From the NCBI RefSeq assembly GCF_003253485.1, contig NZ_QKTX01000005.1:124001-188000 (forward strand): a stretch of 64,000 nt of DNA, written 5' to 3'. How positions within the stretch are numbered: position 1 is the stretch's first letter; every line of letters begins with the position of its first letter. Positions 1 to 64,000 of this stretch are shown piece after piece. Under the pieces are notes generated by a model that searched no databases, was not told the origin of the DNA, and worked only from the letters and a program-made list of their open reading frames with translations. The DNA comes from Algoriphagus aquaeductus. Lineage in GTDB: Bacteria; Bacteroidota; Bacteroidia; Cytophagales; Cyclobacteriaceae. The position numbers were made by a program, and so were the translations under genes.

Positions 1-48
1 GTCAAAACAATTGCTTACTTCGATTCCATTTTAAGCGAATAATTTTCC

Positions 49-75
49 AAAAGACCGCCCATCCGCGGTCTTTTT
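49..75 (+). terminator. Rho-independent terminator at window start
   Basis: A 10-bp perfect stem AAAAGACCGC / GCGGTCTTTT with a 6-nt loop is followed by a T-run. It would end a plus-strand transcript entering from outside the window. The A-run on its left could also let it work on the other strand. Confidence 0.7.
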
Positions 76-144
76 GATTCCCGCAATTTTCACCATTTAC
101 CAAAAAGATCTTTCAAGTTCGCATCGAGTTTGCTTCATTGCTTT

Positions 145-873
145 ATGAAGAAATCCACCCTTCTGTTTGTTTCCACTTTCTGTGTTTTATTCAGTATTTA
201 CCTGGTGGTGGTAGTTTCACTTCAACCGGATCTGAAATACATCCTTATGGATGTCTACACAGAATTTTTTCAAAAGGAAATACAAAATGAAGGGATTGCT
301 CAGGAACCCGTTTCAGTGGAAACAGACCGTTCTTTTGATCCTACTGCATTGGTTTCTTATTCGGGAAGACTGAAAAAAGACACCTATGAGGAGCACCTGA
401 GCGCTGCCGAACTCAAGGGACTGAAGCTCATCCAAAATGACTATGAGCTATACTTGCGAGTCTCAGAAAAATCCTTGGTTGAGGCCTACTCAGGTAAAGG
501 CTACAAGGTGGATTCCCTGACCCATAGCTATCCTTATTTCACCCCGGAGACAAAAACAGTTTTGGAAGAACTTGGAAGAGCCTACGAATCCTTGGCTGGA
601 GAAGGAAATTTCTTCACGGTCTCTTCAGCGACCCGCACGGAAGAACAGCAAAAAGCCCTGAAGCGTAGAAACCGGAATGCCACCGACGGCAATAGTTCTC
701 ATTCCTTTGGAGTGTCTTTTGATATTTCCTACATCCGATTCAATGGAATCCGTGATTGGGATGTAAAAGCCCAAAAAAACCTCGAAACCGTCCTCAACCA
801 CTTCCAACAAACCGGAAAAATCTATGTCATCAAGGAGCGAAGACAAAGTTGCTACCATGTGACGGTGAGGTGA
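145..873 (+). CDS. DUF5715 / M15-like membrane-anchored peptidase-fold protein
   Basis: 242 residues starting at ATG 145; an in-frame TTG at 130 is less likely because the signal segment begins with MKKS. One N-terminal hydrophobic segment (about residues 5-26) is followed by a periplasmic domain. The C-terminal half carries SATRT (about 161-165), then S-H-S-F-G-V-S-F-D (H186, D193) and a terminal Y-H-V (H238). This is the His/Asp/His zinc-ligand spacing of VanY/M15 D-Ala-D-Ala peptidases and of DUF5715 proteins. Family knowledge suggests a peptidoglycan-related role; the substrate is unknown. It stands alone between two terminators. The fold assignment is fairly safe, the activity is inferred. 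Confidence 0.7.
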   Translation: MKKSTLLFVSTFCVLFSIYLVVVVSLQPDLKYILMDVYTEFFQKEIQNEGIAQEPVSVETDRSFDPTALVSYSGRLKKDTYEEHLSAAELKGLKLIQNDYELYLRVSEKSLVEAYSGKGYKVDSLTHSYPYFTPETKTVLEELGRAYESLAGEGNFFTVSSATRTEEQQKALKRRNRNATDGNSSHSFGVSFDISYIRFNGIRDWDVKAQKNLETVLNHFQQTGKIYVIKERRQSCYHVTVR

Positions 874-903
874 AAAACATAATTGAAACTAATCTATACT
901 AAC

Positions 904-933
904 CAAAAAGACCACCAAGAGGCGGTCTTTTTT
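904..933. terminator. Terminator between convergent genes
   Basis: The hairpin AAAAAGACCACC / GGCGGTCTTTTTT, with one mismatch and an AAGA loop, is followed by a long T-run. It lies between the plus-strand DUF5715 gene and the minus-strand arginine decarboxylase gene, so it may serve both. Confidence 0.7.
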
Positions 934-1001
934 ATTTTTTTTGGATGACAGGCAGTACCTATTTGGTCTCTTCGGTCTTCCGTCTCCTATCTTCCCACAT
1001 C

Positions 1002-2390
1002 TCAGTATCCCAAAGTCTTTAGCATACTTTCCTCGGTCTGATCTTTGGCAAATAGCCAATGCTTGATCTTACCGTTTTCGTCCCGGTCGATCAAGACGTG
1101 CTTAGGTGCAGGAATCAGGCAATGCTGAATTCCTCCATAGCCACCGAGCGATTCCTGATAGGCACCGGTATGGAAGAAACCGATGTATTGCTTTTTGCCT
1201 AGCTCGATCTTTGGCAGGTAGATATTGAATTGGTGGGCTTCGGAGTTGTAGTAATCCATGCTATCGCAGGTCAAGCCTCCCAGGGAAATGCCTTGATAGG
1301 TTTCGTCCCAGTTATTGACTGCGAGCATGATGTATTTTTGGTTGAGCCCCCAGCTGTCCGGGAGTTGGGTGATAAAGGACCCATCGATCATATACCAAAG
1401 TTCTTTATCATTTTGGAGCTTTTCGTCCAAAACGGAATACAGTACTGCTCCGCTTTCTCCTACGGTATAGCTACCAAACTCCGTAAAGATATTGGGCTCG
1501 GTGGTATTGTTTTTGGCGCACATCCACTTGATGTTTTTGACAATCTGATCGGCCATGTATTGGTAATCATAGTCAAAAAAGACGTTGGTCTTGATCGGCC
1601 AGCCTCCCCCGATATCCATGGTATCCAAGCTTGGAGCTACTTTTTTCAGATCCACATATTTTTGGATAAATCGAGTCAATTCAGACCAATAATAGGCTGT
1701 ATCCTTGATCCCCGAATTGATGAAAAAATGAAGCATTTTCAGACTAACCTGAGGATTGTCTTTGATTTTTTCTTCATACAGTCGAATGATGTCATTGTAT
1801 CGGACCCCCAACCGAGAGGTGTAGAATCCAAATTTGGGTTCCTCATCGGCAGCGATCCGAATCCCGACTTGAAAAGGTACTTTGACATGCTCGAGGTAGT
1901 AATCAATCTCGGTCAAATTGTCCAGAATCGGAATACAATTGACAAATCCATCATTGAGAAGCTCGGAAATGTATTCTTTATATTTTTCACGCTTAAATCC
2001 ATTACAAACAATATAGGTCTCCTTGGAAATTTTCCCTTTGGCATAAAGACTTCTCACCAAGGGAATATCAAAAGTCGAAGACGTTTCGATATGGATGTCA
2101 TTTTTCAAAGCCTCATCCAACACAAAGCTGAAATGAGAGGATTTGGTGCAGTAGCAATACGTGTATTTTCCCTGGTAATTATGCGTTTTCATCGCATTGC
2201 CAAAATACTGCTTGGCATTTTGGATGCTTTCGGAAATTTTAGGCAGATAGGTCAGCTTCAGCGGAGTACCGTAGGTTTCGATGATTTCCATCAGATTGAC
2301 CCCATTGAAAAAGAGCTCATTATTTTCTACATGAAACTCTTTGGTGGGAAAGTCAAACGTCTGCTGAATCAAGTCAATGTATCTGTTCAT
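1002..2390 (-). CDS. speA: Biosynthetic arginine decarboxylase (Bacteroidota type)
   Basis: 462 residues. PLP enzyme of the alanine-racemase/ODC-DAP decarboxylase fold; L-arginine to agmatine plus CO2 is the expected reaction. The Schiff-base lysine is K83 in Y-C-T-K-S-S-H. The glycine-rich phosphate-binding stretch D-I-G-G-G-W-P lies near residue 260, and a G-E-S-G turn follows near 310. It is shorter than the roughly 630-residue proteobacterial SpeA and matches the compact form common in Bacteroidota. It starts at ATG 2390 on the minus strand and is monocistronic. An arginase gene lies about 1 kb away on the opposite strand, so both arginine branches are close. The possibility of a related diamino-acid decarboxylase remains. 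Confidence 0.85.
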   Translation of the reverse strand: MNRYIDLIQQTFDFPTKEFHVENNELFFNGVNLMEIIETYGTPLKLTYLPKISESIQNAKQYFGNAMKTHNYQGKYTYCYCTKSSHFSFVLDEALKNDIHIETSSTFDIPLVRSLYAKGKISKETYIVCNGFKREKYKEYISELLNDGFVNCIPILDNLTEIDYYLEHVKVPFQVGIRIAADEEPKFGFYTSRLGVRYNDIIRLYEEKIKDNPQVSLKMLHFFINSGIKDTAYYWSELTRFIQKYVDLKKVAPSLDTMDIGGGWPIKTNVFFDYDYQYMADQIVKNIKWMCAKNNTTEPNIFTEFGSYTVGESGAVLYSVLDEKLQNDKELWYMIDGSFITQLPDSWGLNQKYIMLAVNNWDETYQGISLGGLTCDSMDYYNSEAHQFNIYLPKIELGKKQYIGFFHTGAYQESLGGYGGIQHCLIPAPKHVLIDRDENGKIKHWLFAKDQTEESMLKTLGY

Positions 2391-2566
2391 TTACCAAGGG
2401 GGTTAACTATGGGAATCAAGGGTGCAAAAATTGCGCTTTTATCGGGGGATATCAAATGCATGGGAGAAAACTTCATCTTCAGGAGAAGATTTGTTAGCAC
2501 CTACACTCTTGGATAAAACATTTGTGATTACCACCCGCCAAATTCTCTTTGTTTAATGGGTCGGAT

Positions 2567-2599
2567 GCTTCGACTGTACTCAGCACAGGCGACTGAAGG
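2567..2599. repeat. Dispersed REP-like repeat (CTTCGACT...CTCAGCAC)
   Basis: The stretch reads GCTTCGACTGTACTCAGC followed by ACAGGCGACTGAAGG. CTTCGACTnnnCTCAG is the core of a small repeat family found scattered in many bacterial genomes. A related copy, CCCTGAGCATGTCGAAGGG, sits inside the RNase P RNA gene at 11335-11353. Membership is judged by eye. Confidence 0.5.
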
Positions 2600-2794
2600 A
2601 TTCCTGATTTCTGCCTTTTTGAGAAATTTCTCAAGCTAGCTAAGTCTACCGGTATGAAATCGCATATACAGTATAACATAATTGAAATTAGATGTTCACC
2701 CACAGCGATGAACCTGTAAAAGACCTGTCAGGCTTCATCTCATTGTGTGGTTTTATATCGGAGACTTTCAGAAAAAAAACAGTCCCCCAAAAAA

Positions 2795-2831
2795 GAAAAA
2801 GGACAAATCCGCAAAAGACCTGTCCTTTTTC
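2795..2831. terminator. Terminator downstream of the 147-residue gene
   Basis: An 11-bp perfect stem GAAAAAGGACA (2795-2805) / TGTCCTTTTTC (2821-2831) lies just past the stop of the minus-strand gene at 2850. The A-run at its left reads as a T-run on the minus strand, so it fits that gene. Confidence 0.7.
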
Positions 2832-2849
2832 CAATAAGCTCACCATCGG

Positions 2850-3293
2850 TTAATCCCAATTCACCCGGTGCAGTGCGGTTTGAAGCAAAGCCTGCTCGGC
2901 TTGATATTTTCTGTTGTTTTGAATGACTTTTTCTAGAATCTGCTTGAATCGAACTTCATTCTTTAGCATGTCGATCACTTTGCCAAAAAACTTATCCACC
3001 TCTTGGGCTTCTGTATGAGCATAGGTAAAGAAAACCTGAGCACGGGTAAAATCATAGATTAAACTCAGTGAGGAGGGCTTTCCCAGCAGAATCAGTCCGC
3101 GGAAAAGCGGTAATAGCTTTTCAAATCCATTCTCAAACCGGCACATGCCCTGCATCTTGTTGGCAATCGGCTGAGAAGAAATTTTGAGTATGTCTTGTTG
3201 GCCAAAATGAAAATTTACTGACTCCGGTGAAGTAGAAACGGTCCAAGAGGTAGTGGAATTTTCTGAACTGTTGATTTGCACGGCTACGCTCAT
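2850..3293 (-). CDS. Hypothetical protein, 147 residues
   Basis: I do not recognise a family. The protein has no signal peptide and no membrane segment. The N-terminal third is rich in Ser/Thr/Asn, and the C-terminal 60 residues are charged and helix-prone (K-V-I-D-M-L-K-N-E and Q-N-N-R-K-Y-Q-A-E-Q-A). It contains a hydrophobic G-L-I-L-L-G-K-P-S-S stretch near residue 70. It is divergent from the arginase gene and has its own terminator, which supports its being a real gene. Probably cytoplasmic. Confidence 0.6.
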   Translation of the reverse strand: MSVAVQINSSENSTTSWTVSTSPESVNFHFGQQDILKISSQPIANKMQGMCRFENGFEKLLPLFRGLILLGKPSSLSLIYDFTRAQVFFTYAHTEAQEVDKFFGKVIDMLKNEVRFKQILEKVIQNNRKYQAEQALLQTALHRVNWD

Positions 3294-3432
3294 TTGAAAT
3301 GCTGTTTAATGGAAACTGCTTCAAAAATAAGCTGATAAAATTTATAAACCTATTTTCCCTATAAATTTTGTAGACTAAAAAAGGAAAAAAAATTTCAAAT
3401 CATGGCCAAGGCGGAAAATTGGGCTATTTGAG

Positions 3433-3440
3433 TAGTTTTG
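3433..3440 (+). promoter_or_regulatory. Candidate Bacteroidota -7 box for arginase gene
   Basis: TAGTTTTG matches the TAnnTTTG -7 consensus and lies 42 bp before the arginase start codon. The -33 element is not clear, because the nearest TTG is too close. Prediction only. Confidence 0.4.
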
Positions 3441-3482
3441 CCCTCAACTTTTGAAAAGCCAACACCCAAATTTTAACCTGAG

Positions 3483-4433
3483 ATGAGAAAAATAAAACTA
3501 GTAGAAGTACGCTCGGAAATTGCGGCAGGAACCAGAGGTGCAAGTTTGGGAGTGGATGCACTCAAAATTGCAAGCTTGGATAAGAAGTCTAATTTTTTCA
3601 CTCAGTTTGATCCGATCAACGTTCCCGATGCCAACAATTTTCTATGGAAAGGAAATAAGCATCCTCATGCAAAGTACATCGATGGCGTATATCAAGTTTT
3701 GAAAAACGTCTACTCCACCATCGAGTCGCTTCGATTAGAGAAGAAATTCCCTATCGTGTTGGCTGGAGATCACAGCACCGCAGCCGGCACCATCATGGGG
3801 ATCAAAGCGGCCCATCCCGAAAAGCGTCTTGGCGTGATCTGGATCGATGCTCATGCCGATCTGCATACGCCCTATACCACACCATCGGGGAATATGCACG
3901 GGATGCCATTGGCCATGGTAGCCCAACTGGATAATTTAGAATGCAAAGTCAATCAACCTCTTGCAGAAACCCTTTCCTATTGGGAAAAAATCAAAAAAAT
4001 AGGAGGCGATTCGCCTAAAATTGATCCACGAGACGTGGTGTTTATCTCCGTACGTGACACCGAAGAACCGGAAGATTTTTTGATCAAAAAATATGGAATC
4101 AAGAATTTCAGCACGGCTGAGGTCCGGCAATTGGGAATCTCAAAAGTTGCTCAAGAAGCCCTTCAAACTTTAAAGGACTGCGATCAGCTCTACATATCAT
4201 TTGATGTAGACAGTCTGGACAGTTCTATTTCAGTCGGTACAGGTACGCCTGTGCCCAATGGTCTCACGGTAGAAGAAGCCATCCAACTCAATGCGGAGTT
4301 GATCAAAGACAAGCGGGTTTGCTGCTGGGAAATCGTGGAAGTGAATCCCACGCTCGACACCGAAAACACGATGGCCGAAATCGCTTTTGATGTCTTGGAA
4401 ATCACTACTAAGTCGCTGGTAGACAACTTTTAG
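3483..4433 (+). CDS. Arginase family ureohydrolase
   Basis: 316 residues. Manganese ligands of the ureohydrolase fold are visible: H97 in A-G-D-H-S, D122/H124/D126 in D-A-H-A-D, and D241/D243 in S-F-D-V-D-S-L-D. S-G-N-M-H-G-M-P (135-142) and E286 (E-V-N-P) are arginase-type substrate-binding signatures; agmatinases usually differ at the first. The expected reaction is L-arginine to L-ornithine plus urea. The first glycine of the usual G-G-D-H is Ala here. The divergent neighbour across a small unknown gene is arginine decarboxylase, which makes agmatinase a formal alternative. The motif favours arginase. Confidence 0.75.
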   Translation: MRKIKLVEVRSEIAAGTRGASLGVDALKIASLDKKSNFFTQFDPINVPDANNFLWKGNKHPHAKYIDGVYQVLKNVYSTIESLRLEKKFPIVLAGDHSTAAGTIMGIKAAHPEKRLGVIWIDAHADLHTPYTTPSGNMHGMPLAMVAQLDNLECKVNQPLAETLSYWEKIKKIGGDSPKIDPRDVVFISVRDTEEPEDFLIKKYGIKNFSTAEVRQLGISKVAQEALQTLKDCDQLYISFDVDSLDSSISVGTGTPVPNGLTVEEAIQLNAELIKDKRVCCWEIVEVNPTLDTENTMAEIAFDVLEITTKSLVDNF

Positions 4434-4436
4434 TCT

Positions 4437-4470
4437 AGCCACAAAGAACACCAAGAAACACAAAGAGATG
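4437..4470 (+). repeat. Left arm of inverted CACAAAG repeat flanking the GxxExxY gene
   Basis: A 34-nt stretch begins AGCCACAAAGAACACCAAG and ends with ACACAAAGAGATG. It aligns with the reverse complement of 4882-4915, with 25 of the first 31 positions identical. It ends on the start codon of the GxxExxY gene. Confidence 0.65.
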
Positions 4471-4878
4471 ATAACCTTTAGCCATTTAAGTGAAAATGAA
4501 CTGAGTAATATTGTGCTTGGAATTGCGATAGACGTTCATTCTCAGCTTGGACCTGGCCTTTTGGAAAATGTTTATAAGCAAGTTTTGTTTCACAAGCTTA
4601 CGAAGGCGGGTCTTTTTGTTGAAATGGAAAAAAATATGCCCATTCAAGTGGATGATTTGATACTAGATCTGGGTTACAAAATCGATCTATTGATAGAAAA
4701 CAAACTTGTTTTGGAGCCGAAATCAGTCAAAGAAATATCCAATGTGCATGTTGCTTAAGTAATTAACTATCTGAAACTGGGCAAATTTAAATTAGGATTA
4801 ATCATAAATTTCAATGTGTATCAATTAAGATCAGGAATCAAAAGGGTCATTTTAACGGAAGGCCCCAGGTCCTTTTGA
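4468..4878 (+). pseudogene. GxxExxY family PD-(D/E)XK-fold protein, interrupted by one in-frame stop
   Basis: The first 96 codons match the GxxExxY family: G-P-G-L-L-E-N-V-Y gives the name motif, and D73 with E83-P-K85 fits the PD-(D/E)XK nuclease-fold core. A TAA at 4756-4758 stops translation where relatives usually read Q, in V-A-Q-x-x-x-Y-L-K-L. The same frame then continues with Y-L-K-L-G-K-F-K-L-G-L-I-I-N-F-N-V and G-I-K-R-V-I, the usual family C terminus, up to TGA at 4876. One CAA/CAG-to-TAA change therefore explains the break, and the repaired length would be 136 residues. The gene is flanked by inverted repeat arms. The function of the family is not established. Confidence 0.8.
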
Positions 4879-4901
4879 TTGATTTTCTTTGTGTACCTTC
4901 G
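4874..4901 (+). promoter_or_regulatory. Candidate promoter for argS inside the right repeat arm
   Basis: TTTG at 4874-4877 and TACCTTCG at 4894-4901 resemble Bacteroidota -33/-7 elements with a 16-nt spacer, slightly short. The start codon of argS follows at 4930. The -7 element falls within the repeat arm. Confidence 0.35.
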
Positions 4902-4915
4902 CGTTCTTTGCGGTT
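4882..4915 (-). repeat. Right arm of inverted CACAAAG repeat
   Basis: Read on the minus strand it begins AACCGCAAAGAACGCGAAGG and continues ACACAAAG. It is the inverted partner of 4437-4470, and the two enclose the GxxExxY pseudogene. ACCGCAAAGAACGC recurs exactly at 36763-36776. Confidence 0.65.
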
Positions 4916-4929
4916 AATATTTCAGTAAA

Positions 4930-6720
4930 ATGAACTTTCAAGAATCCATCATTCAAGGCATACAGTTAGCCTTTCAGAATATATTCAACCATGATCTTCC
5001 TTTAGAGCAGATCAGTCTTGCTCCTACCAAAAAGGAATTTGAGGGCAGTTATACTTTCGTGGTCTTCCCTTTTCTCAAAATCTCCCAAACGACTCCGGAA
5101 AATACCGGAAATCTTATTGGCGAGTACCTGAAGGCCAATGTTCCTGCTGTCCGGGATTTCAATGTGGTCAAAGGTTTCTTGAACTTGGTCCTCAACGAAC
5201 GGGTGTGGCTGGATCTCTTCCAAAAAATCTACAGCAATCATTCTCTAGGCCAACTCCCCTCCAATGGCCAAAAGGTCATGGTGGAGTACTCCTCTCCCAA
5301 TACCAATAAGCCGCTTCACCTCGGGCATCTTCGAAATAACTTCCTGGGTTATTCTGTGGCCGAAATCCTCAAAGCCAACGGCTACGAAGTCATCAAAGCC
5401 AACCTGGTCAACGATCGGGGTATCCACATCTGCAAATCCATGGTGGCTTATCAGCACTTTGGCAATGGAGAAACCCCCGAAAGCTCCGGATTGAAAGGCG
5501 ATCACTTGGCGGGGAAGTATTATGTCAAGTTTGATATCGAATACAAAAATCAGATCAAAGAGCTGATCTCCCGGGGTCAATCTGAAGAGGAAGCCAAGAA
5601 AAATGCACCAATTCTCCTGGAAGCCCAGGAAATGCTCCGAAAGTGGGAAGCAGGAGACGAGGCGGTGGTTTCTCTTTGGAAGCAGATGAATAGTTGGGTA
5701 TATGCGGGATTTGATGCCACATATCGAAAAATGGGAGTCAACTTTGACAAATTTTACTACGAGTCAGACACTTACCTGCTCGGAAAAGATATTGTTGAAG
5801 AAGGCCTCGCAAAAGAAGTCTTTTTCAAAAAAGAAAACGGATCCGTATGGGTGGACCTGACGGATGAAGGATTGGATGAAAAACTGGTTCTCAGAGGAGA
5901 TGGCACTTCCGTATACATCACCCAAGATATGGGAACAGCCGATCTGAAATACAAGGATTTCCAGATTGACAAATCCGTATATGTAGTTGGAAATGAACAG
6001 GATTACCACTTTGATGTCCTGTTTAAGATCATGCGAAAATTGGGCCGTTCTTACGGTCCGGGCTTGTACCATCTTTCTTATGGTATGGTGGATTTGCCTA
6101 CCGGAAAAATGAAATCCCGCGAAGGGACAGTCGTCGATGCAGATGACTTGATTCAGGAAATGATCGAAACGGCCGAGCATCACACCAAAGAACTTGGGAA
6201 AATCGAAGGCTTTACCGAGGAACAGGCCAAAGAACTATATGAAATCCTGGGACTGGGTGCTTTGAAATATTTCTTGCTCAAAGTAGATCCCAAAAAGCGG
6301 ATGCTTTTCAATCCTCAGGAATCCATCGAATTTCAGGGATATACCGGCCCGTTTGTACAGTATTCTCACGCACGAATCGCTGCAATTTTGAGGAAAGCGG
6401 ATCAAATCGGCGTGGATTACCAAACCCATGATTTTTCGGGTGTAGGTGAATTGGCAGATTCAGAAGCAGCTTTGATTCAGATTTTGAATGATTTTGAGCG
6501 GAAAATCAAAATGGCTGCTGAGGAATATTCTCCTTCCATTCTTGCCCAATACCTGTTTGACTTGGCCAAGGAATACAACCGCTTTTATGCAGATCTTCCT
6601 ATATTTCATGAAAAAGATCAAGCGATTCAATCTTTCCGAGTAGCACTTTCTGCACTTACAGCCAAAACAATCAAAAAAGGGATGAGTTTGCTAGGCATAC
6701 AAGTCCCTGAACGAATGTAA
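4930..6720 (+). CDS. argS: Arginyl-tRNA synthetase
   Basis: 596 residues, normal for the class I enzyme, which charges tRNA-Arg with arginine using ATP in the cytoplasm. An N-terminal additional domain (about 1-105) precedes the catalytic domain. The HIGH signature is H-L-G-H-L-R-N (130-136). The KMSK-like loop is K-M-K-S-R-E-G near 393. The DALR anticodon-binding domain starts near V-Q-Y-S-H-A-R-I (about 475) and runs to the end. ATG 4930 follows the repeat-bearing gap. The glutathione peroxidase gene begins 2 nt after its stop, so the two are probably cotranscribed. Confidence 0.97.
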   Translation: MNFQESIIQGIQLAFQNIFNHDLPLEQISLAPTKKEFEGSYTFVVFPFLKISQTTPENTGNLIGEYLKANVPAVRDFNVVKGFLNLVLNERVWLDLFQKIYSNHSLGQLPSNGQKVMVEYSSPNTNKPLHLGHLRNNFLGYSVAEILKANGYEVIKANLVNDRGIHICKSMVAYQHFGNGETPESSGLKGDHLAGKYYVKFDIEYKNQIKELISRGQSEEEAKKNAPILLEAQEMLRKWEAGDEAVVSLWKQMNSWVYAGFDATYRKMGVNFDKFYYESDTYLLGKDIVEEGLAKEVFFKKENGSVWVDLTDEGLDEKLVLRGDGTSVYITQDMGTADLKYKDFQIDKSVYVVGNEQDYHFDVLFKIMRKLGRSYGPGLYHLSYGMVDLPTGKMKSREGTVVDADDLIQEMIETAEHHTKELGKIEGFTEEQAKELYEILGLGALKYFLLKVDPKKRMLFNPQESIEFQGYTGPFVQYSHARIAAILRKADQIGVDYQTHDFSGVGELADSEAALIQILNDFERKIKMAAEEYSPSILAQYLFDLAKEYNRFYADLPIFHEKDQAIQSFRVALSALTAKTIKKGMSLLGIQVPERM

Positions 6721-6722
6721 CC

Positions 6723-7307
6723 ATGAAAACCATCCTAATTACCCTCAGCATTATCCTTTTTGCCTGTGGCAAAACCCTGGAGCGTCCAAGTGAGACATCC
6801 AGTTTTCACCCTTCCTATGACCATACTATGGAAAGTTCTTTTTACGATTTCAAAATGAAAGACATCAACGGGCAGGAAGTTGATTTTTCCTCATTTAAAG
6901 GAAAAAAACTCCTGATCGTCAACGTAGCCTCCAAGTGCGGCTACACCAAGCAGTATGCACAGCTTCAGGAGCTTTATGCCAATCACAGCGATAAAATTGT
7001 GGTATTGGGATTTCCTGCCAATAACTTCGGAGGACAGGAACCGGGTTCCAATGAAGAAATTAAGGAGTTTTGCTCTACCGAGTACGGTGTGACTTTTCCA
7101 ATGTTTGAAAAAGTATCGGTAAAAGGCTTTGACAAGCATCCGCTGTACAGATGGCTATCAGACGCCAAGCAAAACGGGTGGAACAATGAAGAACCAAGCT
7201 GGAACTTCTGCAAGTATTTCATCAACGAAAAAGGTGAATTGGTAAAGTTCTTCCCCTCCTCTGTGACTCCGCTTGACGAGCAGATTTTGAAACTTATCGA
7301 AGCCTGA
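6723..7307 (+). CDS. Glutathione peroxidase-like lipoprotein
   Basis: 194 residues. A lipoprotein signal (I-L-F-A-C, lipidated C15) precedes the thioredoxin-fold peroxidase domain, so the protein is probably periplasmic or membrane-bound rather than cytosolic. The peroxidatic residue is C72 in V-A-S-K-C-G-Y-T, a cysteine and not selenocysteine. G-F-P-A-N-N-F-G-G-Q-E-P supplies the conserved Gln, and W-N-F-C-K-Y-F supplies the Trp/Asn of the catalytic tetrad. Bacterial relatives usually use thioredoxin to reduce hydroperoxides. It follows argS by 2 nt and precedes menA by 16 nt. Confidence 0.9.
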   Translation: MKTILITLSIILFACGKTLERPSETSSFHPSYDHTMESSFYDFKMKDINGQEVDFSSFKGKKLLIVNVASKCGYTKQYAQLQELYANHSDKIVVLGFPANNFGGQEPGSNEEIKEFCSTEYGVTFPMFEKVSVKGFDKHPLYRWLSDAKQNGWNNEEPSWNFCKYFINEKGELVKFFPSSVTPLDEQILKLIEA

Positions 7308-7323
7308 TCTGATAAAAACTGCA

Positions 7324-8232
7324 TTGAAAAAAGAAATTACAACGAAAAGAGAGGCCTGGCTGCATGCAGTCAGGCTTCGTACTTTACCCCTGGCCTTGGC
7401 GAGTATTTTGGCAGGGTCATTTCTGGCCAAATGGCAAGATGGCTTTCGCTGGGAAATTTTGCTTTTGGCTTCACTTACCACCATTTTCCTTCAGATTCTA
7501 TCCAATCTTTCCAATGATTATGGGGATACGGTTCATGGAGCGGACTCAGCAGATCGCCAAGGTCCGGTGAGAGCCGTACAGTCCGGGATAATTACTTTGG
7601 CTGAAATGAAGCGGGCGATGTACCTATTCGGTTTCCTATCTTTGATTTCCGGATTACTGCTGATCTTTTTCGCTTTGGAAGACTGGAAGCTTTTCCTCCT
7701 ATTTCTGGGATTGGGTATTGCGGCCATTTGGGCTGCAATCACCTATACCTCAGGCAGCAATCCTTACGGGTATGCGGGCTTGGGTGACCTTTCCGTCTTT
7801 GCTTTCTTCGGGCTAACCGGGGTGTTGGGTACCTATTTTCTCCACACGCTGAGTTTTGAATCCTTGGCAGTATGGATTGCCATTTCCCTGGGATGTTTTA
7901 GTACAGCAGTCCTCAATATCAACAATATCCGGGACATTGAATCGGATGAAAAAGCAGGTAAGAAATCCATACCGGTGAGAATTGGAAGGGAAAAAGCGGT
8001 TCAGTACAATTGGGTTCTTTTGATTATTGGATATCTATCCCTTGTGTTGTTCGCCCTATTTAGTACACAATACTTCACTCTTTTGGCTTTCTTGGCTTCT
8101 CCCCTTATGCTCAAAGTGGGATTTGGGGTGCAGAAGGCCAAAACTTCAGAAAGGACAGATCCTTTTCTGAAAATCATGGCGATCAGTACACTGATTTGGA
8201 CTTTACTCTTTGGCCTGGGAATTATTATATGA
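7324..8232 (+). CDS. menA: 1,4-dihydroxy-2-naphthoate polyprenyltransferase
   Basis: 302 residues. Integral membrane UbiA-family prenyltransferase that joins a polyprenyl chain to dihydroxynaphthoate in menaquinone synthesis. The first Asp-rich motif is N64-D-x-x-D in S-N-D-Y-G-D, and the second is near N-I-R-D-I-E-S-D-E-K-A-G-K (about 200-212). About eight hydrophobic segments are visible. No ATG is available near the N terminus, so TTG 7324 is the start; W-L-H-A-V-R-L-R-T-L-P is the usual N-terminal motif. It is the third gene of a probable argS-peroxidase-menA run. Confidence 0.92.
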   Translation: MKKEITTKREAWLHAVRLRTLPLALASILAGSFLAKWQDGFRWEILLLASLTTIFLQILSNLSNDYGDTVHGADSADRQGPVRAVQSGIITLAEMKRAMYLFGFLSLISGLLLIFFALEDWKLFLLFLGLGIAAIWAAITYTSGSNPYGYAGLGDLSVFAFFGLTGVLGTYFLHTLSFESLAVWIAISLGCFSTAVLNINNIRDIESDEKAGKKSIPVRIGREKAVQYNWVLLIIGYLSLVLFALFSTQYFTLLAFLASPLMLKVGFGVQKAKTSERTDPFLKIMAISTLIWTLLFGLGIII

Positions 8233-8302
8233 TCAAAAGCTGATAAAAGTCCTTTTATGGTAACTATTAATCCCTAATTTGGACCAATAAAACCCAAAAG
8301 CT

Positions 8303-9157
8303 ATGATCAGTGTCTTTGTACCTTTCGACTTTTCCCAGACAGCCCACTATGCCCTGAATTTCGCAACAGGCTTGGCTGGGAATTACCCAAAAATCAGCAT
8401 TACGGTGTTCCATGTGATCGAGGTTCCCGTAGCCTCAGGGATGAGTACCATGGGGGGAGGATTAGATCCAATGCCTGATTTCGAAAATCAGATATTCTTT
8501 ATGGAGCTGATCGAAACCCGGAAAAAGCAACTCAGAGAACTGGAAGAAACCTACCACAACTCAAACTTCGAATTCTCAACCAAATTAATCCTTGGCAATG
8601 TGTTCAAGGGAATTTCAGAGGCAATTCAGGAGGCAAAACCTGATCTTGTAGTCATGGGGTCCAAAGGCGCTTCTGGACTTGAGGAAGTGATTATAGGCAG
8701 CAACACAGAGAAAATTGTCCGCACTGCCCCATGTCCGGTCATTACCATCAAAGGTGAAACCCAAGTCCAAGACATGAAAAAGGTGGTTTTCGCATCGGAT
8801 TTTAGAGATTCTGATGATGAGGTGGCGGCCCGAATCAAGCGGATCCAAAGTGTATTTGATGCCCAATTTTACTTTGTTGTCATCAATACACCGGGTAATT
8901 TTGAAACCACCCGTGATTCCATGGCAAGAATCAGGACCTTTGTACAAAAGCATAAATTTGATAACATCAAGGCTGAAATCTACAATTCCCTGACTGAGGA
9001 GTCGGGAATTATTGAATTTGCGGAGGACATTGATGCGGATCTGATTGCTATGACCACTCATGGTCGAACGGGCCTACTTCACCTGATCACCGGTAGTATC
9101 GCAGAGGATGTAGTCAATCATTCCAAACGTCCTGTTTGGACTTTCAAAACCAAATAG
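8303..9157 (+). CDS. Tandem-domain universal stress protein
   Basis: 284 residues with two UspA domains. The first (about 1-148) has the ATP-binding G-S-K-G-A-S-G (near 125) and ends C-P-V-I-T-I-K. The second (about 154-284) has T-T-H-G-R-T-G-L-L-H-L-I-T-G-S and ends R-P-V-W-T-F-K. Such proteins bind ATP and help under stress or starvation; the exact role is unknown. It is cytoplasmic, stands alone, and has its own terminator downstream. Confidence 0.92.
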   Translation: MISVFVPFDFSQTAHYALNFATGLAGNYPKISITVFHVIEVPVASGMSTMGGGLDPMPDFENQIFFMELIETRKKQLRELEETYHNSNFEFSTKLILGNVFKGISEAIQEAKPDLVVMGSKGASGLEEVIIGSNTEKIVRTAPCPVITIKGETQVQDMKKVVFASDFRDSDDEVAARIKRIQSVFDAQFYFVVINTPGNFETTRDSMARIRTFVQKHKFDNIKAEIYNSLTEESGIIEFAEDIDADLIAMTTHGRTGLLHLITGSIAEDVVNHSKRPVWTFKTK

Positions 9158-9178
9158 TTGAAAACTCTTAACTTTGAG

Positions 9179-9206
9179 GCCTGTCTATCTTCGGACGGGC
9201 TTTTTT
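9179..9206 (+). terminator. Terminator after universal stress gene
   Basis: The stem GCCTGTC / GACGGGC (7 bp, one wobble) is followed by seven T residues, 21 nt after the stop codon. Confidence 0.75.
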
Positions 9207-9220
9207 GTTGATTTATCCAT

Positions 9221-9574
9221 ATGAGCAAGAAAAATAACGATTGGAAAAAAAGGGACGGTGTAGTCTATTCCACATCAGATAATTTCGAATACAATTTTGG
9301 AGAAGGCGATGAAGTAATCACCCTGCCTCCGTCTCAGCAAAAACTCAAAGTCCTGCTTGACAAAAAAGCAAGAGCAGGAAAGCAGGTAACCTTGGTGGAA
9401 GGATTTATCGGAACAGAAGAGGACCTCAAAGAATTGGGCAAATTGCTCAAAAACAAATGCGGGGTCGGTGGGTCAACGAAAGAAGGAGAAATTCTGATCC
9501 AAGGAGATCACCGGGACAAAGTCCTTCAGGTCTTGTTGCAGGCCGGTTATGGCGCCAAAAAGTCCGGAGGATAA
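9221..9574 (+). CDS. SUI1/eIF1-like translation factor (YciH type)
   Basis: 117 residues. The core V-T-L-V-E-G-F-I-G-T (about 57-66), then L-G-K-L-L-K-N-K-C-G-V-G-G-S and I-L-I-Q-G-D-H-R-D-K-V, matches the SUI1 domain of eIF1 and bacterial YciH. In E. coli YciH has been linked to initiation fidelity; here the role is inferred by family. The N-terminal 40 residues are a basic, probably flexible tail. It is 5 nt upstream of the SGNH hydrolase gene and likely cotranscribed with it. Confidence 0.9.
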   Translation: MSKKNNDWKKRDGVVYSTSDNFEYNFGEGDEVITLPPSQQKLKVLLDKKARAGKQVTLVEGFIGTEEDLKELGKLLKNKCGVGGSTKEGEILIQGDHRDKVLQVLLQAGYGAKKSGG

Positions 9575-9579
9575 TCAAG

Positions 9580-10287
9580 ATGTATTGGCTTTTTAAGCTT
9601 CGCTTGATCCCCTTTCTTCCTGTTTTATATTTGGAGGCAGCCCGGATCCGAAGTAAGGGCGTCAAGCTTCCGGCCAGGTCGGAAAATGTGATTTTCGGAA
9701 TCGGACCGGCAAGAATTCTTGTTTTGGGAGAATCCACTGCTGCCGGAGTTGGGGCAAGTACTTTTGAAAAAACCTTGGCGGGTCATTTATCCGGCCTTTT
9801 CGGAAATGATTTTACGATTGAAAACTATGGAAGAAATGGATTGAGGGTCCGGGAAGCGTATCCCCTTTTAAAGAATCTAAGAACAGAAAATCCTAAAAAA
9901 ATCAGCGGAGTGATCTTGTTTTTAGGAGCAAATGATTGTTTTAGAGTCACTCAACCCACCGCTTTCAAACGGGAATTGAAACATTTGATTAATCAGATCG
10001 AGTCAGAATCCCATCCCGAGTGGATTTATCTGGCAGATATTCCACCGGTCCATCTATTTCCTGCCTTTTCCGAGAAAATGAGGGATTTTCTAAAAATCCA
10101 ACGGCAATTTCTACAAAATGAGATGATAGAGTTGGCTCGAGAAAACGCTAAAATTGTTTTTGACCCTTTATCCGTAGAAATAAGTCCGGGATTTTTCTCA
10201 GAAGACCAGATTCATCCATCTGACTTGGGATACCAAAAAATCGCAGCGTTTGCCATTCAGGGATTGAAAAAGAGAAATCTCTTTTGA
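9580..10287 (+). CDS. SGNH/GDSL-family hydrolase
   Basis: 235 residues from ATG 9580. A longer in-frame reading from 9457 would overlap most of the SUI1 C terminus and has no family match, so it is rejected. Block I is L-G-E-S-T (S52 nucleophile), block III is G-A-N-D-C (near 118), and the Asp/His pair is in D-Q-I-H-P-S-D-L-G-Y near 213. The N terminus is hydrophobic (Y-W-L-F-K-L-R-L-I-P-F-L-P-V-L) and may anchor it in the membrane. It is probably an esterase or lysophospholipase; the substrate is unknown. Confidence 0.85.
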   Translation: MYWLFKLRLIPFLPVLYLEAARIRSKGVKLPARSENVIFGIGPARILVLGESTAAGVGASTFEKTLAGHLSGLFGNDFTIENYGRNGLRVREAYPLLKNLRTENPKKISGVILFLGANDCFRVTQPTAFKRELKHLINQIESESHPEWIYLADIPPVHLFPAFSEKMRDFLKIQRQFLQNEMIELARENAKIVFDPLSVEISPGFFSEDQIHPSDLGYQKIAAFAIQGLKKRNLF

Positions 10288-10343
10288 TCGCCTGTCGCCC
10301 TGCTATGGGTACCTTTTACCAACCTCTTACTTTTCACAATTCA

Positions 10344-10916
10344 TCAATACCCCTCGATTTCAGCGACCAATTCCCCATACCAAGCCTCACCGTATTTTCT
10401 TACAAGCGCATCCTTAAGAAATCGGTATAAGGGAACCTGCAGGCTTTTTCCCAATTGACAAGCGGGATCACAAATGTGCCAGCGATCATAATTGAGGGCA
10501 TCAAACTCATCGTATTTCGTCACCCTTATGGGGTACAAATGACAGGAAATCGGTTTTTTCCAGGAGATTTTTCCATCGAGATACGCCTGTTCTATGCCGC
10601 ATTTGAGAATACCCCGCTCATCATACAAGGCATAGGCACACTCCCGATTATCGCCTATCGTAGGGGTTCCCTTGTCCCCATCCTTGTCTATCACCCAAGT
10701 ACCCTGAGCCTCTATCGCCTGACGTCCTTCTTCTGTAAGGTAATCTTTTACAATAGGATAGATTTCTTCCAAAATCTTAGTCTCCTCTTCTTCCAAGGGC
10801 GCACCTGCATCCCCTTCGACACAGCAAGCACCCTTGCAGGCTTCAAGGTCACAGACGAAAAAATTTTCTTTGATATCGTCAGACAAGACGGCGTTTCCAA
10901 TGAGAATCATTTGCAA
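10344..10916 (-). CDS. DUF3109 family cysteine-cluster protein
   Basis: 190 residues. The cysteines fall in three groups: [11 protein letters not shown] near residues 22-32, C-A-Y-A-L and L-K-C-G in the middle, and S-C-H-L-Y-P plus C-D-P-A-C toward the end. This pattern and V-E-G-D-A-G-A-P-L are typical of DUF3109, a relative of YkgJ zinc/iron-sulfur cluster proteins. The function of the family is unknown. It has no signal peptide. A hairpin with a T-run lies upstream on the same strand and would insulate it from read-through. Confidence 0.88.
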
Positions 10917-10974
10917 ATCAACTTTGATCCAAAGGTAATCAAATTAAAAATGAACCTAGGTTTGAAATCAGGGA

Positions 10975-11006
10975 CAAAAAAAGAACCGCCCCTTTCGGAG
11001 CGGCTC
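10975..11006 (-). terminator. Minus-strand terminator upstream of the DUF3109 gene
   Basis: The stem GAGCCGCTCC / GGGGCGGTTC (10 bp with two wobbles) and GAAA loop are followed by seven T residues when read on the minus strand. No minus-strand gene ends here; the next one upstream is about 1.8 kb away. Confidence 0.65.
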
Positions 11007-11082
11007 AACCCAGCACTATGAAGAAAAGCTATTTAAGCCTTTGGATATAGAACAGGGAAACCTCAAGAAAGTTTTCAAAGCC

Positions 11083-11107
11083 TGAAAAAAAAATCATTTT
11101 TTTTTCA
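11083..11107. repeat. Poly-A/poly-T palindrome upstream of RNase P RNA
   Basis: TGA9-TCA-T9CA forms an 11-bp perfect inverted repeat with a 3-nt centre, about 70 bp before the RNA 5' end. It could be an A-tract upstream element or a weak terminator. Confidence 0.5.
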
Positions 11108-11148
11108 AAAAAGGATTAGAGAAAGTAAAAGCACCTTCTTTTTAACCC

Positions 11149-11172
11149 TTTGGCCGAAAATACCGTACTTTG
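11149..11172 (+). promoter_or_regulatory. Candidate promoter of RNase P RNA gene
   Basis: TACTTTG at 11166-11172 resembles the Bacteroidota -7 box and ends 5 nt before the predicted RNA 5' end, which is the right spacing. TTTG at 11149 is closer than usual for a -33 element. Confidence 0.45.
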
Positions 11173-11176
11173 CACC

Positions 11177-11593
11177 GTGCAAGTCGTCCTGTCGCTCTGC
11201 CGATAAATGTCGGGAGGGAGGAAAGTCCGGGCAACACAGAGCGCCATACTTCCTAACGGGAAGGCTTCTGACTGGAGACGGTCAGAAGACAGATAGTGCC
11301 ACAGAAAACAAACCGCCTCAAGACACAGGGCCTGCCCTGAGCATGTCGAAGGGTAAGGGTGAAAAGGTGGGGTAAGAGCCCACCGCCCCGACAGTGATGA
11401 AGGGGGCAAGGCAAACCTTATGGGTTGAAAGATCAAATAGGCCTCGGGCAAAGAGCTGCTCGTTCGATTTCTTCTTTTCGAAGAAGAATTCCGGGGTGGG
11501 TAGATCGATAGAGTTCTGATGTGAATCAGGATCGAGATAAATGACAGGAATCCCGTGCAATCGGGATACAGAACCCGGCTTACAGACTTGCAC
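11177..11593 (+). ncRNA. rnpB: RNase P RNA (bacterial class A)
   Basis: A catalytic RNA of about 417 nt that trims tRNA 5' leaders. The ends pair perfectly as helix P1: GTGCAAGTC (11177-11185) with GACTTGCAC (11585-11593). Conserved blocks appear in order: GAGGAAAGTCCGGGC near 11218, ACAGAAAACAAACCGCC near 11300, GGTAAGAG near 11370 and AACCCGGCTTACAG near 11573. A REP-like CCCTGAGCATGTCGAAGGG stretch (11335-11353) occupies the variable hairpin just after ACCGCC. Open frames on the minus strand across this gene are artefacts. A plus-strand regulator gene begins 20 nt downstream. Confidence 0.96.
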
Positions 11594-11613
11594 TTTTTTA
11601 CTTACTTTACATC

Positions 11614-12771
11614 ATGCCAAAAATTCTGATCATCGACGACGAACGGTTTATCCGTGCCTCCCTTAGGGAAATTCTAGAATATGAAAAGTTTGAAGTCACC
11701 GAAGCTCAAGACGGGGAAGAAGGCCTGCAAAAAATCAAGGATGAAGAATTCGATTTAGTCCTTTGCGACGTAAAAATGCCAAAAATGGATGGGATCGAGG
11801 TTTTGGACCAGGCAAAGTCCTTGGACAAATCACCTCAATTCATCATGATCTCTGCCCATGGCAGTATCGAAACCGCAGTGGAGGCCACTAAAAAGGGAGC
11901 GTTTGACTTTATCCCCAAGCCTCCTGATCTCAATCGACTTTTGCTTACGGTACGCAATGCCCTGGACAAAAAGCAGCTCGTGACCGAAACCAAGGTGCTC
12001 AAAAAGAAGCTTTCCAAAAAATTTGATATGGTGGGTGCCTCCCCTGCTATCGCCAGGGTGAAGGATACCATTGAAAAAGTGGCTCCGACAGATGCAAGAG
12101 TATTGATCACCGGCCCCAATGGAACCGGTAAAGAGTTGGTAGCCCATTGGATTCATCAAAAAAGCAACCGGGTGGAAGAAGCTTTTGTCGCAGTCAATTG
12201 CGCTGCTATTCCATCCGAACTCATCGAATCCGAACTATTTGGACATGAAAAGGGCGCGTTTACCTCTGCCCACAAGCAGCGGGCGGGGAAGTTTGAACAA
12301 GCCCAAGGTGGCACTCTCTTTTTGGATGAAATCGGTGACATGTCCCTTTCGGCACAATCGAAGGTTTTGAGAGCCTTGCAGGAAAATCTGATCAACCGTG
12401 TCGGCAGTGATAAAGACATCAAGGTAGATGTTCGGGTATTGGCTGCAACCAACAAAGACTTGAAAAAAGAAATTGAGGCAGGGCGATTTAGAGAGGATTT
12501 GTATCACCGACTCAGCGTGATCCTGATTCAGGTACCTGCCCTGAAAGACCGTAAGGAAGATATTCCCCTGCTTATTGAAAAATTTCTGGAAGATATCGCT
12601 CAGGAAAATGGGGATGCGAAGAAAAAAATCACGGTCGAAGCTGTCACGAAACTTCAAGAATTCCCGTGGACCGGGAATATTCGGGAGCTGAGAAACGTGG
12701 TAGAGCGGCTGGTGATCTTAGGAGAACCGACCATCAGCCTAGAGGATGTAAAAAAATATGCTGACTATTAA
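11614..12771 (+). CDS. NtrC-family response regulator lacking the C-terminal HTH
   Basis: 385 residues. The receiver domain (1-120) has phospho-acceptor D52 and the acidic pair D8-D9. The sigma-54-activating AAA+ domain (about 138-365) has Walker A G-P-N-G-T-G-K-E (167-174), Walker B L-F-L-D-E-I near 237, and the sigma-54 contact loop as G-A-F-T-S-A (214-219) instead of G-A-F-T-G-A. The protein ends about 25 residues after N-I-R-E-L-R-N-V-V, so the Fis-type DNA-binding domain is absent. Its stop is followed by a strong terminator, which argues against a frameshift. It may activate sigma-54 promoters from solution. No kinase gene is adjacent. Confidence 0.88.
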   Translation: MPKILIIDDERFIRASLREILEYEKFEVTEAQDGEEGLQKIKDEEFDLVLCDVKMPKMDGIEVLDQAKSLDKSPQFIMISAHGSIETAVEATKKGAFDFIPKPPDLNRLLLTVRNALDKKQLVTETKVLKKKLSKKFDMVGASPAIARVKDTIEKVAPTDARVLITGPNGTGKELVAHWIHQKSNRVEEAFVAVNCAAIPSELIESELFGHEKGAFTSAHKQRAGKFEQAQGGTLFLDEIGDMSLSAQSKVLRALQENLINRVGSDKDIKVDVRVLAATNKDLKKEIEAGRFREDLYHRLSVILIQVPALKDRKEDIPLLIEKFLEDIAQENGDAKKKITVEAVTKLQEFPWTGNIRELRNVVERLVILGEPTISLEDVKKYADY

Positions 12772-12787
12772 GGTCAGCATATTTTTT
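12751..12787. terminator. Bidirectional terminator between convergent genes
   Basis: A 15-bp perfect stem (AAAAAATATGCTGAC / GTCAGCATATTTTTT) with a 7-nt loop. It overlaps the last codons of the plus-strand regulator and ends at the stop of the minus-strand small lipoprotein gene, serving both. Confidence 0.85.
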
Positions 12788-12906
12788 CAACTGGATGCTT
12801 TCTGAGAAACAGGTGCTTTGGCATAAGCCGGACAAGGTTTACTTGAGGCGCAGGCACCCAGAGCCAAAACTCCAATCAAAAGTGCTATTGAGGCAATTCT
12901 CTTCAT
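12787..12906 (-). CDS. Small lipoprotein, 39 residues
   Basis: Read on the minus strand from ATG 12904-12906 to TGA 12787-12789. The N terminus M-K-R, a hydrophobic core and the lipobox A-L-G-A-C (C19) make a clear type II signal. The mature part is only 21 residues (C-A-S-S-K-P-C-P-A-Y-A-K...). It resembles the tiny C-x-S-x-K-x-C-P-A-Y lipoproteins seen in Bacteroidota, whose role is unknown. Its stop abuts the shared terminator, which supports expression. Confidence 0.75.
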   Translation of the reverse strand: MKRIASIALLIGVLALGACASSKPCPAYAKAPVSQKASS

Positions 12907-12956
12907 AAGATTTGATTTATTTCGATAAATATGTCTAATAATTTTTAAGATAGCAA

Positions 12957-13952
12957 TTACTGCACCAACAAGTTACACCCTCGGAGTTCTGAATTATCAA
13001 ACCGGCCCAATACTTCCAATTGCCCTTTTTCATCAAATTTTCCCAAATCTTGGGTTTCGATAAATGCGCAGGAATGAAAATTTGCCAGATCGATGATGTT
13101 AATCCCTCCTTGAGATTTCGTTGCCCAACTCAGTGGATCATTGATGTCTCTGAGTAAAACGCGCATAGAATCCGGTAGCGTATATTTTCCATTGCCTTTT
13201 GAATAGGCCTGAGACATCAACTCCGTCATTCCATATTCTGAATGGATGACCTCTGTCTGGAAAAATGACTTTAACCGATCATGAACCTCCTCTCTGACCA
13301 TCTCCTTCCTCCTGCCCTTCATTCCTCCGGTTTCCATGATGATCAAATTTTCCATTTTGGAAAATGGTTTTTCAGACTCTGCCAAATCGAGTAAGGCAAA
13401 AGTAACGCCCAGCAAAAGCACCTTTTTAGAGTCATTTTTCAAGGACTGAAGTTTCTCGAGTAATTCCTCCTGATTGTAGAGGTAAAAACCAGAATGGGCA
13501 GACTGGCTTTTGTCAATAAAAAAATTGGCCATCGATACCAAACTGCTTCCAGGACGCTCCAAGTAAGCAGGAAGCAACGCGAGCACATGGAAATCGCGCA
13601 AGGGGCCATATTCCTTTTCAAAAATCCTTTGGGTATGTCGCAAATACCAAGACTCGGACCAAATGTAATGCTTGCTGGTAATCATTCCCGTGGTCCCACT
13701 GCTGGAATAAAAGGAGGTGTAATCTGTCGGATTTCCACATACCACCGCAGCATCTTTGAAAAAACGAATCGGAAGGAATGGAATATCACGAAGGGCATCT
13801 ACAGCAAAAAAGTCAATTTTCCTTGCACGAAGATAGGCTTGGTAAATTTTATTGGAAGTAGCTTGAAAGCGAAATAAATCCAGTGCTAGATTTTCAAATT
13901 GGCCAGGAGTCAAATTATCCAACCTGTCTGAAAAACTTTTGAAATCTAGCAT
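12957..13952 (-). CDS. LuxE/PaaK-like acyl-protein synthetase family protein
   Basis: 331 residues. S-S-S-G-T-T-G (near 89-95) is the adenylate-forming phosphate loop, and S-E-Y-G-M-T-E-L (near 240) is the second conserved motif of LuxE and related AMP-forming enzymes. In luminous bacteria LuxE activates fatty acids. In Bacteroidota, free-standing copies lack luciferase partners and probably prepare an acyl or aryl group for another pathway. No such partner is adjacent here. It is divergent from the lipoprotein gene at 14023. Cytoplasmic. Confidence 0.8.
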   Translation of the reverse strand: MLDFKSFSDRLDNLTPGQFENLALDLFRFQATSNKIYQAYLRARKIDFFAVDALRDIPFLPIRFFKDAAVVCGNPTDYTSFYSSSGTTGMITSKHYIWSESWYLRHTQRIFEKEYGPLRDFHVLALLPAYLERPGSSLVSMANFFIDKSQSAHSGFYLYNQEELLEKLQSLKNDSKKVLLLGVTFALLDLAESEKPFSKMENLIIMETGGMKGRRKEMVREEVHDRLKSFFQTEVIHSEYGMTELMSQAYSKGNGKYTLPDSMRVLLRDINDPLSWATKSQGGINIIDLANFHSCAFIETQDLGKFDEKGQLEVLGRFDNSELRGCNLLVQ

Positions 13953-14022
13953 CGTTTTATCATTTGAGTTTTCCCAAGGGAAAAACTTACCTTATTTTAG
14001 GAAGTAAATTTACCTTCGTCCC

Positions 14023-14697
14023 ATGCGAATTAAAAACTATTCAGGATTATTGTTTGGCTTGGCACTATTCGGCACTTCTTGCATTAGTCCACCCGAAGAT
14101 TTTCCAAGCGTTCCTGAAATCGAATTTTCAAGTTTAGTTTACGCTCCCACCCCTTCTCAGGATTCTTTGATACTCACGATCAAGTTCAAAGATGCGGAAG
14201 GTGATTTGGGTCTTTCTGCGACGGAAATCAACCCTCCATTTAATCCATTCAACTTCCGAAGAGATGGAGCAAACAATTTGATTACTTATTCCAGACGTCC
14301 GGCAAATGCTCCGACATATAATCCGGTAGATTGGGTTATCAACCCAATCGTGAATAATAATACCATCCGAGACACCTTGTGGGTGGAGCAAAACGAAAAT
14401 CAGTACAATATTTTTGTCCGGTTTTTCATCAAGAGAAATGGTCGGTTTACGGAGTTTAGATGGCAGGACCCTCCATTTTTCACTACTTTCAATGGTCGGT
14501 TTCCCAGAGTATTGACCACGGAAGAAGGACAGCCGGTAGAAGGAAGTATTTCGTATCGAATGCTCTCTTCGGGTTGGGAATCCATTTTCAGAAATGACAC
14601 GCTCAGAATAGATGTTCAAATCCAAGATAGAGCACTGAACCGATCCAATGAAGTGTCCAGTCCTGAATTGACTTTAAGGCAGATTACAAGAAATTGA
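14023..14697 (+). CDS. Hypothetical lipoprotein, 224 residues
   Basis: A type II signal peptide ends F-G-T-S-C (C20). The mature protein looks beta-rich. S-L-I-L-T-I-K-F-K-D-A-E-G-D-L-G near residue 50 is a calcium-like Asp-rich strand often found in Bacteroidota surface proteins with Ig-like folds. No enzyme motif is visible. It is monocistronic and ends at a palindromic terminator shared with the E1 gene. Function unknown. Confidence 0.7.
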   Translation: MRIKNYSGLLFGLALFGTSCISPPEDFPSVPEIEFSSLVYAPTPSQDSLILTIKFKDAEGDLGLSATEINPPFNPFNFRRDGANNLITYSRRPANAPTYNPVDWVINPIVNNNTIRDTLWVEQNENQYNIFVRFFIKRNGRFTEFRWQDPPFFTTFNGRFPRVLTTEEGQPVEGSISYRMLSSGWESIFRNDTLRIDVQIQDRALNRSNEVSSPELTLRQITRN

Positions 14698-14710
14698 TAT
14701 ACACTCAGGT

Positions 14711-14750
14711 AATGAAAAAAGGCAGCGAATTCGCTGCCTTCTTCATTTTT
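14711..14750. terminator. Bidirectional terminator between lipoprotein and E1 genes
   Basis: A perfect 22-bp palindrome (14719-14740, half-site AAGGCAGCGAA) is flanked by AATGAA and TTCATT arms with a T-run to the right. It lies between convergent stops. Confidence 0.8.
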
Positions 14751-14757
14751 TTTTGTC

Positions 14758-17169
14758 TCAGAGAGAAGGAAACTTTTTAGGATTACTCTCATGCATCATC
14801 TGATAGACCTTTTCTACCACATCATCTGCACTGGGCTTGGAGAAGTAGTCCCCATCGGAAGAATATGCGGGGCGATGCGCTTTTGCTGCCAAAGTTTGTG
14901 GTTCGGAATCCAGGTGTCTGAATATATCCTGATGATCCATCACTTGCTGAAGCATAAATGCGGTAGCTCCTCCAGGAACATCCTCATCCGCAAAAATTAC
15001 CCGATTGGTCTTTTGGATTGACTTTCCGATGATGCCATAGGTATCAAAAGGCAATAAAGTCTGCACATCAATCACCTCCACAGAAATGCCAATCTCCGCC
15101 AATTCTGCGGCTGCCTCCATCACGATCCGACACATACTGCCATAGGTAACGATGGTGACATCCTGTCCCTGCTGGAGTATTTCCGGTTTACCCAAAGCCA
15201 CAGTATATTCCCCCATATTATGAGGCAATCTTTCTTTTAGTCGATATCCGTTTAGACATTCGATCACAATCGCAGGATCGTCCGATTTCAGGAGCGTATT
15301 ATACATCCCGGCAGCCTGGGTCATATCACGTGGCACACACACCATCATTCCCCTTAAGCTCGAAAGAATCATCCCCATCGGTGATCCCGCATGCCACACC
15401 CCTTCTAATCGATGTCCCCGCGTACGGACAATCAGCGGTGCTTTTTGACCTCCTTTGGTACGGTAGTGCAAGGATGCCAAATCATCAGATAGCATCTGCA
15501 AACCATAAAGCAGATAATCCAAATATTGGATCTCTGCCATTGGCCGAAGGCCTCTCAATGCTGCCCCAATGCCCTGACCTATGATGGTACATTCTCGAAT
15601 TCCGGTATCGGTCACTCTCCACTCCCCATGTTTGGCCTGAAGTCCTGCAAATGCTTGATTCACGTCTCCGATTTTCCCAACGTCTTCACCGAATGCGAAG
15701 AATCGGGAATCATGATCCAAGGTATAATCAAAGAAAGCCTGAAGGACCTCTCTGCCATCCACCATTGGTGATTTTTCATCAATTTGAGCAGGAACCTCCT
15801 TCACTTTCAGGGACGAAAAACCGGTTTCGGTATAGAGATGGCTGCTGTATCTATCAAAATTATTCTTGGATTGGCTCTCATACCAAGCCTTCAGTTCTCC
15901 TTTGACCGATTCAGGCTCCGCACGGAGCAACAGCAATACTTTTCTAACCGTGCTGATGACGTCTTTTCGGATCGGATTGATGGTCTTTTTGAGATCATCT
16001 GCGATCTGAAGGAGCACCACTTTTCTGTTTGATTTTTCGGCAGCACTGCGAATAAGTTGGATCACCTGCTCCAATTCCTCTTTTATTTCTTTGGAAAAAT
16101 CATTCCAAGCCGCTTCTTTTTGACGCTTTACTTCGGTCTTAGCCTCCGACTCTATTTCATCTAGTTGATCCGCATTTGCAATGCCATTTGAGATGATATA
16201 TTCACGGAACTTGGCGATGCAGTCCCAATCCTTTTCCCACTGTAGTCTTTCAGCAGATTTGTATCGCTCGTGAGAACCGGAAGTAGAATGCCCCTGCGGC
16301 TGTGTCATTTCATCCACATGAATCAACACAGGCACATGTTCATTTCTGGCTACATTTCCTGCATAGGCAAAAGCCTGAAGTAGTGCTTCATAATCCCACC
16401 CTTTTACACGGAGAATCTCAAAGCCCTTTTCTGATTCGGTGCGCTGAAAACCCATCAAAATCTCGGAAATACTTCCTTTGGTCGTGTGGTATTCCTGAGG
16501 TACAGAGATACCATACCCGTCATCCCACACCGAAATGACCATGGGCACCTGTAGAACCCCGGCCGCATTGATGGATTCAAAAAACATCCCTTCTGAAGTA
16601 GAAGCGTTGCCGATAGTACCCCAAGCCACTTCATTGCCATTGACCGAAAATTGGGTCAGGTTTTTTAGCCCTTTATTTTCCCTAAAAAGTTTCGAAGCAT
16701 AAGCCAGACCAAGAAGCTTGGGCATCTGTGCAGCCGTAGGTGAAATATCCGCAGCGGAATTATTCAGACTGGTCAATTCCTTCCAAGTACCATCTTCATG
16801 AATAGTTCGGGTGGCAAAATGCCCGTTCATCAGACGGCCCGCACTGGCAGGATCAGCCTCCACGTTGGTATGCGCATAGAGTTGAGCGAAATACTGCTGA
16901 ACCGTCAATTCACCCAGAGCCATCATAAATGTCTGATCTCTGTAATATCCTGCTCTAAAATCTCCTTTTTTAAAGGCTTTGGCCATGGCAATTTGAGCGA
17001 GCTCTTTTCCATCTCCAAAAATCCCAAATTTGGCCTTACCCATAAACACTTCCTTCCTTCCCATCAAAGAAGCATGCCTACTGAGGACTGCCACTCTGAA
17101 ATCATCCAATATTTCTTTCCGCTCAAGTGTGGGCAATTCGGAAGCCCGGGATTGTGATTTTACTGCCAT
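14758..17169 (-). CDS. Fused alpha/beta 2-oxo acid dehydrogenase E1 component
   Basis: 803 residues. The alpha part (about 20-375) has the TPP region G-N-A-S-T-S-E-G-M-F-F-E-S-I-N near 190 ending D-D-G-Y-G-I-S-V-P. A helical linker rich in charged residues spans about 330-450. The beta part (about 460-800) starts V-D-G-R-E-V-L-Q and has F-G-E-D-V-G and I-G-Q-G-I-G. This is the decarboxylating E1 of the branched-chain 2-oxo acid or pyruvate dehydrogenase complex; Bacteroidota often carry this single-chain form. The usual G-D-G start of the TPP motif is G-N here. E2 and E3 genes are not in the window. The substrate is not settled by sequence. Confidence 0.88.
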   Translation of the reverse strand: MAVKSQSRASELPTLERKEILDDFRVAVLSRHASLMGRKEVFMGKAKFGIFGDGKELAQIAMAKAFKKGDFRAGYYRDQTFMMALGELTVQQYFAQLYAHTNVEADPASAGRLMNGHFATRTIHEDGTWKELTSLNNSAADISPTAAQMPKLLGLAYASKLFRENKGLKNLTQFSVNGNEVAWGTIGNASTSEGMFFESINAAGVLQVPMVISVWDDGYGISVPQEYHTTKGSISEILMGFQRTESEKGFEILRVKGWDYEALLQAFAYAGNVARNEHVPVLIHVDEMTQPQGHSTSGSHERYKSAERLQWEKDWDCIAKFREYIISNGIANADQLDEIESEAKTEVKRQKEAAWNDFSKEIKEELEQVIQLIRSAAEKSNRKVVLLQIADDLKKTINPIRKDVISTVRKVLLLLRAEPESVKGELKAWYESQSKNNFDRYSSHLYTETGFSSLKVKEVPAQIDEKSPMVDGREVLQAFFDYTLDHDSRFFAFGEDVGKIGDVNQAFAGLQAKHGEWRVTDTGIRECTIIGQGIGAALRGLRPMAEIQYLDYLLYGLQMLSDDLASLHYRTKGGQKAPLIVRTRGHRLEGVWHAGSPMGMILSSLRGMMVCVPRDMTQAAGMYNTLLKSDDPAIVIECLNGYRLKERLPHNMGEYTVALGKPEILQQGQDVTIVTYGSMCRIVMEAAAELAEIGISVEVIDVQTLLPFDTYGIIGKSIQKTNRVIFADEDVPGGATAFMLQQVMDHQDIFRHLDSEPQTLAAKAHRPAYSSDGDYFSKPSADDVVEKVYQMMHESNPKKFPSL

Positions 17170-17597
17170 ACTGTTGCTGTTACTAAAGCTATTTTGGGTT
17201 TGAATACTTTGTCACTTTCAAAAATAGCCAAAAACCTCGGTTGTACAAATTTCCAAGAAAGTATTACACCATTTAATATTTGGTATAATTGAAAATATTA
17301 CGATTATAATGAAATATTATTTGGATATTCTTCAAATATCAGGCGTTTTGATTGAACATTTGAAAAAAGGGAAAAGCCTTGGAATAATTTATTTTCGAAA
17401 AAAAATTTTCAAAATATTCGTTTTTTAAAACTGAAAATTTGGAATAATCTATACTTATCCGAATAAAAATCAAATAAACTTCGGAAAAACAACTATTTAC
17501 AAAATGGTATCCAAATAGTATTTTCCAAACGGCTTTACAGAAGCGTATTGGTTCTTATCTTTGCGCCAATTTAGTGTAAATCCAAATAGACTTTGCC
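17170..17597. other. AT-rich divergent promoter region
   Basis: 428 bp between the divergent E1 and alanine dehydrogenase genes. It is strongly AT-rich, and TTGGAATAAT occurs twice (near 17378 and 17440). It contains no convincing gene. The promoter of the alanine dehydrogenase gene lies at its right end. Confidence 0.6.
17534..17563 (+). promoter_or_regulatory. Promoter of alanine dehydrogenase gene
   Basis: TATCTTTG (17556-17563) is a perfect TAnnTTTG -7 box. TTTA at 17534 is a weak -33 element with an 18-nt spacer. The start codon lies 34 nt downstream. Confidence 0.6.
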
Positions 17598-18713
17598 ATG
17601 ATTATAGGTGTTCCGAAGGAAATCAAAAACAATGAAAATCGCGTTGCGCTCACTCCTGCAGGCGCAAAAGAACTAATCAAGAGAGGCCATACCGTTTACG
17701 TACAGCATACAGCTGGTGTAGGGAGTGGATTCTCTGATGCTGAATACCAAGCTGCTGGAGCAAACATTTTGCCGACCATCGAAGCAACCTACGAAATCGC
17801 TGAGATGATCATGAAGGTGAAGGAGCCGATCGAGTCTGAATACAAACTGATCAAAGAAAATCAGCTTTTGTTCACCTATTTTCACTTTGCTTCCTATGAG
17901 CCATTGACCAAAGCCATGGTGGCGAGCAAGTCTGTCTGTTTGGCTTATGAAACTGTCGAAAAGGCAGATCGCAGCCTACCGCTCTTGGTACCCATGTCTG
18001 AAGTAGCCGGAAGAATGGCAATACAAAAAGGTGCTAACTATTTGGAGAAACCATTGGGAGGTAGAGGCATTCTACTTGGTGGCGTACCGGGTGTCCTTCC
18101 TGCGAAAGTATTGATTCTAGGAGGTGGTATCGTGGGAACCCAAGCGGCCTGGATGGCTGCCGGAATGGGTGCTGATGTCACCATCATGGATGTGTCGCTA
18201 GGCAGAATGCGATACCTCGATGATGTCATGCCAAAGAATGTAAAAACCATGATGTCCAACGAATATAATATTCGTGAAATGATTAAGCATGCTGACTTGA
18301 TCGTGGGCGCAGTATTGATTCCGGGAGCAAAAGCTCCTCACCTGATCACCCGTGACATGCTCAAAGACATGAAAAAAGGTGCGGTACTCGTAGATGTAGC
18401 CGTAGATCAGGGTGGCTGTATCGAAACCTGCAAGCCTACTACCCACGAAAATCCAACTTTTGTGATCGATGATGTAGTACATTACTGTGTGGCTAATATG
18501 CCGGGTGCGGTTCCTTACACGTCTACTTTGGCTTTGACCAACGCTACCCTTCCCTACGCCATCCAATTGGCTGATAAAGGCTGGAAAAAAGCAGCGCAGG
18601 AAAATGCGGAATTGGTTCCCGGATTGAATGTGATCAACGGAGAAATTGTGTACAAGGCAGTAGCAGAGGCATTCAACATGCCTTACACACCGGTAGAAAA
18701 CTTCTTGGCTTAA
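17598..18713 (+). CDS. ald: Alanine dehydrogenase
   Basis: 371 residues, the normal length. It interconverts L-alanine and pyruvate plus ammonia with NAD. The N-terminal signature is M-I-I-G-V-P-K-E-I-K-N-N-E-N-R-V-A-L-T-P. The Rossmann motif is I-L-G-G-G-I-V-G-T-Q-A-A near 171-182, followed by D195 (I-M-D) for NAD ribose. The catalytic region includes K75-type V-K-E-P and H96 (Y-F-H-F-A). D-V-A-V-D-Q-G-G near 270 is also conserved. It is monocistronic with its own promoter and terminator. It forms a cytoplasmic hexamer in relatives. Confidence 0.96.
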   Translation: MIIGVPKEIKNNENRVALTPAGAKELIKRGHTVYVQHTAGVGSGFSDAEYQAAGANILPTIEATYEIAEMIMKVKEPIESEYKLIKENQLLFTYFHFASYEPLTKAMVASKSVCLAYETVEKADRSLPLLVPMSEVAGRMAIQKGANYLEKPLGGRGILLGGVPGVLPAKVLILGGGIVGTQAAWMAAGMGADVTIMDVSLGRMRYLDDVMPKNVKTMMSNEYNIREMIKHADLIVGAVLIPGAKAPHLITRDMLKDMKKGAVLVDVAVDQGGCIETCKPTTHENPTFVIDDVVHYCVANMPGAVPYTSTLALTNATLPYAIQLADKGWKKAAQENAELVPGLNVINGEIVYKAVAEAFNMPYTPVENFLA

Positions 18714-18732
18714 TCCATAGCCTAGAAAATCG

Positions 18733-18768
18733 AAAATCCCACTGGAGTGAATTCAGTGGGATTTTTTT
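18733..18768 (+). terminator. Terminator after alanine dehydrogenase gene
   Basis: A 12-bp perfect stem AAAATCCCACTG / CAGTGGGATTTT with a 9-nt loop and an eight-T tail, 20 nt after the stop. Confidence 0.9.
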
Positions 18769-18804
18769 TGCAAAAATTAGTAGATAAAGAGGCTTAGGAT
18801 GGAG

Positions 18805-18837
18805 AACTTTTCCAGAGTTCAAAACTTTGGAAAAGTT
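18805..18837. repeat. REP-like hairpin (AACTTTTCCAGAGTT)
   Basis: 15-nt arms AACTTTTCCAGAGTT and AACTTTGGAAAAGTT pair with one mismatch around CAA. The layout matches the AACCTTTGAGGT hairpins near 36.7 and 38.2 kb and looks like one family of small palindromic repeats. Confidence 0.6.
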
Positions 18838-18869
18838 AAGTGGACTTTCGCTTTAGTATAATAGCTGGC

Positions 18870-18930
18870 ATCTTATGTCTTGAGTCTAGCTTCTTGTGTC
18901 TTATGTCTTATGTCTAAATTTTTGTGTCTT
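18870..18930. repeat. Short degenerate tandem repeat (TTATGTC/TTGTGTC)
   Basis: Six imperfect copies of a TCTTRTGTC-like unit lie just downstream of the minus-strand PhnA-like gene. No coding potential is apparent. Confidence 0.55.
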
Positions 18931-18933
18931 TAA

Positions 18934-19275
18934 TCACGCTTTTCGCACAAACTCCGACTTCAAAGCCATCGATCCAAACCCTTCGATTTTGCAATCGATG
19001 TTATGATCGCCTTCCACCAGTCGGATGCTTTTTACTTTGGTTCCTGCCTTGATCGGCTTTGGCGCACCCTTTACAGGAAGATCTTTGATAATCACTACTG
19101 AATCACCATCGGCCAAAACGTTTCCATTGGAATCTTTCACGACCAATCCTATCTCTACTTCTTCTTGGATTTCAGCAGAGTTCCACTCCAATCCACAGTC
19201 TGGACAGACCATCAGGCCATCCATTTCATAGGTGTACTCAGATTTACATTTTGGACAAGGTGATAAATTTTCCAT
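18934..19275 (-). CDS. PhnA/YjdM-like zinc ribbon protein
   Basis: 113 residues. Two CxxC knuckles, C-P-K-C (8-11) and C-P-D-C (25-28), form a zinc ribbon. The rest is the PhnA C-terminal domain with [16 protein letters not shown] and [16 protein letters not shown]. Despite the name, relatives are not shown to degrade phosphonate outside the separate PhnA hydrolase family. Cytoplasmic, monocistronic. Confidence 0.88.
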
Positions 19276-19374
19276 AGGCCAAAGATAAAAATAATTTATA
19301 CCAAACCTTTGGCTGCCCTTACAGTGAGCTCCGCCTGCTACAAAATAACCACTCGGGGGAGTAAAAAATTATTC

Positions 19375-19908
19375 TTAAAGCGAGGCCATCAATTCATGCA
19401 GTGCTAGATCCAAATCCTCAGGATCAAACAGACCACCTCCAGTGATTACTCCAGTGCTGACGCCCATCCATGCGATTTCATTGGTTTTAGCATCCTGAAT
19501 CAAAAAAATCACTTTACCGATCATTCCTCGATTCACTACAAAGGCACTCCTACCACCACTAATGCCGCCACCGCTATTATTATTAGAATTAAATCCACCG
19601 TAAAAAGGGCCCGGAATAGTAGAAGTCAGCCCTAGTTCTTGAATGAATTTGCGGGTAACTACCACTCCCTGGATTAAAAAATCAGGATTTTCGGAAGATT
19701 CCTCAAAACCATATTCGAGCAGTTTGTCTCTAAAAGTAAGCTTAATTCGGCCATTCCGTTTATCTGCATAATCCTCCTCCACCAGTTTAAAGCTTTGATA
19801 TCCTTTCAGCATTTCTGCATTGGCAATGGAATCGACGGTGACGGATTCGGAAATCTTGCATGAACCCAAAACAAAAACCAAAGCGAGTAAAGGGAGGAAG
19901 TTCTTCAT
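19375..19908 (-). CDS. DUF4136-like lipoprotein
   Basis: 177 residues. The lipobox V-L-G-S-C puts the lipidated Cys at 17. The mature domain resembles DUF4136: a Y-Q-S-F-K-L strand, I-x-x-x-L-x-x-x-G-F, P-D-F-L-I-Q-G-V-V, then an insert rich in Gly/Asn (near 105-120), and a final W-M-G-V-S-T-G plus short helix. The function of the family is unknown. It probably sits in the periplasmic leaflet of a membrane. It is near two other minus-strand envelope genes but separated by gaps of about 70 bp or more. Confidence 0.75.
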   Translation of the reverse strand: MKNFLPLLALVFVLGSCKISESVTVDSIANAEMLKGYQSFKLVEEDYADKRNGRIKLTFRDKLLEYGFEESSENPDFLIQGVVVTRKFIQELGLTSTIPGPFYGGFNSNNNSGGGISGGRSAFVVNRGMIGKVIFLIQDAKTNEIAWMGVSTGVITGGGLFDPEDLDLALHELMASL

Positions 19909-19980
19909 ATTTCAAGGTTTATTTTCCAGTTGACTAAAAATACGAATTATTCAATAACTAGTTTGAAATTAACCAACTAT

Positions 19981-20583
19981 TTAGAAATTCATTCTAAAAT
20001 TGACTCCTGAGAGACCAAAACTGACATTTTGTATCAAACCCGGAATCTCTTTTCCATGAGCCTGATGAAACCCGTACATCACCGCATCGAAAGCCATGAG
20101 AAAAGCCCCTTGCAAAATCACCGATTTCCCAAATCCAACTAAGCGGGAATTATCCGTTCTAATTCCTCTTTCCTTCATATAAAGTCCACCTGCCATGTAG
20201 GCCACATCCAAGGCTGCATTGACCAATAGGGTTTTCTCGATGCTTTGCTGTGCCTCCATGGTTGCCCAAAAATCTGTTCCCGGAACTTCTTTGGCCGCCT
20301 GCCAATAGCCAAATCCGGCAATGGCAAGATTCACCGTGTTCCAATACAGATTCATCTGATGAAAAGCTTTCACTTCTCCGGTTGTATGGCTTGCTCCAAT
20401 CCCACCCCAAACCATATTTCCAATCGCCCAAGAACCCAGAATGACCATTCCTTTTTGATTGTAATCAATTCGGGTTTGATTGAATGCTTGAAGTGGAGGA
20501 AATTCCTGTGCCAAGACCATGCCTTCCGTCGCAAAAAATAGGACTAGCATCATTAGAAATAAGACTTTGAATGAGTGGTTCAT
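19981..20583 (-). CDS. Hypothetical membrane protein, 200 residues
   Basis: Starts at ATG 20583; a TTG three codons earlier is in frame but not needed. A signal peptide ends near V-L-A-Q. Four hydrophobic segments follow: G-M-V-I-L-G-S-W-A-I-G-N, T-V-N-L-A-I-A-G-F-G-Y-W, L-V-N-A-A-L-D-V-A-Y-M-A-G-G-L-Y and V-I-L-Q-G-A-F-L-M-A-F-D-A-V. N-L-Y-W-N-T-V-N and L-D-V-A-Y look conserved-type, but I cannot name the family. It is 30 nt before the LysE gene's end and may be part of the GH3-LysE transcription unit. Confidence 0.65.
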   Translation of the reverse strand: MNHSFKVLFLMMLVLFFATEGMVLAQEFPPLQAFNQTRIDYNQKGMVILGSWAIGNMVWGGIGASHTTGEVKAFHQMNLYWNTVNLAIAGFGYWQAAKEVPGTDFWATMEAQQSIEKTLLVNAALDVAYMAGGLYMKERGIRTDNSRLVGFGKSVILQGAFLMAFDAVMYGFHQAHGKEIPGLIQNVSFGLSGVNFRMNF

Positions 20584-20613
20584 AGGGTACAAACTGCCAA
20601 AATGGAAACAGGT

Positions 20614-21237
20614 TTAGGCAAAGTGGGTATTCCAAAGCATTTTGAGTCCAAAGAAAATAATGATCAGACCTACCAGTTTATTCAAAATCCCCATCAGCCT
20701 GGGGGTCACAAGATGGGAAAGCTGCTTGGCTATAAATGCTTTCCCTAAATCGATTACAAAAACAGTCAGCAATATCCCGGAATAATAATTGAAAACTTGG
20801 AATGATTTCCAGTCCGTTTTTAAAGAAACCAAACTAGCAATCGAAATCCAAAAAAGCATCACAAACGGATTGATTCCGTTGATGCTGAATCCTTTGGCAA
20901 AAGCTGTCCGTTTCTTCGCCTTCAAAATCGGCAATCCTCCGGAATTGGGCCGAATCATTCGCTTCTTCAGTAAAGAACTGATCCCAAAACCCAATAAAAT
21001 CAAACCTCCAACATAGCCCAAAATCAACTGGAAATAAGGTGAATTGGCTAAAAAGCTTACTCCGAAATAGGTCAGAATCACGTACAGCGTATCACTGCAA
21101 AAAATTCCAAAAGCCAGCATCGACGCATAGCGAAAGCCATACTCCATACTGTTGGTAATCAAGGTGAAAAATACCGGACCTACGATGACCGAAAGCAGCA
21201 AGCCCATACTGATTCCCTCCAATAAGGCCTGAATCAT
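20614..21237 (-). CDS. LysE/RhtB-family amino acid exporter
   Basis: 207 residues, six predicted membrane segments. The N terminus G-I-S-M-G-L-L-L-S-V-I-V-G-P-V-F-F is typical of LysE translocators, and N-P-F-V-M-L-F-W near residue 120 is the second family signature. It probably exports an amino acid or similar solute by proton exchange; the substrate is unknown. ATG 21237 overlaps the stop of the upstream GH3 gene by 2 nt, so the two are translationally coupled. Confidence 0.88.
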   Translation of the reverse strand: MIQALLEGISMGLLLSVIVGPVFFTLITNSMEYGFRYASMLAFGIFCSDTLYVILTYFGVSFLANSPYFQLILGYVGGLILLGFGISSLLKKRMIRPNSGGLPILKAKKRTAFAKGFSINGINPFVMLFWISIASLVSLKTDWKSFQVFNYYSGILLTVFVIDLGKAFIAKQLSHLVTPRLMGILNKLVGLIIIFFGLKMLWNTHFA

Positions 21238-22784
21238 AAGTCGGGATATTTTGCACGGATAAATTCTTGCCAGCTTTTGGCCTTTTCCCCTTTCAAGACC
21301 CGGGGAAATTTATTCTGACCGCCTTCCTTTCCATTCTGGCGCATCCATTCGTAAAAATCACCACTGGGAAGTGGTCGAACCTCGATTTTTTTCAAGGCAT
21401 GATTGCGTTCTACCGCATAGTCGTCATTTAGCTTTTTCAACTCCCGGTCAATGGACTCGGTAAGTTTTACCGCATCCACCTCATCATCAGTTCCCACATA
21501 CCAATTATGTGCAAAAAGGGACTCGAAAGGCACTCCCAAAACGGTAAATTCTTTCACCCGGATATTCAACTCCTCCGAAGCCAACTCTATGGCTTTGTTC
21601 ATATTATCTACCGAGAGATGTTCCCCGCACAGACTCAAAAAATGCTTGGTTCGTCCAGTAATGATGATTTCTGATTCAGATTTGGAAACAAACCGGATGA
21701 CATCTCCAATCAGGTATCGCCATGCACCTGCACAGGTACTGATCAAGACGGCATAGTCTTTATCTTCCTCGATTTCATCTATTTTCAAGGTTTTGGCCTC
21801 TTTTTTTATGTTGCCATCCTCATCAAAATTATCGGAGGTAAATGGGACAAACTCATGAAAAATACCATTATTCAACACCAACCGCATGGATTTTCGGTTT
21901 GGCATTGCCTGAAAAGCCAAAAATCCCTCTGACGCCAGATAGGTTTCAATGTAGATCATCGGCTTCCCGAGCAGCTTCTCAAAGCCCTTACGATAGGGTT
22001 CAAAGGAAACACCTCCATGGACAAAAATCTTCAAATTGGGCCAAATCTCATGAATATCTTTCACCTGATACCGATCGATGATTTTCTCGATCAGCAACTG
22101 TAGCCATGCAGGTACCCCTACGATGATCCCAATATCCCAATCAGGTGCCTTTTCAACGATCTGATCAAGTTTATCTCCCCAGTTTCGATTTCGGGAGATT
22201 TTCTTACCGGGTTTATAAAATCGCTGAAACCAAATCGGCAGCCTTCCTGCCGTAATTCCGCTTAAATCTCCTGCAAAATACGTCCCATTAAACTCCAAAT
22301 CCGTGCTTCCCCCGAGCATGAGGATACCTTTGGTAAACAAAGAGGAGGGCAAATCATATTTCGAAAGACTTAAGATTTGCCTCACCCCGGTTTTTCTAAT
22401 TGCCTTTACCATGGATTTGGTAATCGGAATATATTTCGAAGACGCCCCCGAGGTACCCGAACTCAAGGCAAAATAGTTAACAGCACCCGGCCAAGTGATA
22501 TTCTTTTTTCCTTGAAGCTGCAAGTGCCAAAATTCCTCATAAATGGAGTTGTAGTCGTAAATCGGAACCTGGGTCTTGAATCGCTCATAAAACTCATTTT
22601 CACTTCCCTTAAACCCCTTCAAAATCCAGCTGAAATCATAGCGCTTCCCAATCTGGGTCCGCTCACATTTTAGCAAAAGCTTTTGAAGCTGTTGCTTCTG
22701 CAAATCCAGTGGATTGGAATATTCCTGCTCCAAACTTACCCGGAGTCGGATGCCATTTTTGAGCAAATTGCTGAGGATTGCCAT
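21234..22784 (-). CDS. GH3 auxin-responsive-promoter-like acyl amido synthetase
   Basis: 516 residues. Adenylate-forming enzyme of the GH3 family: the P-loop-like motif is A-L-S-S-G-T-S-G-A-S-S-K-Y-I-P near 103-117, with Y-L-A-S-E-G-F-L near 288 and Y-R/W-Y-L-I-G-D-V-I-R-F near 360. Plant GH3 proteins conjugate amino acids to jasmonate or auxin; the bacterial substrates are not known. It is coupled to the LysE exporter gene, which suggests that a conjugate or an amino acid is exported. Cytoplasmic. It is divergent from yggS with a 48-nt gap. Confidence 0.9.
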   Translation of the reverse strand: MAILSNLLKNGIRLRVSLEQEYSNPLDLQKQQLQKLLLKCERTQIGKRYDFSWILKGFKGSENEFYERFKTQVPIYDYNSIYEEFWHLQLQGKKNITWPGAVNYFALSSGTSGASSKYIPITKSMVKAIRKTGVRQILSLSKYDLPSSLFTKGILMLGGSTDLEFNGTYFAGDLSGITAGRLPIWFQRFYKPGKKISRNRNWGDKLDQIVEKAPDWDIGIIVGVPAWLQLLIEKIIDRYQVKDIHEIWPNLKIFVHGGVSFEPYRKGFEKLLGKPMIYIETYLASEGFLAFQAMPNRKSMRLVLNNGIFHEFVPFTSDNFDEDGNIKKEAKTLKIDEIEEDKDYAVLISTCAGAWRYLIGDVIRFVSKSESEIIITGRTKHFLSLCGEHLSVDNMNKAIELASEELNIRVKEFTVLGVPFESLFAHNWYVGTDDEVDAVKLTESIDRELKKLNDDYAVERNHALKKIEVRPLPSGDFYEWMRQNGKEGGQNKFPRVLKGEKAKSWQEFIRAKYPDL

Positions 22785-22832
22785 ATCTTTGTCTAGGCTG
22801 TGAGGCTAAAAATTTATGCTAAAAAATAGAAA

Positions 22833-23513
22833 ATGGACATCAAAGCCAACCTGGAACATATAAAAAATTCGTTTGTCAACCCGGCGTGCCAACTGATAGC
22901 AGTGAGCAAGACCAAGCCGATTGGAGATCTCAAAGCCGCTTACCAAGCGGGAATCAGGGACTTCGGAGAAAATAAAGTCCAGGAAATCCAAGCCAAGCAA
23001 CCCGAGCTGCCTGCCGATACCCGTTGGCATATGATCGGCCACCTGCAAAGCAACAAGATCAAATACATCGCCCCGTTTGTCCACTTAATTCATGGCGTGG
23101 ACTCTTTCAAACTCTTGAAGGAAATTGACAAACAGGGAAAAAAAATCGACCGGGTCATTCCTGTTCTGCTTCAGATCCATATTGCCGAAGAGGAGAGTAA
23201 ATTCGGATTTGATGAAGTTGAATTGGAAGAAATGTTGGCTTCTGAAGAATTTAAGACCCTTTCCCATGTCAAAATCAGGGGATTGATGGGGATGGCAACT
23301 TTTACTGAAAATCAGGAGCAGATCCGAAAAGAGTTTCGAGAACTCAAACACCTGTTTGAAAAACTGAAGAACAGACCTCTTCCCGGTTTCGTCCAAATGG
23401 AAGAATTATCGATGGGCATGAGTGGAGATTATCAGATCGCACAGGAAGAGGGCAGCACGATGGTGCGGATCGGTTCGGCCATATTTGGAGCAAGAAATTA
23501 TTCACAAGGATGA
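22833..23513 (+). CDS. YggS-family PLP homeostasis protein
   Basis: 226 residues. Alanine-racemase-like barrel that binds PLP through the Lys in A-V-S-K-T-K-P (about residue 26). F-G-E-N-K-V-Q-E, W-H-M-I-G-H-L-Q-S-N-K and M-G-M-S-G-D-Y are family signatures, and the C terminus V-R-I-G-S-A-I-F-G-A-R is complete. The protein balances free PLP and keto-acid metabolism rather than acting as a known enzyme. Its stop overlaps the next gene by 4 nt. Confidence 0.94.
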   Translation: MDIKANLEHIKNSFVNPACQLIAVSKTKPIGDLKAAYQAGIRDFGENKVQEIQAKQPELPADTRWHMIGHLQSNKIKYIAPFVHLIHGVDSFKLLKEIDKQGKKIDRVIPVLLQIHIAEEESKFGFDEVELEEMLASEEFKTLSHVKIRGLMGMATFTENQEQIRKEFRELKHLFEKLKNRPLPGFVQMEELSMGMSGDYQIAQEEGSTMVRIGSAIFGARNYSQG

Positions 23514-23890
23514 AGGGAAAAAACATACTAGTTATTACCGGGATTTCCGGTGCCTTGGCCGTAGGCCTTGGAGCTTTTGGAGCCCATGGATTGGAGCCGC
23601 TTTTGATCCAAAACGGAAGATTGGACACCTTCGAAACTGCCGTCAGCTATCATTTTTACCATACTTTAGGTTTACTGGGATTGGGGATTCTGGCTTTAAT
23701 CAAGCCGGATTGGAAAGGCTTGAGTTTGGCAGCTTGGGGAATGTTTTTGGGTGTTTTAATCTTTTCAGGATCACTGTATATCCTCTGTCTGACCGGAATT
23801 ACCTGGCTGGGGGCAATTACCCCGATCGGTGGAGTTGGATTTATTTTGGGTTGGCTGGGTTTAGCCTATGCCGTTTTGAAAAATGCCTGA
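23510..23890 (+). CDS. DUF423 membrane protein
   Basis: 126 residues with four membrane segments. G-A-F-G-A-H-G-L near 22-29 and Y-H-F-Y-H-T-L-G-L near 47 are the family signatures, along with F-S-G-S-L-Y near 82 and P-I-G-G-V-G near 105. Function unknown. It starts in the ATGA overlap with yggS and overlaps the following PBP4 gene by 8 nt, so all three are one operon. Confidence 0.9.
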   Translation: MKGKNILVITGISGALAVGLGAFGAHGLEPLLIQNGRLDTFETAVSYHFYHTLGLLGLGILALIKPDWKGLSLAAWGMFLGVLIFSGSLYILCLTGITWLGAITPIGGVGFILGWLGLAYAVLKNA

Positions 23891-25184
23891 TATGATCCAA
23901 AGAGGCATATTCTTGTTTCTCCTTCTGTCCTTCCATTTCCGGCTTTTTGCCCAGATCAAAAAGGAAAACTATTTGGTCTTGGAAAAAGCCCTCGGGCCAG
24001 AGAGCTTTTTCAACGGGCATTTGACCGGATTTATGCTCTATGACTTGGACTCCCAACATGTGGAATTTGAGAAAAACAGTCAAATCCGCATCTTGCCAGC
24101 TTCGACTACCAAGCTGTTTACTTTGTTTGCTTCTTTGGTGATTCTTCAGGACAGCACACAAACGCTGCGATATGTCTCCGCCGGAGACACCTTGAAAATA
24201 TGGGGAGCGGGCGATCCAACTTGGAAGTACAAAGAATTTGCACAACCCGACTTTCAAAGGATTATTGGCAACCACACCATCATCCAATTTTCCGATGCCA
24301 ATCAGGTCTCGCCGGCCTTCGGCTACGGCTGGCAATGGGACGATTATTACTATGATTATTCGGCAGAACGGAGCTCATTACCGATCTATGGAAATTTAAT
24401 TCAGGTCAAAAAAATTGGCAATAGGCCGGATGTGAGCCCCGCATTTTTCAAAAATCAGGTATTCACCACCTCCAAACCTTTCAAAGAACTGGAGCGGGAC
24501 TTTCACAGCAACCGGTTTTATTTCAATCCTTCGACTTTCTTGGGAAGAGAGCAGTTTATCCCGTTTTTGAATACACCAGATGTTTTTGTCCAATTGGCGG
24601 AAGCAGAAACGGGCAAGAAATGGATCTACAAACCTGAGCCTTTACCGGTCGATCATAAGCATTGGAGAGGTTCGCTCCTTTCACCAATTCTTAAAGAGAT
24701 GATGCTGGAAAGTGACAATTTCCTGGCTGAGCAGTTGCTTTTTATGGTTTCTGACCGACTCTTTCAGACCTTGGATACCGAGCGGGCCATCGAGTACATG
24801 CTCAAAACCTACCTCTTCGACCTCCCCGATCAGCCCAAATGGGTAGACGGAAGCGGGCTGAGTCGGCATAATCTCTTTACTCCGAGATCGATGGTGACCT
24901 TATTCGAAAAGTTGTACCGACTGCTTCCCGAAGCCGAACTGAATGAATACTTAGCCATTGGCGGAAAAACAGGAACCCTGAAAAACAGCTTTCAGGCCGC
25001 ACAGCCCTACATTTTTGCAAAAACCGGAAGCATGAGCAACAACTACAGCCTCGTGGGTCTGATCAAAACCAAAAGCGGGAAAAATTATGCCTTCGCCTTC
25101 ATGAACACCAACTTTCCCTACCCTGCATCCACCGTAAGAAAAGAAGTGGAAAAGGTCATGGTGATGGTAAGGGATGGGTTTTAG
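23883..25184 (+). CDS. dacB: D-alanyl-D-alanine carboxypeptidase/endopeptidase (PBP4 class)
   Basis: 433 residues. A signal peptide ends F-R-L-F-A-Q (from ATG 23883 or 23892). The serine-peptidase triad of S13 enzymes is present: S-T-T-K near residue 76 (P-A-S-T-T-K-L), S-D-N near 278 (E-S-D-N-F-L-A-E) and K-T-G near 361 (G-G-K-T-G-T). It cleaves D-Ala-D-Ala ends or cross-links in peptidoglycan in the periplasm. The domain insert between SxxK and SDN is shorter than in E. coli PBP4. It is the last gene of the yggS-DUF423 run. Confidence 0.92.
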   Translation: MPDMIQRGIFLFLLLSFHFRLFAQIKKENYLVLEKALGPESFFNGHLTGFMLYDLDSQHVEFEKNSQIRILPASTTKLFTLFASLVILQDSTQTLRYVSAGDTLKIWGAGDPTWKYKEFAQPDFQRIIGNHTIIQFSDANQVSPAFGYGWQWDDYYYDYSAERSSLPIYGNLIQVKKIGNRPDVSPAFFKNQVFTTSKPFKELERDFHSNRFYFNPSTFLGREQFIPFLNTPDVFVQLAEAETGKKWIYKPEPLPVDHKHWRGSLLSPILKEMMLESDNFLAEQLLFMVSDRLFQTLDTERAIEYMLKTYLFDLPDQPKWVDGSGLSRHNLFTPRSMVTLFEKLYRLLPEAELNEYLAIGGKTGTLKNSFQAAQPYIFAKTGSMSNNYSLVGLIKTKSGKNYAFAFMNTNFPYPASTVRKEVEKVMVMVRDGF

Positions 25185-25191
25185 CCTTTCT

Positions 25192-25279
25192 CGTTGTCGA
25201 GTTGTCGGGTTATCAAGTTGTCGGGTTATCCAGCAAAGAAATCGTCATTTTACTTTTGACAACTCGAGAACTGGACAAC
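25192..25279. repeat. Dispersed palindromic repeat (AGTTGTCGGGTTATC)
   Basis: Two direct copies of AGTTGTCGGGTTATCA/C at 25200-25231 are followed by GACAACTCGAGAACTGGACAAC-like inverted sequence near 25258-25279. The stretch after the PBP4 stop (25185-25489) otherwise holds no gene I can support; one weak open frame at 25202-25450 is made of the repeat. Confidence 0.6.
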
Positions 25280-25489
25280 ATTCAAATTAGACTTTGCTTC
25301 CCCAACACAGATTACCCCAAAAAACTTTTTTCAAAATTTCCCACTGACGCTGTAAGGTTTCCCCTACCGGTTGGTCTAAAGAAGAAAACAAGCAAAACCC
25401 ATGAAATGCCCATGAGAAAATGCTTCTCACACAGGGGAATGATTATCTAGGGCATTCCATCTGACCATTAAAAATCAAATTATAAACAG

Positions 25490-26344
25490 ATGAAAAAGCT
25501 TATTCTTCTTTACCTCTTCATTTTTGGAAGTCTGACCCAAGCGCACACGCAAGACCTTAAGGTATCTGTCAGCGGAAACGGACCAAAAATCATCCTCATC
25601 CCGGGATTGGCCTCTTCGGGTGAAGTGTGGGATGAAACAGTGGCCCAACTTTCCAAGAACTACGAATGCCATGTCCTTACCCTTCCCGGATTTGGTACCA
25701 ATCCCGCAGTTGAGATGCCCTCGGGATTTCTACCTACCATGGAAAAACTAATCATCGACTATATAACAGCACAAAAAGAAAAAGTAACCTTAATCGGACA
25801 CAGCCTGGGCGGATTTCTCTCGCTCAGGCTCTCCCGGAGTCTCCCCGATCGTATCCAAAAAGTCGTCATCGTCGACTCCTTTCCCTTTTACTCCGCTGCC
25901 TTTAATCCGGCAGCCACCGAAGAAAACATGGTAGGAATGGCCTCCCAGATGAAGCAACTGATGCTTTCCCAAAGTCCCGAGCAATACCGCGCTCAGCAGC
26001 AGGCTAGCATGCCCATGATGACCATCAATGCCGAAAAACTCCCAATCGCTGTCGATTGGTCCATGCAGAGTGACCGAGGCACCACAGCGGAAGCTTTTTA
26101 CGAGTTGATGACCACGGACTTCAGAGATGAATTGGCGGAGGTAAAGACACCCATGTTGGTGTTGGGAGCTTGGGCCTCGGGCAAAAACTATGGATTGACT
26201 GAGGAGAGCGTAAAAAAATCGTTCTCCGACCAATACCGATTGGCCGAAAACGTCCAAATTGAACTGGCTCCCACGGCCCACCACTTCATCATGTGGGACA
26301 ACCCGGAATGGTTTATGGAAAAACTTAGCTCCTTTCTCCGATGA
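25490..26344 (+). CDS. Secreted alpha/beta hydrolase
   Basis: 284 residues. A Sec signal peptide (about 1-20, ending near Q-A-H-T-Q) precedes an alpha/beta hydrolase domain. The oxyanion loop region is L-I-P-G-L-A-S-S-G, the nucleophile Ser is in G-H-S-L-G-G near 104-109, and the likely catalytic His is in A-H-H-F-I-M-W-D-N-P near 266. Esterase or lipase-like; the substrate is unknown. Its stop overlaps the ECF sigma gene by 4 nt. Confidence 0.88.
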   Translation: MKKLILLYLFIFGSLTQAHTQDLKVSVSGNGPKIILIPGLASSGEVWDETVAQLSKNYECHVLTLPGFGTNPAVEMPSGFLPTMEKLIIDYITAQKEKVTLIGHSLGGFLSLRLSRSLPDRIQKVVIVDSFPFYSAAFNPAATEENMVGMASQMKQLMLSQSPEQYRAQQQASMPMMTINAEKLPIAVDWSMQSDRGTTAEAFYELMTTDFRDELAEVKTPMLVLGAWASGKNYGLTEESVKKSFSDQYRLAENVQIELAPTAHHFIMWDNPEWFMEKLSSFLR

Positions 26345-26853
26345 GAACCCAAAAAGAACAGGATTTTGAAGCCTTGTACCTCAGTCATAAGGACAAAATC
26401 TACCGTCTCTGTATGGGTTTTGTTCGGGAAAAAGAACTTGCCAATGACCTTTTCCAGGAAATCCTGATCAAAATCTGGAGGAACCTCGAAAGTTTCAAAG
26501 GCGAAAGCGAGATCAGCACCTGGATCTATCGAATTGCCTACAACACGGCTTTGACTTTCACTGCCAAGGAAAAGAAAATGGCTGAGCAGAAAACCGAGTT
26601 TCCTGATAATCTGGACCTTGCCGAACCGGAAAACTACTCCCAAGAACAGGAAATCAGACTACAACTCCTCTATCAAGCCATTTCTGAACTCCCGGAATTG
26701 GACCGGATCATTGCCACCCTTCTTCTGGAAGGTACTGCCTACAAAACCATCGCAGAGATCAGCGGCATCAGCGAAAACTATGTGGCCGTCAAAGTCAATC
26801 GTATCAAAACTTCCCTCACCCAAAAGCTCAACCCTCAAACACATGGAAACTAA
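26341..26853 (+). CDS. ECF-family RNA polymerase sigma factor
   Basis: 170 residues. Region 2 includes Y-R-L-C-M-G-F-V-R, A-N-D-L-F-Q-E-I-L-I-K-I-W-R-N-L and T-W-I-Y-R-I-A-Y-N (about 20-68). Region 4 is near 108-160, with L-P-E-L-D-R and I-S-E-N-Y-V-A-V-K-V-N-R-I-K as the HTH. It starts in the ATGA overlap with a secreted hydrolase gene and overlaps the next membrane protein gene by 11 nt. No typical anti-sigma factor is present. Confidence 0.93.
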   Translation: MRTQKEQDFEALYLSHKDKIYRLCMGFVREKELANDLFQEILIKIWRNLESFKGESEISTWIYRIAYNTALTFTAKEKKMAEQKTEFPDNLDLAEPENYSQEQEIRLQLLYQAISELPELDRIIATLLLEGTAYKTIAEISGISENYVAVKVNRIKTSLTQKLNPQTHGN

Positions 26854-27430
26854 CTTCAACGATATTCAACAACTCTGGCAAAGTCAAAAAGCCAGCAATT
26901 TCGACATCCAAGGGTTAATCTCGGGCCTCAAAAAGACCGAAGAAAAACAGCGGAAAGAACGAATAGCTATCGCGATCATCACACCTTCCACCTTGGTTTT
27001 TTTATTTGCAGTAATGCCTTGGGGCGAAAGCAAAGCAATCCTTTTTAGCCTGTTGGTCATTGCCGCAGCGATGCTTTGGGTGGGATGGTTGAGTTTCAGT
27101 TCGGCACTGAAGCCAAGCGATGATTCGGCAAGCTACTCCAACAAAGCCTACATCGAAACCCAACTCACCAAATTGAAACAACGCTACAAAATCGCCGGGA
27201 CTTACATGTATTTCTATGCGTTTTTGCTGGCCGCTGCGATCAATGTGGCTTATTTTGTCCTGCTAGAACCTTTATCAGCCACCATTCGGATCAGCGCTCA
27301 TTTGGGTCTTACAGTAATGATTTTTGTGGTCATGCATATCAGCATCCGACGCAGGATCAAAAAATACGACCAAACCCTCAAGCCAATTATGGAACAGCTA
27401 GAAAAAATGCTGCTGGAGATAAAGAAATAA
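26843..27430 (+). CDS. Four-TM membrane protein, possible anti-sigma partner
   Basis: 195 residues from ATG 26843; the longer upstream reading runs antiphase through the sigma gene. A soluble N-terminal 40 residues (N-D-I-Q-Q-L-W-Q-S-Q-K-A) precedes four hydrophobic segments at about 43-63, 67-87, 125-148 and 152-172. I cannot name the family. Its 11-nt overlap with the ECF sigma gene makes it the best candidate for the sigma factor's membrane regulator, with the N-terminal segment facing the cytoplasm. This is inference. Confidence 0.7.
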   Translation: METNFNDIQQLWQSQKASNFDIQGLISGLKKTEEKQRKERIAIAIITPSTLVFLFAVMPWGESKAILFSLLVIAAAMLWVGWLSFSSALKPSDDSASYSNKAYIETQLTKLKQRYKIAGTYMYFYAFLLAAAINVAYFVLLEPLSATIRISAHLGLTVMIFVVMHISIRRRIKKYDQTLKPIMEQLEKMLLEIKK

Positions 27431-27439
27431 TCAGTTGAC

Positions 27440-27495
27440 TCTCCTTTATCTGCGGAAATCTGTGACTTTTTCTGTGAAAATCTGTGGGAAATAAG
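27440..27495. repeat. Degenerate ATCTGTG repeat
   Basis: ATCTGCGGAAATCTGTGACTT, TCTGTGAAAATCTGTGGG and similar units repeat here. An inverted fragment, TTCACAGATTTCAC, lies at 28629-28642 after the LD-carboxypeptidase gene. Confidence 0.45.
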
Positions 27496-27515
27496 AGAAT
27501 ATTGAAAACCATAAG

Positions 27516-27548
27516 AAAGCCCTGCTTTTTGGCAGGGTTTTTCTTTTA
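27516..27548 (+). terminator. Terminator after the sigma factor operon
   Basis: The stem AAAGCCCTGC / GGCAGGGTTT with a short T loop and TTTTCTTTT tail lies about 85 nt after the operon's last stop. Confidence 0.75.
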
Positions 27549-27587
27549 GCTGGAAAAGAAAGTAATTTCAATTCCAATTTGAATCCT

Positions 27588-28628
27588 ATGAACAAGCGCG
27601 CCTTTCTCAAATCTTTCGGCCTAGCCACTGCTTCGGCTTCCTTTCTCGGTTTTGATTTCAAAAACAATTCCCCCGCAGCGGCTCTTTTCCCAAAGTCCAT
27701 TCAAAAAGGAGACACCGTAGGGATCATTTCCCCATCTGCAGCCACTGCCGACCGGATGGAATTTACCTATGCCCAAGAAGCCATGGAAGCGCTCGGCTTC
27801 AAAGTAAAATTGGGTAAAAACCTGACCAACCGATTCGGTCACCTGGCCGGCACGGATGAGGAGCGAGCCGATGATTTTAATGCCATGTTTGCAGACCCTG
27901 AGGTCAAAGCAGTCATCTGCATCCGTGGTGGATCGGGGGCTTCCCGGATTCTCCCTTTGATCAACTACGAACAGATCAAAAGAAACCCTAAGCCACTTTT
28001 GGGCTATTCGGACATTACCGCGCTCCATTGCGCACTCCAAAGTCAAGCAGGTCTGATCAGTTTTCACGGACCCAATGGCTCGGGTTCTTGGAACAGCTTT
28101 AATGTGAAACAGTTTGACCAGATTTTCTTCAAAAAAGAATTGGTGACCTTCAAAAATGAAGGAGGAAAGGGAGATGAATTGGTACTCAAGGCCAATCGAA
28201 TCCAAACACTCCAAGGAGGAACTGCTGAAGGTAAAATTCTGGGAGGAAATCTGACTGTATTAACCGCTTTATCTGGAACACCTTATTATCCTGATTTTCA
28301 AGACGCTATTTTATTCATCGAAGACATCGGAGAGGATCCCTATCGCATCGATCGGATGATGAGTACGCTTCAGCTTAACGGAACACTGGCCAAGATCAAA
28401 GGCTTTATTTTCGGTCAATGTTCCGACTGTAAACCTGGCGCTGGCTACGGAACTCTCACTGTAGATCAGATCATGGATCAATATGTTCTTCCCTTGGGAA
28501 TTCCGGCTTATACAGGCGCGATGATTGGGCATATTCCACGTCAGTTTATCGTACCGGTTGGGGCAAGAGTGAAGATGGATGCTGATGCAGGTAGCTTTAC
28601 TATGGTGGAAAATGTATTTCAGTCTTAA
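27588..28628 (+). CDS. S66-family LD-carboxypeptidase
   Basis: 346 residues from ATG 27588, preferred over an in-frame TTG nine bases upstream. The N-terminal signal M-N-K-R-A-F-L-K-S-F-G-L resembles a Tat signal with Lys-Arg in place of Arg-Arg, so export is likely. I-R-G-G-S-G-A-S-R and L-G-Y-S-D-I-T-A-L-H carry the S66 nucleophile region; F-I-E-D-I-G-E-D-P-Y-R-I-D-R supplies the catalytic Glu and G-H-I-P-R-Q the His. It cuts the L-D bond of murein tetrapeptides. Relatives are usually cytoplasmic, so the signal is notable. Confidence 0.9.
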   Translation: MNKRAFLKSFGLATASASFLGFDFKNNSPAAALFPKSIQKGDTVGIISPSAATADRMEFTYAQEAMEALGFKVKLGKNLTNRFGHLAGTDEERADDFNAMFADPEVKAVICIRGGSGASRILPLINYEQIKRNPKPLLGYSDITALHCALQSQAGLISFHGPNGSGSWNSFNVKQFDQIFFKKELVTFKNEGGKGDELVLKANRIQTLQGGTAEGKILGGNLTVLTALSGTPYYPDFQDAILFIEDIGEDPYRIDRMMSTLQLNGTLAKIKGFIFGQCSDCKPGAGYGTLTVDQIMDQYVLPLGIPAYTGAMIGHIPRQFIVPVGARVKMDADAGSFTMVENVFQS

Positions 28629-28661
28629 TTCACAGATTTCACTTTTTGAATAACTTTTAAA

Positions 28662-29660
28662 ATGGAACTATCACATCTAATTCAGGACATTCAAAAAATC
28701 ATTCTTCAATCTAGAGAACGTGCTGTCAGATCTGTAAATACTGAACGGGTATTAATGTACTGGCAAATTGGAAAGAGGATTTTTGAGGAAGAGCAAAACG
28801 GAAAGGACAGAGCTGAGTATGGCCTTTATTTGATCAAAAACCTTTCAGAAAAGCTTAGTGAAGATTTCGGAAACGGATTTTCTTCAAGGAATTTGGAATT
28901 AATGCGGTTGTTTTTCAGAACCTTTCCAATTGCGCAGACATTGTCTACGCAATTGAGTTGGAGTCATTATTCTTTGCTTCTGAGTATTGACAGTCAGGAC
29001 AAAAGAGAGTTTTATATCGCTGAAATAAAGAAAAACAATTGGTCTGTCAGGGAACTTGAGCGCCAACTTAATTCTCAATTTTATGAGCGCCTTTTGCTAA
29101 GTACTGACAAGGAAACTTTATTAGCAATAGCCAGAAAAGAGCGAATTCCCGAAAATCCATCCGAAATAATCAAAGATCCCATGGTTTTGGAATTCTTGGG
29201 ACTTAAAAGAGAATCTTCCTACTACGAAAAAGACCTAGAATCTGCCATTATAACCCACCTCCATGATTTTTTGCTTGAATTAGGAAATGGATTTGCATTT
29301 GTGGCCAGGCAAAAAAGAATTCATTTGGATGGGGATGATTTTTACATCGATCTAGTCTTTTACAATAGACTGCTTTCCTGTTTTGTCCTAATTGAAATTA
29401 AAACTCAAAAACTCACTCATCAAGATCTTGGCCAGCTCCAAATGTATGTGAATTACTACGATAGAGAGGAAAAATTACCCAGTGAAAAACCTACCCTAGG
29501 AATTTTACTCTGTGCTGACAAAAATAACTCTATGGTCAAATATGCTTTACCCGAAAACAATCGAACTATTTTTGCAAGTAGCTATCAACTCTACCTTCCC
29601 AGCGAAAAGCAACTTCTTGAGGAGTTGAAAAAAGAATTTGAAAAAAGATCAGAACTTTAA
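28662..29660 (+). CDS. YhcG-type PD-(D/E)XK nuclease-fold protein (DUF1016)
   Basis: 332 residues. The N-terminal YhcG_N part (about 8-150) has Y-W-Q-I-G-K-R-I and L-S-W-S-H-Y. The C-terminal PD-(D/E)XK domain has D230 (Y-I-D-L-V-F-Y) and E245-I-K247, the expected D...ExK arrangement with all catalytic residues present. The family occurs in defence islands and as a solitary gene. Nuclease activity for it has been proposed, but the natural target is uncertain. It is preceded by the LD-carboxypeptidase gene (33 nt) and followed by an SGNH gene (4-nt gap). Confidence 0.9.
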   Translation: MELSHLIQDIQKIILQSRERAVRSVNTERVLMYWQIGKRIFEEEQNGKDRAEYGLYLIKNLSEKLSEDFGNGFSSRNLELMRLFFRTFPIAQTLSTQLSWSHYSLLLSIDSQDKREFYIAEIKKNNWSVRELERQLNSQFYERLLLSTDKETLLAIARKERIPENPSEIIKDPMVLEFLGLKRESSYYEKDLESAIITHLHDFLLELGNGFAFVARQKRIHLDGDDFYIDLVFYNRLLSCFVLIEIKTQKLTHQDLGQLQMYVNYYDREEKLPSEKPTLGILLCADKNNSMVKYALPENNRTIFASSYQLYLPSEKQLLEELKKEFEKRSEL

Positions 29661-29664
29661 GGAC

Positions 29665-30360
29665 ATGAATATTCCAAACCTTTTCCTAATCCTTGTCGGC
29701 TCCCTTTGCCTAATGACTTCATCAGTGATACCCAAAAATCAAAACAAAACCCTCACCTACCTAGCCCTGGGCGATAGCTACACCATCGGTGAAGGAGTCG
29801 CGGAAAAAGACCGATATCCGGTTCAGTTGGTGGAGGCCTTGAATAAATCAGGAAAATATGAATTCAGCACTCCGCAAATCATTGCAAAGACCGGCTGGAC
29901 TGTAGACGAACTCGATGCAGGAATCAATTCCAGCCAAACCGACGAACAGGGATACGATCTGGTCACCCTCCTGATCGGAGTAAACAATCAATACCGGGGA
30001 AGACCAGTGACCGATTATGAAAAAGACTTTGAGGCCATGCTGAATCGAGCCATTGGATTTGCCAAAGATCAAAAAGATCATGTCGTAGTCATATCCATTC
30101 CCGATTGGGGTGTCACCCCATTTGCAGCCAATCGAAATGCTGATCAGGCCAAAGTTGCGAGTGAAATAGATGCATACAATGCCGCGAAAAAAACGATATG
30201 TGATCGATATGGAGTCGCATTTGTGGAAATCACGAAAGATTACAGAAAAATCGGAGCACAGCCTGACATGGTCGTCGAAGACCAATTGCATCCATCGGGA
30301 TTAGTCTATGCTAGATGGACGGAAAAAGTCCTGAAGGAGGTCAAAAAGATGAAATTCTGA
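29665..30360 (+). CDS. Secreted SGNH/GDSL hydrolase
   Basis: 231 residues from ATG 29665, 4 nt after the YhcG stop; an upstream TTG inside the previous gene is not needed. A signal peptide covers about 1-22. Block I is L-G-D-S-Y-T-I-G-E-G (Ser in G-D-S, near 39), block III G-V-N-N-Q near 99, and the Asp/His pair D-Q-L-H-P-S-G near 205. It matches lysophospholipase/TesA-like esterases. The substrate is unknown. Confidence 0.88.
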   Translation: MNIPNLFLILVGSLCLMTSSVIPKNQNKTLTYLALGDSYTIGEGVAEKDRYPVQLVEALNKSGKYEFSTPQIIAKTGWTVDELDAGINSSQTDEQGYDLVTLLIGVNNQYRGRPVTDYEKDFEAMLNRAIGFAKDQKDHVVVISIPDWGVTPFAANRNADQAKVASEIDAYNAAKKTICDRYGVAFVEITKDYRKIGAQPDMVVEDQLHPSGLVYARWTEKVLKEVKKMKF

Positions 30361-30382
30361 TAGCTCACAAAAGATCCAATTT

Positions 30383-30417
30383 TGCAAAATCCGAGAAATA
30401 AAATCTCGGATTTTGCA
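30383..30417. terminator. Terminator after SGNH hydrolase gene
   Basis: A 14-bp perfect stem TGCAAAATCCGAGA / TCTCGGATTTTGCA with a 7-nt A-rich loop and TTTTAT tail. Confidence 0.85.
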
Positions 30418-30481
30418 TTTTATGGGAGGTGTATTTTTTGGCGTTCAAGTAAGTTTGACGCATATCAGTTCTTTTTTAGCT

Positions 30482-31159
30482 ATGAAAAAGAATGCCTACT
30501 TACTTCTGATCATCTTCTTTCTGACTGTTTCCTGTCAAGGGATAGAAGAACCATTTGGGGAATTGGAAACTTTCTGGGTGTACAGTTATCCAATTCCATG
30601 TGATCCTACGGGCACGACTCAGACTACCTGCTTGGGAATTTCACGGTCTGATGAATTTGATTTCAATTGGTCCGTTCTAGAACGAATTCCTTTTGAAATC
30701 GAGGGCTTTACATTCAAGCCATTTTACCTTCAGAAAATCCAGGTTCAAAGATTCAGAAACATAAATACTAAGAAAATCACCACCAAGCTGGTTCGGATTT
30801 TAGAAGAAGAACGAGACTATTATGATTTGTTGGAGGGGAATTGGAAAGTAAAGCGATACCTCGGTGAAGATTTGCCCAATCCAAGTTTTCCCAAAGGGCA
30901 GAGCATTAATTTTTTACCGGGAATAAGAATGGCTTTATCCTCAGATGGATGCAACAGCATTTCCCTTCAGATAAAGAAAGTTGGGCCCAATCGGGTTATT
31001 TCATTTGGTGATGTGCGATCAACCTTAGTGGCTTGTCCTCCTTCTTTATTAATTAAACCATATCCCGGATTACAGGAAAAATTCAAAAGAGAAGGCAACC
31101 TGCTTATATTTCACAATGACTTAGGAGGGGAAGTGGCAGTTTGGGAAAAAATAAATTGA
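30482..31159 (+). CDS. DUF4377/META-like lipoprotein
   Basis: 225 residues from ATG 30482; the earlier in-frame ATG at 30413 lies inside the terminator region. The lipobox is F-L-T-V-S-C (C18). The first half resembles DUF4377 (W-V-Y-S-Y..., C-x-G and W-x-x-x-x-x-x-F-E-I-E-G-F near 55-75). The second half has D-G-C-N-S near 155 and S-T-L-V-A-C-P near 184, which resembles the META/HslJ domain. Function unknown. A related gene follows directly, 1 nt after the stop. Confidence 0.65.
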   Translation: MKKNAYLLLIIFFLTVSCQGIEEPFGELETFWVYSYPIPCDPTGTTQTTCLGISRSDEFDFNWSVLERIPFEIEGFTFKPFYLQKIQVQRFRNINTKKITTKLVRILEEERDYYDLLEGNWKVKRYLGEDLPNPSFPKGQSINFLPGIRMALSSDGCNSISLQIKKVGPNRVISFGDVRSTLVACPPSLLIKPYPGLQEKFKREGNLLIFHNDLGGEVAVWEKIN

Positions 31160-31160
31160 G

Positions 31161-31820
31161 ATGAAGTCAGCCAGATATTTGATTATCCACTTTACCCTAT
31201 TCTTTTCCTGTGAGGAAAAGGAAACTAAAACCATTTGGGTTTATCCATATCGCCTGAATACAGAACTTTATCCCTATGCCCAAACGGGAATTTTTATCCT
31301 TACTCAAGATAAAGAAGAGCTGGATTACTCTAGCTGGCAACGTCAATCTGAGAGTTTCGAAATTAAAGACTTTAAATTTGAAGAAGGATATTTTTACAAA
31401 CTAAAAGTTGAATATGAAGAGGTTCAACCTCCTCAAAAATTGAAATTGAAATCAATTTTAGAGAAAAGGAAAGATTTCATCGGCACTATTGAGGGAGCTT
31501 GGAAAAATATCCCCCTACCGGACCAACCCTTTTTTCCAATATTTATTCACGTACAAAAACCAACGAGAACGCTCGAAACTTATGGAGGTTGTTTTAAGGG
31601 CATCACAGGCTTGGGGGAAGTAGGCGAAAGAAAAATCCAATTAGTGGATAAATATTACCGATTGGATGCCGATAAAGTTTGCTTAGGCCAAAGCCCAATT
31701 CAAAAAGGAGGTTTTAGCTTTGTCCAATCCACAACTCAATATCAACTCTCACCAAATGGCTTTCTGGATTTTTTTGACTCAACTGGAAATCTCCTGATAC
31801 GATTCCAACCTGTCGAGTAA
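31161..31820 (+). CDS. Paralogous DUF4377/META-like envelope protein
   Basis: 219 residues. An N-terminal hydrophobic segment ends in F-F-S-C (C17), a weak lipobox because of Phe at -2. It shares the order W-V-Y-P-Y, then W-x-R-x-S-E-S-F-E-I-K-D-F with its upstream neighbour and so looks like a tandem duplicate. The C-terminal part keeps G-G-C-F-K-G but lacks the A-C-P motif. It begins 1 nt after that gene, and the two are probably cotranscribed. Confidence 0.65.
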   Translation: MKSARYLIIHFTLFFSCEEKETKTIWVYPYRLNTELYPYAQTGIFILTQDKEELDYSSWQRQSESFEIKDFKFEEGYFYKLKVEYEEVQPPQKLKLKSILEKRKDFIGTIEGAWKNIPLPDQPFFPIFIHVQKPTRTLETYGGCFKGITGLGEVGERKIQLVDKYYRLDADKVCLGQSPIQKGGFSFVQSTTQYQLSPNGFLDFFDSTGNLLIRFQPVE

Positions 31821-31927
31821 AAATCCCCATTATCTCTGCTTTTCATCCACTTTTTGCCAAGGATATCCTTATTTTCACGACTGGAAATCGAATCTGATTT
31901 TACAGCCCAGAAAAGCGCCAAAAACCT

Positions 31928-32539
31928 ATGAAGATCATCTGCATCGGCCGTAACTACGCCGCTCATATCGAAGAACTCAAAAACGAAAAACCCGGAAAAC
32001 CAGTCGTATTTCTTAAACCGGATACCGCTTTGTTGAAAGGTGGGGCACCTTTTTTTCATCCGGATTTCTCCGAAAATATTCATCACGAAGTCGAACTCGT
32101 CCTCAAAGTATCCAAGGAAGGAAAATACATTCAGCCTCAATTTGCACATCGCTATTTTGAAGAAATCGGCCTCGGAATCGACTTTACGGCCCGCGATCTC
32201 CAAGATCAATGCAAGGCAAAAGGTCTTCCTTGGGAAATTGCCAAAGCATTCAACGGTTCGGCACCGATCGGTGATTTCAAGCCTGTTTCGGCTTTTGCTG
32301 ATCTCAAAGACATCGACTTTCATCTGGAAATCAACGGGGAGCTCAAGCAAAAAGGAAATACCAGCCTGATGCTCTTCGATTTTGCCACGATCATCGCATA
32401 CGTTTCCCAATTTTTTACCCTGAAAAAAGGAGATTTGATCTATACCGGAACTCCGGCAGGGGTAGGTCCCGTAAAAATCGGAGATCACCTAACAGGTTTT
32501 ATCGGAAATGAAAAAATGTTGGATTTTGAAGTCAGGTAA
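31928..32539 (+). CDS. Fumarylacetoacetate hydrolase-family protein
   Basis: 203 residues. The signatures are I-G-R-N-Y-A-A-H near 6-13, H-H-E-V-E-L-V near 55 (metal-binding Glu residues) and Y-T-G-T-P-A-G-V-G-P near 176. Small FAH-fold proteins cleave or decarboxylate acylpyruvates or related oxo acids; the substrate here is open. The gene overlaps the M23 peptidase gene by 32 nt. Cytoplasmic. Confidence 0.9.
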   Translation: MKIICIGRNYAAHIEELKNEKPGKPVVFLKPDTALLKGGAPFFHPDFSENIHHEVELVLKVSKEGKYIQPQFAHRYFEEIGLGIDFTARDLQDQCKAKGLPWEIAKAFNGSAPIGDFKPVSAFADLKDIDFHLEINGELKQKGNTSLMLFDFATIIAYVSQFFTLKKGDLIYTGTPAGVGPVKIGDHLTGFIGNEKMLDFEVR

Positions 32540-34403
32540 GCTTTCCTCTCTACTCTTTCTTTTTGGTCTTTTCTTATTCTCGGATATTTCTGCCCAAGAA
32601 ATCCAAAAAGGCTATTTCCGCTCTCCCGTCAAGCCAGGCGGCAGAAATTACCTTTCCGGTAACTTCTCCGAACTTCGACCCAACCACTTTCATACCGGGT
32701 TGGACTATAAATTCGGAGGAGTCGAAGGCGAGCCCATTTATGCAGCTGCAGACGGATGGGTGCATCGGATCAAAATTTCCTCTTTCGGCTACGGGAATGT
32801 CATTTACCTCAAGCATCCCAGCGGAAATATCACGCTGTATGGACACCTCAGAAACTTCGTACCTAAGCTTCACGACTGGATGGTACAAAAGATGTATGAG
32901 GCGGAGCAAAATGAATTGGAAGTTTTTCCCGCTGTCGGAGAATTGCCGGTGAAAAAAGGGGAATTGATTGCCTATGGAGGAAATACCGGAAGTTCGGGAG
33001 GTCCACACCTGCATTTTGAAATCCGGGACAGTTTGGATCGGGCCATGGACCCCTTGAAGGCGGGCTTCACAGAAATCCTCGACAACATCCCTCCTACTCC
33101 TCAAAAAATCGCCATAGTCCCGCTGGAAATCGACAGCCGGGTAAATGGGAAATTTCAACGGTTGGAGCTTACTCCTGTACTCAGCGGCTCAAGCTATCGG
33201 ATCCCCGAAACGATCCGGGTAACCGGAAAAGTCGGACTGGAAATCCAAAGCTATGATAAACTAGATGGCGCAGAAAATCAGAATGGTTTTCCAAAATTCG
33301 AGGTTTCGGATGATAATGGACTGCTCTATACCTTGTTGATCAATCAAGTTGATTTCAACTACACCAGACATTTTTTATTGCATACCCATCAAAATCGCTT
33401 CACGCGTCTGTATCACCAACCTGACCTGAAATTTGACTTCTTTACCCCCAATTCCACCGGTACGGGAACCTTTCAGGTAGAAGCCGGTCAAAAGAAGAAT
33501 GTGCAAATCCGCCTCTCCGATGCCTACAGCAATTCCCGCTTGGTCAATCTGACTTTGACCGGAGCTGACCTGGATTCAACGATCGCAGACGGAGCCGGTC
33601 CGGTAAGTCCCCAAGTAAGCTTCTTCAAAAGCATCATGAAAATCAAAGTCAAGCAATCAGACAAAGGCGGATTAGCGAAGTATTTTATTGGAAATCAAGC
33701 CTATGAAATACTCCCAGCCTATCAGGATGCACAGAGCCGAACCTACCTCTGGGACTTGAGATTTGGTATCCCGAGCAAAATTGACCTTTGTTCAGAAATA
33801 TACATTCCGGAAATCATCGGACATTTTCCCGTTGGAAAAGAGCAGCTTTTGGCCACAGAAAAATTGACTGTAAAAGTGGAAGAAAACAGCCTCTTGGAGG
33901 ATTTGTACCTCCGGGTAGCCCACTCAGGTCCAGCCAACTCTCCCGTACTTCGCCTTCAGGAAATTACAGAGTATCTTTGGAACCCCATCGAACTGCTTTG
34001 GGATGTAAATGGCTACGCTGGAGACAAAACCAAGACCCATGTGTACCAACGCTCCCCCAATGGCGCTCGCTCCTTTGTCGGAGGGAATTGGGAAGGCGGC
34101 CAAATCCGCTTCAAAACCAGAAATTTTGGTAGTTTTGTTTTGGCCGAAGACAATGTCAAACCCACCATCACACCCATTCGGGTCAATGCACAAGGCATGA
34201 GATTTACGATCAAGGACAACCTGTCAGGAATCCGAAGTTTTGAGGCTTGGGTAGATGGAAAATGGGTGCTGATGCGCTATGAACACAAGCAGGCGGTCAT
34301 CTGGTCCGAAACAAAAGCTAAACAACCGCTGAAAGGGACGGTTTTACTGAAGGTCACCGATATGGCCGGCAATGTAGCCGAGTATCGCACGACCATTTCT
34401 TAA
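32508..34403 (+). CDS. M23-family peptidase (LytM-like)
   Basis: 631 residues. A signal peptide ends D-I-S-A-Q (about residue 30). The metallopeptidase domain (about 50-180) has the zinc motif H-x-G-L-D in N-H-F-H-T-G-L-D and the distal G-P-H-L-H-F-E near 164-170; both His groups and the Asp are present. The long C-terminal part (about 200-631) is beta-rich and Ig-like, with no known name. It probably cuts peptidoglycan cross-bridges in the periplasm. ATG 32508 lies 32 nt inside the FAH gene, and no later ATG in frame keeps the signal peptide. Confidence 0.9.
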   Translation: MKKCWILKSGKLSSLLFLFGLFLFSDISAQEIQKGYFRSPVKPGGRNYLSGNFSELRPNHFHTGLDYKFGGVEGEPIYAAADGWVHRIKISSFGYGNVIYLKHPSGNITLYGHLRNFVPKLHDWMVQKMYEAEQNELEVFPAVGELPVKKGELIAYGGNTGSSGGPHLHFEIRDSLDRAMDPLKAGFTEILDNIPPTPQKIAIVPLEIDSRVNGKFQRLELTPVLSGSSYRIPETIRVTGKVGLEIQSYDKLDGAENQNGFPKFEVSDDNGLLYTLLINQVDFNYTRHFLLHTHQNRFTRLYHQPDLKFDFFTPNSTGTGTFQVEAGQKKNVQIRLSDAYSNSRLVNLTLTGADLDSTIADGAGPVSPQVSFFKSIMKIKVKQSDKGGLAKYFIGNQAYEILPAYQDAQSRTYLWDLRFGIPSKIDLCSEIYIPEIIGHFPVGKEQLLATEKLTVKVEENSLLEDLYLRVAHSGPANSPVLRLQEITEYLWNPIELLWDVNGYAGDKTKTHVYQRSPNGARSFVGGNWEGGQIRFKTRNFGSFVLAEDNVKPTITPIRVNAQGMRFTIKDNLSGIRSFEAWVDGKWVLMRYEHKQAVIWSETKAKQPLKGTVLLKVTDMAGNVAEYRTTIS

Positions 34404-34428
34404 TTGTTCCATTCAAACCAACAAAATT

Positions 34429-34878
34429 ATGTCACTAGAAGTAGGCCAAATGGCCCCAGATTTCGAAGCAAAAATTGAAACAGGCGAAACCATCAAGCTC
34501 TCCGATTACCGCGGCAAAAAGGTAGTTCTTTACTTTTACCCCAAAGATGCCACCCCCGGATGCACCGCTCAAGCCTGTAACCTGAGAGACAACTATGATG
34601 CTTTATTGAAAGCCGGTTATGTGGTACTCGGAATCAGTTCGGATGATGAAAAATCACATAAGAAATTTATAGAAAAGCAAAACCTCCCCTTCCCTTTGAT
34701 CGCGGATACGGATCTGAAAGTGCACGAAGCCTATGGTACCTGGGTCGAAAAATCCATGTATGGCCGAAAGTACATGGGCACCGCAAGAACCACTTTTGTA
34801 ATTGATGAGGAAGGAAAAATTGCTGAGGTAATCGAGAAAGTCGATACCAAAAACCATACTGCTCAAATCCTCAAATAA
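34429..34878 (+). CDS. bcp: Thioredoxin-dependent thiol peroxidase
   Basis: 149 residues, normal for bacterioferritin comigratory protein (PRXQ/BCP). The peroxidatic Cys is in P-G-C-T-A-Q-A-C (near 45), and the second Cys five residues later fits the BCP resolving-Cys pattern. F-Y-P-K-D-A-T-P-G-C is the active-site loop, and R-T-T-F-V-I-D near 120 closes the fold. It reduces hydroperoxides with thioredoxin in the cytoplasm. The transketolase gene begins 9 nt downstream. Confidence 0.93.
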   Translation: MSLEVGQMAPDFEAKIETGETIKLSDYRGKKVVLYFYPKDATPGCTAQACNLRDNYDALLKAGYVVLGISSDDEKSHKKFIEKQNLPFPLIADTDLKVHEAYGTWVEKSMYGRKYMGTARTTFVIDEEGKIAEVIEKVDTKNHTAQILK

Positions 34879-34887
34879 ACCTAGCTA

Positions 34888-35739
34888 ATGGAAAAACAAT
34901 CAATTGAACAACTCCAAAACATCTGCACACAGCTGCGCAGGGATGTACTGAGAATGGTACATGCCGTCCAGTCAGGACACCCCGGTGCACCGCTTGGCTG
35001 TGCCGAATTCTTCGTCGCGCTGTATTTTGACCAACTTCACCACAATCCTGATTTTAAAATGAACGGTTCAGGTGAAGACCTTTTCTTCCTTTCCAATGGT
35101 CACCTATCTGCAGGATGGTATTCTGTCTTGGCAAGAAGTGGCTATTTCCCGGTAGAAGAACTGAAAACCTTCCGAAAACTCAATTCCAGACTTCAGGGTC
35201 ACCCGGCTACACACGAGCACCTTCCGGGTATCCGTATAGCTTCAGGTTCTTTGGGTCAGGGACTTTCGGTTGCCTTAGGAGCAGCTCAGGCCAAAAAACT
35301 CAATCAAGACGACAAATTGGTGTATATCCTGATGGGTGATGGCGAGCTACAGGAAGGGCAAGTATGGGAAGCGGCGATGTATGCGGCACATTATGGAGTG
35401 GACAATTTGATTGCCACGGTAGATTACAACGGTCAGCAAATTGACGGTCCCACGACCAAAGTGATGGACCTGAAAAATCTGAAAGCCAAATGGGAAGCTT
35501 TTGGCTGGGAGGTCATCGAAACCAAAAACGGAAACGATCTCAAATCTGTAATCGAAGGATTGGAATTGGCGAAGTCATTGACCGGAAAAGGAAAGCCGGT
35601 GATGAACTTACTCTACACCGAAATGGGCTACGGCGTGGACTTCATGGTCGGCACGCACAAGTGGCACGGTTCCCCTCCAAACGACGAGCAGTTGGCCAAA
35701 GCATTGGGTCAATTGGAAGAGACACTCGGTGATTATTGA
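34888..35739 (+). CDS. Transketolase, N-terminal subunit
   Basis: 283 residues, matching the TPP-binding half of transketolase made as a separate protein. The TPP motif is G-D-G-E-L-Q-E-G near 150, ending V-D-Y-N-G-Q near 178, with G-S-L-G-Q-G-L-S near 112 and S-G-H-P-G-A-P-L-G near 30. It pairs with the C-terminal subunit encoded 24 nt downstream, moving two-carbon units in the non-oxidative pentose phosphate pathway. Split forms are common in Bacteroidota. Confidence 0.95.
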   Translation: MEKQSIEQLQNICTQLRRDVLRMVHAVQSGHPGAPLGCAEFFVALYFDQLHHNPDFKMNGSGEDLFFLSNGHLSAGWYSVLARSGYFPVEELKTFRKLNSRLQGHPATHEHLPGIRIASGSLGQGLSVALGAAQAKKLNQDDKLVYILMGDGELQEGQVWEAAMYAAHYGVDNLIATVDYNGQQIDGPTTKVMDLKNLKAKWEAFGWEVIETKNGNDLKSVIEGLELAKSLTGKGKPVMNLLYTEMGYGVDFMVGTHKWHGSPPNDEQLAKALGQLEETLGDY

Positions 35740-35763
35740 TTTCCCATCCCAAAAGACAAGAAG

Positions 35764-36726
35764 ATGAGCTTAGACTTAAAATTTACCTATACAGAAAAAA
35801 AAGACACCCGTTCCGGTTTCGGTGACGGCTTCCTCGAGGCAGGAAGAAGAAATCCCAATGTGGTGGGCCTTTGTGCCGACTTGATCGGATCCCTGAAAAT
35901 GGGCGATTTCCAAAAAGAATTTCCGGATCGCTTTTTCCAGACTGGTATCGCCGAGGCGAATATGATCGGTTTGGCTGCAGGGATGACCTTGGGAGGAAAA
36001 ATTCCTTTTGCAGGTACCTTCGCCAACTTTGCCACCGGTCGGGTATATGACCAAATCCGTCAATCCGTTGCCTATTCTGATAAAAACGTGAAAATCTGTG
36101 CATCTCATGCCGGTTTGACGCTTGGAGAAGACGGTGCCACACACCAAATCTTGGAGGACTTAGGCATGATGAAAATGCTCCCGCACATGACCGTGATCAA
36201 CCCTTGTGATTACAATCAGACCAAAGCAGCGACTTTGGCGATTGCGGAGTACGAAGGGCCTGTTTACCTAAGATTTGGACGCCCAAGCTGGCCAATCTTC
36301 ACTCCCGCAGATCAGAAGTTTGAAATCGGGAAAGCCTGGAAAATGATTGATGGCAAGGATGTGACCATTTTCGCTACCGGACACTTAGTTTGGGAAGCCG
36401 TAGTGGCTGAGGCCATGCTTCGTCAGGAAGGTATCCATGCGGAGGTCATCAACATCCATACGATCAAGCCTCTGGATCAAGAAGCAATCCTCGAATCAGT
36501 GAAAAAGACCGGTTGTGCGGTATCTGCCGAGGAGCATCAGATCAACGGTGGCTTGGGTGACAGCATTGCTCAAACTTTGATTCGTCACAATCCTGCGCCA
36601 TTAGAGTATGTGGGTGTCAATGACAGCTTCGGCGAGTCAGGCACCCCAACACAATTGCTGGAGAAATACGGTTTGAATGCCGAAAATATCGTGAAGGCTG
36701 CAAAAAGAGCATTAGCGAGAAAATAA
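35764..36726 (+). CDS. Transketolase, C-terminal subunit
   Basis: 320 residues: the pyrimidine-binding and C-terminal domains of transketolase. D-R-F-F-Q-T-G-I-A-E-A-N-M-I-G-L-A-A-G (about 56-75) holds the catalytic Glu, A-S-H-A-G-L-T-L-G-E-D-G-A-T-H-Q the substrate-binding His, and the final domain begins near D-V-T-I-F-A-T-G-H. It forms the active enzyme with the preceding gene product. Its stop codon overlaps the first hairpin of the downstream repeat cluster. Confidence 0.95.
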   Translation: MSLDLKFTYTEKKDTRSGFGDGFLEAGRRNPNVVGLCADLIGSLKMGDFQKEFPDRFFQTGIAEANMIGLAAGMTLGGKIPFAGTFANFATGRVYDQIRQSVAYSDKNVKICASHAGLTLGEDGATHQILEDLGMMKMLPHMTVINPCDYNQTKAATLAIAEYEGPVYLRFGRPSWPIFTPADQKFEIGKAWKMIDGKDVTIFATGHLVWEAVVAEAMLRQEGIHAEVINIHTIKPLDQEAILESVKKTGCAVSAEEHQINGGLGDSIAQTLIRHNPAPLEYVGVNDSFGESGTPTQLLEKYGLNAENIVKAAKRALARK

Positions 36727-36755
36727 CCTTTGAGGTTTTCCAAACCTCGAAGGTT
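36725..36755. repeat. Outer REP-like hairpin, left (AACCTTTGAGG)
   Basis: AACCTTTGAGGTTT / AAACCTCGAAGGTT pair with a 3-nt loop and one wobble, overlapping the transketolase stop codon and followed by a T-run. A matching copy lies at 38189-38221 on the far side of the AAA gene. It could also serve as the transketolase terminator. Confidence 0.7.
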
Positions 36756-36761
36756 TTTTCT

Positions 36762-36791
36762 CACCGCAAAGAACGCAGAGAAACGCAAAGG
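36762..36791 (+). repeat. Solo copy of the ACCGCAAAGAACGC repeat
   Basis: CACCGCAAAGAACGCAGAGA followed by AACGCAAAGG matches the right arm of the GxxExxY cassette over ACCGCAAAGAACGC (14 of 14). No GxxExxY gene is adjacent here. Confidence 0.65.
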
Positions 36792-36812
36792 CCTTTTTGA
36801 AAAATGAATTTT

Positions 36813-36842
36813 ATCCTGCTTCTCCCGAAGCAGGATTTTTTG
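36813..36842. repeat. Inner hairpin, left (ATCCTGCTTC)
   Basis: A 10-bp perfect stem ATCCTGCTTC / GAAGCAGGAT with a TCCC loop, then a T-run. It can terminate plus-strand transcripts and sits 15-20 bp past the end of the minus-strand AAA gene. A related copy is at 38115-38139. Confidence 0.75.
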
Positions 36843-36856
36843 TTTTGGTTAAAAAA

Positions 36857-37984
36857 CTACAAAACAAATTCCTCAAAATTTTCAGCGTGAATAGTTTGTA
36901 TGGAGGCTTCGGGATATGCCTGCCTAAAGGTAGATGGAATCTTGACTTTGGCTTTTGGACTCCATTTAAATTCCCAAGCAGAAAGCTTTCCTTCTACTTC
37001 TTCCACATAATCAATTTCCTGTTGGGCATGGGTTCTCCAAAAATATCCCCGATTAAACTGTCCCTCTAAGGCATTTTTCTTGAAACGTTCCGCCATCAGA
37101 AAGTTTTCCCACAAAGCCCCGACATCTGTCCTACTTTCCAAGGGAAGAAAATTATTGATCAGGCTGTTTCGGATACCATTGTCTACAAAATAGACTTTCT
37201 TAGCTTTTTTGAGCTCATTACGTAGATTCCTACTGAAAGAACCCAGCCTGAAAATGATAAATGCTTGTTCCAAAAGGGTGATGTATTTTTCCACGGTCTC
37301 ATTGTCCAAACCAGCCATCATCCCTAATTCGTGGTAAGAAACCTCATTCCCTACCTGGTAAGCCAAAGCCTGAAGCAACTTGATGATCTGTTCAGGTTTG
37401 CGCAAATTCCCCAATGCAAAAACATCTTTGAATAGATAAGAATCCGCAATCATTCTTAGCCGATCGGCTGCATCGGCTAGATTCAAGACAATTTCTGGAT
37501 AATATCCATAAACCATTCTTGAGGGAATCATCCGCTTTTCTTCTAAGAAATTGCCTTGGTTTACCATTTCTGTAAAAGAGAAGGGGAAAAGAAAATATTC
37601 CCATTTCCTTCCGGTAAGGGGTTCTTTAATACTATTGGAGAGTTCAAAAGCAGAGGAACCGGTGACCAACACTTTGACCTCAGGAAAATTATCAACGATG
37701 ATTTTGATACAAATGCCAATATTTTGAATTCGTTGTGCTTCATCGATGACAAGCGTTTTCGATTTTCCAATCAATGTTTTGAGTTTGGTAGAACTTGGGC
37801 TTTCCAGCATTTCGCGGATATCCGCATCATCTCCATTCCACCACAGTATTGGAAGCTGAAAATTATCGGCAAGGTGCTTCAATAGGGTGCTTTTGCCCAC
37901 TTGTCTTGGGCCAAAAATGATAATGGCTTTTGGGTCCTGAAGACGCTTGGTTAGCTTATCTTGAACTTGTCTCTGAATAAACAT
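36857..37984 (-). CDS. AAA_14 ATPase with C-terminal DUF4143
   Basis: 375 residues from ATG 37984; five in-frame upstream codons fall in the operator and are not needed. Walker A is G-P-R-Q-V-G-K-S-T (25-33), and Walker B is L-V-I-D-E-A-Q near 83. The DUF4143 domain begins near 190 (F-K-D-V-F-A-L) and contains the PD-(D/E)XK-like D-Y...E-F-K in E-I-D-Y-V-E-E and A-W-E-F-K-W near 332-347. Such solitary ATPases are common in Bacteroidota and archaea and vary in copy number; their role is unknown. It lies inside two nested pairs of hairpin repeats and has a double palindrome over its start. Confidence 0.9.
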   Translation of the reverse strand: MFIQRQVQDKLTKRLQDPKAIIIFGPRQVGKSTLLKHLADNFQLPILWWNGDDADIREMLESPSSTKLKTLIGKSKTLVIDEAQRIQNIGICIKIIVDNFPEVKVLVTGSSAFELSNSIKEPLTGRKWEYFLFPFSFTEMVNQGNFLEEKRMIPSRMVYGYYPEIVLNLADAADRLRMIADSYLFKDVFALGNLRKPEQIIKLLQALAYQVGNEVSYHELGMMAGLDNETVEKYITLLEQAFIIFRLGSFSRNLRNELKKAKKVYFVDNGIRNSLINNFLPLESRTDVGALWENFLMAERFKKNALEGQFNRGYFWRTHAQQEIDYVEEVEGKLSAWEFKWSPKAKVKIPSTFRQAYPEASIQTIHAENFEEFVL

Positions 37985-38048
37985 AATCGCAAATATCATT
38001 TAAAATTTGCGATTATAATCGCTGATTTCATATAAAATTTGCGATTTA
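37983..38048 (-). promoter_or_regulatory. Tandem palindromic operator over the AAA_14 start codon
   Basis: Site 1: ATAATCGCAAAT (37983-37994) and ATTTGCGATTAT (38005-38016), perfect 12-bp arms with a 10-bp spacer. Site 2: ATAATCGCTGAT (38015-38026) and ATTTGCGATTTA (38037-38048), imperfect arms with the same spacer. The sites repeat every 32 bp, about three helical turns, and the first arm overlaps the ATG. Confidence 0.7.
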
Positions 38049-38114
38049 ATGACTAGATGGCTCAAGGTTAATCTTTCAAAGGGAGACTTAAAAAACCAAA
38101 GGTATCCCCAACTT

Positions 38115-38139
38115 TATCCTGCTTCCTCTTGAGCAGGAT
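38115..38139. repeat. Inner hairpin, right (ATCCTGCT)
   Basis: ATCCTGCT / AGCAGGAT with an intervening TCCTCTTG. The flanking TTTATCCTGCTTC and GAGCAGGATTTT match the left copy at 36813. Confidence 0.65.
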
Positions 38140-38158
38140 TTTCTTTTTTATAACCAAT

Positions 38159-38180
38159 TCCTGCTTTCGGAAAAGCAGGA
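38159..38180. repeat. Hairpin TCCTGCTTT
   Basis: TCCTGCTTT / AAAGCAGGA with a CGGA loop, an extra member of the inner hairpin family next to the right inner copy. Confidence 0.55.
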
Positions 38181-38188
38181 CCGCCGAT

Positions 38189-38221
38189 AACCTTTGAGGT
38201 CTTTTTCTGACCTCGAAGGTT
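38189..38221. repeat. Outer REP-like hairpin, right (AACCTTTGAGG)
   Basis: AACCTTTGAGGT (38189-38200) pairs with ACCTCGAAGGTT (38210-38221). The first 12 nt equal those of the left copy at 36725. Confidence 0.7.
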
Positions 38222-38236
38222 TTATTCCAAATCAAA

Positions 38237-38267
38237 GACCTTCGGGGTTTCAAAAACCCCAAAGGTC
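38237..38267. repeat. Variant REP-like hairpin (GACCTTCGGGG)
   Basis: GACCTTCGGGGTTT / AAACCCCAAAGGTC with a CAA loop and one mismatch, directly after the right outer hairpin. Confidence 0.6.
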
Positions 38268-38322
38268 GTACTCCTGGCTAAAAATTTGTACCTTCATTCA
38301 CCTCACCAAATTCTTTTTAGCC

Positions 38323-38616
38323 ATGGAAAATTACGAACCTACCCTAGTCGAAACTTTGGAAAAACTCCGAAAAGAAGGATACACCGAAGACTTCAATATC
38401 CGATTCGACAGCCTGATTTGCGGAGATATTTGTCTGCTTCCCAACCAGTTTGAGGTGGATCGTACCTACCGGTTTGAAGGAAATACCAATCCTGCGGATG
38501 AGGCTATCCTGTTTGCCATATCCTCAATCGATGGAGAAATCAAAGGCGTTTTGGTCAATTCCTATGGCGTGTATGCCGATGAAATGACCAAGGAAATGGT
38601 GGACAAACTGCGGTAG
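38323..38616 (+). CDS. Conserved small protein of unknown function
   Basis: 97 residues from ATG 38323; the longer reading runs through the hairpin cluster. Motifs G-Y-T-E-D-F-N-I, F-E-V-D-x-x-Y-R-F-E-G and Y-G-V-Y-A-D-E are typical of a short Bacteroidota family that databases have sometimes labelled phosphoribosylpyrophosphate synthetase. The real PRPP enzyme is three times longer and lacks these motifs, so I would not use that name. A GNAT gene follows 19 nt downstream. Confidence 0.78.
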   Translation: MENYEPTLVETLEKLRKEGYTEDFNIRFDSLICGDICLLPNQFEVDRTYRFEGNTNPADEAILFAISSIDGEIKGVLVNSYGVYADEMTKEMVDKLR

Positions 38617-38635
38617 ATTTCCCTAATTTTCGGGA

Positions 38636-39184
38636 ATGGAACAGCCCATCATTCTTTCAGATTACCTGGTCTTAAATCGCATTTTACCAGAAGACCAACC
38701 TACACTATACAAGCTAATGGACGAAGTCTATCGGGCGAGTTACCGCTACATCTGGTATGATGAGGGAGATTGGTATGTGGATTTGATTTATCGTCCAGAA
38801 ACTGTTTTGAAGGAGCTTTCCCGTAGTCGAAGCCATTACTTTTTTGTGGAATGGAATGGTGAAAAAATCGGAATTTTAAAGTACGACTTTCCCTTTTCCC
38901 CAAGAGAAATCGATATCCCCAATGCTATGAAGCTTCATCGGCTGTATCTACATCCCAAAGCGCATGGAAAAGGTCTCGCTCCCCTCCTGATGCAGCATTG
39001 CGAACAAGTTGCCAAAGAAAACCAGCTGGATTCGATTTGGCTGGAGGCGATGGAATGTCAGCCTCAGGCTAAGCGGTTTTATGAGAAAAATGGTTTTGAG
39101 CACCTGATGACTTACACGCTGGATTTTGAACAGATGTATCCGGAATACCGGAATATTCAGATCATGAAAAAGAATTTGGCATGA
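38636..39184 (+). CDS. GNAT-family N-acetyltransferase
   Basis: 182 residues. Acetyl-CoA binding motif A is L-H-R-L-Y-L-H-P-K-A-H-G-K-G-L-A-P-L-L-M near 101-120 (Q/R-x-x-G-x-A variant H-G-K-G-L-A). Motif B is F-Y-E-K-N-G-F-E near 150. It probably acetylates an amine of a small molecule or protein; the substrate is unknown. It is cotranscribed with the small gene upstream. Confidence 0.88.
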   Translation: MEQPIILSDYLVLNRILPEDQPTLYKLMDEVYRASYRYIWYDEGDWYVDLIYRPETVLKELSRSRSHYFFVEWNGEKIGILKYDFPFSPREIDIPNAMKLHRLYLHPKAHGKGLAPLLMQHCEQVAKENQLDSIWLEAMECQPQAKRFYEKNGFEHLMTYTLDFEQMYPEYRNIQIMKKNLA

Positions 39185-39253
39185 TCTTTCATTTTCTTAG
39201 AATCGATTAAACTTCATTAATGCATTCATTCTTCCATTTTATCCTAGGAATCT

Positions 39254-40807
39254 ATGTTTAGCCGATTAGTTTTCAGCATATTATTTTTAATGGCCTTTGT
39301 CCAGGTTTCTTGTACCAAATCAGAATCCAAATCCAAACTTGATTCTAAAAAGTTTGATTTGACCTTTTCCTCCCCATCTTTCAAAAAAGAAACTAACGAA
39401 CTCATCGGCGTCTATTTTATGCCTTCCTGGAATACTTCCCCTGATCCTAATGTGGACCGGGATAGCTTTTGGTCCTGCCTTCAAAATCCTGCGGATTGTG
39501 CCAACCTTCAAAATACTGGAACCTGGGGGCCACGGGGAAGAATTTATAATGCCCGATATCCTTACGAAGGCCCTTATCTAAATAGGAAACCGATTGCTGA
39601 ACTTAAGGGTTTTTACTCCCGAACCGACCCCGAGGTGGCTCGCAAGCAACTTCAATACATGAAAAGCTATGGGATTGATTTTTTCGCCTACGACTGGTTT
39701 TTTGGCAGACATTACTACTATCACCTTTATTTTGGCCCTCAGTCAAAAATCTACTATCCTCAAGGCTGGCCTATCGATCCCAATCGGGACGGCCGGGTGG
39801 CAGTACCGGGCTTGGTCGAATGGGGTGATCAGCTCGAAGTGCTTTTGGCAGAAAATGCGAAACTTCCTAAAGAGGAACAGCTAAAATTTGCCATCAACTG
39901 GTGCGACGATAGTCACGAACGCTGGATGCTGTGGCTAAAAGTGGGCTCACCAGAAGAAATGGCCCGAAACGCCAATTATCCTGGGGAAAAACCTGACAAG
40001 GCGCTCTACCTGAAGGTTCACGAAAAAATAACCCAACTCTGGATTGATCAATATTTCAGCAGGGAGGATTACCTCAAAGAAGCCGATGGCAGACCCGTAG
40101 TGTATTTTTATTTTCCCCAAGACACAGAATCCAGAGCAGCCTTCTATGGGCTGAAGATGAATGATTTACTGGAACTTTCTCAGGCCACAGCCAAAAAAGC
40201 CGGATTGCCCGGAATCAAATTTATCGCAGTGATGGCAGGTCCCATGCTGGAGCGGGAACGCATGTATGGACTTCCCACTCGCTGGAGAGCCAATAATCCC
40301 AATCGTCCCTGGGAAGGCGGAAGGTATCAAAACCGTCAGCTTTTACAGGAATATGTCCCCAGACTCAAAGGAATGGGCTTTGAAGGCATGACGGCCTACG
40401 TTTACCACAACTTTATGGAAAAAGACAACCGATCCTATGCTGACATGCGGGAAACCTACCGAAGGCACTGGAATCGATGGTCAGAGCAGTTTAAGAATGA
40501 TCCAAATTTTGAATATCAAGTTCCTGTGGCGATGGGTTGGGATATGCGACCTGCAGGAGGCACTTGGCCTCAAACCAGCGGATTCCCTTCAGAACCCTAC
40601 AAAGACCTCGTTCATAGCGATAAATCTTCCTTCACAGCCAAACTCAAGGAAGCTCAAGCTATCTCCCAAAAATACCGATCCGCCAACGGCAATACCGTGA
40701 TGATTTGCTGCTGGAACGAATACCTGGAAGGAAACTACATCGAACCTACCGAAGGTCACGGTTTCAGCTATCTGGAAGCCATAAGAGACGTATTTGGAAA
40801 AAAATAA
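39254..40807 (+). CDS. GH99-like/WbsX-family lipoprotein
   Basis: 517 residues. The lipobox F-V-Q-V-S-C gives C20. The domain resembles the GH99-like WbsX group: I-G-V-Y-F-M-P-S-W near 49, Y-G-I-D-F-F-A-Y-D-W-F-F near 138, and W-N-E-Y-L-E-G-N-Y-I-E-P near 486 with the likely acidic residues. Relatives are endo-mannanases or enzymes acting on polysaccharides; no activity is known for this one. It probably acts in the periplasm or on the cell surface. No SusC/D genes are near. Confidence 0.8.
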   Translation: MFSRLVFSILFLMAFVQVSCTKSESKSKLDSKKFDLTFSSPSFKKETNELIGVYFMPSWNTSPDPNVDRDSFWSCLQNPADCANLQNTGTWGPRGRIYNARYPYEGPYLNRKPIAELKGFYSRTDPEVARKQLQYMKSYGIDFFAYDWFFGRHYYYHLYFGPQSKIYYPQGWPIDPNRDGRVAVPGLVEWGDQLEVLLAENAKLPKEEQLKFAINWCDDSHERWMLWLKVGSPEEMARNANYPGEKPDKALYLKVHEKITQLWIDQYFSREDYLKEADGRPVVYFYFPQDTESRAAFYGLKMNDLLELSQATAKKAGLPGIKFIAVMAGPMLERERMYGLPTRWRANNPNRPWEGGRYQNRQLLQEYVPRLKGMGFEGMTAYVYHNFMEKDNRSYADMRETYRRHWNRWSEQFKNDPNFEYQVPVAMGWDMRPAGGTWPQTSGFPSEPYKDLVHSDKSSFTAKLKEAQAISQKYRSANGNTVMICCWNEYLEGNYIEPTEGHGFSYLEAIRDVFGKK

Positions 40808-41156
40808 AGCGATTAATTCAACTTAAAAACCCGGCTTTATTCAAAATCTCCCCAAGCCTTATTATCTCCTCACCACCTCTGAAGTTCAGTTGGGTGCTGG
40901 GTGAAGTTTGAAACTTCACCCTCATGTCCTTCCCAATTTGCAATTGGTTCATTCTAAGATCATATTTTACCATAAGCAAATTACAAATTTGTTTGGATAG
41001 GAAGGCGTAGTTACAACCATACGCCAAGTCCCAATCATAATTCTAGTAAACCTAGAGAGGATTCACCCTTGTCAAACAACCTCAAGCCCCTTCAAGCGGG
41101 CAGGAAGAGTCTAATTAAAAGAATTCGACACCTCACCTCCTTGGCTCTGAATTACT
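40808..41156. other. Intergenic region with perfect inverted repeat
   Basis: 349 bp between convergent genes. It contains the palindrome at 40899-40921 and AT-rich text with CAAATTTG/CAATTTGC-type repeats around 40936-41000. A minus-strand open frame (40818-41027) through this text has no family support. No clear terminator with a T-run was found. Confidence 0.55.
40899..40921. repeat. Perfect 11-bp inverted repeat
   Basis: GGGTGAAGTTT and AAACTTCACCC around a single G, between two convergent genes. Confidence 0.6.
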
Positions 41157-42590
41157 TCAACCCGGTTTTTTCTCAAATCCCTTTCGGGTCATTTCGCCCC
41201 AGCCTTTATTTCCTCTCAACTTTTCCCAGTTGCCCTTGAGGGAGGCATAAACCGTAAAGGGATGGAAATATAAGGGTTCGATCAGGGCTACACCTGCCAG
41301 TTTGACCAAGTCCTTGATTCGGTGATAGCGTTTGAAAGTGGATTCCTCGGCATACAGTGCCAGCATGGAAAAAAATACCGCAAACACATACACCAGAATA
41401 ATAAAGAGAACGAAATATTCCCAATTCACAATACCGAGGTAGATCAGAATAAAGGTGATGATCAAGCCGGTAAACTCAACCAAAGGCGCGAGGTATTCAA
41501 AGAAAAACCAATACGGAAAACTGAGCAAGCCCAGGATTTTGTACTTGGGATTGAACAGCATCTTGCGATGGGTCCAAAGCGTCTCGATCGTGCCCCGCAT
41601 CCAACGGCTTCGCTGCTTGCCCAAAATCTTGAAACTCTCCGGTGCCTCTGTCCAGCATAGGGGATCAGGAATGTATTGAACTTTGTATGGCAATCCCTGA
41701 TCGATCATATACCTCCTCATCCGCACGATCAACTCCATATCTTCTCCCACCGTGGAGGTACTGTATCCCCCACACTTCATCGCAATGTCCCGGTCAAACA
41801 TTCCGAATGCCCCGCTGATAATCAACAGTCCGTCCATTTTGCTCCAAGCCATACGCCCGAGGATAAAAGCCCTCAGGTACTCGATCACCTGTACTCTCGC
41901 CAGAAAATTGTCAGGGGCTTTGACATCTACCAGTTTGCCGGCTTTGATCACGCAGGAATTGGCAATCCGCACGACCCCACCGGTGGCAATGACTTTGGAA
42001 TCAGAAGCTTCCATATACGGCTTGGCCAGCTTCAACAGCACGTCTTTGTCCATGATGCAATCCACATCGATGCACACCAAGTAGGGATTTTGAGAATGAT
42101 TGATCCCCGTATTCAGGGCATCTGCTTTGCCTCCGTTTTCCTTGTCAATCACGACCAATTTAGAATAGGCAGGATTTGTGGAAATATAAATACCTCTGAC
42201 TTGCTTAGTCGGAATGTAGGGAACGTAGGTTATCTCAGACCGCACCAACTGGAAACCGGCAATCAGCACTTCCATCGAGTTGTCCTTGCTCCCATCATTG
42301 ACCACGATCACATCATAGTTGTTGTAATTGATCGCCAAAAGAGACTTCACGTTTTCCTCTATGGTTCGGCCTTCGTTGTAGGCAGGGGCGATCAAACTTA
42401 CTCGAGGCACATTCTCTAAGGATAACAGCGCCTGATAATTGACAAATCGATTTCGTGCCAGGTATTGCGTCAATCCACGGGCACTGATCGCGGCCAAAAC
42501 CAAGTAGGAAATCATCACCAGAAAGGCGAAAAAGAGGATAAAGTAATTGAAAACCCAAATCCCGGTATCTAACCAATCAATTCCTGTCAT
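41157..42590 (-). CDS. Processive family 2 glycosyltransferase (BcsA/PgaC-like)
   Basis: 477 residues. N-terminal membrane segments (about 13-35) precede the catalytic domain with V-V-N-D-G-S near 96, the D-x-D in I-D-V-D-C near 174, E-D near 275 (V-G-E-D-M-E), and Q-R-S-R-W-M-R-G near 325 (Q-x-x-R-W). Two or three membrane segments follow (about 355-420). These motifs mark processive beta-glycan synthases such as poly-GlcNAc and cellulose synthases. No PilZ domain is seen. It overlaps the upstream gene by 14 nt in a four-gene operon with a hybrid kinase. The product is not known. Confidence 0.88.
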   Translation of the reverse strand: MTGIDWLDTGIWVFNYFILFFAFLVMISYLVLAAISARGLTQYLARNRFVNYQALLSLENVPRVSLIAPAYNEGRTIEENVKSLLAINYNNYDVIVVNDGSKDNSMEVLIAGFQLVRSEITYVPYIPTKQVRGIYISTNPAYSKLVVIDKENGGKADALNTGINHSQNPYLVCIDVDCIMDKDVLLKLAKPYMEASDSKVIATGGVVRIANSCVIKAGKLVDVKAPDNFLARVQVIEYLRAFILGRMAWSKMDGLLIISGAFGMFDRDIAMKCGGYSTSTVGEDMELIVRMRRYMIDQGLPYKVQYIPDPLCWTEAPESFKILGKQRSRWMRGTIETLWTHRKMLFNPKYKILGLLSFPYWFFFEYLAPLVEFTGLIITFILIYLGIVNWEYFVLFIILVYVFAVFFSMLALYAEESTFKRYHRIKDLVKLAGVALIEPLYFHPFTVYASLKGNWEKLRGNKGWGEMTRKGFEKKPG

Positions 42591-43437
42591 AACTCGAATA
42601 GGCCTTTATCGTACTGTTTCGCTTTAAAAAATTGATCTCACTGAGTAATTTTTCACTCCCTGTGCGCTGCTCAAAATCATCTATGGCCAGCAATTGGGCT
42701 GAATTTCGGAAATAAAATATCAATCGAATCACCAAAAGAGCCACCGATTCATTGGACGAATCGAGCAAATCCTGGAGGTTTTCCAGGTTCTTCACCTTAA
42801 ATCGTTTGACCGAAAAAAGGATATTACTTTGGGTCCAATCATTAAAATAGGCTTTGCTGTTTCGGAACTCGCTAAGTTCGCTTAATCCCCGCAGCCTAAT
42901 CCTCGCAATCAGTTTTTCCTGCTGCACGAGGTCGTTTTTGGAAAATTTCACCTGTTTGATAGAGTCATAAGCAGGCTGATAATTCAAAGCCGCCAAATCA
43001 CGGATTCCTTCCACGACTTCGGTCCATTTCTTGGATTGCAGCTTGTGAAGGGAATAACTCACCAAGCCCGAACTGACATAGAACTCTTCTAATTTGTCTG
43101 TCGAACTCCCGGTAAAATTGCTGTGAAGGCTGATCAGTGATTTGATCAATACTTTTTTATACAAATTGGATTTCCCCGAAATGGAAAATTTTTTCAATTC
43201 CTCTTCCGCCCCATCCTGACCAAATACAAACCCAAAAAGTACCTGATCTATTTCCGCTTGGTAAGCATCCTTTACCTTTATCTCCTTCAGCTTTCGGGCT
43301 CTTTTCCACAAGGTCAGCAGGAAAAAGAACAAACCCGCCAACGCAAACGCCAGAATAACCAGGATCAAGCCTTCTTTCAACGAAATGTTGAGCCACCATT
43401 CCCGAAAAAACTGACTACGGGTTTCCAAAAATTCCAT
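42577..43437 (-). CDS. Unknown membrane-anchored protein of the glycosyltransferase operon
   Basis: 286 residues from ATG 43437; a TTG at 43446 is in frame but less likely. One membrane segment lies near 20-44 (L-V-I-L-A-F-A-L-A-G-L-F-F-F-L-L). A helical soluble part follows, with repeated short helices (L-S-E-L-S-E-F-R, L-I-A-R-I-R-L-R-G-L) that could be HEAT-like. I cannot name a family. Its position before the glycosyltransferase gene, with a 14-nt overlap, suggests it is a scaffold or regulator of polymer synthesis. That role is inference. Confidence 0.7.
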   Translation of the reverse strand: MEFLETRSQFFREWWLNISLKEGLILVILAFALAGLFFFLLTLWKRARKLKEIKVKDAYQAEIDQVLFGFVFGQDGAEEELKKFSISGKSNLYKKVLIKSLISLHSNFTGSSTDKLEEFYVSSGLVSYSLHKLQSKKWTEVVEGIRDLAALNYQPAYDSIKQVKFSKNDLVQQEKLIARIRLRGLSELSEFRNSKAYFNDWTQSNILFSVKRFKVKNLENLQDLLDSSNESVALLVIRLIFYFRNSAQLLAIDDFEQRTGSEKLLSEINFLKRNSTIKAYSSYDRN

Positions 43438-43478
43438 AAGAGCCAAGATTGAAAAACGACATCAAAAAGACGGTTGGA

Positions 43479-43844
43479 TTATTTCACTAATTTCTGAATA
43501 CGCTTGAGCAAAATCGCAGGGCTGAAAGGCTTGGAAATAAACTCATCCGCACCCAAGTCCAAGACTTCCAATTCTGTGGATTCTATTCCTGAAGCGGTCA
43601 ACACAATGATAGGAAGATCAGGGCGAGAACTGTTTTTTACTGCCTGAATGACCTGCTGACCTCCTGCAAAGGGCAAATTGAGATCCGTGATGACCAAATC
43701 AACGGACGAATTTGAATCGGAAAGCATCTCAATGGCATCAGCGCCATTGTCATAGGCTAAGACATCAAATTGATTGGTTTTCAAATAAAAGGAGAGGGAT
43801 TTCAAGAGCATTTCATCATCCTCGACCAGTAATAATTTCTTCAT
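43479..43844 (-). CDS. Receiver-only (CheY-like) response regulator
   Basis: 121 residues, a lone receiver domain. The acidic pocket E8-D9-D10 (L-V-E-D-D-E), phospho-acceptor Asp in V-I-T-D-L-N-L-P near 54, Thr in V-L-T-A-S-G near 84 and Lys in F-I-S-K-P-F near 106 are all present. No output domain. Its start overlaps the hybrid kinase stop by 4 nt (ATGA), so the kinase is its likely phosphate source. Confidence 0.92.
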   Translation of the reverse strand: MKKLLLVEDDEMLLKSLSFYLKTNQFDVLAYDNGADAIEMLSDSNSSVDLVITDLNLPFAGGQQVIQAVKNSSRPDLPIIVLTASGIESTELEVLDLGADEFISKPFSPAILLKRIQKLVK

Positions 43845-46303
43845 TTTTTGTTTAATTTTTCTTCCAAAAAGGGAATTGCCAGGTCCAGATATTCAATCAT
43901 TCCCTGAAACACGCCGATAATATTGCTTAAGTCACGGTTTTCTGCAAGCACTTGAAGTTGGGCTAAGGCCTCGTCTTTTGCTCCGATGACTGCAAAAGAG
44001 GATTTCAAGCGGTGGCTGCTGGCTTTGATGCCTTCAAAACTCTCCTGAGAAATATCCTGCTTCATTTCTTCCTTCCAAGACTTCACCTGATCCAAAAACA
44101 TACGGATCATTTCCAGTTCAAATTCCCGATTCCCTCCCGAAAATTCACTCAGAATACTCAGATCAACCGGCAATTCGGACGCCTGAAGATCAGGATGATA
44201 CTCCCCATCCGTATTCGAAGCTACACTTCCCGCCGGAGCCCAGTCGTGAATTTTTTGAAACAACTCCTCTTGAGAAAACGGTTTGGACAAATAATCATCC
44301 ATGCCTGCATCCAGACATTTTTTCTTTTCTTTTATCAAGAAATTTGCCGAAAGCGCAATTATCGGGGCCTTTATGTTCAATTCGTTTCTAATCTTGTCAG
44401 TAGCCTGATATCCATCCATCACAGGCATTTGGATATCCATCAAGATCAAATCCACCGAATGACTTTCCAGGTACCGGACTCCTTCCAACCCCGATTTGGC
44501 CAAAGTCAACTCAAAATGAGGAGGTGAAAGCAACTTGGTCATCAGGACTTGGTTGAGCTCGTTGTCCTCACAAAGTAAAATCCGGATGGGATTAAGCCTC
44601 TTATCGCCCGGTTCTTTGGGCGTACTTTGAGAATCAGAACTCTGCTTCCGGTCTGATTTTTTGAAGGCGATTTCAAAGGAAAATTCAGAACCTGCCCCTT
44701 CCTTGCTGTTGACCTCGATCAACCCGTTCATTTTTTCGACAATGCTCTTGGAAATATTGAGCCCCAAACCGGTCCCTCCAAATCTTCTGGAATTGGTTTC
44801 TCCACTTTGGGAAAAACGGTTAAAAATTTGCCCCAATTTCTCAGCAGGAATCCCTATCCCCGAATCCTGAACACTGAACTTTATCCAAACTTTATCCTTG
44901 GTTTGTCTTTTTTGCGATACCATCAGTTTCACAAAACCTTCCTCCGTGAATTTGATCGCATTCCCAACCAGATTGATCAAAACCTGAGCAAGTCGGTTTT
45001 TATCCCCCAGCAAATAAGGCGGAATTTTAGGGTCGATCTGAAAACTGAAATCCAGGTTTTTTTGAATCGACCGGATTCTTAGAAAAGAATAGAGCTCTTC
45101 GATGGTTCGCCTAAGATCAAACTCGACTTGGTCAATCTGAAAAATCCCGGATTCAATTTTGGAAATATCCAGGATATCGTTGATGATGAAAAGCAGGGTA
45201 TCTCCTGCAGTCTTTACGGCTTGGAGGTAACCCGTTTTTAAAGGCTCAGTTTCCGAATCCAGCAAAAGCTGCGTAAATCCCAAAATCGCATGAATCGGAG
45301 TACGAATCTCATGGCTGACATTGGCGATAAAGTTGTCCTTTTGAATATTGAGAATATCTGCCTTTTCTTTCTCTTTTTGCAGGGTATCCCTACTTTCGAT
45401 GGACTGGGTAATTTCCTGGGCGATTTTTATGACTTTGGTGACTCTTCCTTTTTCATCCAAAATGGGATTGTAGGTTGCCAAAATCCAAACAGGATTCCCA
45501 TTTCGGTGACGCCGTTTCATCTGTCCCGACTTGAAAATGCCCTGCCTCAGTTTATGCCAAAAATCCCCATATTGGTCCAAATCTTCTTCAAACAGCAATT
45601 CAGAATGTAGCTTACCTGTCAATTCAGCAACCTGATAGCCAACTGAACTGGCAAAAATCTCATTGACCAATACGATCTCTCCTTCGGGAGAAAACTCGAC
45701 TAATCCATTGGAAAGACTGATCGCCTGGATCAAGGCATTGATTTCAGCTTCTTTTTCGTACAGTTTGCTCTCGGCTTTTTTCCGCTCGGTATCAATGATT
45801 TGACGAAGCTCCAAACCCAAATTTTTGTTCATTTTTTTGGATTCAATCAAATTCATCGCCTGCTTCGCCAGCAATCGAAAAGCCTTTTGTTGCTTTTCAC
45901 TGAGCTTTCCTTTTATCGGACTTGCTACGCAAACCGTACCGATATTATGCCCATTGGGTGCCTGAAGGGGAATTCCGGCATAAAAACGAATCCCGTTCTT
46001 TCCCTGGGTGGCCGGTTTGTCTTTGACCCGATCATCCTTGCTCGCATCCGGAATCTCCAAGAGCGTGGAGTCAAGCATCGTGTACTGGCAAAAGGAGTCC
46101 TCAACCGGAACTTCAGAATTCTCAACCCCTACCTTGGCCTTGTACCATTGCCTCTTATCGTCAATCAATGAAATAATGGCGATGGGAGTAGCACAAACTA
46201 AAGAAATAAGCTCAGCCAATTCATCCAAGTCTGCTTCGGGAGGAGTATCCAGCAGATTATAGGAAAGGACGGTAGAAAGGCGGTCGATTTCTTCGGGGCG
46301 CAT
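43841..46303 (-). CDS. Soluble GAF-PAS hybrid histidine kinase with receiver and HPt domains
   Basis: 820 residues from ATG 46303; the longer reading adds 27 codons without family match. Order: GAF (about 15-160), coiled linker, PAS (about 205-310), HisKA with the phospho-His in N-V-S-H-E-I-R-T-P (about 328), HATPase with N-box L-V-G-N-A-I-K-F and G-T-G-L-G-L-N-I, receiver near 595-715 with D in L-M-D-I-Q-M-P, and HPt near 735-815 with S-H-R-L-K-S-S. No membrane segment is visible, so the sensor is cytoplasmic. It heads a four-gene operon ending in a glycosyltransferase. Confidence 0.92.
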   Translation of the reverse strand: MRPEEIDRLSTVLSYNLLDTPPEADLDELAELISLVCATPIAIISLIDDKRQWYKAKVGVENSEVPVEDSFCQYTMLDSTLLEIPDASKDDRVKDKPATQGKNGIRFYAGIPLQAPNGHNIGTVCVASPIKGKLSEKQQKAFRLLAKQAMNLIESKKMNKNLGLELRQIIDTERKKAESKLYEKEAEINALIQAISLSNGLVEFSPEGEIVLVNEIFASSVGYQVAELTGKLHSELLFEEDLDQYGDFWHKLRQGIFKSGQMKRRHRNGNPVWILATYNPILDEKGRVTKVIKIAQEITQSIESRDTLQKEKEKADILNIQKDNFIANVSHEIRTPIHAILGFTQLLLDSETEPLKTGYLQAVKTAGDTLLFIINDILDISKIESGIFQIDQVEFDLRRTIEELYSFLRIRSIQKNLDFSFQIDPKIPPYLLGDKNRLAQVLINLVGNAIKFTEEGFVKLMVSQKRQTKDKVWIKFSVQDSGIGIPAEKLGQIFNRFSQSGETNSRRFGGTGLGLNISKSIVEKMNGLIEVNSKEGAGSEFSFEIAFKKSDRKQSSDSQSTPKEPGDKRLNPIRILLCEDNELNQVLMTKLLSPPHFELTLAKSGLEGVRYLESHSVDLILMDIQMPVMDGYQATDKIRNELNIKAPIIALSANFLIKEKKKCLDAGMDDYLSKPFSQEELFQKIHDWAPAGSVASNTDGEYHPDLQASELPVDLSILSEFSGGNREFELEMIRMFLDQVKSWKEEMKQDISQESFEGIKASSHRLKSSFAVIGAKDEALAQLQVLAENRDLSNIIGVFQGMIEYLDLAIPFLEEKLNKK

Positions 46304-46472
46304 GATTGAACTTTGTCCAAAAATAGAATTTATGATGAATCTAAAAAGTTTGAATTGTTTAGGAGGGAATTTAGAGTGGACCAAATGACCACTCCAGATC
46401 CCACAGCAAGCTGAATTGCAGTATGATCCGGAGCTGATTGGGAAGAAGGGGGATCTTTAATGGAGGGGATTC

Positions 46473-46904
46473 CTAGTCAATTTTCCCGTATTTCTCATGA
46501 AGAAAATCTATGGAAGCCTGCATGAGGACTTTCATTTGCTCGATATTGATGTCTGCTAGTTTTTTGATATAGATACAGGCCTTTCCCATTTTGAATTTCC
46601 CAAGACCATCCAAAAGATGGGCATGTTTGGGACTACCGGTGTAAACGTAGAGGGAGATGGCCGCTTTTCTGGGAGAAAATCCAACCAAGGGCCAATCCCC
46701 CTGCTGACTGCTTCGCTCGGATTGGTAGTGGTACTTGCCAAACCCGATAATAGAGGGACCCCACATTTTGGGTTCAAAGCCCGTAAATTCCTGCATAATC
46801 CGGATCAATTCGTAGCTGTCCTGCCGCTTTTGCTCCGAATCCGCAAAAGCCCGGATAAATTCATATACATCTGCATCTGTTTGTTTGGTCTTGATTTCAG
46901 CCAT
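46473..46904 (-). CDS. DUF1801 family protein
   Basis: 143 residues, YdhG/DUF1801 fold. T-G-F-E-P-K-M-W-G-P-S-I-I-G-F-G-K-Y near 41-58 and R-K-A-A-I-S-L-Y-V near 80 are the family motifs. Function unknown; the fold is like bacterial YdhG and a ligand-binding role is often suggested. It is cytoplasmic and stands alone, with a terminator between it and the large repeat protein. Confidence 0.88.
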   Translation of the reverse strand: MAEIKTKQTDADVYEFIRAFADSEQKRQDSYELIRIMQEFTGFEPKMWGPSIIGFGKYHYQSERSSQQGDWPLVGFSPRKAAISLYVYTGSPKHAHLLDGLGKFKMGKACIYIKKLADINIEQMKVLMQASIDFLHEKYGKID

Positions 46905-46965
46905 GGGATTATTGAGTGGTTAGCGGTTTTACCAATCTCAAGAAAATTCCCGAAAGTCCAAAAAC

Positions 46966-47003
46966 AAAAAAATCCCGATTCGAAGCGAACCGGGATTTTG
47001 AGG
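46966..47003 (-). terminator. Terminator of the large MBG-repeat gene
   Basis: AATCCCGATTCG / CGAACCGGGATT pair with one mismatch around AAG, with a T-run on the minus strand (A-run at 46961-46972). Confidence 0.7.
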
Positions 47004-47018
47004 AAAATTAATTGGTGA

Positions 47019-50000
47019 TTATTTCTTAATCAATCGCTTGGTCATGACCATATCTCCGACTTTCACCTGCACGGTGTAGAAGCCTGCGGCCAGGCCGTCT
47101 AAGTTGAAGGTTTGGGTGAAGCTTCCTTCACGGTATGCTTCATTTTCTACGACCATTCGGCCGACTGCGTCATAGATTCTGATCGCTACGGTGGCTTCTT
47201 GGTCCAGATCTACCATTACGTTAGTCTCACGCTGTGCAGGGTTTGGATACAGGAAGAACTCTCCCGGTTTCATTTCTCTGCTCAGGCTGATTTCTCTGCT
47301 GATGGTCTGACCTGCCCGATCAGTACTGAAGACGGTGAGCTTCAACTGTGCCGGAACCGTAGTTCCTTTCCAGATCAGCTTATCGCCATCCAGGGTGAGA
47401 TCAGGATGATCCCCGATTCCATAGGTATGGATATTATCCACCGGATCGATTGTTCTCAAGATGCCCAACACATCTCCTACTCGTAGTTCTTTGGTCAGTT
47501 TGCTGTTATCGACAAGGATATCCAAAGCTTTTGGTTTATCCTGAACCAGCACCTGAATTGAGATCGGCTCATCCAGAGCGAAGAACTCATTTTCCATCAG
47601 ATCTACTTTCAACTCATAGAATCCAGGAGTCAATGGATCGTAGTTGCTTGCATCCAAGGTCATTGGCAGTTTTCTGCTTTCAAACCAAGTGAGGCTCAAC
47701 TGATCTACTTGCTTCTTTATAGTTTCCACCGGAGTGTTCCAGGCAACGGTCATCAGTTCGGTCGAAACTCGCTTGTTTCCTTTGGCTGGAGCCTTCACTT
47801 CATGGATTACGATAGATCCACCACCTGTACCGTTGTTGCCAAGAATGGTGGCATCGTCTGCATTTTCTGCGCTTCCAATTTTGTTATCATAGATAGTGAC
47901 ACCTGAAGTAGTTGTTATTTTGATTCTGAAAGCATCAGGATTGTTTTGCCCGTTCCAATCACCATCAATTGCCACAACAACGAACTTAAATCCAGTTTGA
48001 CCATTTATAGTTCCTGATCCACGGTAAGTCGCTTTTCTACCGGAGATTACCAATGAACCTGATTCATGCATAGTGGACTTGAAGTTAATTCCACCTGCAT
48101 TGAATTGGAATTCGGTATTACCATCTACTTGGGTGCTTCCCTTTTTGTAACGTGATACGAAACCGAAGTTGGCTTTTCCAACTGCGTTAGGATTAGCAGG
48201 CATTGCACCAGCAGGAGATTCGATCCAGCCACCACCGGTTACAAAGCTTCCGCTGGCATCAAATACTGGGATGTAAGCAACGGATTCAGCACATCCTGAA
48301 CCTGCAGTAGCTGTCACTTTGAGAACACCGATGGCATTTAGACTACCTGTTGTAGCAGTTGCTACACCAGATGAATTAGTCGAAGCCGTTGTTGTAAATA
48401 CCACTGTGTTAGCCTCATTTGTAACTGTGAAGGTTACGGTTACATCAGCCACATTTGGAGTTACTGTTGCGCTCAACATAGCTGCACTTCCCATCGGAAC
48501 AGGAGTACTGGAAGCTGAGGCATCGATGGTGACACCATTTATGGTGAAATTGGCACCCACATAGGTAATCACATAGTTGCTGTTAGCCAAAGAACCTTGT
48601 TGGATGGCATAGCTTCCTACACCTTCTCCAGGTACTCTGGTCAATGAACCAGTGAAGCCAATAAGCGCTCCATTTGGCAAGGCTGTTCCAACTGCAGGAC
48701 TTGAAGTATAAGTCAGCGGAGGATTAACCTGGCCACAGAATTTGCTGATGGCATCAGCTGTCACAGTTACTGGAAGTGGAGTGATTTCCAGATTGCCCGC
48801 CACGAAGGTCAGGATGTAGTTGCCGCTCAAGGCCAGCGTGCCCTGCGTGATCGCGTAGTCGCCTACATCTTCACCGGAATCTCTGGTCAAAGCTCCCGTA
48901 AACGAATCGGTGAACGCAAGGCTGCCCGATGTGATCTGGTAGGTAAAGGCAGGATCGGCATTGCCGTAGATCTTGCTCTTGTCATCCGCAGTCACCTCGA
49001 TCGGTCTTTCGGTGATTTCCAGATTGCCCGCCACGAAGGTCAGGTCATAGTTGCTGCTCAAGGCCAGCGTGCCCTGCGTGATCGCGTAGTCGCCTACGTC
49101 TTCACCGGAATCTCTGGTCAAAGCGCCCGTAAACGAATCGGTGAACGCAAGGCTGCCCGATGTGATCTGGTAGGTAAAGGCAGGATCGGCATTGCCATAG
49201 ATCTTGCTCTTGTCCTCCGCAGTCACCGTTACCGGACGCTTATTTACAGTTAAAGTACTTGAAGTACTGTTTGCTGCTGAAATTGGCAGATAGGTTCCAG
49301 TTACCCCGGCAAACGAACTTGTGATTGTATAGCTACCGCCCGCATCAAGTTTTCCAAGAGGTGAAGGCAAAGAGGTAATATCTACGTTCAGAGTGGCAAT
49401 ACCGCTAGCATTCGTTGTGCCAGTACCGACACTGGTTCCATTTATGAAAAATGTAATTGTTTGACCTGAAATTCCGACGGAAGTTTGATAGTTAGAGTAT
49501 AATGTTGATTTAAGTTCTACAGAGGCACTGCCATAGGTCGTCGTAACTGGAGAAATGACTAAGGCTCCATAATTCCCAGTTAAAGTTCTTGTTGCATTTG
49601 GGGATGAAAATTGATAGTCGTACCCTAAAGTACCTTCAGCCAAAGTTCCTGAACTGATTCCGACACTAATTAAACTATAATTAATTCCACCAATTGAAAT
49701 TAAATCTGGGTAAGAAAAAAATACAAGTTCATTATTTCTTGCACCTACAGTGAATGAAGTACTATCTGTACCAATTATGTCATTACTACTATTATTCGCA
49801 CCTGTTGGATTCCTGTACCTATAATCAACGGAAGCGCCCGAAAGACCTGGTAATCCAACTGAATTAAACGTCACATTCCCATCCGTAAAAACCCACTCCG
49901 CAGTCCTTCCAGTCTCTTGACCTGTTACAGTGACATAAAAAGTGACCCCTAGGTGGTACTCTTCAATTGGAAATTGCACACTCCATGTACCATCTGCATT

Positions 50001-50261
50001 TACAGGTACATCAGTAAAATCATGCTGATGATCTGCATGTAAAGGAGGATCCTCATCCATATGAATATCAATCTTTGAATCCCCAATCCATCCACTACCT
50101 GAGATAATTGCAACCTCTCCTGGTGCATAATCCAACTTATCCGTTGTGACAGTTGGCTGGACAACCTGCCCCCAACTCTCCTGACTTATCATCCCCGATA
50201 AGCCAATCGTCATGACCAGTAACAGCAGCCTGGTCCAATGGAGTAAAATTTTCTTTCCCAT
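47019..50261 (-). CDS. MBG-repeat surface protein with T9SS sorting domain
   Basis: 1080 residues. A signal peptide ends near S-W-G-Q (about 32). An Ig-like N-terminal part is followed by three MBG-type repeats (K-I-Y-G-N-A-D-P-A-F-T-Y and K-F-C-G-Q-V-N-P-P-L-T-Y) at about 340-565, two of them near-identical 77-residue units. Then comes a Big-like V-T-V-T-F-T-V region, and a C-terminal type IX secretion signal (F-F-L-Y-P-N-P-A near 1006, G-F-Y-T-V-Q-V near 1062, ending R-L-I-K-K). The protein is probably exported through the T9SS and attached to the surface. The ligand is unknown. Confidence 0.9.
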   Translation of the reverse strand: MGKKILLHWTRLLLLVMTIGLSGMISQESWGQVVQPTVTTDKLDYAPGEVAIISGSGWIGDSKIDIHMDEDPPLHADHQHDFTDVPVNADGTWSVQFPIEEYHLGVTFYVTVTGQETGRTAEWVFTDGNVTFNSVGLPGLSGASVDYRYRNPTGANNSSNDIIGTDSTSFTVGARNNELVFFSYPDLISIGGINYSLISVGISSGTLAEGTLGYDYQFSSPNATRTLTGNYGALVISPVTTTYGSASVELKSTLYSNYQTSVGISGQTITFFINGTSVGTGTTNASGIATLNVDITSLPSPLGKLDAGGSYTITSSFAGVTGTYLPISAANSTSSTLTVNKRPVTVTAEDKSKIYGNADPAFTYQITSGSLAFTDSFTGALTRDSGEDVGDYAITQGTLALSSNYDLTFVAGNLEITERPIEVTADDKSKIYGNADPAFTYQITSGSLAFTDSFTGALTRDSGEDVGDYAITQGTLALSGNYILTFVAGNLEITPLPVTVTADAISKFCGQVNPPLTYTSSPAVGTALPNGALIGFTGSLTRVPGEGVGSYAIQQGSLANSNYVITYVGANFTINGVTIDASASSTPVPMGSAAMLSATVTPNVADVTVTFTVTNEANTVVFTTTASTNSSGVATATTGSLNAIGVLKVTATAGSGCAESVAYIPVFDASGSFVTGGGWIESPAGAMPANPNAVGKANFGFVSRYKKGSTQVDGNTEFQFNAGGINFKSTMHESGSLVISGRKATYRGSGTINGQTGFKFVVVAIDGDWNGQNNPDAFRIKITTTSGVTIYDNKIGSAENADDATILGNNGTGGGSIVIHEVKAPAKGNKRVSTELMTVAWNTPVETIKKQVDQLSLTWFESRKLPMTLDASNYDPLTPGFYELKVDLMENEFFALDEPISIQVLVQDKPKALDILVDNSKLTKELRVGDVLGILRTIDPVDNIHTYGIGDHPDLTLDGDKLIWKGTTVPAQLKLTVFSTDRAGQTISREISLSREMKPGEFFLYPNPAQRETNVMVDLDQEATVAIRIYDAVGRMVVENEAYREGSFTQTFNLDGLAAGFYTVQVKVGDMVMTKRLIKK
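48788..49249 (-). repeat. Near-identical 231-bp tandem repeat in the MBG gene
   Basis: Two units of 231 bp (77 codons) in direct order; the same CAGATTGCCCGCCACGAAGG occurs at 48789 and 49020. Silent sites are almost unchanged, pointing to a recent duplication or conversion. Confidence 0.85.
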
Positions 50262-50715
50262 AGTTGTGTCAAATAATTCGCCTTAAAAACTGAGTGAAAC
50301 TGATTTTTCTATAAAAAACTCGACATCAGCCCACTTAATCAATTGTCAAAGATTAAAAGTATTTTGAATAAACAAAATACCGTTGATCATTTTGTTTATA
50401 TTTTTTTGCACTTCAAATACTTTTTTTTCGCTTACAGACCATTACTAAATCATTAACAAAACAGATAATTAGTAGATTCGTGAGCTTATAGAGTGAAAAA
50501 AGCAGGCTGGATTTAGAAAAGCCTCTTTTTGACTGTTTCCATAAAATATTCCCCGAAAAAATACCGGTTGCCGGATTTTTAAATTCCTGAAAACGGATAA
50601 TCCCCTTCCTCGCCCCCCCCTTCGAAAAAACTGAAAAATGATCCTTGACTGATTTCTTCTCTAGCATTCCTGAAATCCCGGTTTTTTGGGTTATTTTTCA
50701 CCATTGCCCTCGCTT
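50262..50715. other. AT-rich divergent region
   Basis: 454 bp between the divergent MBG-repeat and secreted-protein genes. It is AT-rich at 50330-50470, with a C-run of eight at 50613-50620. Promoters for both genes should lie here, but I do not find a convincing TAnnTTTG match close to either start, and I see no gene. Confidence 0.5.
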
Positions 50716-51306
50716 ATGAAAAAATCTGTTCTTTTTTTCCTCGCAGCCTTTTTGTCTATTCACTGTGCTTGGGCACAAGGTCATTCCTTGGAACTTCAAC
50801 CAAAACTGGAACAATACTTTCTGGCCACCAAGACAAAGGACTGGAAAACCGTTTTGGACATGGCCAATCCCAAAATTTTCACTTTGGCCCCTCGGAAAAT
50901 GATGGAACAGATGTACAGTCAGATGGAACATGAAGTGGGCATGCGCTTTGACTTTGGCGAAATGAAAATTCTCGATTTCAAGGAAGGACTTGTACTTACA
51001 GACACGGTTTATGTTCCCGTAGATTACACCATGACCTTGGAAATTTACCTCAACCCCTCTCTTTTCACCACAGAAAAACAAATCCAGCAACTCTACGAAG
51101 GATTTCAGATTGCGTATTCCGGGCAGCAAATCCGCTTTGACGAAGAGACCATGCGATTTACCATCAAGGTCAAAAACACCTTGATCGCGAGTGCCAAAAG
51201 AGATTCCAATCACTGGTATTTTGGAGAGTATAAAGCTAATGATCCCTTGACCCGGATGATTTTCCCCCATGAAGTGCTGGAACGACTTAGACAAGGCTGG
51301 AATTGA
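50716..51306 (+). CDS. Secreted protein of unknown function, 196 residues
   Basis: ATG 50716 is chosen because the signal peptide M-K-K-S-V-L-F-F-L...C-A-W-A-Q starts there; upstream codons are not needed. The mature part has mixed charge. M-E-Q-M-Y-S-Q-M-E-H near 77-86 and I-Y-L-N-P-S-L-F near 122 are visible; no enzyme signature or family name is clear. It is probably periplasmic. The glucosylceramidase-like GH30 gene lies about 115 nt downstream on the same strand. Confidence 0.7.
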   Translation: MKKSVLFFLAAFLSIHCAWAQGHSLELQPKLEQYFLATKTKDWKTVLDMANPKIFTLAPRKMMEQMYSQMEHEVGMRFDFGEMKILDFKEGLVLTDTVYVPVDYTMTLEIYLNPSLFTTEKQIQQLYEGFQIAYSGQQIRFDEETMRFTIKVKNTLIASAKRDSNHWYFGEYKANDPLTRMIFPHEVLERLRQGWN

Positions 51307-51420
51307 CGTTTTCCTTTCTTCTGTATTATCATAAAAAGGAATTATGACTGGAATTACTTGATTTCTGATCTCAAATCACAAACTTTGAAACCCCGAGAAT
51401 GGGGCATTTTCTTTAAGGTC

Positions 51421-52803
51421 ATGAAAAAAATTCCTTTTCTATTCCTCTCCCTGTTGCTCTTTGCCTGCTCCAAAAAAGAGCCCATCGCCGAATTTTGGCT
51501 GACTGACCCTAAAGAGGGGATTCTGTTCCAGCAACTTACCGAAGACCTGGATGACAATGATTCGGAATTGATCATTCAGGTAGATCCCGAAACCACTTAT
51601 CAAAGTATGGATGGGTTTGGATTTACACTCAGTCAGGGTTCGGCCAAACACCTCTTGGAAATGAGTGATTCGGCTAGGATTGCCGTATTGAAAGAGTTGT
51701 TTGGCAATGGAGAAAAAGACATCCGCATATCATATCTCCGACTTGCCGTGGCGGCTTCCGATCTCAATGAATTCCCCTTCTCCTACAACGATTTGGAGGA
51801 TTCGCTGGCCACCGATCTTTCGCTCGAAAATTTCAGCTTAAGCTACGATACATTGGATGTAATTCCTGTTTTGAAACAAATCCTGGAAATCAATCCGGAA
51901 ATCAAACTTATGGCTTCTCCCTGGTCACCACCCAAGTGGATGAAGGACAACAAAGACACGCGTGGGGGTTCGCTATTAGAGGAATTTGAGCCGGTGTATG
52001 CACAGTACTTGGTAAAATACATCCGAGAAATGGAAAAGAGGGGATTCAATATCGATGCGCTTACCATCCAAAATGAGCCGCTACACCCCGGAAATAATCC
52101 GTCACTTTTTATGTTGCCTATCCAACAAGCCAGGTTTGTGGGGCAGCATTTGGGTCCAGCTTTCAAAAATGAAGGTATCAAAACCAAAATTGTCATCTAC
52201 GACCACAATGCAGACCGGCCGGATTATCCCATCTCCATATTAAATGACTCCCTGGCCAATCCCTTTGTGGATGGCTCCGCTTTTCACCTTTACGGAGGGC
52301 AGATCGAAGCGCTTTCTGAAGTTCATCAGGCCTATCCTGACAAAAACATCTACTTCACCGAGCAATGGGTAGGCGCTCCCGGCAACCTGGAAGGTGACAT
52401 CCCCTGGCATGTCAAAAACCTGCTGATCGGTGCTCCCCGCAATTGGGCCAAAACGGTGCTCGAATGGAACCTCAGTTCCAATCCTTCTCTCACTCCGCAC
52501 ACCGATCGAGGTGGATGTGACCGATGCCTTGGTGCAGTCACCATCGATGGGGATCAGGTGACCCGCAATCCGGCCTACTATGTGATCGCCCATGCGAGCA
52601 AATTCGTCGATCCCGGGTCTGTCCGAATTGATTCCAATGTGTTTGAAGGACTGTCCAACGTGGCATTTCTTCGTCCTGACGGAAAAAAAGTATTGATTGC
52701 GCTAAATGATTCCCAAAAACCGATCAGCTTCAAAATCCAGGAAAAGGAAAAGGTGATTTTCGGCTCTCTGAATCCCGGCGCCACAGGGACCTGGGTGTGG
52801 TAA
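51421..52803 (+). CDS. GH30-family glycoside hydrolase lipoprotein
   Basis: 460 residues from ATG 51421; an upstream TTG at 51358 is in frame but precedes the lipoprotein signal. The lipobox is L-L-L-F-A-C (C16). The beta/alpha barrel has Q-S-M-D-G-F-G-F near 60, M-A-S-P-W-S-P-P-K-W-M-K near 162 and the acid/base Glu in T-I-Q-N-E-P near 217; the nucleophile Glu is in F-T-E-Q-W near 316. A C-terminal beta domain follows. Glucosylceramidase or related beta-glycosidase acting in the periplasm or on the cell surface. The substrate is open. Confidence 0.9.
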   Translation: MKKIPFLFLSLLLFACSKKEPIAEFWLTDPKEGILFQQLTEDLDDNDSELIIQVDPETTYQSMDGFGFTLSQGSAKHLLEMSDSARIAVLKELFGNGEKDIRISYLRLAVAASDLNEFPFSYNDLEDSLATDLSLENFSLSYDTLDVIPVLKQILEINPEIKLMASPWSPPKWMKDNKDTRGGSLLEEFEPVYAQYLVKYIREMEKRGFNIDALTIQNEPLHPGNNPSLFMLPIQQARFVGQHLGPAFKNEGIKTKIVIYDHNADRPDYPISILNDSLANPFVDGSAFHLYGGQIEALSEVHQAYPDKNIYFTEQWVGAPGNLEGDIPWHVKNLLIGAPRNWAKTVLEWNLSSNPSLTPHTDRGGCDRCLGAVTIDGDQVTRNPAYYVIAHASKFVDPGSVRIDSNVFEGLSNVAFLRPDGKKVLIALNDSQKPISFKIQEKEKVIFGSLNPGATGTWVW

Positions 52804-53061
52804 ATTTCAAATTTGAGATTTGAGATTTGAATTTTGGGAAAAAGGGAATCTTACCGCCATTTCATCTTAACCATTTGAAGAGCAAGATTAGGACAAGCTT
52901 TTGTGCATCTTCGGTCGCTTGGGCTGAGCACCTTACCGACGAAAGTCGGGAAGTTCGCATCACACGACCCAAAATCAAAAGGAATTCCCCGACAGGCAGC
53001 AAAGCGTTTAATAAGATTTGATTTTCACTACCAGGATATGATTCTCCGAAATCTGTTAGAA

Positions 53062-54174
53062 ATGAGGCTTTTTTTACTCCATTTGTTTTTGGGTTGGGTA
53101 ACCCTGACTCCAGTGTCTGCACAGGTTCTCAACTCCGGACTGATGAATTCCGACACGGGAGAACATATCGGCAACCTCAGTATCGGAGCCTACCTTGACA
53201 CCTATTTTGGATTTGACTTTAGCCGTCCGGAAGATGGGCAAGTCCCCTATTTTGTATCCATGAACCGGCACAATGAGGCCACTGTCAACCTGGCCTTTGT
53301 GGATATCCGATACGAATCTGAGCGAGTAAGGGGGCGATTGGTTCCGGGTTTTGGCACCTATATCAATGCCAACTACCAAAATGAGCCGGGTACCTTGAAA
53401 AATCTGGTGGAAGCCTCTGTGGGTTTCCAAGTGTTCAAAGAAAAAGAAATCTGGGTTGATTTTGGGATCTTGGGTTCACCCTATACCAATGAAAGCGCCA
53501 TCAGTCGAGATCACCTGATGTATACCCGCAGCTTTGCTCCGGAGTATGTCCCCTATTACCTTTCAGGAGCCAAGTTTACCCTACCTCTTTCCGGAAAACT
53601 CACTGCCTATCTATATCTACTTAATGGCTGGCAACAAATCAGGGATCAAAATCGCGGCAAAGCTCTGGGAACTCAGCTCGAATACCGTCCTGATAAAAAA
53701 AACCTCATCAACTGGAATACTTACTGGGGAGATGAGCGGTCTTCAGACCGACCCGAGGATCGACTGCGGGCATTCAGCGATGTGTACTGGATTCACGATG
53801 GGGATGGAAAATGGGATTTCACCTCCTGTCTATATGCAGGTTTCCAAAACAACCTGATGGACCGCTTCAATTCCAAGGTATTTTGGTGGCAGGCCAATTT
53901 TATCGCCCGTTACCACTTTACCGAAAAAATAGCCCTATCGGGCAGAATGGAGTATTTTTCCGACCCCAACTCGATTCAGATCACCGCTGAGCTCCAACCC
54001 CCATTCCAGGCTTTCAGCAATGGGCTATGCCTCAACCTCACCCCTCAGTCAAATCTGCTCCTGAGGATAGAAGGAAGGTATTTCTATTCTTCAGAGGCTT
54101 TGTTTCAACAAACCGCACAACAGACCTCCAAAGACAAATTTTGGATGATTAGCGGGATTACTTTTTCTTTTTGA
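53062..54174 (+). CDS. Outer-membrane beta-barrel porin (BBP2/OmpL-like)
   Basis: 370 residues from ATG 53062, which opens the signal peptide M-R-L-F-L-L-H-L-F-L-G-W...V-S-A-Q; ATG 53038 is an alternative. The mature protein alternates polar and aromatic residues over many strands (L-S-I-G-A-Y-L-D-T-Y-F-G-F-D-F, V-N-L-A-F-V-D-I-R-Y, W-D-F-T-S-C-L-Y-A-G-F), and ends in G-I-T-F-S-F, a typical outer-membrane C terminus. The family forms general or phosphate-type porins. The substrate is unknown. Confidence 0.82.
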   Translation: MRLFLLHLFLGWVTLTPVSAQVLNSGLMNSDTGEHIGNLSIGAYLDTYFGFDFSRPEDGQVPYFVSMNRHNEATVNLAFVDIRYESERVRGRLVPGFGTYINANYQNEPGTLKNLVEASVGFQVFKEKEIWVDFGILGSPYTNESAISRDHLMYTRSFAPEYVPYYLSGAKFTLPLSGKLTAYLYLLNGWQQIRDQNRGKALGTQLEYRPDKKNLINWNTYWGDERSSDRPEDRLRAFSDVYWIHDGDGKWDFTSCLYAGFQNNLMDRFNSKVFWWQANFIARYHFTEKIALSGRMEYFSDPNSIQITAELQPPFQAFSNGLCLNLTPQSNLLLRIEGRYFYSSEALFQQTAQQTSKDKFWMISGITFSF

Positions 54175-54191
54175 GCTTTTGTAAATAAGAC

Positions 54192-54881
54192 CTAAAAGCG
54201 CTTCTTCAGAAATTTTTCCAAGTCTTGGTTGGCGCCGAAAAGAACCAAAATTTCATTTTCCTTCAAGATCAATTCGGGAGTAGCAATCCCTAAAACCCTT
54301 TCCATGGTTCTGCTTTTCCCGAGGATGCTTTTGACTTCCTCCTTTTTGATGGTTGTAAGTACGAGCAGATTGAATTTTTGCCTGAATCCTATCTCTCGGA
54401 TGGATTTGCCCACGTACTCTTCCGGCACATTTGCCTCTATGATGCTAAACTCCTCGCTGAGCTCGAAGGAGTCCACCACATTTTTGATGCATAGCTTTTT
54501 TGCCAAGCGTTCCGCTGTTTCTTCCTCCGGGTGCACGATTTCATCCACCCCAAGCGCTTGCAACACCCGCTCGTGAAGCGGATTGATGGCACGGCTGATC
54601 AATCGTTTGACTTGCTGATTTTTAAATAAGGCTGTGGCCATGATGTTGGCCCCTTGATCCTCTCCTATGGCCACGATGACCACATCGGTATCTCTCAGGG
54701 GAAGTCCCGAAACCGTAAATTCATCCGTGGCATTCATACAGATCGTATGAGAAATTTTCTCCTTATACAGATCAACCTTCTCAATTCGGGAATCAATCCC
54801 GATCACTTCGTTACCTGAAGCGGTCAGTTTCATAGCCAAGGAAGACCCGAAATTTCCCAATCCAACAATGATGTATTTCAT
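54192..54881 (-). CDS. ktrA: TrkA/KtrA-type potassium uptake regulatory subunit
   Basis: 229 residues from ATG 54881; the longer reading adds an unsupported N terminus. The RCK Rossmann domain starts M-K-Y-I-I-V-G-L-G-N-F-G-S-S-L-A with G-x-G-x-x-G and an acidic D27-type D-S-R. The C-terminal RCK-C domain begins near 135. It binds nucleotide and gates the KtrB channel at the membrane. The gene follows ktrB by about 75 nt on the minus strand. Confidence 0.9.
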   Translation of the reverse strand: MKYIIVGLGNFGSSLAMKLTASGNEVIGIDSRIEKVDLYKEKISHTICMNATDEFTVSGLPLRDTDVVIVAIGEDQGANIMATALFKNQQVKRLISRAINPLHERVLQALGVDEIVHPEEETAERLAKKLCIKNVVDSFELSEEFSIIEANVPEEYVGKSIREIGFRQKFNLLVLTTIKKEEVKSILGKSRTMERVLGIATPELILKENEILVLFGANQDLEKFLKKRF

Positions 54882-54956
54882 AAATATGTTGATGTTTAAT
54901 AGTCGAATAAACAGCAAGCTTAATCCTCTTGCTACCAACCGATTGACAAGCCCCTA

Positions 54957-56693
54957 TTAATTGATTACAATTTCCTCCGTCGGGTATTTATAATTTTTAT
55001 ACCGCACCTTTTTGAAAACGGCGATGAGTAACGATAACATACTAACCCGTCCGACAAACATGATGACCGTAAGGATAATTTTACTCATATCGGATAGGGC
55101 AGCGGTGATCCCCAAGCTCAATCCAACCGTACTGAATGCTGAAAAACATTCAAAGCCAATCTGAATCAAGGTTTTTTCCGGATCAAATACGGAAATCAAA
55201 ACGATCCCAAACCCGATTATTATCAAGGAAAGAGAAATGGTGGCAAATGCACGTCTGACAGAAATATCGGCAATCTCCCTTCGGTAAACCTCAATTTTGC
55301 TTTTTCCTTTGGCCAAACTTAAAATATTGAGTGTGGCAATCGCAAAGGTACTGGTTTTGATCCCTCCTCCTGTGGAAGCAGGTGAAGCCCCAATCCACAT
55401 CAGCAAAAAAACAATCATGGTCGTGGGAAAGAGCATCGCGGAAGTGTCGATGGTATTGAATCCGGCCGTTCGGGGAGTGGTGGCCCCAAACAGAGCCGTC
55501 ACGATCTTGCCCATGCCCTGATGTTCGGCCAGGGTATTGCTATATTCCAAAGCCAAAAAAAGCACAAAACCCACCAGTGAAATACTAAGGGTAGTCACCA
55601 GCGTAATCCGACTGTTTAGATTCAGAACCCAAGGACGATAGGTAGGTTTGTATCGGCCAAAAGAAGCCAATGCCTTCAGTTTGTATTTCAAAAAGGTGAT
55701 GATGTTGTTGACAATGGGAAATCCCAATCCTCCCATCACGAAAGTCAGGATAATCACCAGCTGCAGGAGGTAATTGTACCGAAATCCCATTTCATAAAGC
55801 CCATTGGGAAGGGTCGAAAAACCGGCATTGCAAAAAGCCGAAACCGCATGAAAAACGGCAAAGAAAATCTTTCTGGGTTCGGAGGGAAAAAGGGTGGAAT
55901 CCAGGCTCGAATAGATCAAAACGGCTGAAATCAATTCGATTCCGAAGGTGATCAACAAAATGGACTTGATCGTCGAAAATACCTCTCCCAATTTGTTGGA
56001 ATTGGTCATATCACTCAATGCCAGCTGATTTTCATAAGTGGCACCCCCTTTGAAAAAATAGCTGAAGTAACTGGCAAAAGTCAAAATCCCCAAACCTCCG
56101 ATCTGAATCAAAAAGAGAATAACCAACTGCCCAAAATCAGTAAAGTAGCTTCCGGTATCCACCACAATCAATCCGGTGACACACACGGCACTGGTCGAGG
56201 TAAACAGCGCATCGATAAAAGACAAACCTCCCACCGTAGCCCTTGGAGTCATCAGGAGAAAAGTCCCGAAAAGTATGATCAGCACAAAACTCGACACAAA
56301 AAGCTGGGCGGGATTGAGTACGGTGCGCTTGTAATTGATCCGAAGCTCAGAAAACTCACGGATAAAAGTCAACACGACGGCGATCTGAACCCAAATGGGG
56401 TTTTCCAGCATCAGGTCAGTCTCAAAGGGTACCCCCACAAACAGGTAGAGGTAAAAGACCCACAGGGAAAAGCCGACGGAAATCAGATCAAAGGCAAAAA
56501 CACTTTTGGCCGGGAATCTCTTTTTGGCAACATATCGGGCGACGGTGGATATAATTCCAAACCCTAAAACAATGAAATAGAAACCGTCAAAAACCTCTTG
56601 GTAAAAGCTGTTTTGATTGAAACCAAAATCTGCGATTAAAGCGAACAGTCCCAAGGTACTAGCGATCATCGCTATCCGGCTTAGGTAATTCAT
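54957..56693 (-). CDS. ktrB: TrkH/KtrB-type potassium transporter
   Basis: 578 residues, longer than most KtrB, with many membrane segments. The selectivity-filter-like turns are T-S-T-S-A-V-C-V-T-G-L near 163-173, V-S-A-F-C-N-A-G-F near 280, T-T-P-R-T-A-G-F near 408 and F-S-A-F-S-T-V-G-L near 528, the four-repeat MPM pattern of Trk/Ktr/HKT transporters. N-terminal segments (about 1-140) add extra helices. It moves K+ into the cell with the KtrA subunit encoded just downstream. ATG 56693 is used. Confidence 0.93.
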   Translation of the reverse strand: MNYLSRIAMIASTLGLFALIADFGFNQNSFYQEVFDGFYFIVLGFGIISTVARYVAKKRFPAKSVFAFDLISVGFSLWVFYLYLFVGVPFETDLMLENPIWVQIAVVLTFIREFSELRINYKRTVLNPAQLFVSSFVLIILFGTFLLMTPRATVGGLSFIDALFTSTSAVCVTGLIVVDTGSYFTDFGQLVILFLIQIGGLGILTFASYFSYFFKGGATYENQLALSDMTNSNKLGEVFSTIKSILLITFGIELISAVLIYSSLDSTLFPSEPRKIFFAVFHAVSAFCNAGFSTLPNGLYEMGFRYNYLLQLVIILTFVMGGLGFPIVNNIITFLKYKLKALASFGRYKPTYRPWVLNLNSRITLVTTLSISLVGFVLFLALEYSNTLAEHQGMGKIVTALFGATTPRTAGFNTIDTSAMLFPTTMIVFLLMWIGASPASTGGGIKTSTFAIATLNILSLAKGKSKIEVYRREIADISVRRAFATISLSLIIIGFGIVLISVFDPEKTLIQIGFECFSAFSTVGLSLGITAALSDMSKIILTVIMFVGRVSMLSLLIAVFKKVRYKNYKYPTEEIVIN

Positions 56694-56929
56694 GCGGGAT
56701 TCATTTGCCCAAATGTTGATGTTCTTACCCTAAATTCCAACAAATCGAAGGATTTAAATATACCTCGCAGCGCTATTAATCCACTTTAAAAAAACAATAT
56801 GCCAAGCCAATTTCCAGGATATAAACCCTTATTTAGATCTAGAAGTATATGGTTTAAGTTCCTCGGGGGTTGCAATCCAAACGCGGTATTCGAAGATTTG
56901 AGCTCTTACACCACAGAAAAACCAGGTTC

Positions 56930-57099
56930 AACCTGAAATATGCATTAGAAAATCTACTACGACCTCATAATGCTTCAAAATCAGTCGTTTCACTTCACTT
57001 TTCGATCTCACCGTAGCGGTGCTACGCCTCGATCTCCAAAGTGCCTGATTTTCTTGCATTTTGAGTTCTCGCTACGAATTCTAATGCATAATCCAGGTT
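56930..57099. repeat. 170-bp MITE-like long inverted repeat
   Basis: Terminal arms AACCTGAAATATGCATTAGA and its near-complement ending TAATGCATAATCCAGGTT match over 18 of 21 positions. The inner text also pairs imperfectly from arm to centre (AAAATCAG / CTGATTTT, TCGATCT / CCTCGATC) with CGTAGC GGT GCTACG as the tip. It has no coding capacity, so a non-autonomous element is likely. Confidence 0.65.
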
Positions 57100-57174
57100 C
57101 AAAAATTTCCCCGCCAAACCTTGGTCTCTTGAAATACTTGTTTCTCCCCATCAAACTGGCATCAACCTAGTAGC

Positions 57175-57212
57175 AAAGCTGCATCAAAGCTACATCAAAG
57201 CTACATTAAAGC
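57175..57212. repeat. 11-bp tandem repeat AAAGCTRCATC
   Basis: Three full units, AAAGCTGCATC, AAAGCTACATC and AAAGCTACATT, are followed by a partial AAAGCT. Confidence 0.7.
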
Positions 57213-57316
57213 TGACTAACCCCCACCCTGAAAATACCTGTCAAGTCCATAGAATCCACAGATTCCATATTTTCCACGATCCCTGTGAACTCTGTGGTAA
57301 AATCATTTTGTGTTGG

Positions 57317-58909
57317 CTACTGCAGCTTCGGCTCCACCCACATCGCACCCAAAAACACCAACATCCCAATCAAGCCGATCCATGGGGAAATGGGTTTAGA
57401 CTGGGCTTCTTCTACTGCTTTGGTGTTCTGCCGAAGTTCTGAAATATACCGAGCGGTCGCCACAGCCGGGAATTCATCCAAACCATAACCGTAAACCGAA
57501 AAATCATCTCCTGCATCCAACCAGCCTGTTCCGTTTGGCTGCCAATTTCCCTCAGCCTGAAACTCATTGATCGGATTAATTTTTAGCCAAATCGTATCCT
57601 CTCCCACTCTCAAAATCTCCGGCAAACTGTCCTGTTCAAACAGCTGAATATTAGCCTCTAAACCTTGGAAAACCGGAGCATTCGAGCGTTTGGATCGGGG
57701 TTCATCCGGTTGCATCGCTCCAAAAACCTCTCCCCAAATCTCCTCATAGGCTTCTTTTTTCCCCTCCATCACTAGGGTATAGCTGGACTCCAGCAAACTG
57801 ATCCCAACTTGGGAACTTCCAACCTGCTGGATAGCGATTCGCTGATCCAGAAAAGCTTTCTGACCTTGCTTTTCCTTCCATCTGAAAGGCAAAGCTTCCA
57901 AACCGTTTTCCAGCTCTGAACCAGCTGATTCCAACTCAAATTCCGTCCCAAAAAGCCGATTGACTTGTTGGGTAAGCGCATTTGGATCGCTGACTTGGAT
58001 CAGCATCAGATTTCCCATTCCGGCTTTCACCCAATCCTGAACAGCCTTTTGGGAAAGTTGGGCAGGATCGATGATGCGTATCTGTAGTGAGTCATTATTC
58101 TCTTGGGTCTGCAAAAAAGTCTCCCGGGAAAGCTGAATCTGTTCGCTGACGTTTTCTCCTTTTTCCCTAAGCCAGGTAGCAAGCGTCCGGCTTTCTGCAC
58201 TCGGAAATCCCATCTGGAATTGGTATTTCTTTGGAACGGAAGGCCCGATAAAATAGCGAAGGATAGCAAGGGTGTCTTTTTCCAGAACCAGAGGAACCTC
58301 CGACCTACCTTGACCTGCGGTTCGGAACTCAAGAACTCCCTGATTCCAACCGGAGTTCATGGTTGCTGAATCGGCTTTTGCAATACCAAGTTTTAGAAAT
58401 TGGTCTGGTTGGGAGGAGAAAATGGAATAAAAAACCCGCTGATTTTCCCCTTTCCGCACATAGCCTTTCCAGGAAATATCCCGGATCAACCCATTTTCAA
58501 TCGGCAAAACCCAGTTTACCTCTCTACTCCGAAGCGGATACAATTCTGCTTTGGAAAATTGCTTTCCCAACAATACCACTCGTTCAGACTGTCCGTCAAA
58601 TTCAGAGATTTCGACCGCTTCTTCCAATCCCAAACTGTCTTTCCAAAAGTCAAGTTCAGCCTGTTCTATGCCTTCTTCATAGACCAACCAAGGCTCAGAC
58701 TCCTGAGAAATTGGCACTTGTGGTCGAAGAAGCGATAAAGCCAAAAACCCCCAAAATCCGAAAAATAGACTGGTTTTGACCCATAGACGATTTATAGAAA
58801 CGCCTTTCTTTCGATAGAAAAACACCGAAGACAATCCGATCACCAAGACCAAAATCAATAGGGTCCAAAGCAAGGGAAGAGAAACGATCGGCGAAAAGTC
58901 TAAACTCAT
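57317..58909 (-). CDS. BatA-like membrane protein at operon end
   Basis: 530 residues. Two N-terminal hydrophobic segments (about 10-30 and 47-62) enclose Y-R-K-K-G; a large periplasmic part follows and a C-terminal segment P-W-I-G-L-I-G-M-L-V-F-L-G-A-M ends it. The layout matches the membrane proteins encoded beside BatA and DUF58, in which the middle part has a glutamine-amidotransferase-like fold without catalytic residues. ATG overlaps the upstream stop (ATGA). Function unknown, probably part of the MoxR complex. Confidence 0.75.
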   Translation of the reverse strand: MSLDFSPIVSLPLLWTLLILVLVIGLSSVFFYRKKGVSINRLWVKTSLFFGFWGFLALSLLRPQVPISQESEPWLVYEEGIEQAELDFWKDSLGLEEAVEISEFDGQSERVVLLGKQFSKAELYPLRSREVNWVLPIENGLIRDISWKGYVRKGENQRVFYSIFSSQPDQFLKLGIAKADSATMNSGWNQGVLEFRTAGQGRSEVPLVLEKDTLAILRYFIGPSVPKKYQFQMGFPSAESRTLATWLREKGENVSEQIQLSRETFLQTQENNDSLQIRIIDPAQLSQKAVQDWVKAGMGNLMLIQVSDPNALTQQVNRLFGTEFELESAGSELENGLEALPFRWKEKQGQKAFLDQRIAIQQVGSSQVGISLLESSYTLVMEGKKEAYEEIWGEVFGAMQPDEPRSKRSNAPVFQGLEANIQLFEQDSLPEILRVGEDTIWLKINPINEFQAEGNWQPNGTGWLDAGDDFSVYGYGLDEFPAVATARYISELRQNTKAVEEAQSKPISPWIGLIGMLVFLGAMWVEPKLQ

Positions 58910-61080
58910 GGATTCTTCTTTAAAAAGGCATCTCTCAAAGCCTGATTGGACAGCTGACTTGGGTCTACGAACTTGTAATTTTTGGCTAAAGGATAAAGTT
59001 TTTTCCTCAATAGATTTTTCCCTTTTTTATCCAATTTTCCGGCTTCCAATTCCTGCAAAGCCAGCAAAACCGACCAATCCTCCATTCCGGAATTTTGAAT
59101 CCGTGCTGACCACAATTGGCCTAATTGCCTGACATTTTCCTTTTCGGAAACAGTCAATTCTTGCTTGAGTAATAAGCCTAAAACCTCAGAAGCCAGCGGT
59201 TCGATCTGCTCCTCCAGTTCGGCCAATTCCTTTTCCAATCGGGTTCCGAGTTGCTCCAATTTTCCGCTCAATCGGATCTCCTCTGCCTTGATCGGCGGCG
59301 GATCGTAGCCCGTTCGCTTGATATACACCCGGGATTTTTGCTGCACAGTTTTCAGGAGTTCCAGGGCTTTGTATTGAAAAGGAAGGGATTTCTCGGGCTC
59401 AAAAAGCCGCAAATACAGCTCCGCCTGCCACATTTGCTCGAGAGCGGACTTCAAGGCACCGCGAGTACTTTTCTCAAAATAGGTGTTCAGTTCCTCTGAG
59501 TCATGTGCATGCATATAGTCTGCCAGCAAACTTTCAATTCCTCCCCCTGATGTTTGTTCCTCTCCGTGGGAATGCCCTTCGTGGCTTTCTTCCTCCACCT
59601 TAAAATCCGGATCATGCTCTCCTTCCTGATCGTGCAGGTGCATATAACCACTCAAAAGATCGCCCTCCTGCCCTTCCATCACTCCTCCACCGGCATCGGA
59701 TTCAAACTCCTCTCCGAGATATTGCCCATAGCGGAGGCGTAGCAGTTTTTGGTCGTATCCGATTTCATTTGAGATGAAATTGAACTCCTTTTCAGTTTTA
59801 TTTTTCCGCTCGGCAACCAATTTTTCGGTATCGATGATGATCTGCCGCTGACTTCGAAAATAATCCGGCAACACGTTGATGGCCATGCCGGCAAATGCCT
59901 CCTCGCTGTCCTCACTTTCATCGAAATACTTGATGAAATAGGTGTCCGAGCGGGAAAAATTCGCTTCGGGTTGCCTGTTGTCTTTTGCAGACCAATAGTA
60001 GTAGAGCTCATCCCCGGGCTTGAAATCCATGCCGGAAAGGTCCAAGGTCAACCCGCTGTTCTTCTGCTGAAATGGCCTGTTTTCAACCGGTAACTGAGTC
60101 TCCCGAAACTTCACATTCTCTCCTCTTCCTCTTGCCAAAGTCGCTACAATCACCACTTCATGAACCGAAAAATCATCGGAAATCTGCGCTTTGAGGGGAA
60201 TTTTGGGATTGTTTCCGGGGAAAAAGAATTTGTAGGTCTCTTTCTCTTCAGGCTCAATCACCGGACTCAAATCCTCCACCGACTCCAAAGTGTAAAACTC
60301 AGACTGAAAGACGGATTCATCTATTCGGAAAGCCTGAATGGAATAAATCCCTGAACCCGTGAGTTGCTCCTGGAGTTGAAATCCGCCTGAATGGGATTGA
60401 AATGGAAGCTTTTCTCCCAAGGAATTCACCAGAAAAACCTCCAAATCCTGTCCATTTTTGAAAGTCAAATCCCAGGTCAAACGAGAACCTTTCAGGGCTT
60501 TGATATCCAGATTGGTTTCGGTTTGTGCAGGCAAACGGGTGTAGGCGGGAGCCTGAATCTCCACTTGGGCAGATTGGAGTATGGGAAGCTTTGGATTATC
60601 CTCGCTCACCAACGATACTTCCTGAGAAGTCTTTATGTCGGGTTCTAAGTCTTGACTTGGATTGGCTAAAAAAGGAAGTAGAAAAGTGAGCAAAAGCGAC
60701 GCACCAAACACGGCGACAAACGGCAACAGCCCTTTTCCAAAAACCGAGATTTTTGGTGGAATCTGGGCTGTAATGCGAGTGATTTGGAGTTGATCGGCAA
60801 TGTTGAGTTCGCTCTTTTCCAGAAGTTCCAGGCTAAACTCCAGATTTCCGGCTTGCTGATGAAGGACTTGTACCGCTTTTTTCTTTTGGCTTCGAAAAGC
60901 CCCCAAAGCATAGGCTATCCCAACTGTTCCTCCACCTGTAAGGACACTTTTCCAGATTTGGTTTTCCCACCAAAAACCAAGAATCAAGGCCAAACTCACT
61001 CCAAGCAAAAGAGCCTTTAACCAAAGATTGGCCGAAAGCTGACGCTCGATCGAGGCGATATGGGATTGGAGCGTTTTCAC
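58906..61080 (-). CDS. Large DUF4175-like membrane protein with His-rich insert
   Basis: 724 residues, starting at GTG 61080 inside the overlap with the BatA-like gene (GTGA). Two N-terminal membrane segments are near 20-34 and 122-138. A coiled, charged C-terminal half carries a His-rich stretch around 455-530 (Y-M-H-L-H-D-Q-E-G-E-H-D, H-E-G-H-S-H-G and Y-M-H-A-H-D-S-E), with two Y-M-H-x-H-D copies. DUF4175-type proteins are found beside MoxR-DUF58 genes and their role is unknown. The His-rich part may bind metal. Confidence 0.72.
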   Translation of the reverse strand: MKTLQSHIASIERQLSANLWLKALLLGVSLALILGFWWENQIWKSVLTGGGTVGIAYALGAFRSQKKKAVQVLHQQAGNLEFSLELLEKSELNIADQLQITRITAQIPPKISVFGKGLLPFVAVFGASLLLTFLLPFLANPSQDLEPDIKTSQEVSLVSEDNPKLPILQSAQVEIQAPAYTRLPAQTETNLDIKALKGSRLTWDLTFKNGQDLEVFLVNSLGEKLPFQSHSGGFQLQEQLTGSGIYSIQAFRIDESVFQSEFYTLESVEDLSPVIEPEEKETYKFFFPGNNPKIPLKAQISDDFSVHEVVIVATLARGRGENVKFRETQLPVENRPFQQKNSGLTLDLSGMDFKPGDELYYYWSAKDNRQPEANFSRSDTYFIKYFDESEDSEEAFAGMAINVLPDYFRSQRQIIIDTEKLVAERKNKTEKEFNFISNEIGYDQKLLRLRYGQYLGEEFESDAGGGVMEGQEGDLLSGYMHLHDQEGEHDPDFKVEEESHEGHSHGEEQTSGGGIESLLADYMHAHDSEELNTYFEKSTRGALKSALEQMWQAELYLRLFEPEKSLPFQYKALELLKTVQQKSRVYIKRTGYDPPPIKAEEIRLSGKLEQLGTRLEKELAELEEQIEPLASEVLGLLLKQELTVSEKENVRQLGQLWSARIQNSGMEDWSVLLALQELEAGKLDKKGKNLLRKKLYPLAKNYKFVDPSQLSNQALRDAFLKKNP

Positions 61081-62237
61081 AGATTGGCGCGGTAGGCTAG
61101 GAAGTGTTCGACAGCGAAGAGTATCACCAAGAGAATCAAGAACAATTCATTCATGTTTGCGGACTTGGTCAAATGAGATTTTGGAATAGCTGAAAACCTT
61201 TGCTCAAGTTGGTTTTTGCTGATTTTCAGATCAGTTTTTTCCACTTCCAAATGAGTCAAAATCGGCTTTAAAATCAACTCCGGAAGAAGACCCTTTTCCA
61301 AAGTTTCCTCCCAGTTCAGGTTAATCAAATCACTTAAGGCAAAAACTTGATGCGAGACCTTATCTCCATGATTTTCAGTGAGAAAAAGCAATTGATTTTT
61401 CTTGAGGTTTGGGAGAAAAGTTTCTGAAAAAAGAAACAGGGATTGAATCGAATCACTTTCGGTAAACTTCAATCCATAGACCTCTTCGATGGCTGCTAGG
61501 GCGGACTGGATCGCTTCTTTTTTCTCCTTTTCTAAAGAGAGAAAAGCAACAGGAATGGTGCCGGAAATCGCTTGGGAGGAGTTTGTTGTTGCAGAGGTTT
61601 TCACCAAAATCCCTTCCAAATCCAGCTCCAAAAACTTCCCGGATTCCAAGGCAATGGCAGGGCTTTTGACTTTGGCGATGTAATTTTCAGCTATCCGAAA
61701 AACCGGCTTTTGCGGTAGCCAGTAGGTGTTTTCCTGAAAATAGGAAGCCTGCAATCCCGTGTACAGGTAAATCGAATCTATGTCAGAATCCAACTCATCC
61801 AGATAGTCCTGCAATTTTTCCAAAGAAAATCCCACCCCCGAAATCTGCTCCCCTTGATAGTCCGGCAAACCCGCTCCTAACCAGCGGACTTCCTGCCCTT
61901 TTTGAGTCGCCTGCTCCAGTTCAAACCGAAACTCCGCCTCCACTTGCTCATCCGGCCAAACCAAATGGACAACCTTATATTCTCTCCCTCCTTCAAACCT
62001 TTTCCAAATCAATCCGGCCAACAAAAAAACAAGCGTGGTCAACAACAGGATTCGGATCAAAAGCAACAACCAATTTTCCAGTTTGACCGAACGGCTGGAT
62101 TGGGATTCTTTGGGATCCAACCAGGGAAAAGCTGCCCAAGCGATTACTTTGCCCTTTTTTCCATTCCACAAATGGATCAAAACAGGGATCGACAAACCCA
62201 ACATTCCCCAAAGCAAAGTCGGCTGAATCCACTCCAT
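61077..62237 (-). CDS. BatA-domain membrane protein
   Basis: 386 residues. The N-terminal BatA domain (about 1-75) reads L-G-L-S-I-P-V-L-I-H-L-W-N-G-K-K and F-P-W-L-D-P, with a second hydrophobic segment L-L-L-I-R-I-L-L-L-T-T-L near 59-80. The middle is soluble, and a C-terminal hydrophobic segment ends F-L-A-Y-R-A-N-L. It lacks the vWA MIDAS motif, unlike BatA itself. Its start codon overlaps the DUF58 stop by 1 nt and its stop overlaps the next GTG, so it is coupled on both sides. Confidence 0.8.
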   Translation of the reverse strand: MEWIQPTLLWGMLGLSIPVLIHLWNGKKGKVIAWAAFPWLDPKESQSSRSVKLENWLLLLIRILLLTTLVFLLAGLIWKRFEGGREYKVVHLVWPDEQVEAEFRFELEQATQKGQEVRWLGAGLPDYQGEQISGVGFSLEKLQDYLDELDSDIDSIYLYTGLQASYFQENTYWLPQKPVFRIAENYIAKVKSPAIALESGKFLELDLEGILVKTSATTNSSQAISGTIPVAFLSLEKEKKEAIQSALAAIEEVYGLKFTESDSIQSLFLFSETFLPNLKKNQLLFLTENHGDKVSHQVFALSDLINLNWEETLEKGLLPELILKPILTHLEVEKTDLKISKNQLEQRFSAIPKSHLTKSANMNELFLILLVILFAVEHFLAYRANL

Positions 62238-63103
62238 CAGGCTAGCTTTTTTCGGTTCAAAATCTGTCGGATCACTCCGGCCAAAGGTTCTTTCATGGAA
62301 ACCCGGATCAATTGCACATTCGGGGCCTGGAAAGTTTGATCCAAGTGATCGAGATAGGCCTGAAACCTCTCGCGAAACTGGGTATGCATCGCCCTTGCAT
62401 CCTGCACAACTTCCTGTCCGGACTCCAAATCCCGAAAAACAAAGTTCCCCTCCAGCTTGAAGTCCAACTCCTGTTCACCCAAAATCTGAATCAACATCAG
62501 CTCTTTTCTGGGATGATTGAAAGCTTTAATGAGGTTTTCCCATTCGGATTCTTTCTGTAAAAAGTCAGACACCCAGATCACCAATTCTCGCTCTTTTCCC
62601 TGAAGAAAAGAATCCGAAATCGGCTGCAATGGCCAGGAACCGCCAGCTTTGGCCTGCTCCAAAAACAATAAAATCCTTTGGAAACTTTTGGGTGTTGGCG
62701 CTACTTTCTGCTCGATTTTCCCTTCGGACAGGGTAAAATAACTCAAAGCATCCCCCTGCAGAAATCCCAGATAGGCCAAAGAAGCGATCAGGTTTTTGGC
62801 ATAATCCAATCTGGAAAAGTCATTTTCCACATAATTCATCGAACCGGAAAGGTCCAGCATCAGACGGATTTGAAGGTTGCTTTCCGTGGTGGATTCTTTG
62901 ATCATGTACTTGCCGGACCTGGAAAAATACTTCCAGTCGATCCGTTTGAGATCATCCCCGGGCTGATAATGCCGGTATTGCTCAAACTCGCTGCCGACAC
63001 CCACCCGAATGCCCGAGTGGATCCCCTGCCGCAGCTGCTGACTGATCAATCGGGCAGCAAGGCGCAGGTCGTTGAGCTTGATGATCTCCAGATTACTTGG
63101 CAT
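62237..63103 (-). CDS. DUF58 vWA-like protein
   Basis: 288 residues from ATG 63103, overlapping the MoxR stop by 11 nt; the longer reading lacks the family N terminus. The DUF58 signature is Y-Q-P-G-D-D-L-K-R-I-D-W-K-Y-F near 50-65, followed by the vWA-like strand L-M-L-D-L-S-G-S-M near 87-95 with the MIDAS D-x-S-x-S changed to D-L-S-G-S. MoxR-DUF58 pairs act in assembly or maturation of envelope proteins in several bacteria; the client is unknown. Confidence 0.9.
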   Translation of the reverse strand: MPSNLEIIKLNDLRLAARLISQQLRQGIHSGIRVGVGSEFEQYRHYQPGDDLKRIDWKYFSRSGKYMIKESTTESNLQIRLMLDLSGSMNYVENDFSRLDYAKNLIASLAYLGFLQGDALSYFTLSEGKIEQKVAPTPKSFQRILLFLEQAKAGGSWPLQPISDSFLQGKERELVIWVSDFLQKESEWENLIKAFNHPRKELMLIQILGEQELDFKLEGNFVFRDLESGQEVVQDARAMHTQFRERFQAYLDHLDQTFQAPNVQLIRVSMKEPLAGVIRQILNRKKLA

Positions 63104-64000
63104 GAACAGGAACTTGCTCGAGGATCTTTTTGATGATAAAATCGGTATCCAACTGCTCGGCTTCCGCACGGAAATGCAGGGAAATCCGATGCCTCAAGAC
63201 CGGATAGATCAGGTGCTGAATATCCTCCGGAATCACGGAAAAACGGCCTTTGACAATTGCCCTGGCTTTGGCACAAAGGACCAAAGCCTGTCCGGCACGG
63301 GTACCTGCACCCCACTCCACGTAGTTTTTCACTTCGGCAACTGAAGTAGTTTCTAATCTCGTCGCCCGGATCAGGCGATTGATATAGGCCAATAGTGCCG
63401 AATCAAGGTGAACTTGTCTGGTGAGTTCCTGGAGCTGCTTGACTTCAGATCCGCTGAGTACTTTTTGGGGATTTGCTTTATAGGTTCCGGTGGTTTTTTG
63501 AAGCACTTCCAATTCCTCATGCTCGGAAGGGTAGCCCAACTTGATGTACAAAAGGAATCGGTCCAGCTGTGCCTCGGGAAGCGGATAGGTTCCGCTTTGC
63601 TCAATGGGATTTTGGGTGGCGATGATCAAAAAAGGATCAGGAAGCGGATAATTTTTGCCTGCATAGGTCACCAGTTTTTCCTGCATGGCTTCCAGCAAAG
63701 CTGCCTGAGTTTTGGGAGGAGTTCGGTTGATCTCATCGGCCAAAACCATATTGGCGAAGATCGGCCCTTGGTTAAACTGGAAAAATTTCTTTCCCGTACT
63801 GTGGTCTTCCTCGAGGATTTCTGTCCCGATGATGTCACCGGGCATCAGGTCAGGTGTAAACTGAATCCGCTTAAAACTCAGCTCCATCACTTCGGAGATG
63901 GTTTTGACCATCAGGGTTTTTGCCAAACCGGGAACACCTTCGAGCAAACAATGACCTCCAGCCAAAAGCGTGATGATCACCTCATCCAGAACTTCCTCCT
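63093..64000 (-). CDS. MoxR-family AAA+ ATPase, 5' end outside window
   Basis: The minus-strand reading runs to the right edge without a start, so the N terminus is missing (about 20-30 residues by family length). Walker A is G-V-P-G-L-A-K-T, Walker B is V-L-A-D-E-I-N-R-T-P-P-K-T-Q-A-A-L-L-E-A-M, and sensor 1 is A-T-Q-N-P. MoxR chaperone-like ATPases remodel or insert metal or protein partners with DUF58 and vWA proteins. It is the first visible gene of the coupled five-gene operon. An internal ATG at 63980 is not the start. Confidence 0.94.
   Translation of the reverse strand, partial: EEVLDEVIITLLAGGHCLLEGVPGLAKTLMVKTISEVMELSFKRIQFTPDLMPGDIIGTEILEEDHSTGKKFFQFNQGPIFANMVLADEINRTPPKTQAALLEAMQEKLVTYAGKNYPLPDPFLIIATQNPIEQSGTYPLPEAQLDRFLLYIKLGYPSEHEELEVLQKTTGTYKANPQKVLSGSEVKQLQELTRQVHLDSALLAYINRLIRATRLETTSVAEVKNYVEWGAGTRAGQALVLCAKARAIVKGRFSVIPEDIQHLIYPVLRHRISLHFRAEAEQLDTDFIIKKILEQVPVHAK

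Follow-up and report, generated by a model that had tools for sequence, protein, structure and literature searches.

Three described systems come closest to the element reported here. Nucleases of the Cas4 type possess an active site with E, D, ExK and QxxxY motifs, together with Cys ligands of an Fe-S cluster. According to the available part of one article, REP repeats carry a GTAG or CGTC tag at one end (PMC3733652), and the available part of another describes an intervening sequence of Coxiella in which terminal inverted repeats surround an S23p gene (PMC4990558). For the GxxExxY family, whose name appears in the accessible text of PMC8934634, neither a published role nor a published description of flanking arms was found in the open-access literature, in which the literal arm strings occurred solely in papers whose titles and abstracts concern other subjects.

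The window, i.e., the whole 64,000-nt stretch of the Algoriphagus aquaeductus genome analyzed here, contains a GxxExxY gene between two inverted arms. Its features are given below, and the two neighbors are presumably metabolic genes:

3483..4433, + strand: left neighbor, which we take to be an arginase-family gene; it ends in a stop codon immediately outside the left arm
4436..4466, + strand: left inverted arm, with units CACAAAG, CACCAAG and CACAAAG separated by AA and AAA
4468..4878, + strand: GxxExxY (TIGR04256 / PF13366) gene with a predicted Cas4-like PD-(D/E)XK nuclease fold, interrupted by a TAA at 4756-4758
4886..4916, - strand: right inverted arm, with units CGCAAAG, CGCGAAG and CACAAAG separated by AA and GTA when read on the minus strand
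4930..6720, + strand: right neighbor, presumably the arginyl-tRNA synthetase (argS) gene; its ATG is 13 nt from the right arm
27448..27490, - strand: gene-less single arm of the CACAGAT flavor found at gene copies L003 and L006; extent by reading
36763..36790, + strand: gene-less single arm with the grammar of the window arms, ACCGCAAAGAACGCAGAGAAACGCAAAG; no inverted partner was seen

The sequence-only reading of this DNA had described a nuclease-fold gene enclosed by 34-nt inverted arms with 25 of the first 31 positions matching. The arms are 31 nt long, 81% complementary (25/31) and 419 nt apart, and their alignment score of 32 was reached by 0 of 2000 shuffles in which two-base blocks of the same flanks were permuted (maximum, 28), which confirms the match; the pairing register is that of the earlier description, and by reading, the extra inner bases of the 34-nt version are mostly unmatched. 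Each arm consists of three 7-nt units, the left and right arms are in the same register, and the left arm is separated from the ATG at 4468 by a single base. The gene bracketed by the arms matches TIGR04256 (E 5e-24) and PF13366 (E 1e-22); the latter is its only Pfam match, with neither an HUH/Y1 transposase nor PF05635 found, and the element lies between two protein genes, outside any rRNA gene. When counted on the translation, residues G30, E33, Y36, D73 and E83-P-K85 were all located, D73 and E83-P-K85 being at the positions previously assigned to them.

What the earlier description had missed is the in-frame TAA at 4756-4758, at which the open frame of the window copy stops after 96 aa. 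The truncated frame still scores 84.8 bits against TIGR04256, above the curated cut-off of 35, and the family match, which contains one TAA, continues past it from 4498 to 4848. Because the frame resumes to the next stop, a TGA at 4876-4878 that is seven bases before the right arm, the gene once filled the space between the arms and the window copy is interrupted. In the alignment, the site of the TAA is occupied by Gln in 37/37 relatives, which we take to be the Q of the motif called QxxxY. The orthologue in the sister genome G004 is without interruption across the matched codons, and dN/dS between it and the window copy is 0.03 (dS 1.87, near saturation), both of which suggest a recent interruption, provided that the TAA is not an error of sequencing.

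The genome of the window possesses nine PF13366 genes, eight of which have inverted arms. The letters of the arms differ among the copies and their build is similar: CGCAAAG/CGCAGAG/CGCGGAG units at L001, CACATAG units at L002, CACAGAT units at L003 and L006, which lie in tandem, with hairpins between the two genes and on both outer sides, AGGATT-type at L007 and borderline CTCGCAG-type at L004 (1/500 shuffles as high). L005 is without arms (39/500 shuffles as high). The ninth copy, L385, has CACAGAT arms and a 72% inverted repeat, assigned by the inverted repeat and by reading rather than by shuffles; this copy (G000:C2:216593-216934) also contains an in-frame TAA. Two layouts are found, one with the gene in the loop formed by a single pair of arms (the window copy and L001) and the other with a whole hairpin on either side of the gene (L002 and L003). 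Gene-less hairpins with the same flavors as the gene copies are scattered through this genome.

The pairing of gene and arms is found in 15 phyla. Of 569 confirmed loci the best 80, all named, were examined, and these therefore lean to the relatives of the query; many of them come from metagenome bins, for which the assigned phylum may be mistaken. Among these best 80 of 569, 74 pass either an inverted-repeat or a motif test, including 33/34 outside Bacteroidota, so that, as had been anticipated, arms are present at most gene copies. An arm motif is found ≤300 bp from the gene at 64 of these 80 loci vs. 4/346 random places, and the three-unit motif reaches a density of 3.06 per kb ≤150 bp from the gene vs. 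0.03 per kb at >5 kb; there are 72 matches ≤150 bp from the gene at these loci and none for the reversed control. The arms, whose unit consensus is CRCNNAG-like, are placed mostly in inverted order around the gene: in the nearest bin, upstream motifs are oriented + in 24 cases and - in 10, and downstream motifs - in 33 and + in 5. An in-frame stop within the matched stretch occurs at 5 of the best 80 loci.

Because the motif was written after the arms had been seen, a motif-free alignment of the left flank with the reverse complement of the right flank serves as an independent test. The alignment score beats 20 shuffles in 61/78 loci (the best 80 of 569 minus two whose flanks are too short). 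Among loci with ≥150 bp of flank on each side, a score of at least 28 is obtained for 68/104 GxxExxY loci vs. 9/165 control small ORFs from the same contigs, and a score of at least 40 for 40/104 vs. 2/165; inverted arms are thus scarce around unrelated genes. Left and right flanks of the same GxxExxY locus score 39.4, vs. 19.3 for flanks of mismatched loci. The nine high-scoring control ORFs comprise two IVP genes (one below the curated cut-off), one GxxExxY gene, one Y1 transposase gene and five others. The same control scan found a Y1 transposase-like gene between CTTCAGGATTTGCAAATCCTGAAG-type repeats at L015:2448-3002.

The unit letters match the type of protein that they flank. On a tree of 113 proteins, of which 89 rows have a clear unit, the commonest unit requires 36 changes vs. 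at least 43 in 1000 label shuffles. Arm profiles correlate with protein similarity over all pairs (0.192; 0/1000 permutations), within phyla (0.312; 0/1000) and across phyla (Spearman 0.143; 1/1000), and in the closest tenth of protein pairs, cross-phylum arms resemble each other as much (0.573, n = 98) as same-phylum arms do (0.500, n = 218). An alignment-based Mantel comparison of arms and proteins gives a weak correlation (r = 0.124; 74/2000 permutations), weaker than that obtained with the unit profiles. Together, the tracking of the protein by unit letters and arm profiles suggests that the gene and its arms are modestly coupled, either in evolving or in traveling.

Gene-less arms are dispersed mainly in genomes that carry the gene. 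A GxxExxY gene is found in 74 of 148 sampled genomes of the phylum (one of the 74 scores below the family cut-off), and, in agreement with the earlier expectation that the arms go with the gene, a strict arm pattern is present in 37/74 gene-carrying vs. 5/74 gene-free genomes (contingency 37/37/5/69, P 4e-9), being absent from the other half of the gene-carrying genomes (37/74). With arms adjoining the genes included in these genome-level counts, the strict pattern has 224 matches in gene-carrying vs. 6 in gene-free genomes and the reversed pattern 6 and 6, and the number of matches correlates with gene copy number (rho 0.47). For instance, G062 has 57 matches with 4 genes and G084 has 25 matches with 4 genes. 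In the fetched loci, 25/35 pattern matches vs. 17/138 control places fall outside ORFs of ≥120 codons, and the gene-less hairpins are scattered between ordinary genes.

In G084 (L213-L230), a family of ~100-bp elements with the ends AGGGTRGTTCY... and ...RGAACYACCCT carries one CRCARAG arm in the middle of each element. By our own count, 15/20 fetched arm places of this genome show both element ends; since the arms are mostly inside another element, an unrelated transposase may have spread part of them. In G062 (L233-L252), two hairpin subfamilies sometimes stand side by side, one with CGCAAAG units 1 nt apart and the other with units 2 and 5 nt apart.

The GxxExxY protein models as a Cas4-like PD-(D/E)XK nuclease. 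A named relative, L015, was modeled by AlphaFold2 with a pLDDT of 94.6, and Foldseek with this model finds SSO0001 (4ic1), which we take to be a Cas4 protein, first at E 0.0011, followed by LHK-Exo and lambda exonuclease, with no match below E 0.001. In VIA, whose fold list re-examines the matches of Foldseek itself, this model aligns with SSO0001 over 99 residues (Z 9.7, 3.2 Å), and Cas4 profiles of PADLOC match 17/37 family members weakly (best E 2e-5). In an alignment of 37 proteins drawn from the best 80 of 569 loci, E27, D67, E77, K79 and Q91 are invariant and Y95 is present in ≥90%, and none of the invariant or near-invariant columns is a Cys. The catalytic residues are conserved and the gene is under purifying selection, with orthologue dN/dS of 0.03-0.05 in 4/7 pairs with unsaturated dS. 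The invariant residues and these ratios point to an enzyme that is functional in the relatives.

At the arginase-argS junction, 24 genomes of the genus match, of which nine have the gene and its bracketing DNA and 13 are without the gene; the remaining two (G008 and G014) are not readable across the junction. The nine junction proteins form one clade (support 99; the row of G001 is partial). This clade indicates one old insertion, by which the element came to the junction a single time, early in the genus; it was then inherited, lost in some species and interrupted in the window copy, and has not moved recently. The arms of G000, G004, G023 and G021 are mainly CAAAG-type, and those of G009, G017 and G019 are mainly CAGAG-type in both arms. 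The two arms have thus changed together in place at one locus: when left arms are scored against right arms, the values are 37 and 44 inside the two groups and 22 and 19 across them, from which it follows that something keeps the two arms alike. The left-right match is poorer in G001 and G016 (25 and 30). By reading, the gene-free junctions show either no arms or an argS-side remnant (G010 and G018), so the arms seem to fade once the gene is gone. The gene of G016 at this junction (L099) seems, by reading, to have an in-frame stop too, so that decay at this locus may not be limited to a single lineage.

We propose that GxxExxY nuclease and inverted arms constitute a widespread two-part element, i.e., a REP/RAYT-like system with a different enzyme, and we give this proposal an even chance of being right. 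An enzyme gene accompanied by substrate-like repeats that are matched to its type, occur gene-less elsewhere in the same genomes and decay once the enzyme is gone is the pattern expected from such a system. The protein would recognize the units that make up its own arms, probably during replication, while the paired arms are extruded or in single-stranded form. It would nick or trim the DNA at the arms, and repair would copy one arm onto another, by which the two arms would be kept alike, arms would be carried to new intergenic places and the riding gene would be preserved. The system may thereby work like REP/RAYT, a Cas4-type nuclease replacing the HUH transposase.

The concerted change of both arms at one junction also fits a reading in which the arms are a by-product: template switching at replication would homogenize the inverted repeats, the gene would be merely tolerated and the protein would be inactive on the arms. 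Template switching can keep inverted repeats alike with no enzyme needed, and several gene-less hairpins occupy the same sites in sister species, as this reading would have it. What it leaves unexplained are the ~100-fold enrichment of arms at the GxxExxY family, the protein-specific unit letters across phyla and the excess of arms in gene-carrying genomes, and we consider it rather unlikely.

The unit structure, the gene-less derivatives and the tandem L003/L006 copies are what would be seen if the nuclease were a transposase in the strict sense, inserting the unit as a whole, i.e., a mobile element proper consisting of a transposon and its MITEs. The site of L003 in the sister genome G215 (flanks 92 and 94%) is occupied by a 100-bp gene-less hairpin, which also accords with a mobile element, and the same site in G014 and G021 measures 62 and 70 bp and is armless by reading. 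The sites of L002 in relatives are occupied by other DNA or are not resolved, the intergenic DNA of the gene-free arginase-argS genomes is too diverged for exact element ends, and six gene-less hairpin sites compared with three sisters are conserved or diverged with no clean insertion. Neither a target duplication nor a clean empty site was found at the arginase-argS junction, L002, L003 and the six hairpin sites, so the empty sites in relatives that the sequence-only reading had looked to did not appear among the sites compared. Its idea of a REP-like cassette is supported in part by the likeness to REP systems; recent mobility of the window unit is not supported, given the single inherited clade and the interrupted copy, and homing is conjectural. 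Against a mobile element proper stand this inheritance, the lack of recent jumps at the sites compared and the rarity of homologues outside chromosomes, as one query protein found GxxExxY homologues in 7/72,556 plasmid records and 0/50,697 phage records. We judge it improbable that the element is a transposon in this sense.

A further alternative is that the element acts at the level of RNA like the intervening sequences of 23S rRNA, the arms pairing in the transcript for processing, stability or autoregulation. The terminal inverted repeats around the S23p gene of Coxiella, as given in the part of PMC4990558 available, lend it some weight, as does the arm build shared by IVP-family genes in the phylum. 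Inverted arms above shuffles are found at 18/30 IVP genes (TIGR02436, four-helix-bundle; L183-L212), whose arm unit has, by reading, a period of ~7 nt with TTAGCTA, CAAGTAT and GAGTCAT types, and IVP flanks score 28.8 when matched vs. 23.2 for mismatched loci. The CRC motif occurs ≤300 bp from none of the IVP genes, vs. 35 matches at 29 GxxExxY loci. The mismatches of GxxExxY arms on the sense strand, however, have no G-U-compatible bias (97 vs. 93, P 0.83, 68 loci), which favors action on DNA, and a comparison with Rfam gave nothing at E ≤1; an RNA-level role is accordingly doubtful in our view. Lastly, the nuclease fold and the PADLOC Cas4 matches (best E 2e-5) could point to a defense or toxin-type nuclease with the arms as regulatory or self-protection sites, but matches to defense models are weak and gene-less arms are scattered between ordinary genes, and we regard this as very improbable.

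Returning to the two-part element that we prefer, the parallel with IVP leads us to a broader and more tentative suggestion, possible but not one that we would count on: GxxExxY and S23p/IVP, although unrelated as protein families, may both belong to a single undescribed class of chromosomal repeat-maintaining systems that is found in many phyla. Each would read its own unit grammar (CRCNNAG-like or of ~7-nt period), keep its arms alike by cut-and-copy repair and spread gene-less hairpins. The family name GxxExxY is built from a motif, and the pairing with arms gives the family a testable role, with an enzyme and its candidate substrate found together. If the two-part element is real, the REP/RAYT idea, in which dispersed hairpins are shaped by small chromosomal enzymes, would gain a second class of enzyme. 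A widespread type of intergenic repeat would then be accounted for, and there would be a nuclease whose DNA recognition is readable from its flanks. The IVP parallel may also bear on the role of the S23p gene in intervening sequences.

Two other candidates were compared and rejected. The BrickBuilt MITE of P. gingivalis, in the available part of its description (PMC4596501), is a 23-nt tandem repeat whose grammar is unlike that of the GxxExxY arms, and the Thiomargarita MITEs, which in the accessible text of PMC4853749 are linked by the authors to PD-(D/E)XK_2 genes, involve PF12784, another family, and are a lead only.

With Cas4, RecB and lambda exonuclease, GxxExxY shares the E, D, ExK and QxxxY residues and the predicted fold; it differs from these nucleases in being a minimal domain of 125 residues that is bounded by arms and in being without the conserved Cys for an Fe-S cluster. 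With the 23S rRNA intervening sequences that contain S23p (PF05635 / TIGR02436), the shared feature is a small ORF between inverted repeats, whereas the protein family is another one and the window element is not in rRNA. The likeness to REP/RAYT (REPtrons and TIRtrons) is closer in arrangement: a small enzyme gene between inverted repeats, with few gene copies per genome, and related gene-less repeats dispersed between genes in gene-carrying genomes. The REP/RAYT comparison drawn from the sequence alone was therefore apt, since genes of PF01797 (Y1 transposases, which include RAYTs and serve as the known positive) from the same phylum reach inverted-flank scores of at least 28 in 13/27 loci and at least 40 in 9/27 by the same measure (27 of 30 loci, three having been dropped as cut), and since the gene-less hairpins are dispersed. 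The CRC motif is absent ≤300 bp from the 27 PF01797 genes tested. The two systems differ in their enzymes, PD-(D/E)XK in GxxExxY and HUH/Y1 in REP/RAYT, and in their repeats, the GxxExxY arms consisting of a 7-nt unit repeated at short intervals.
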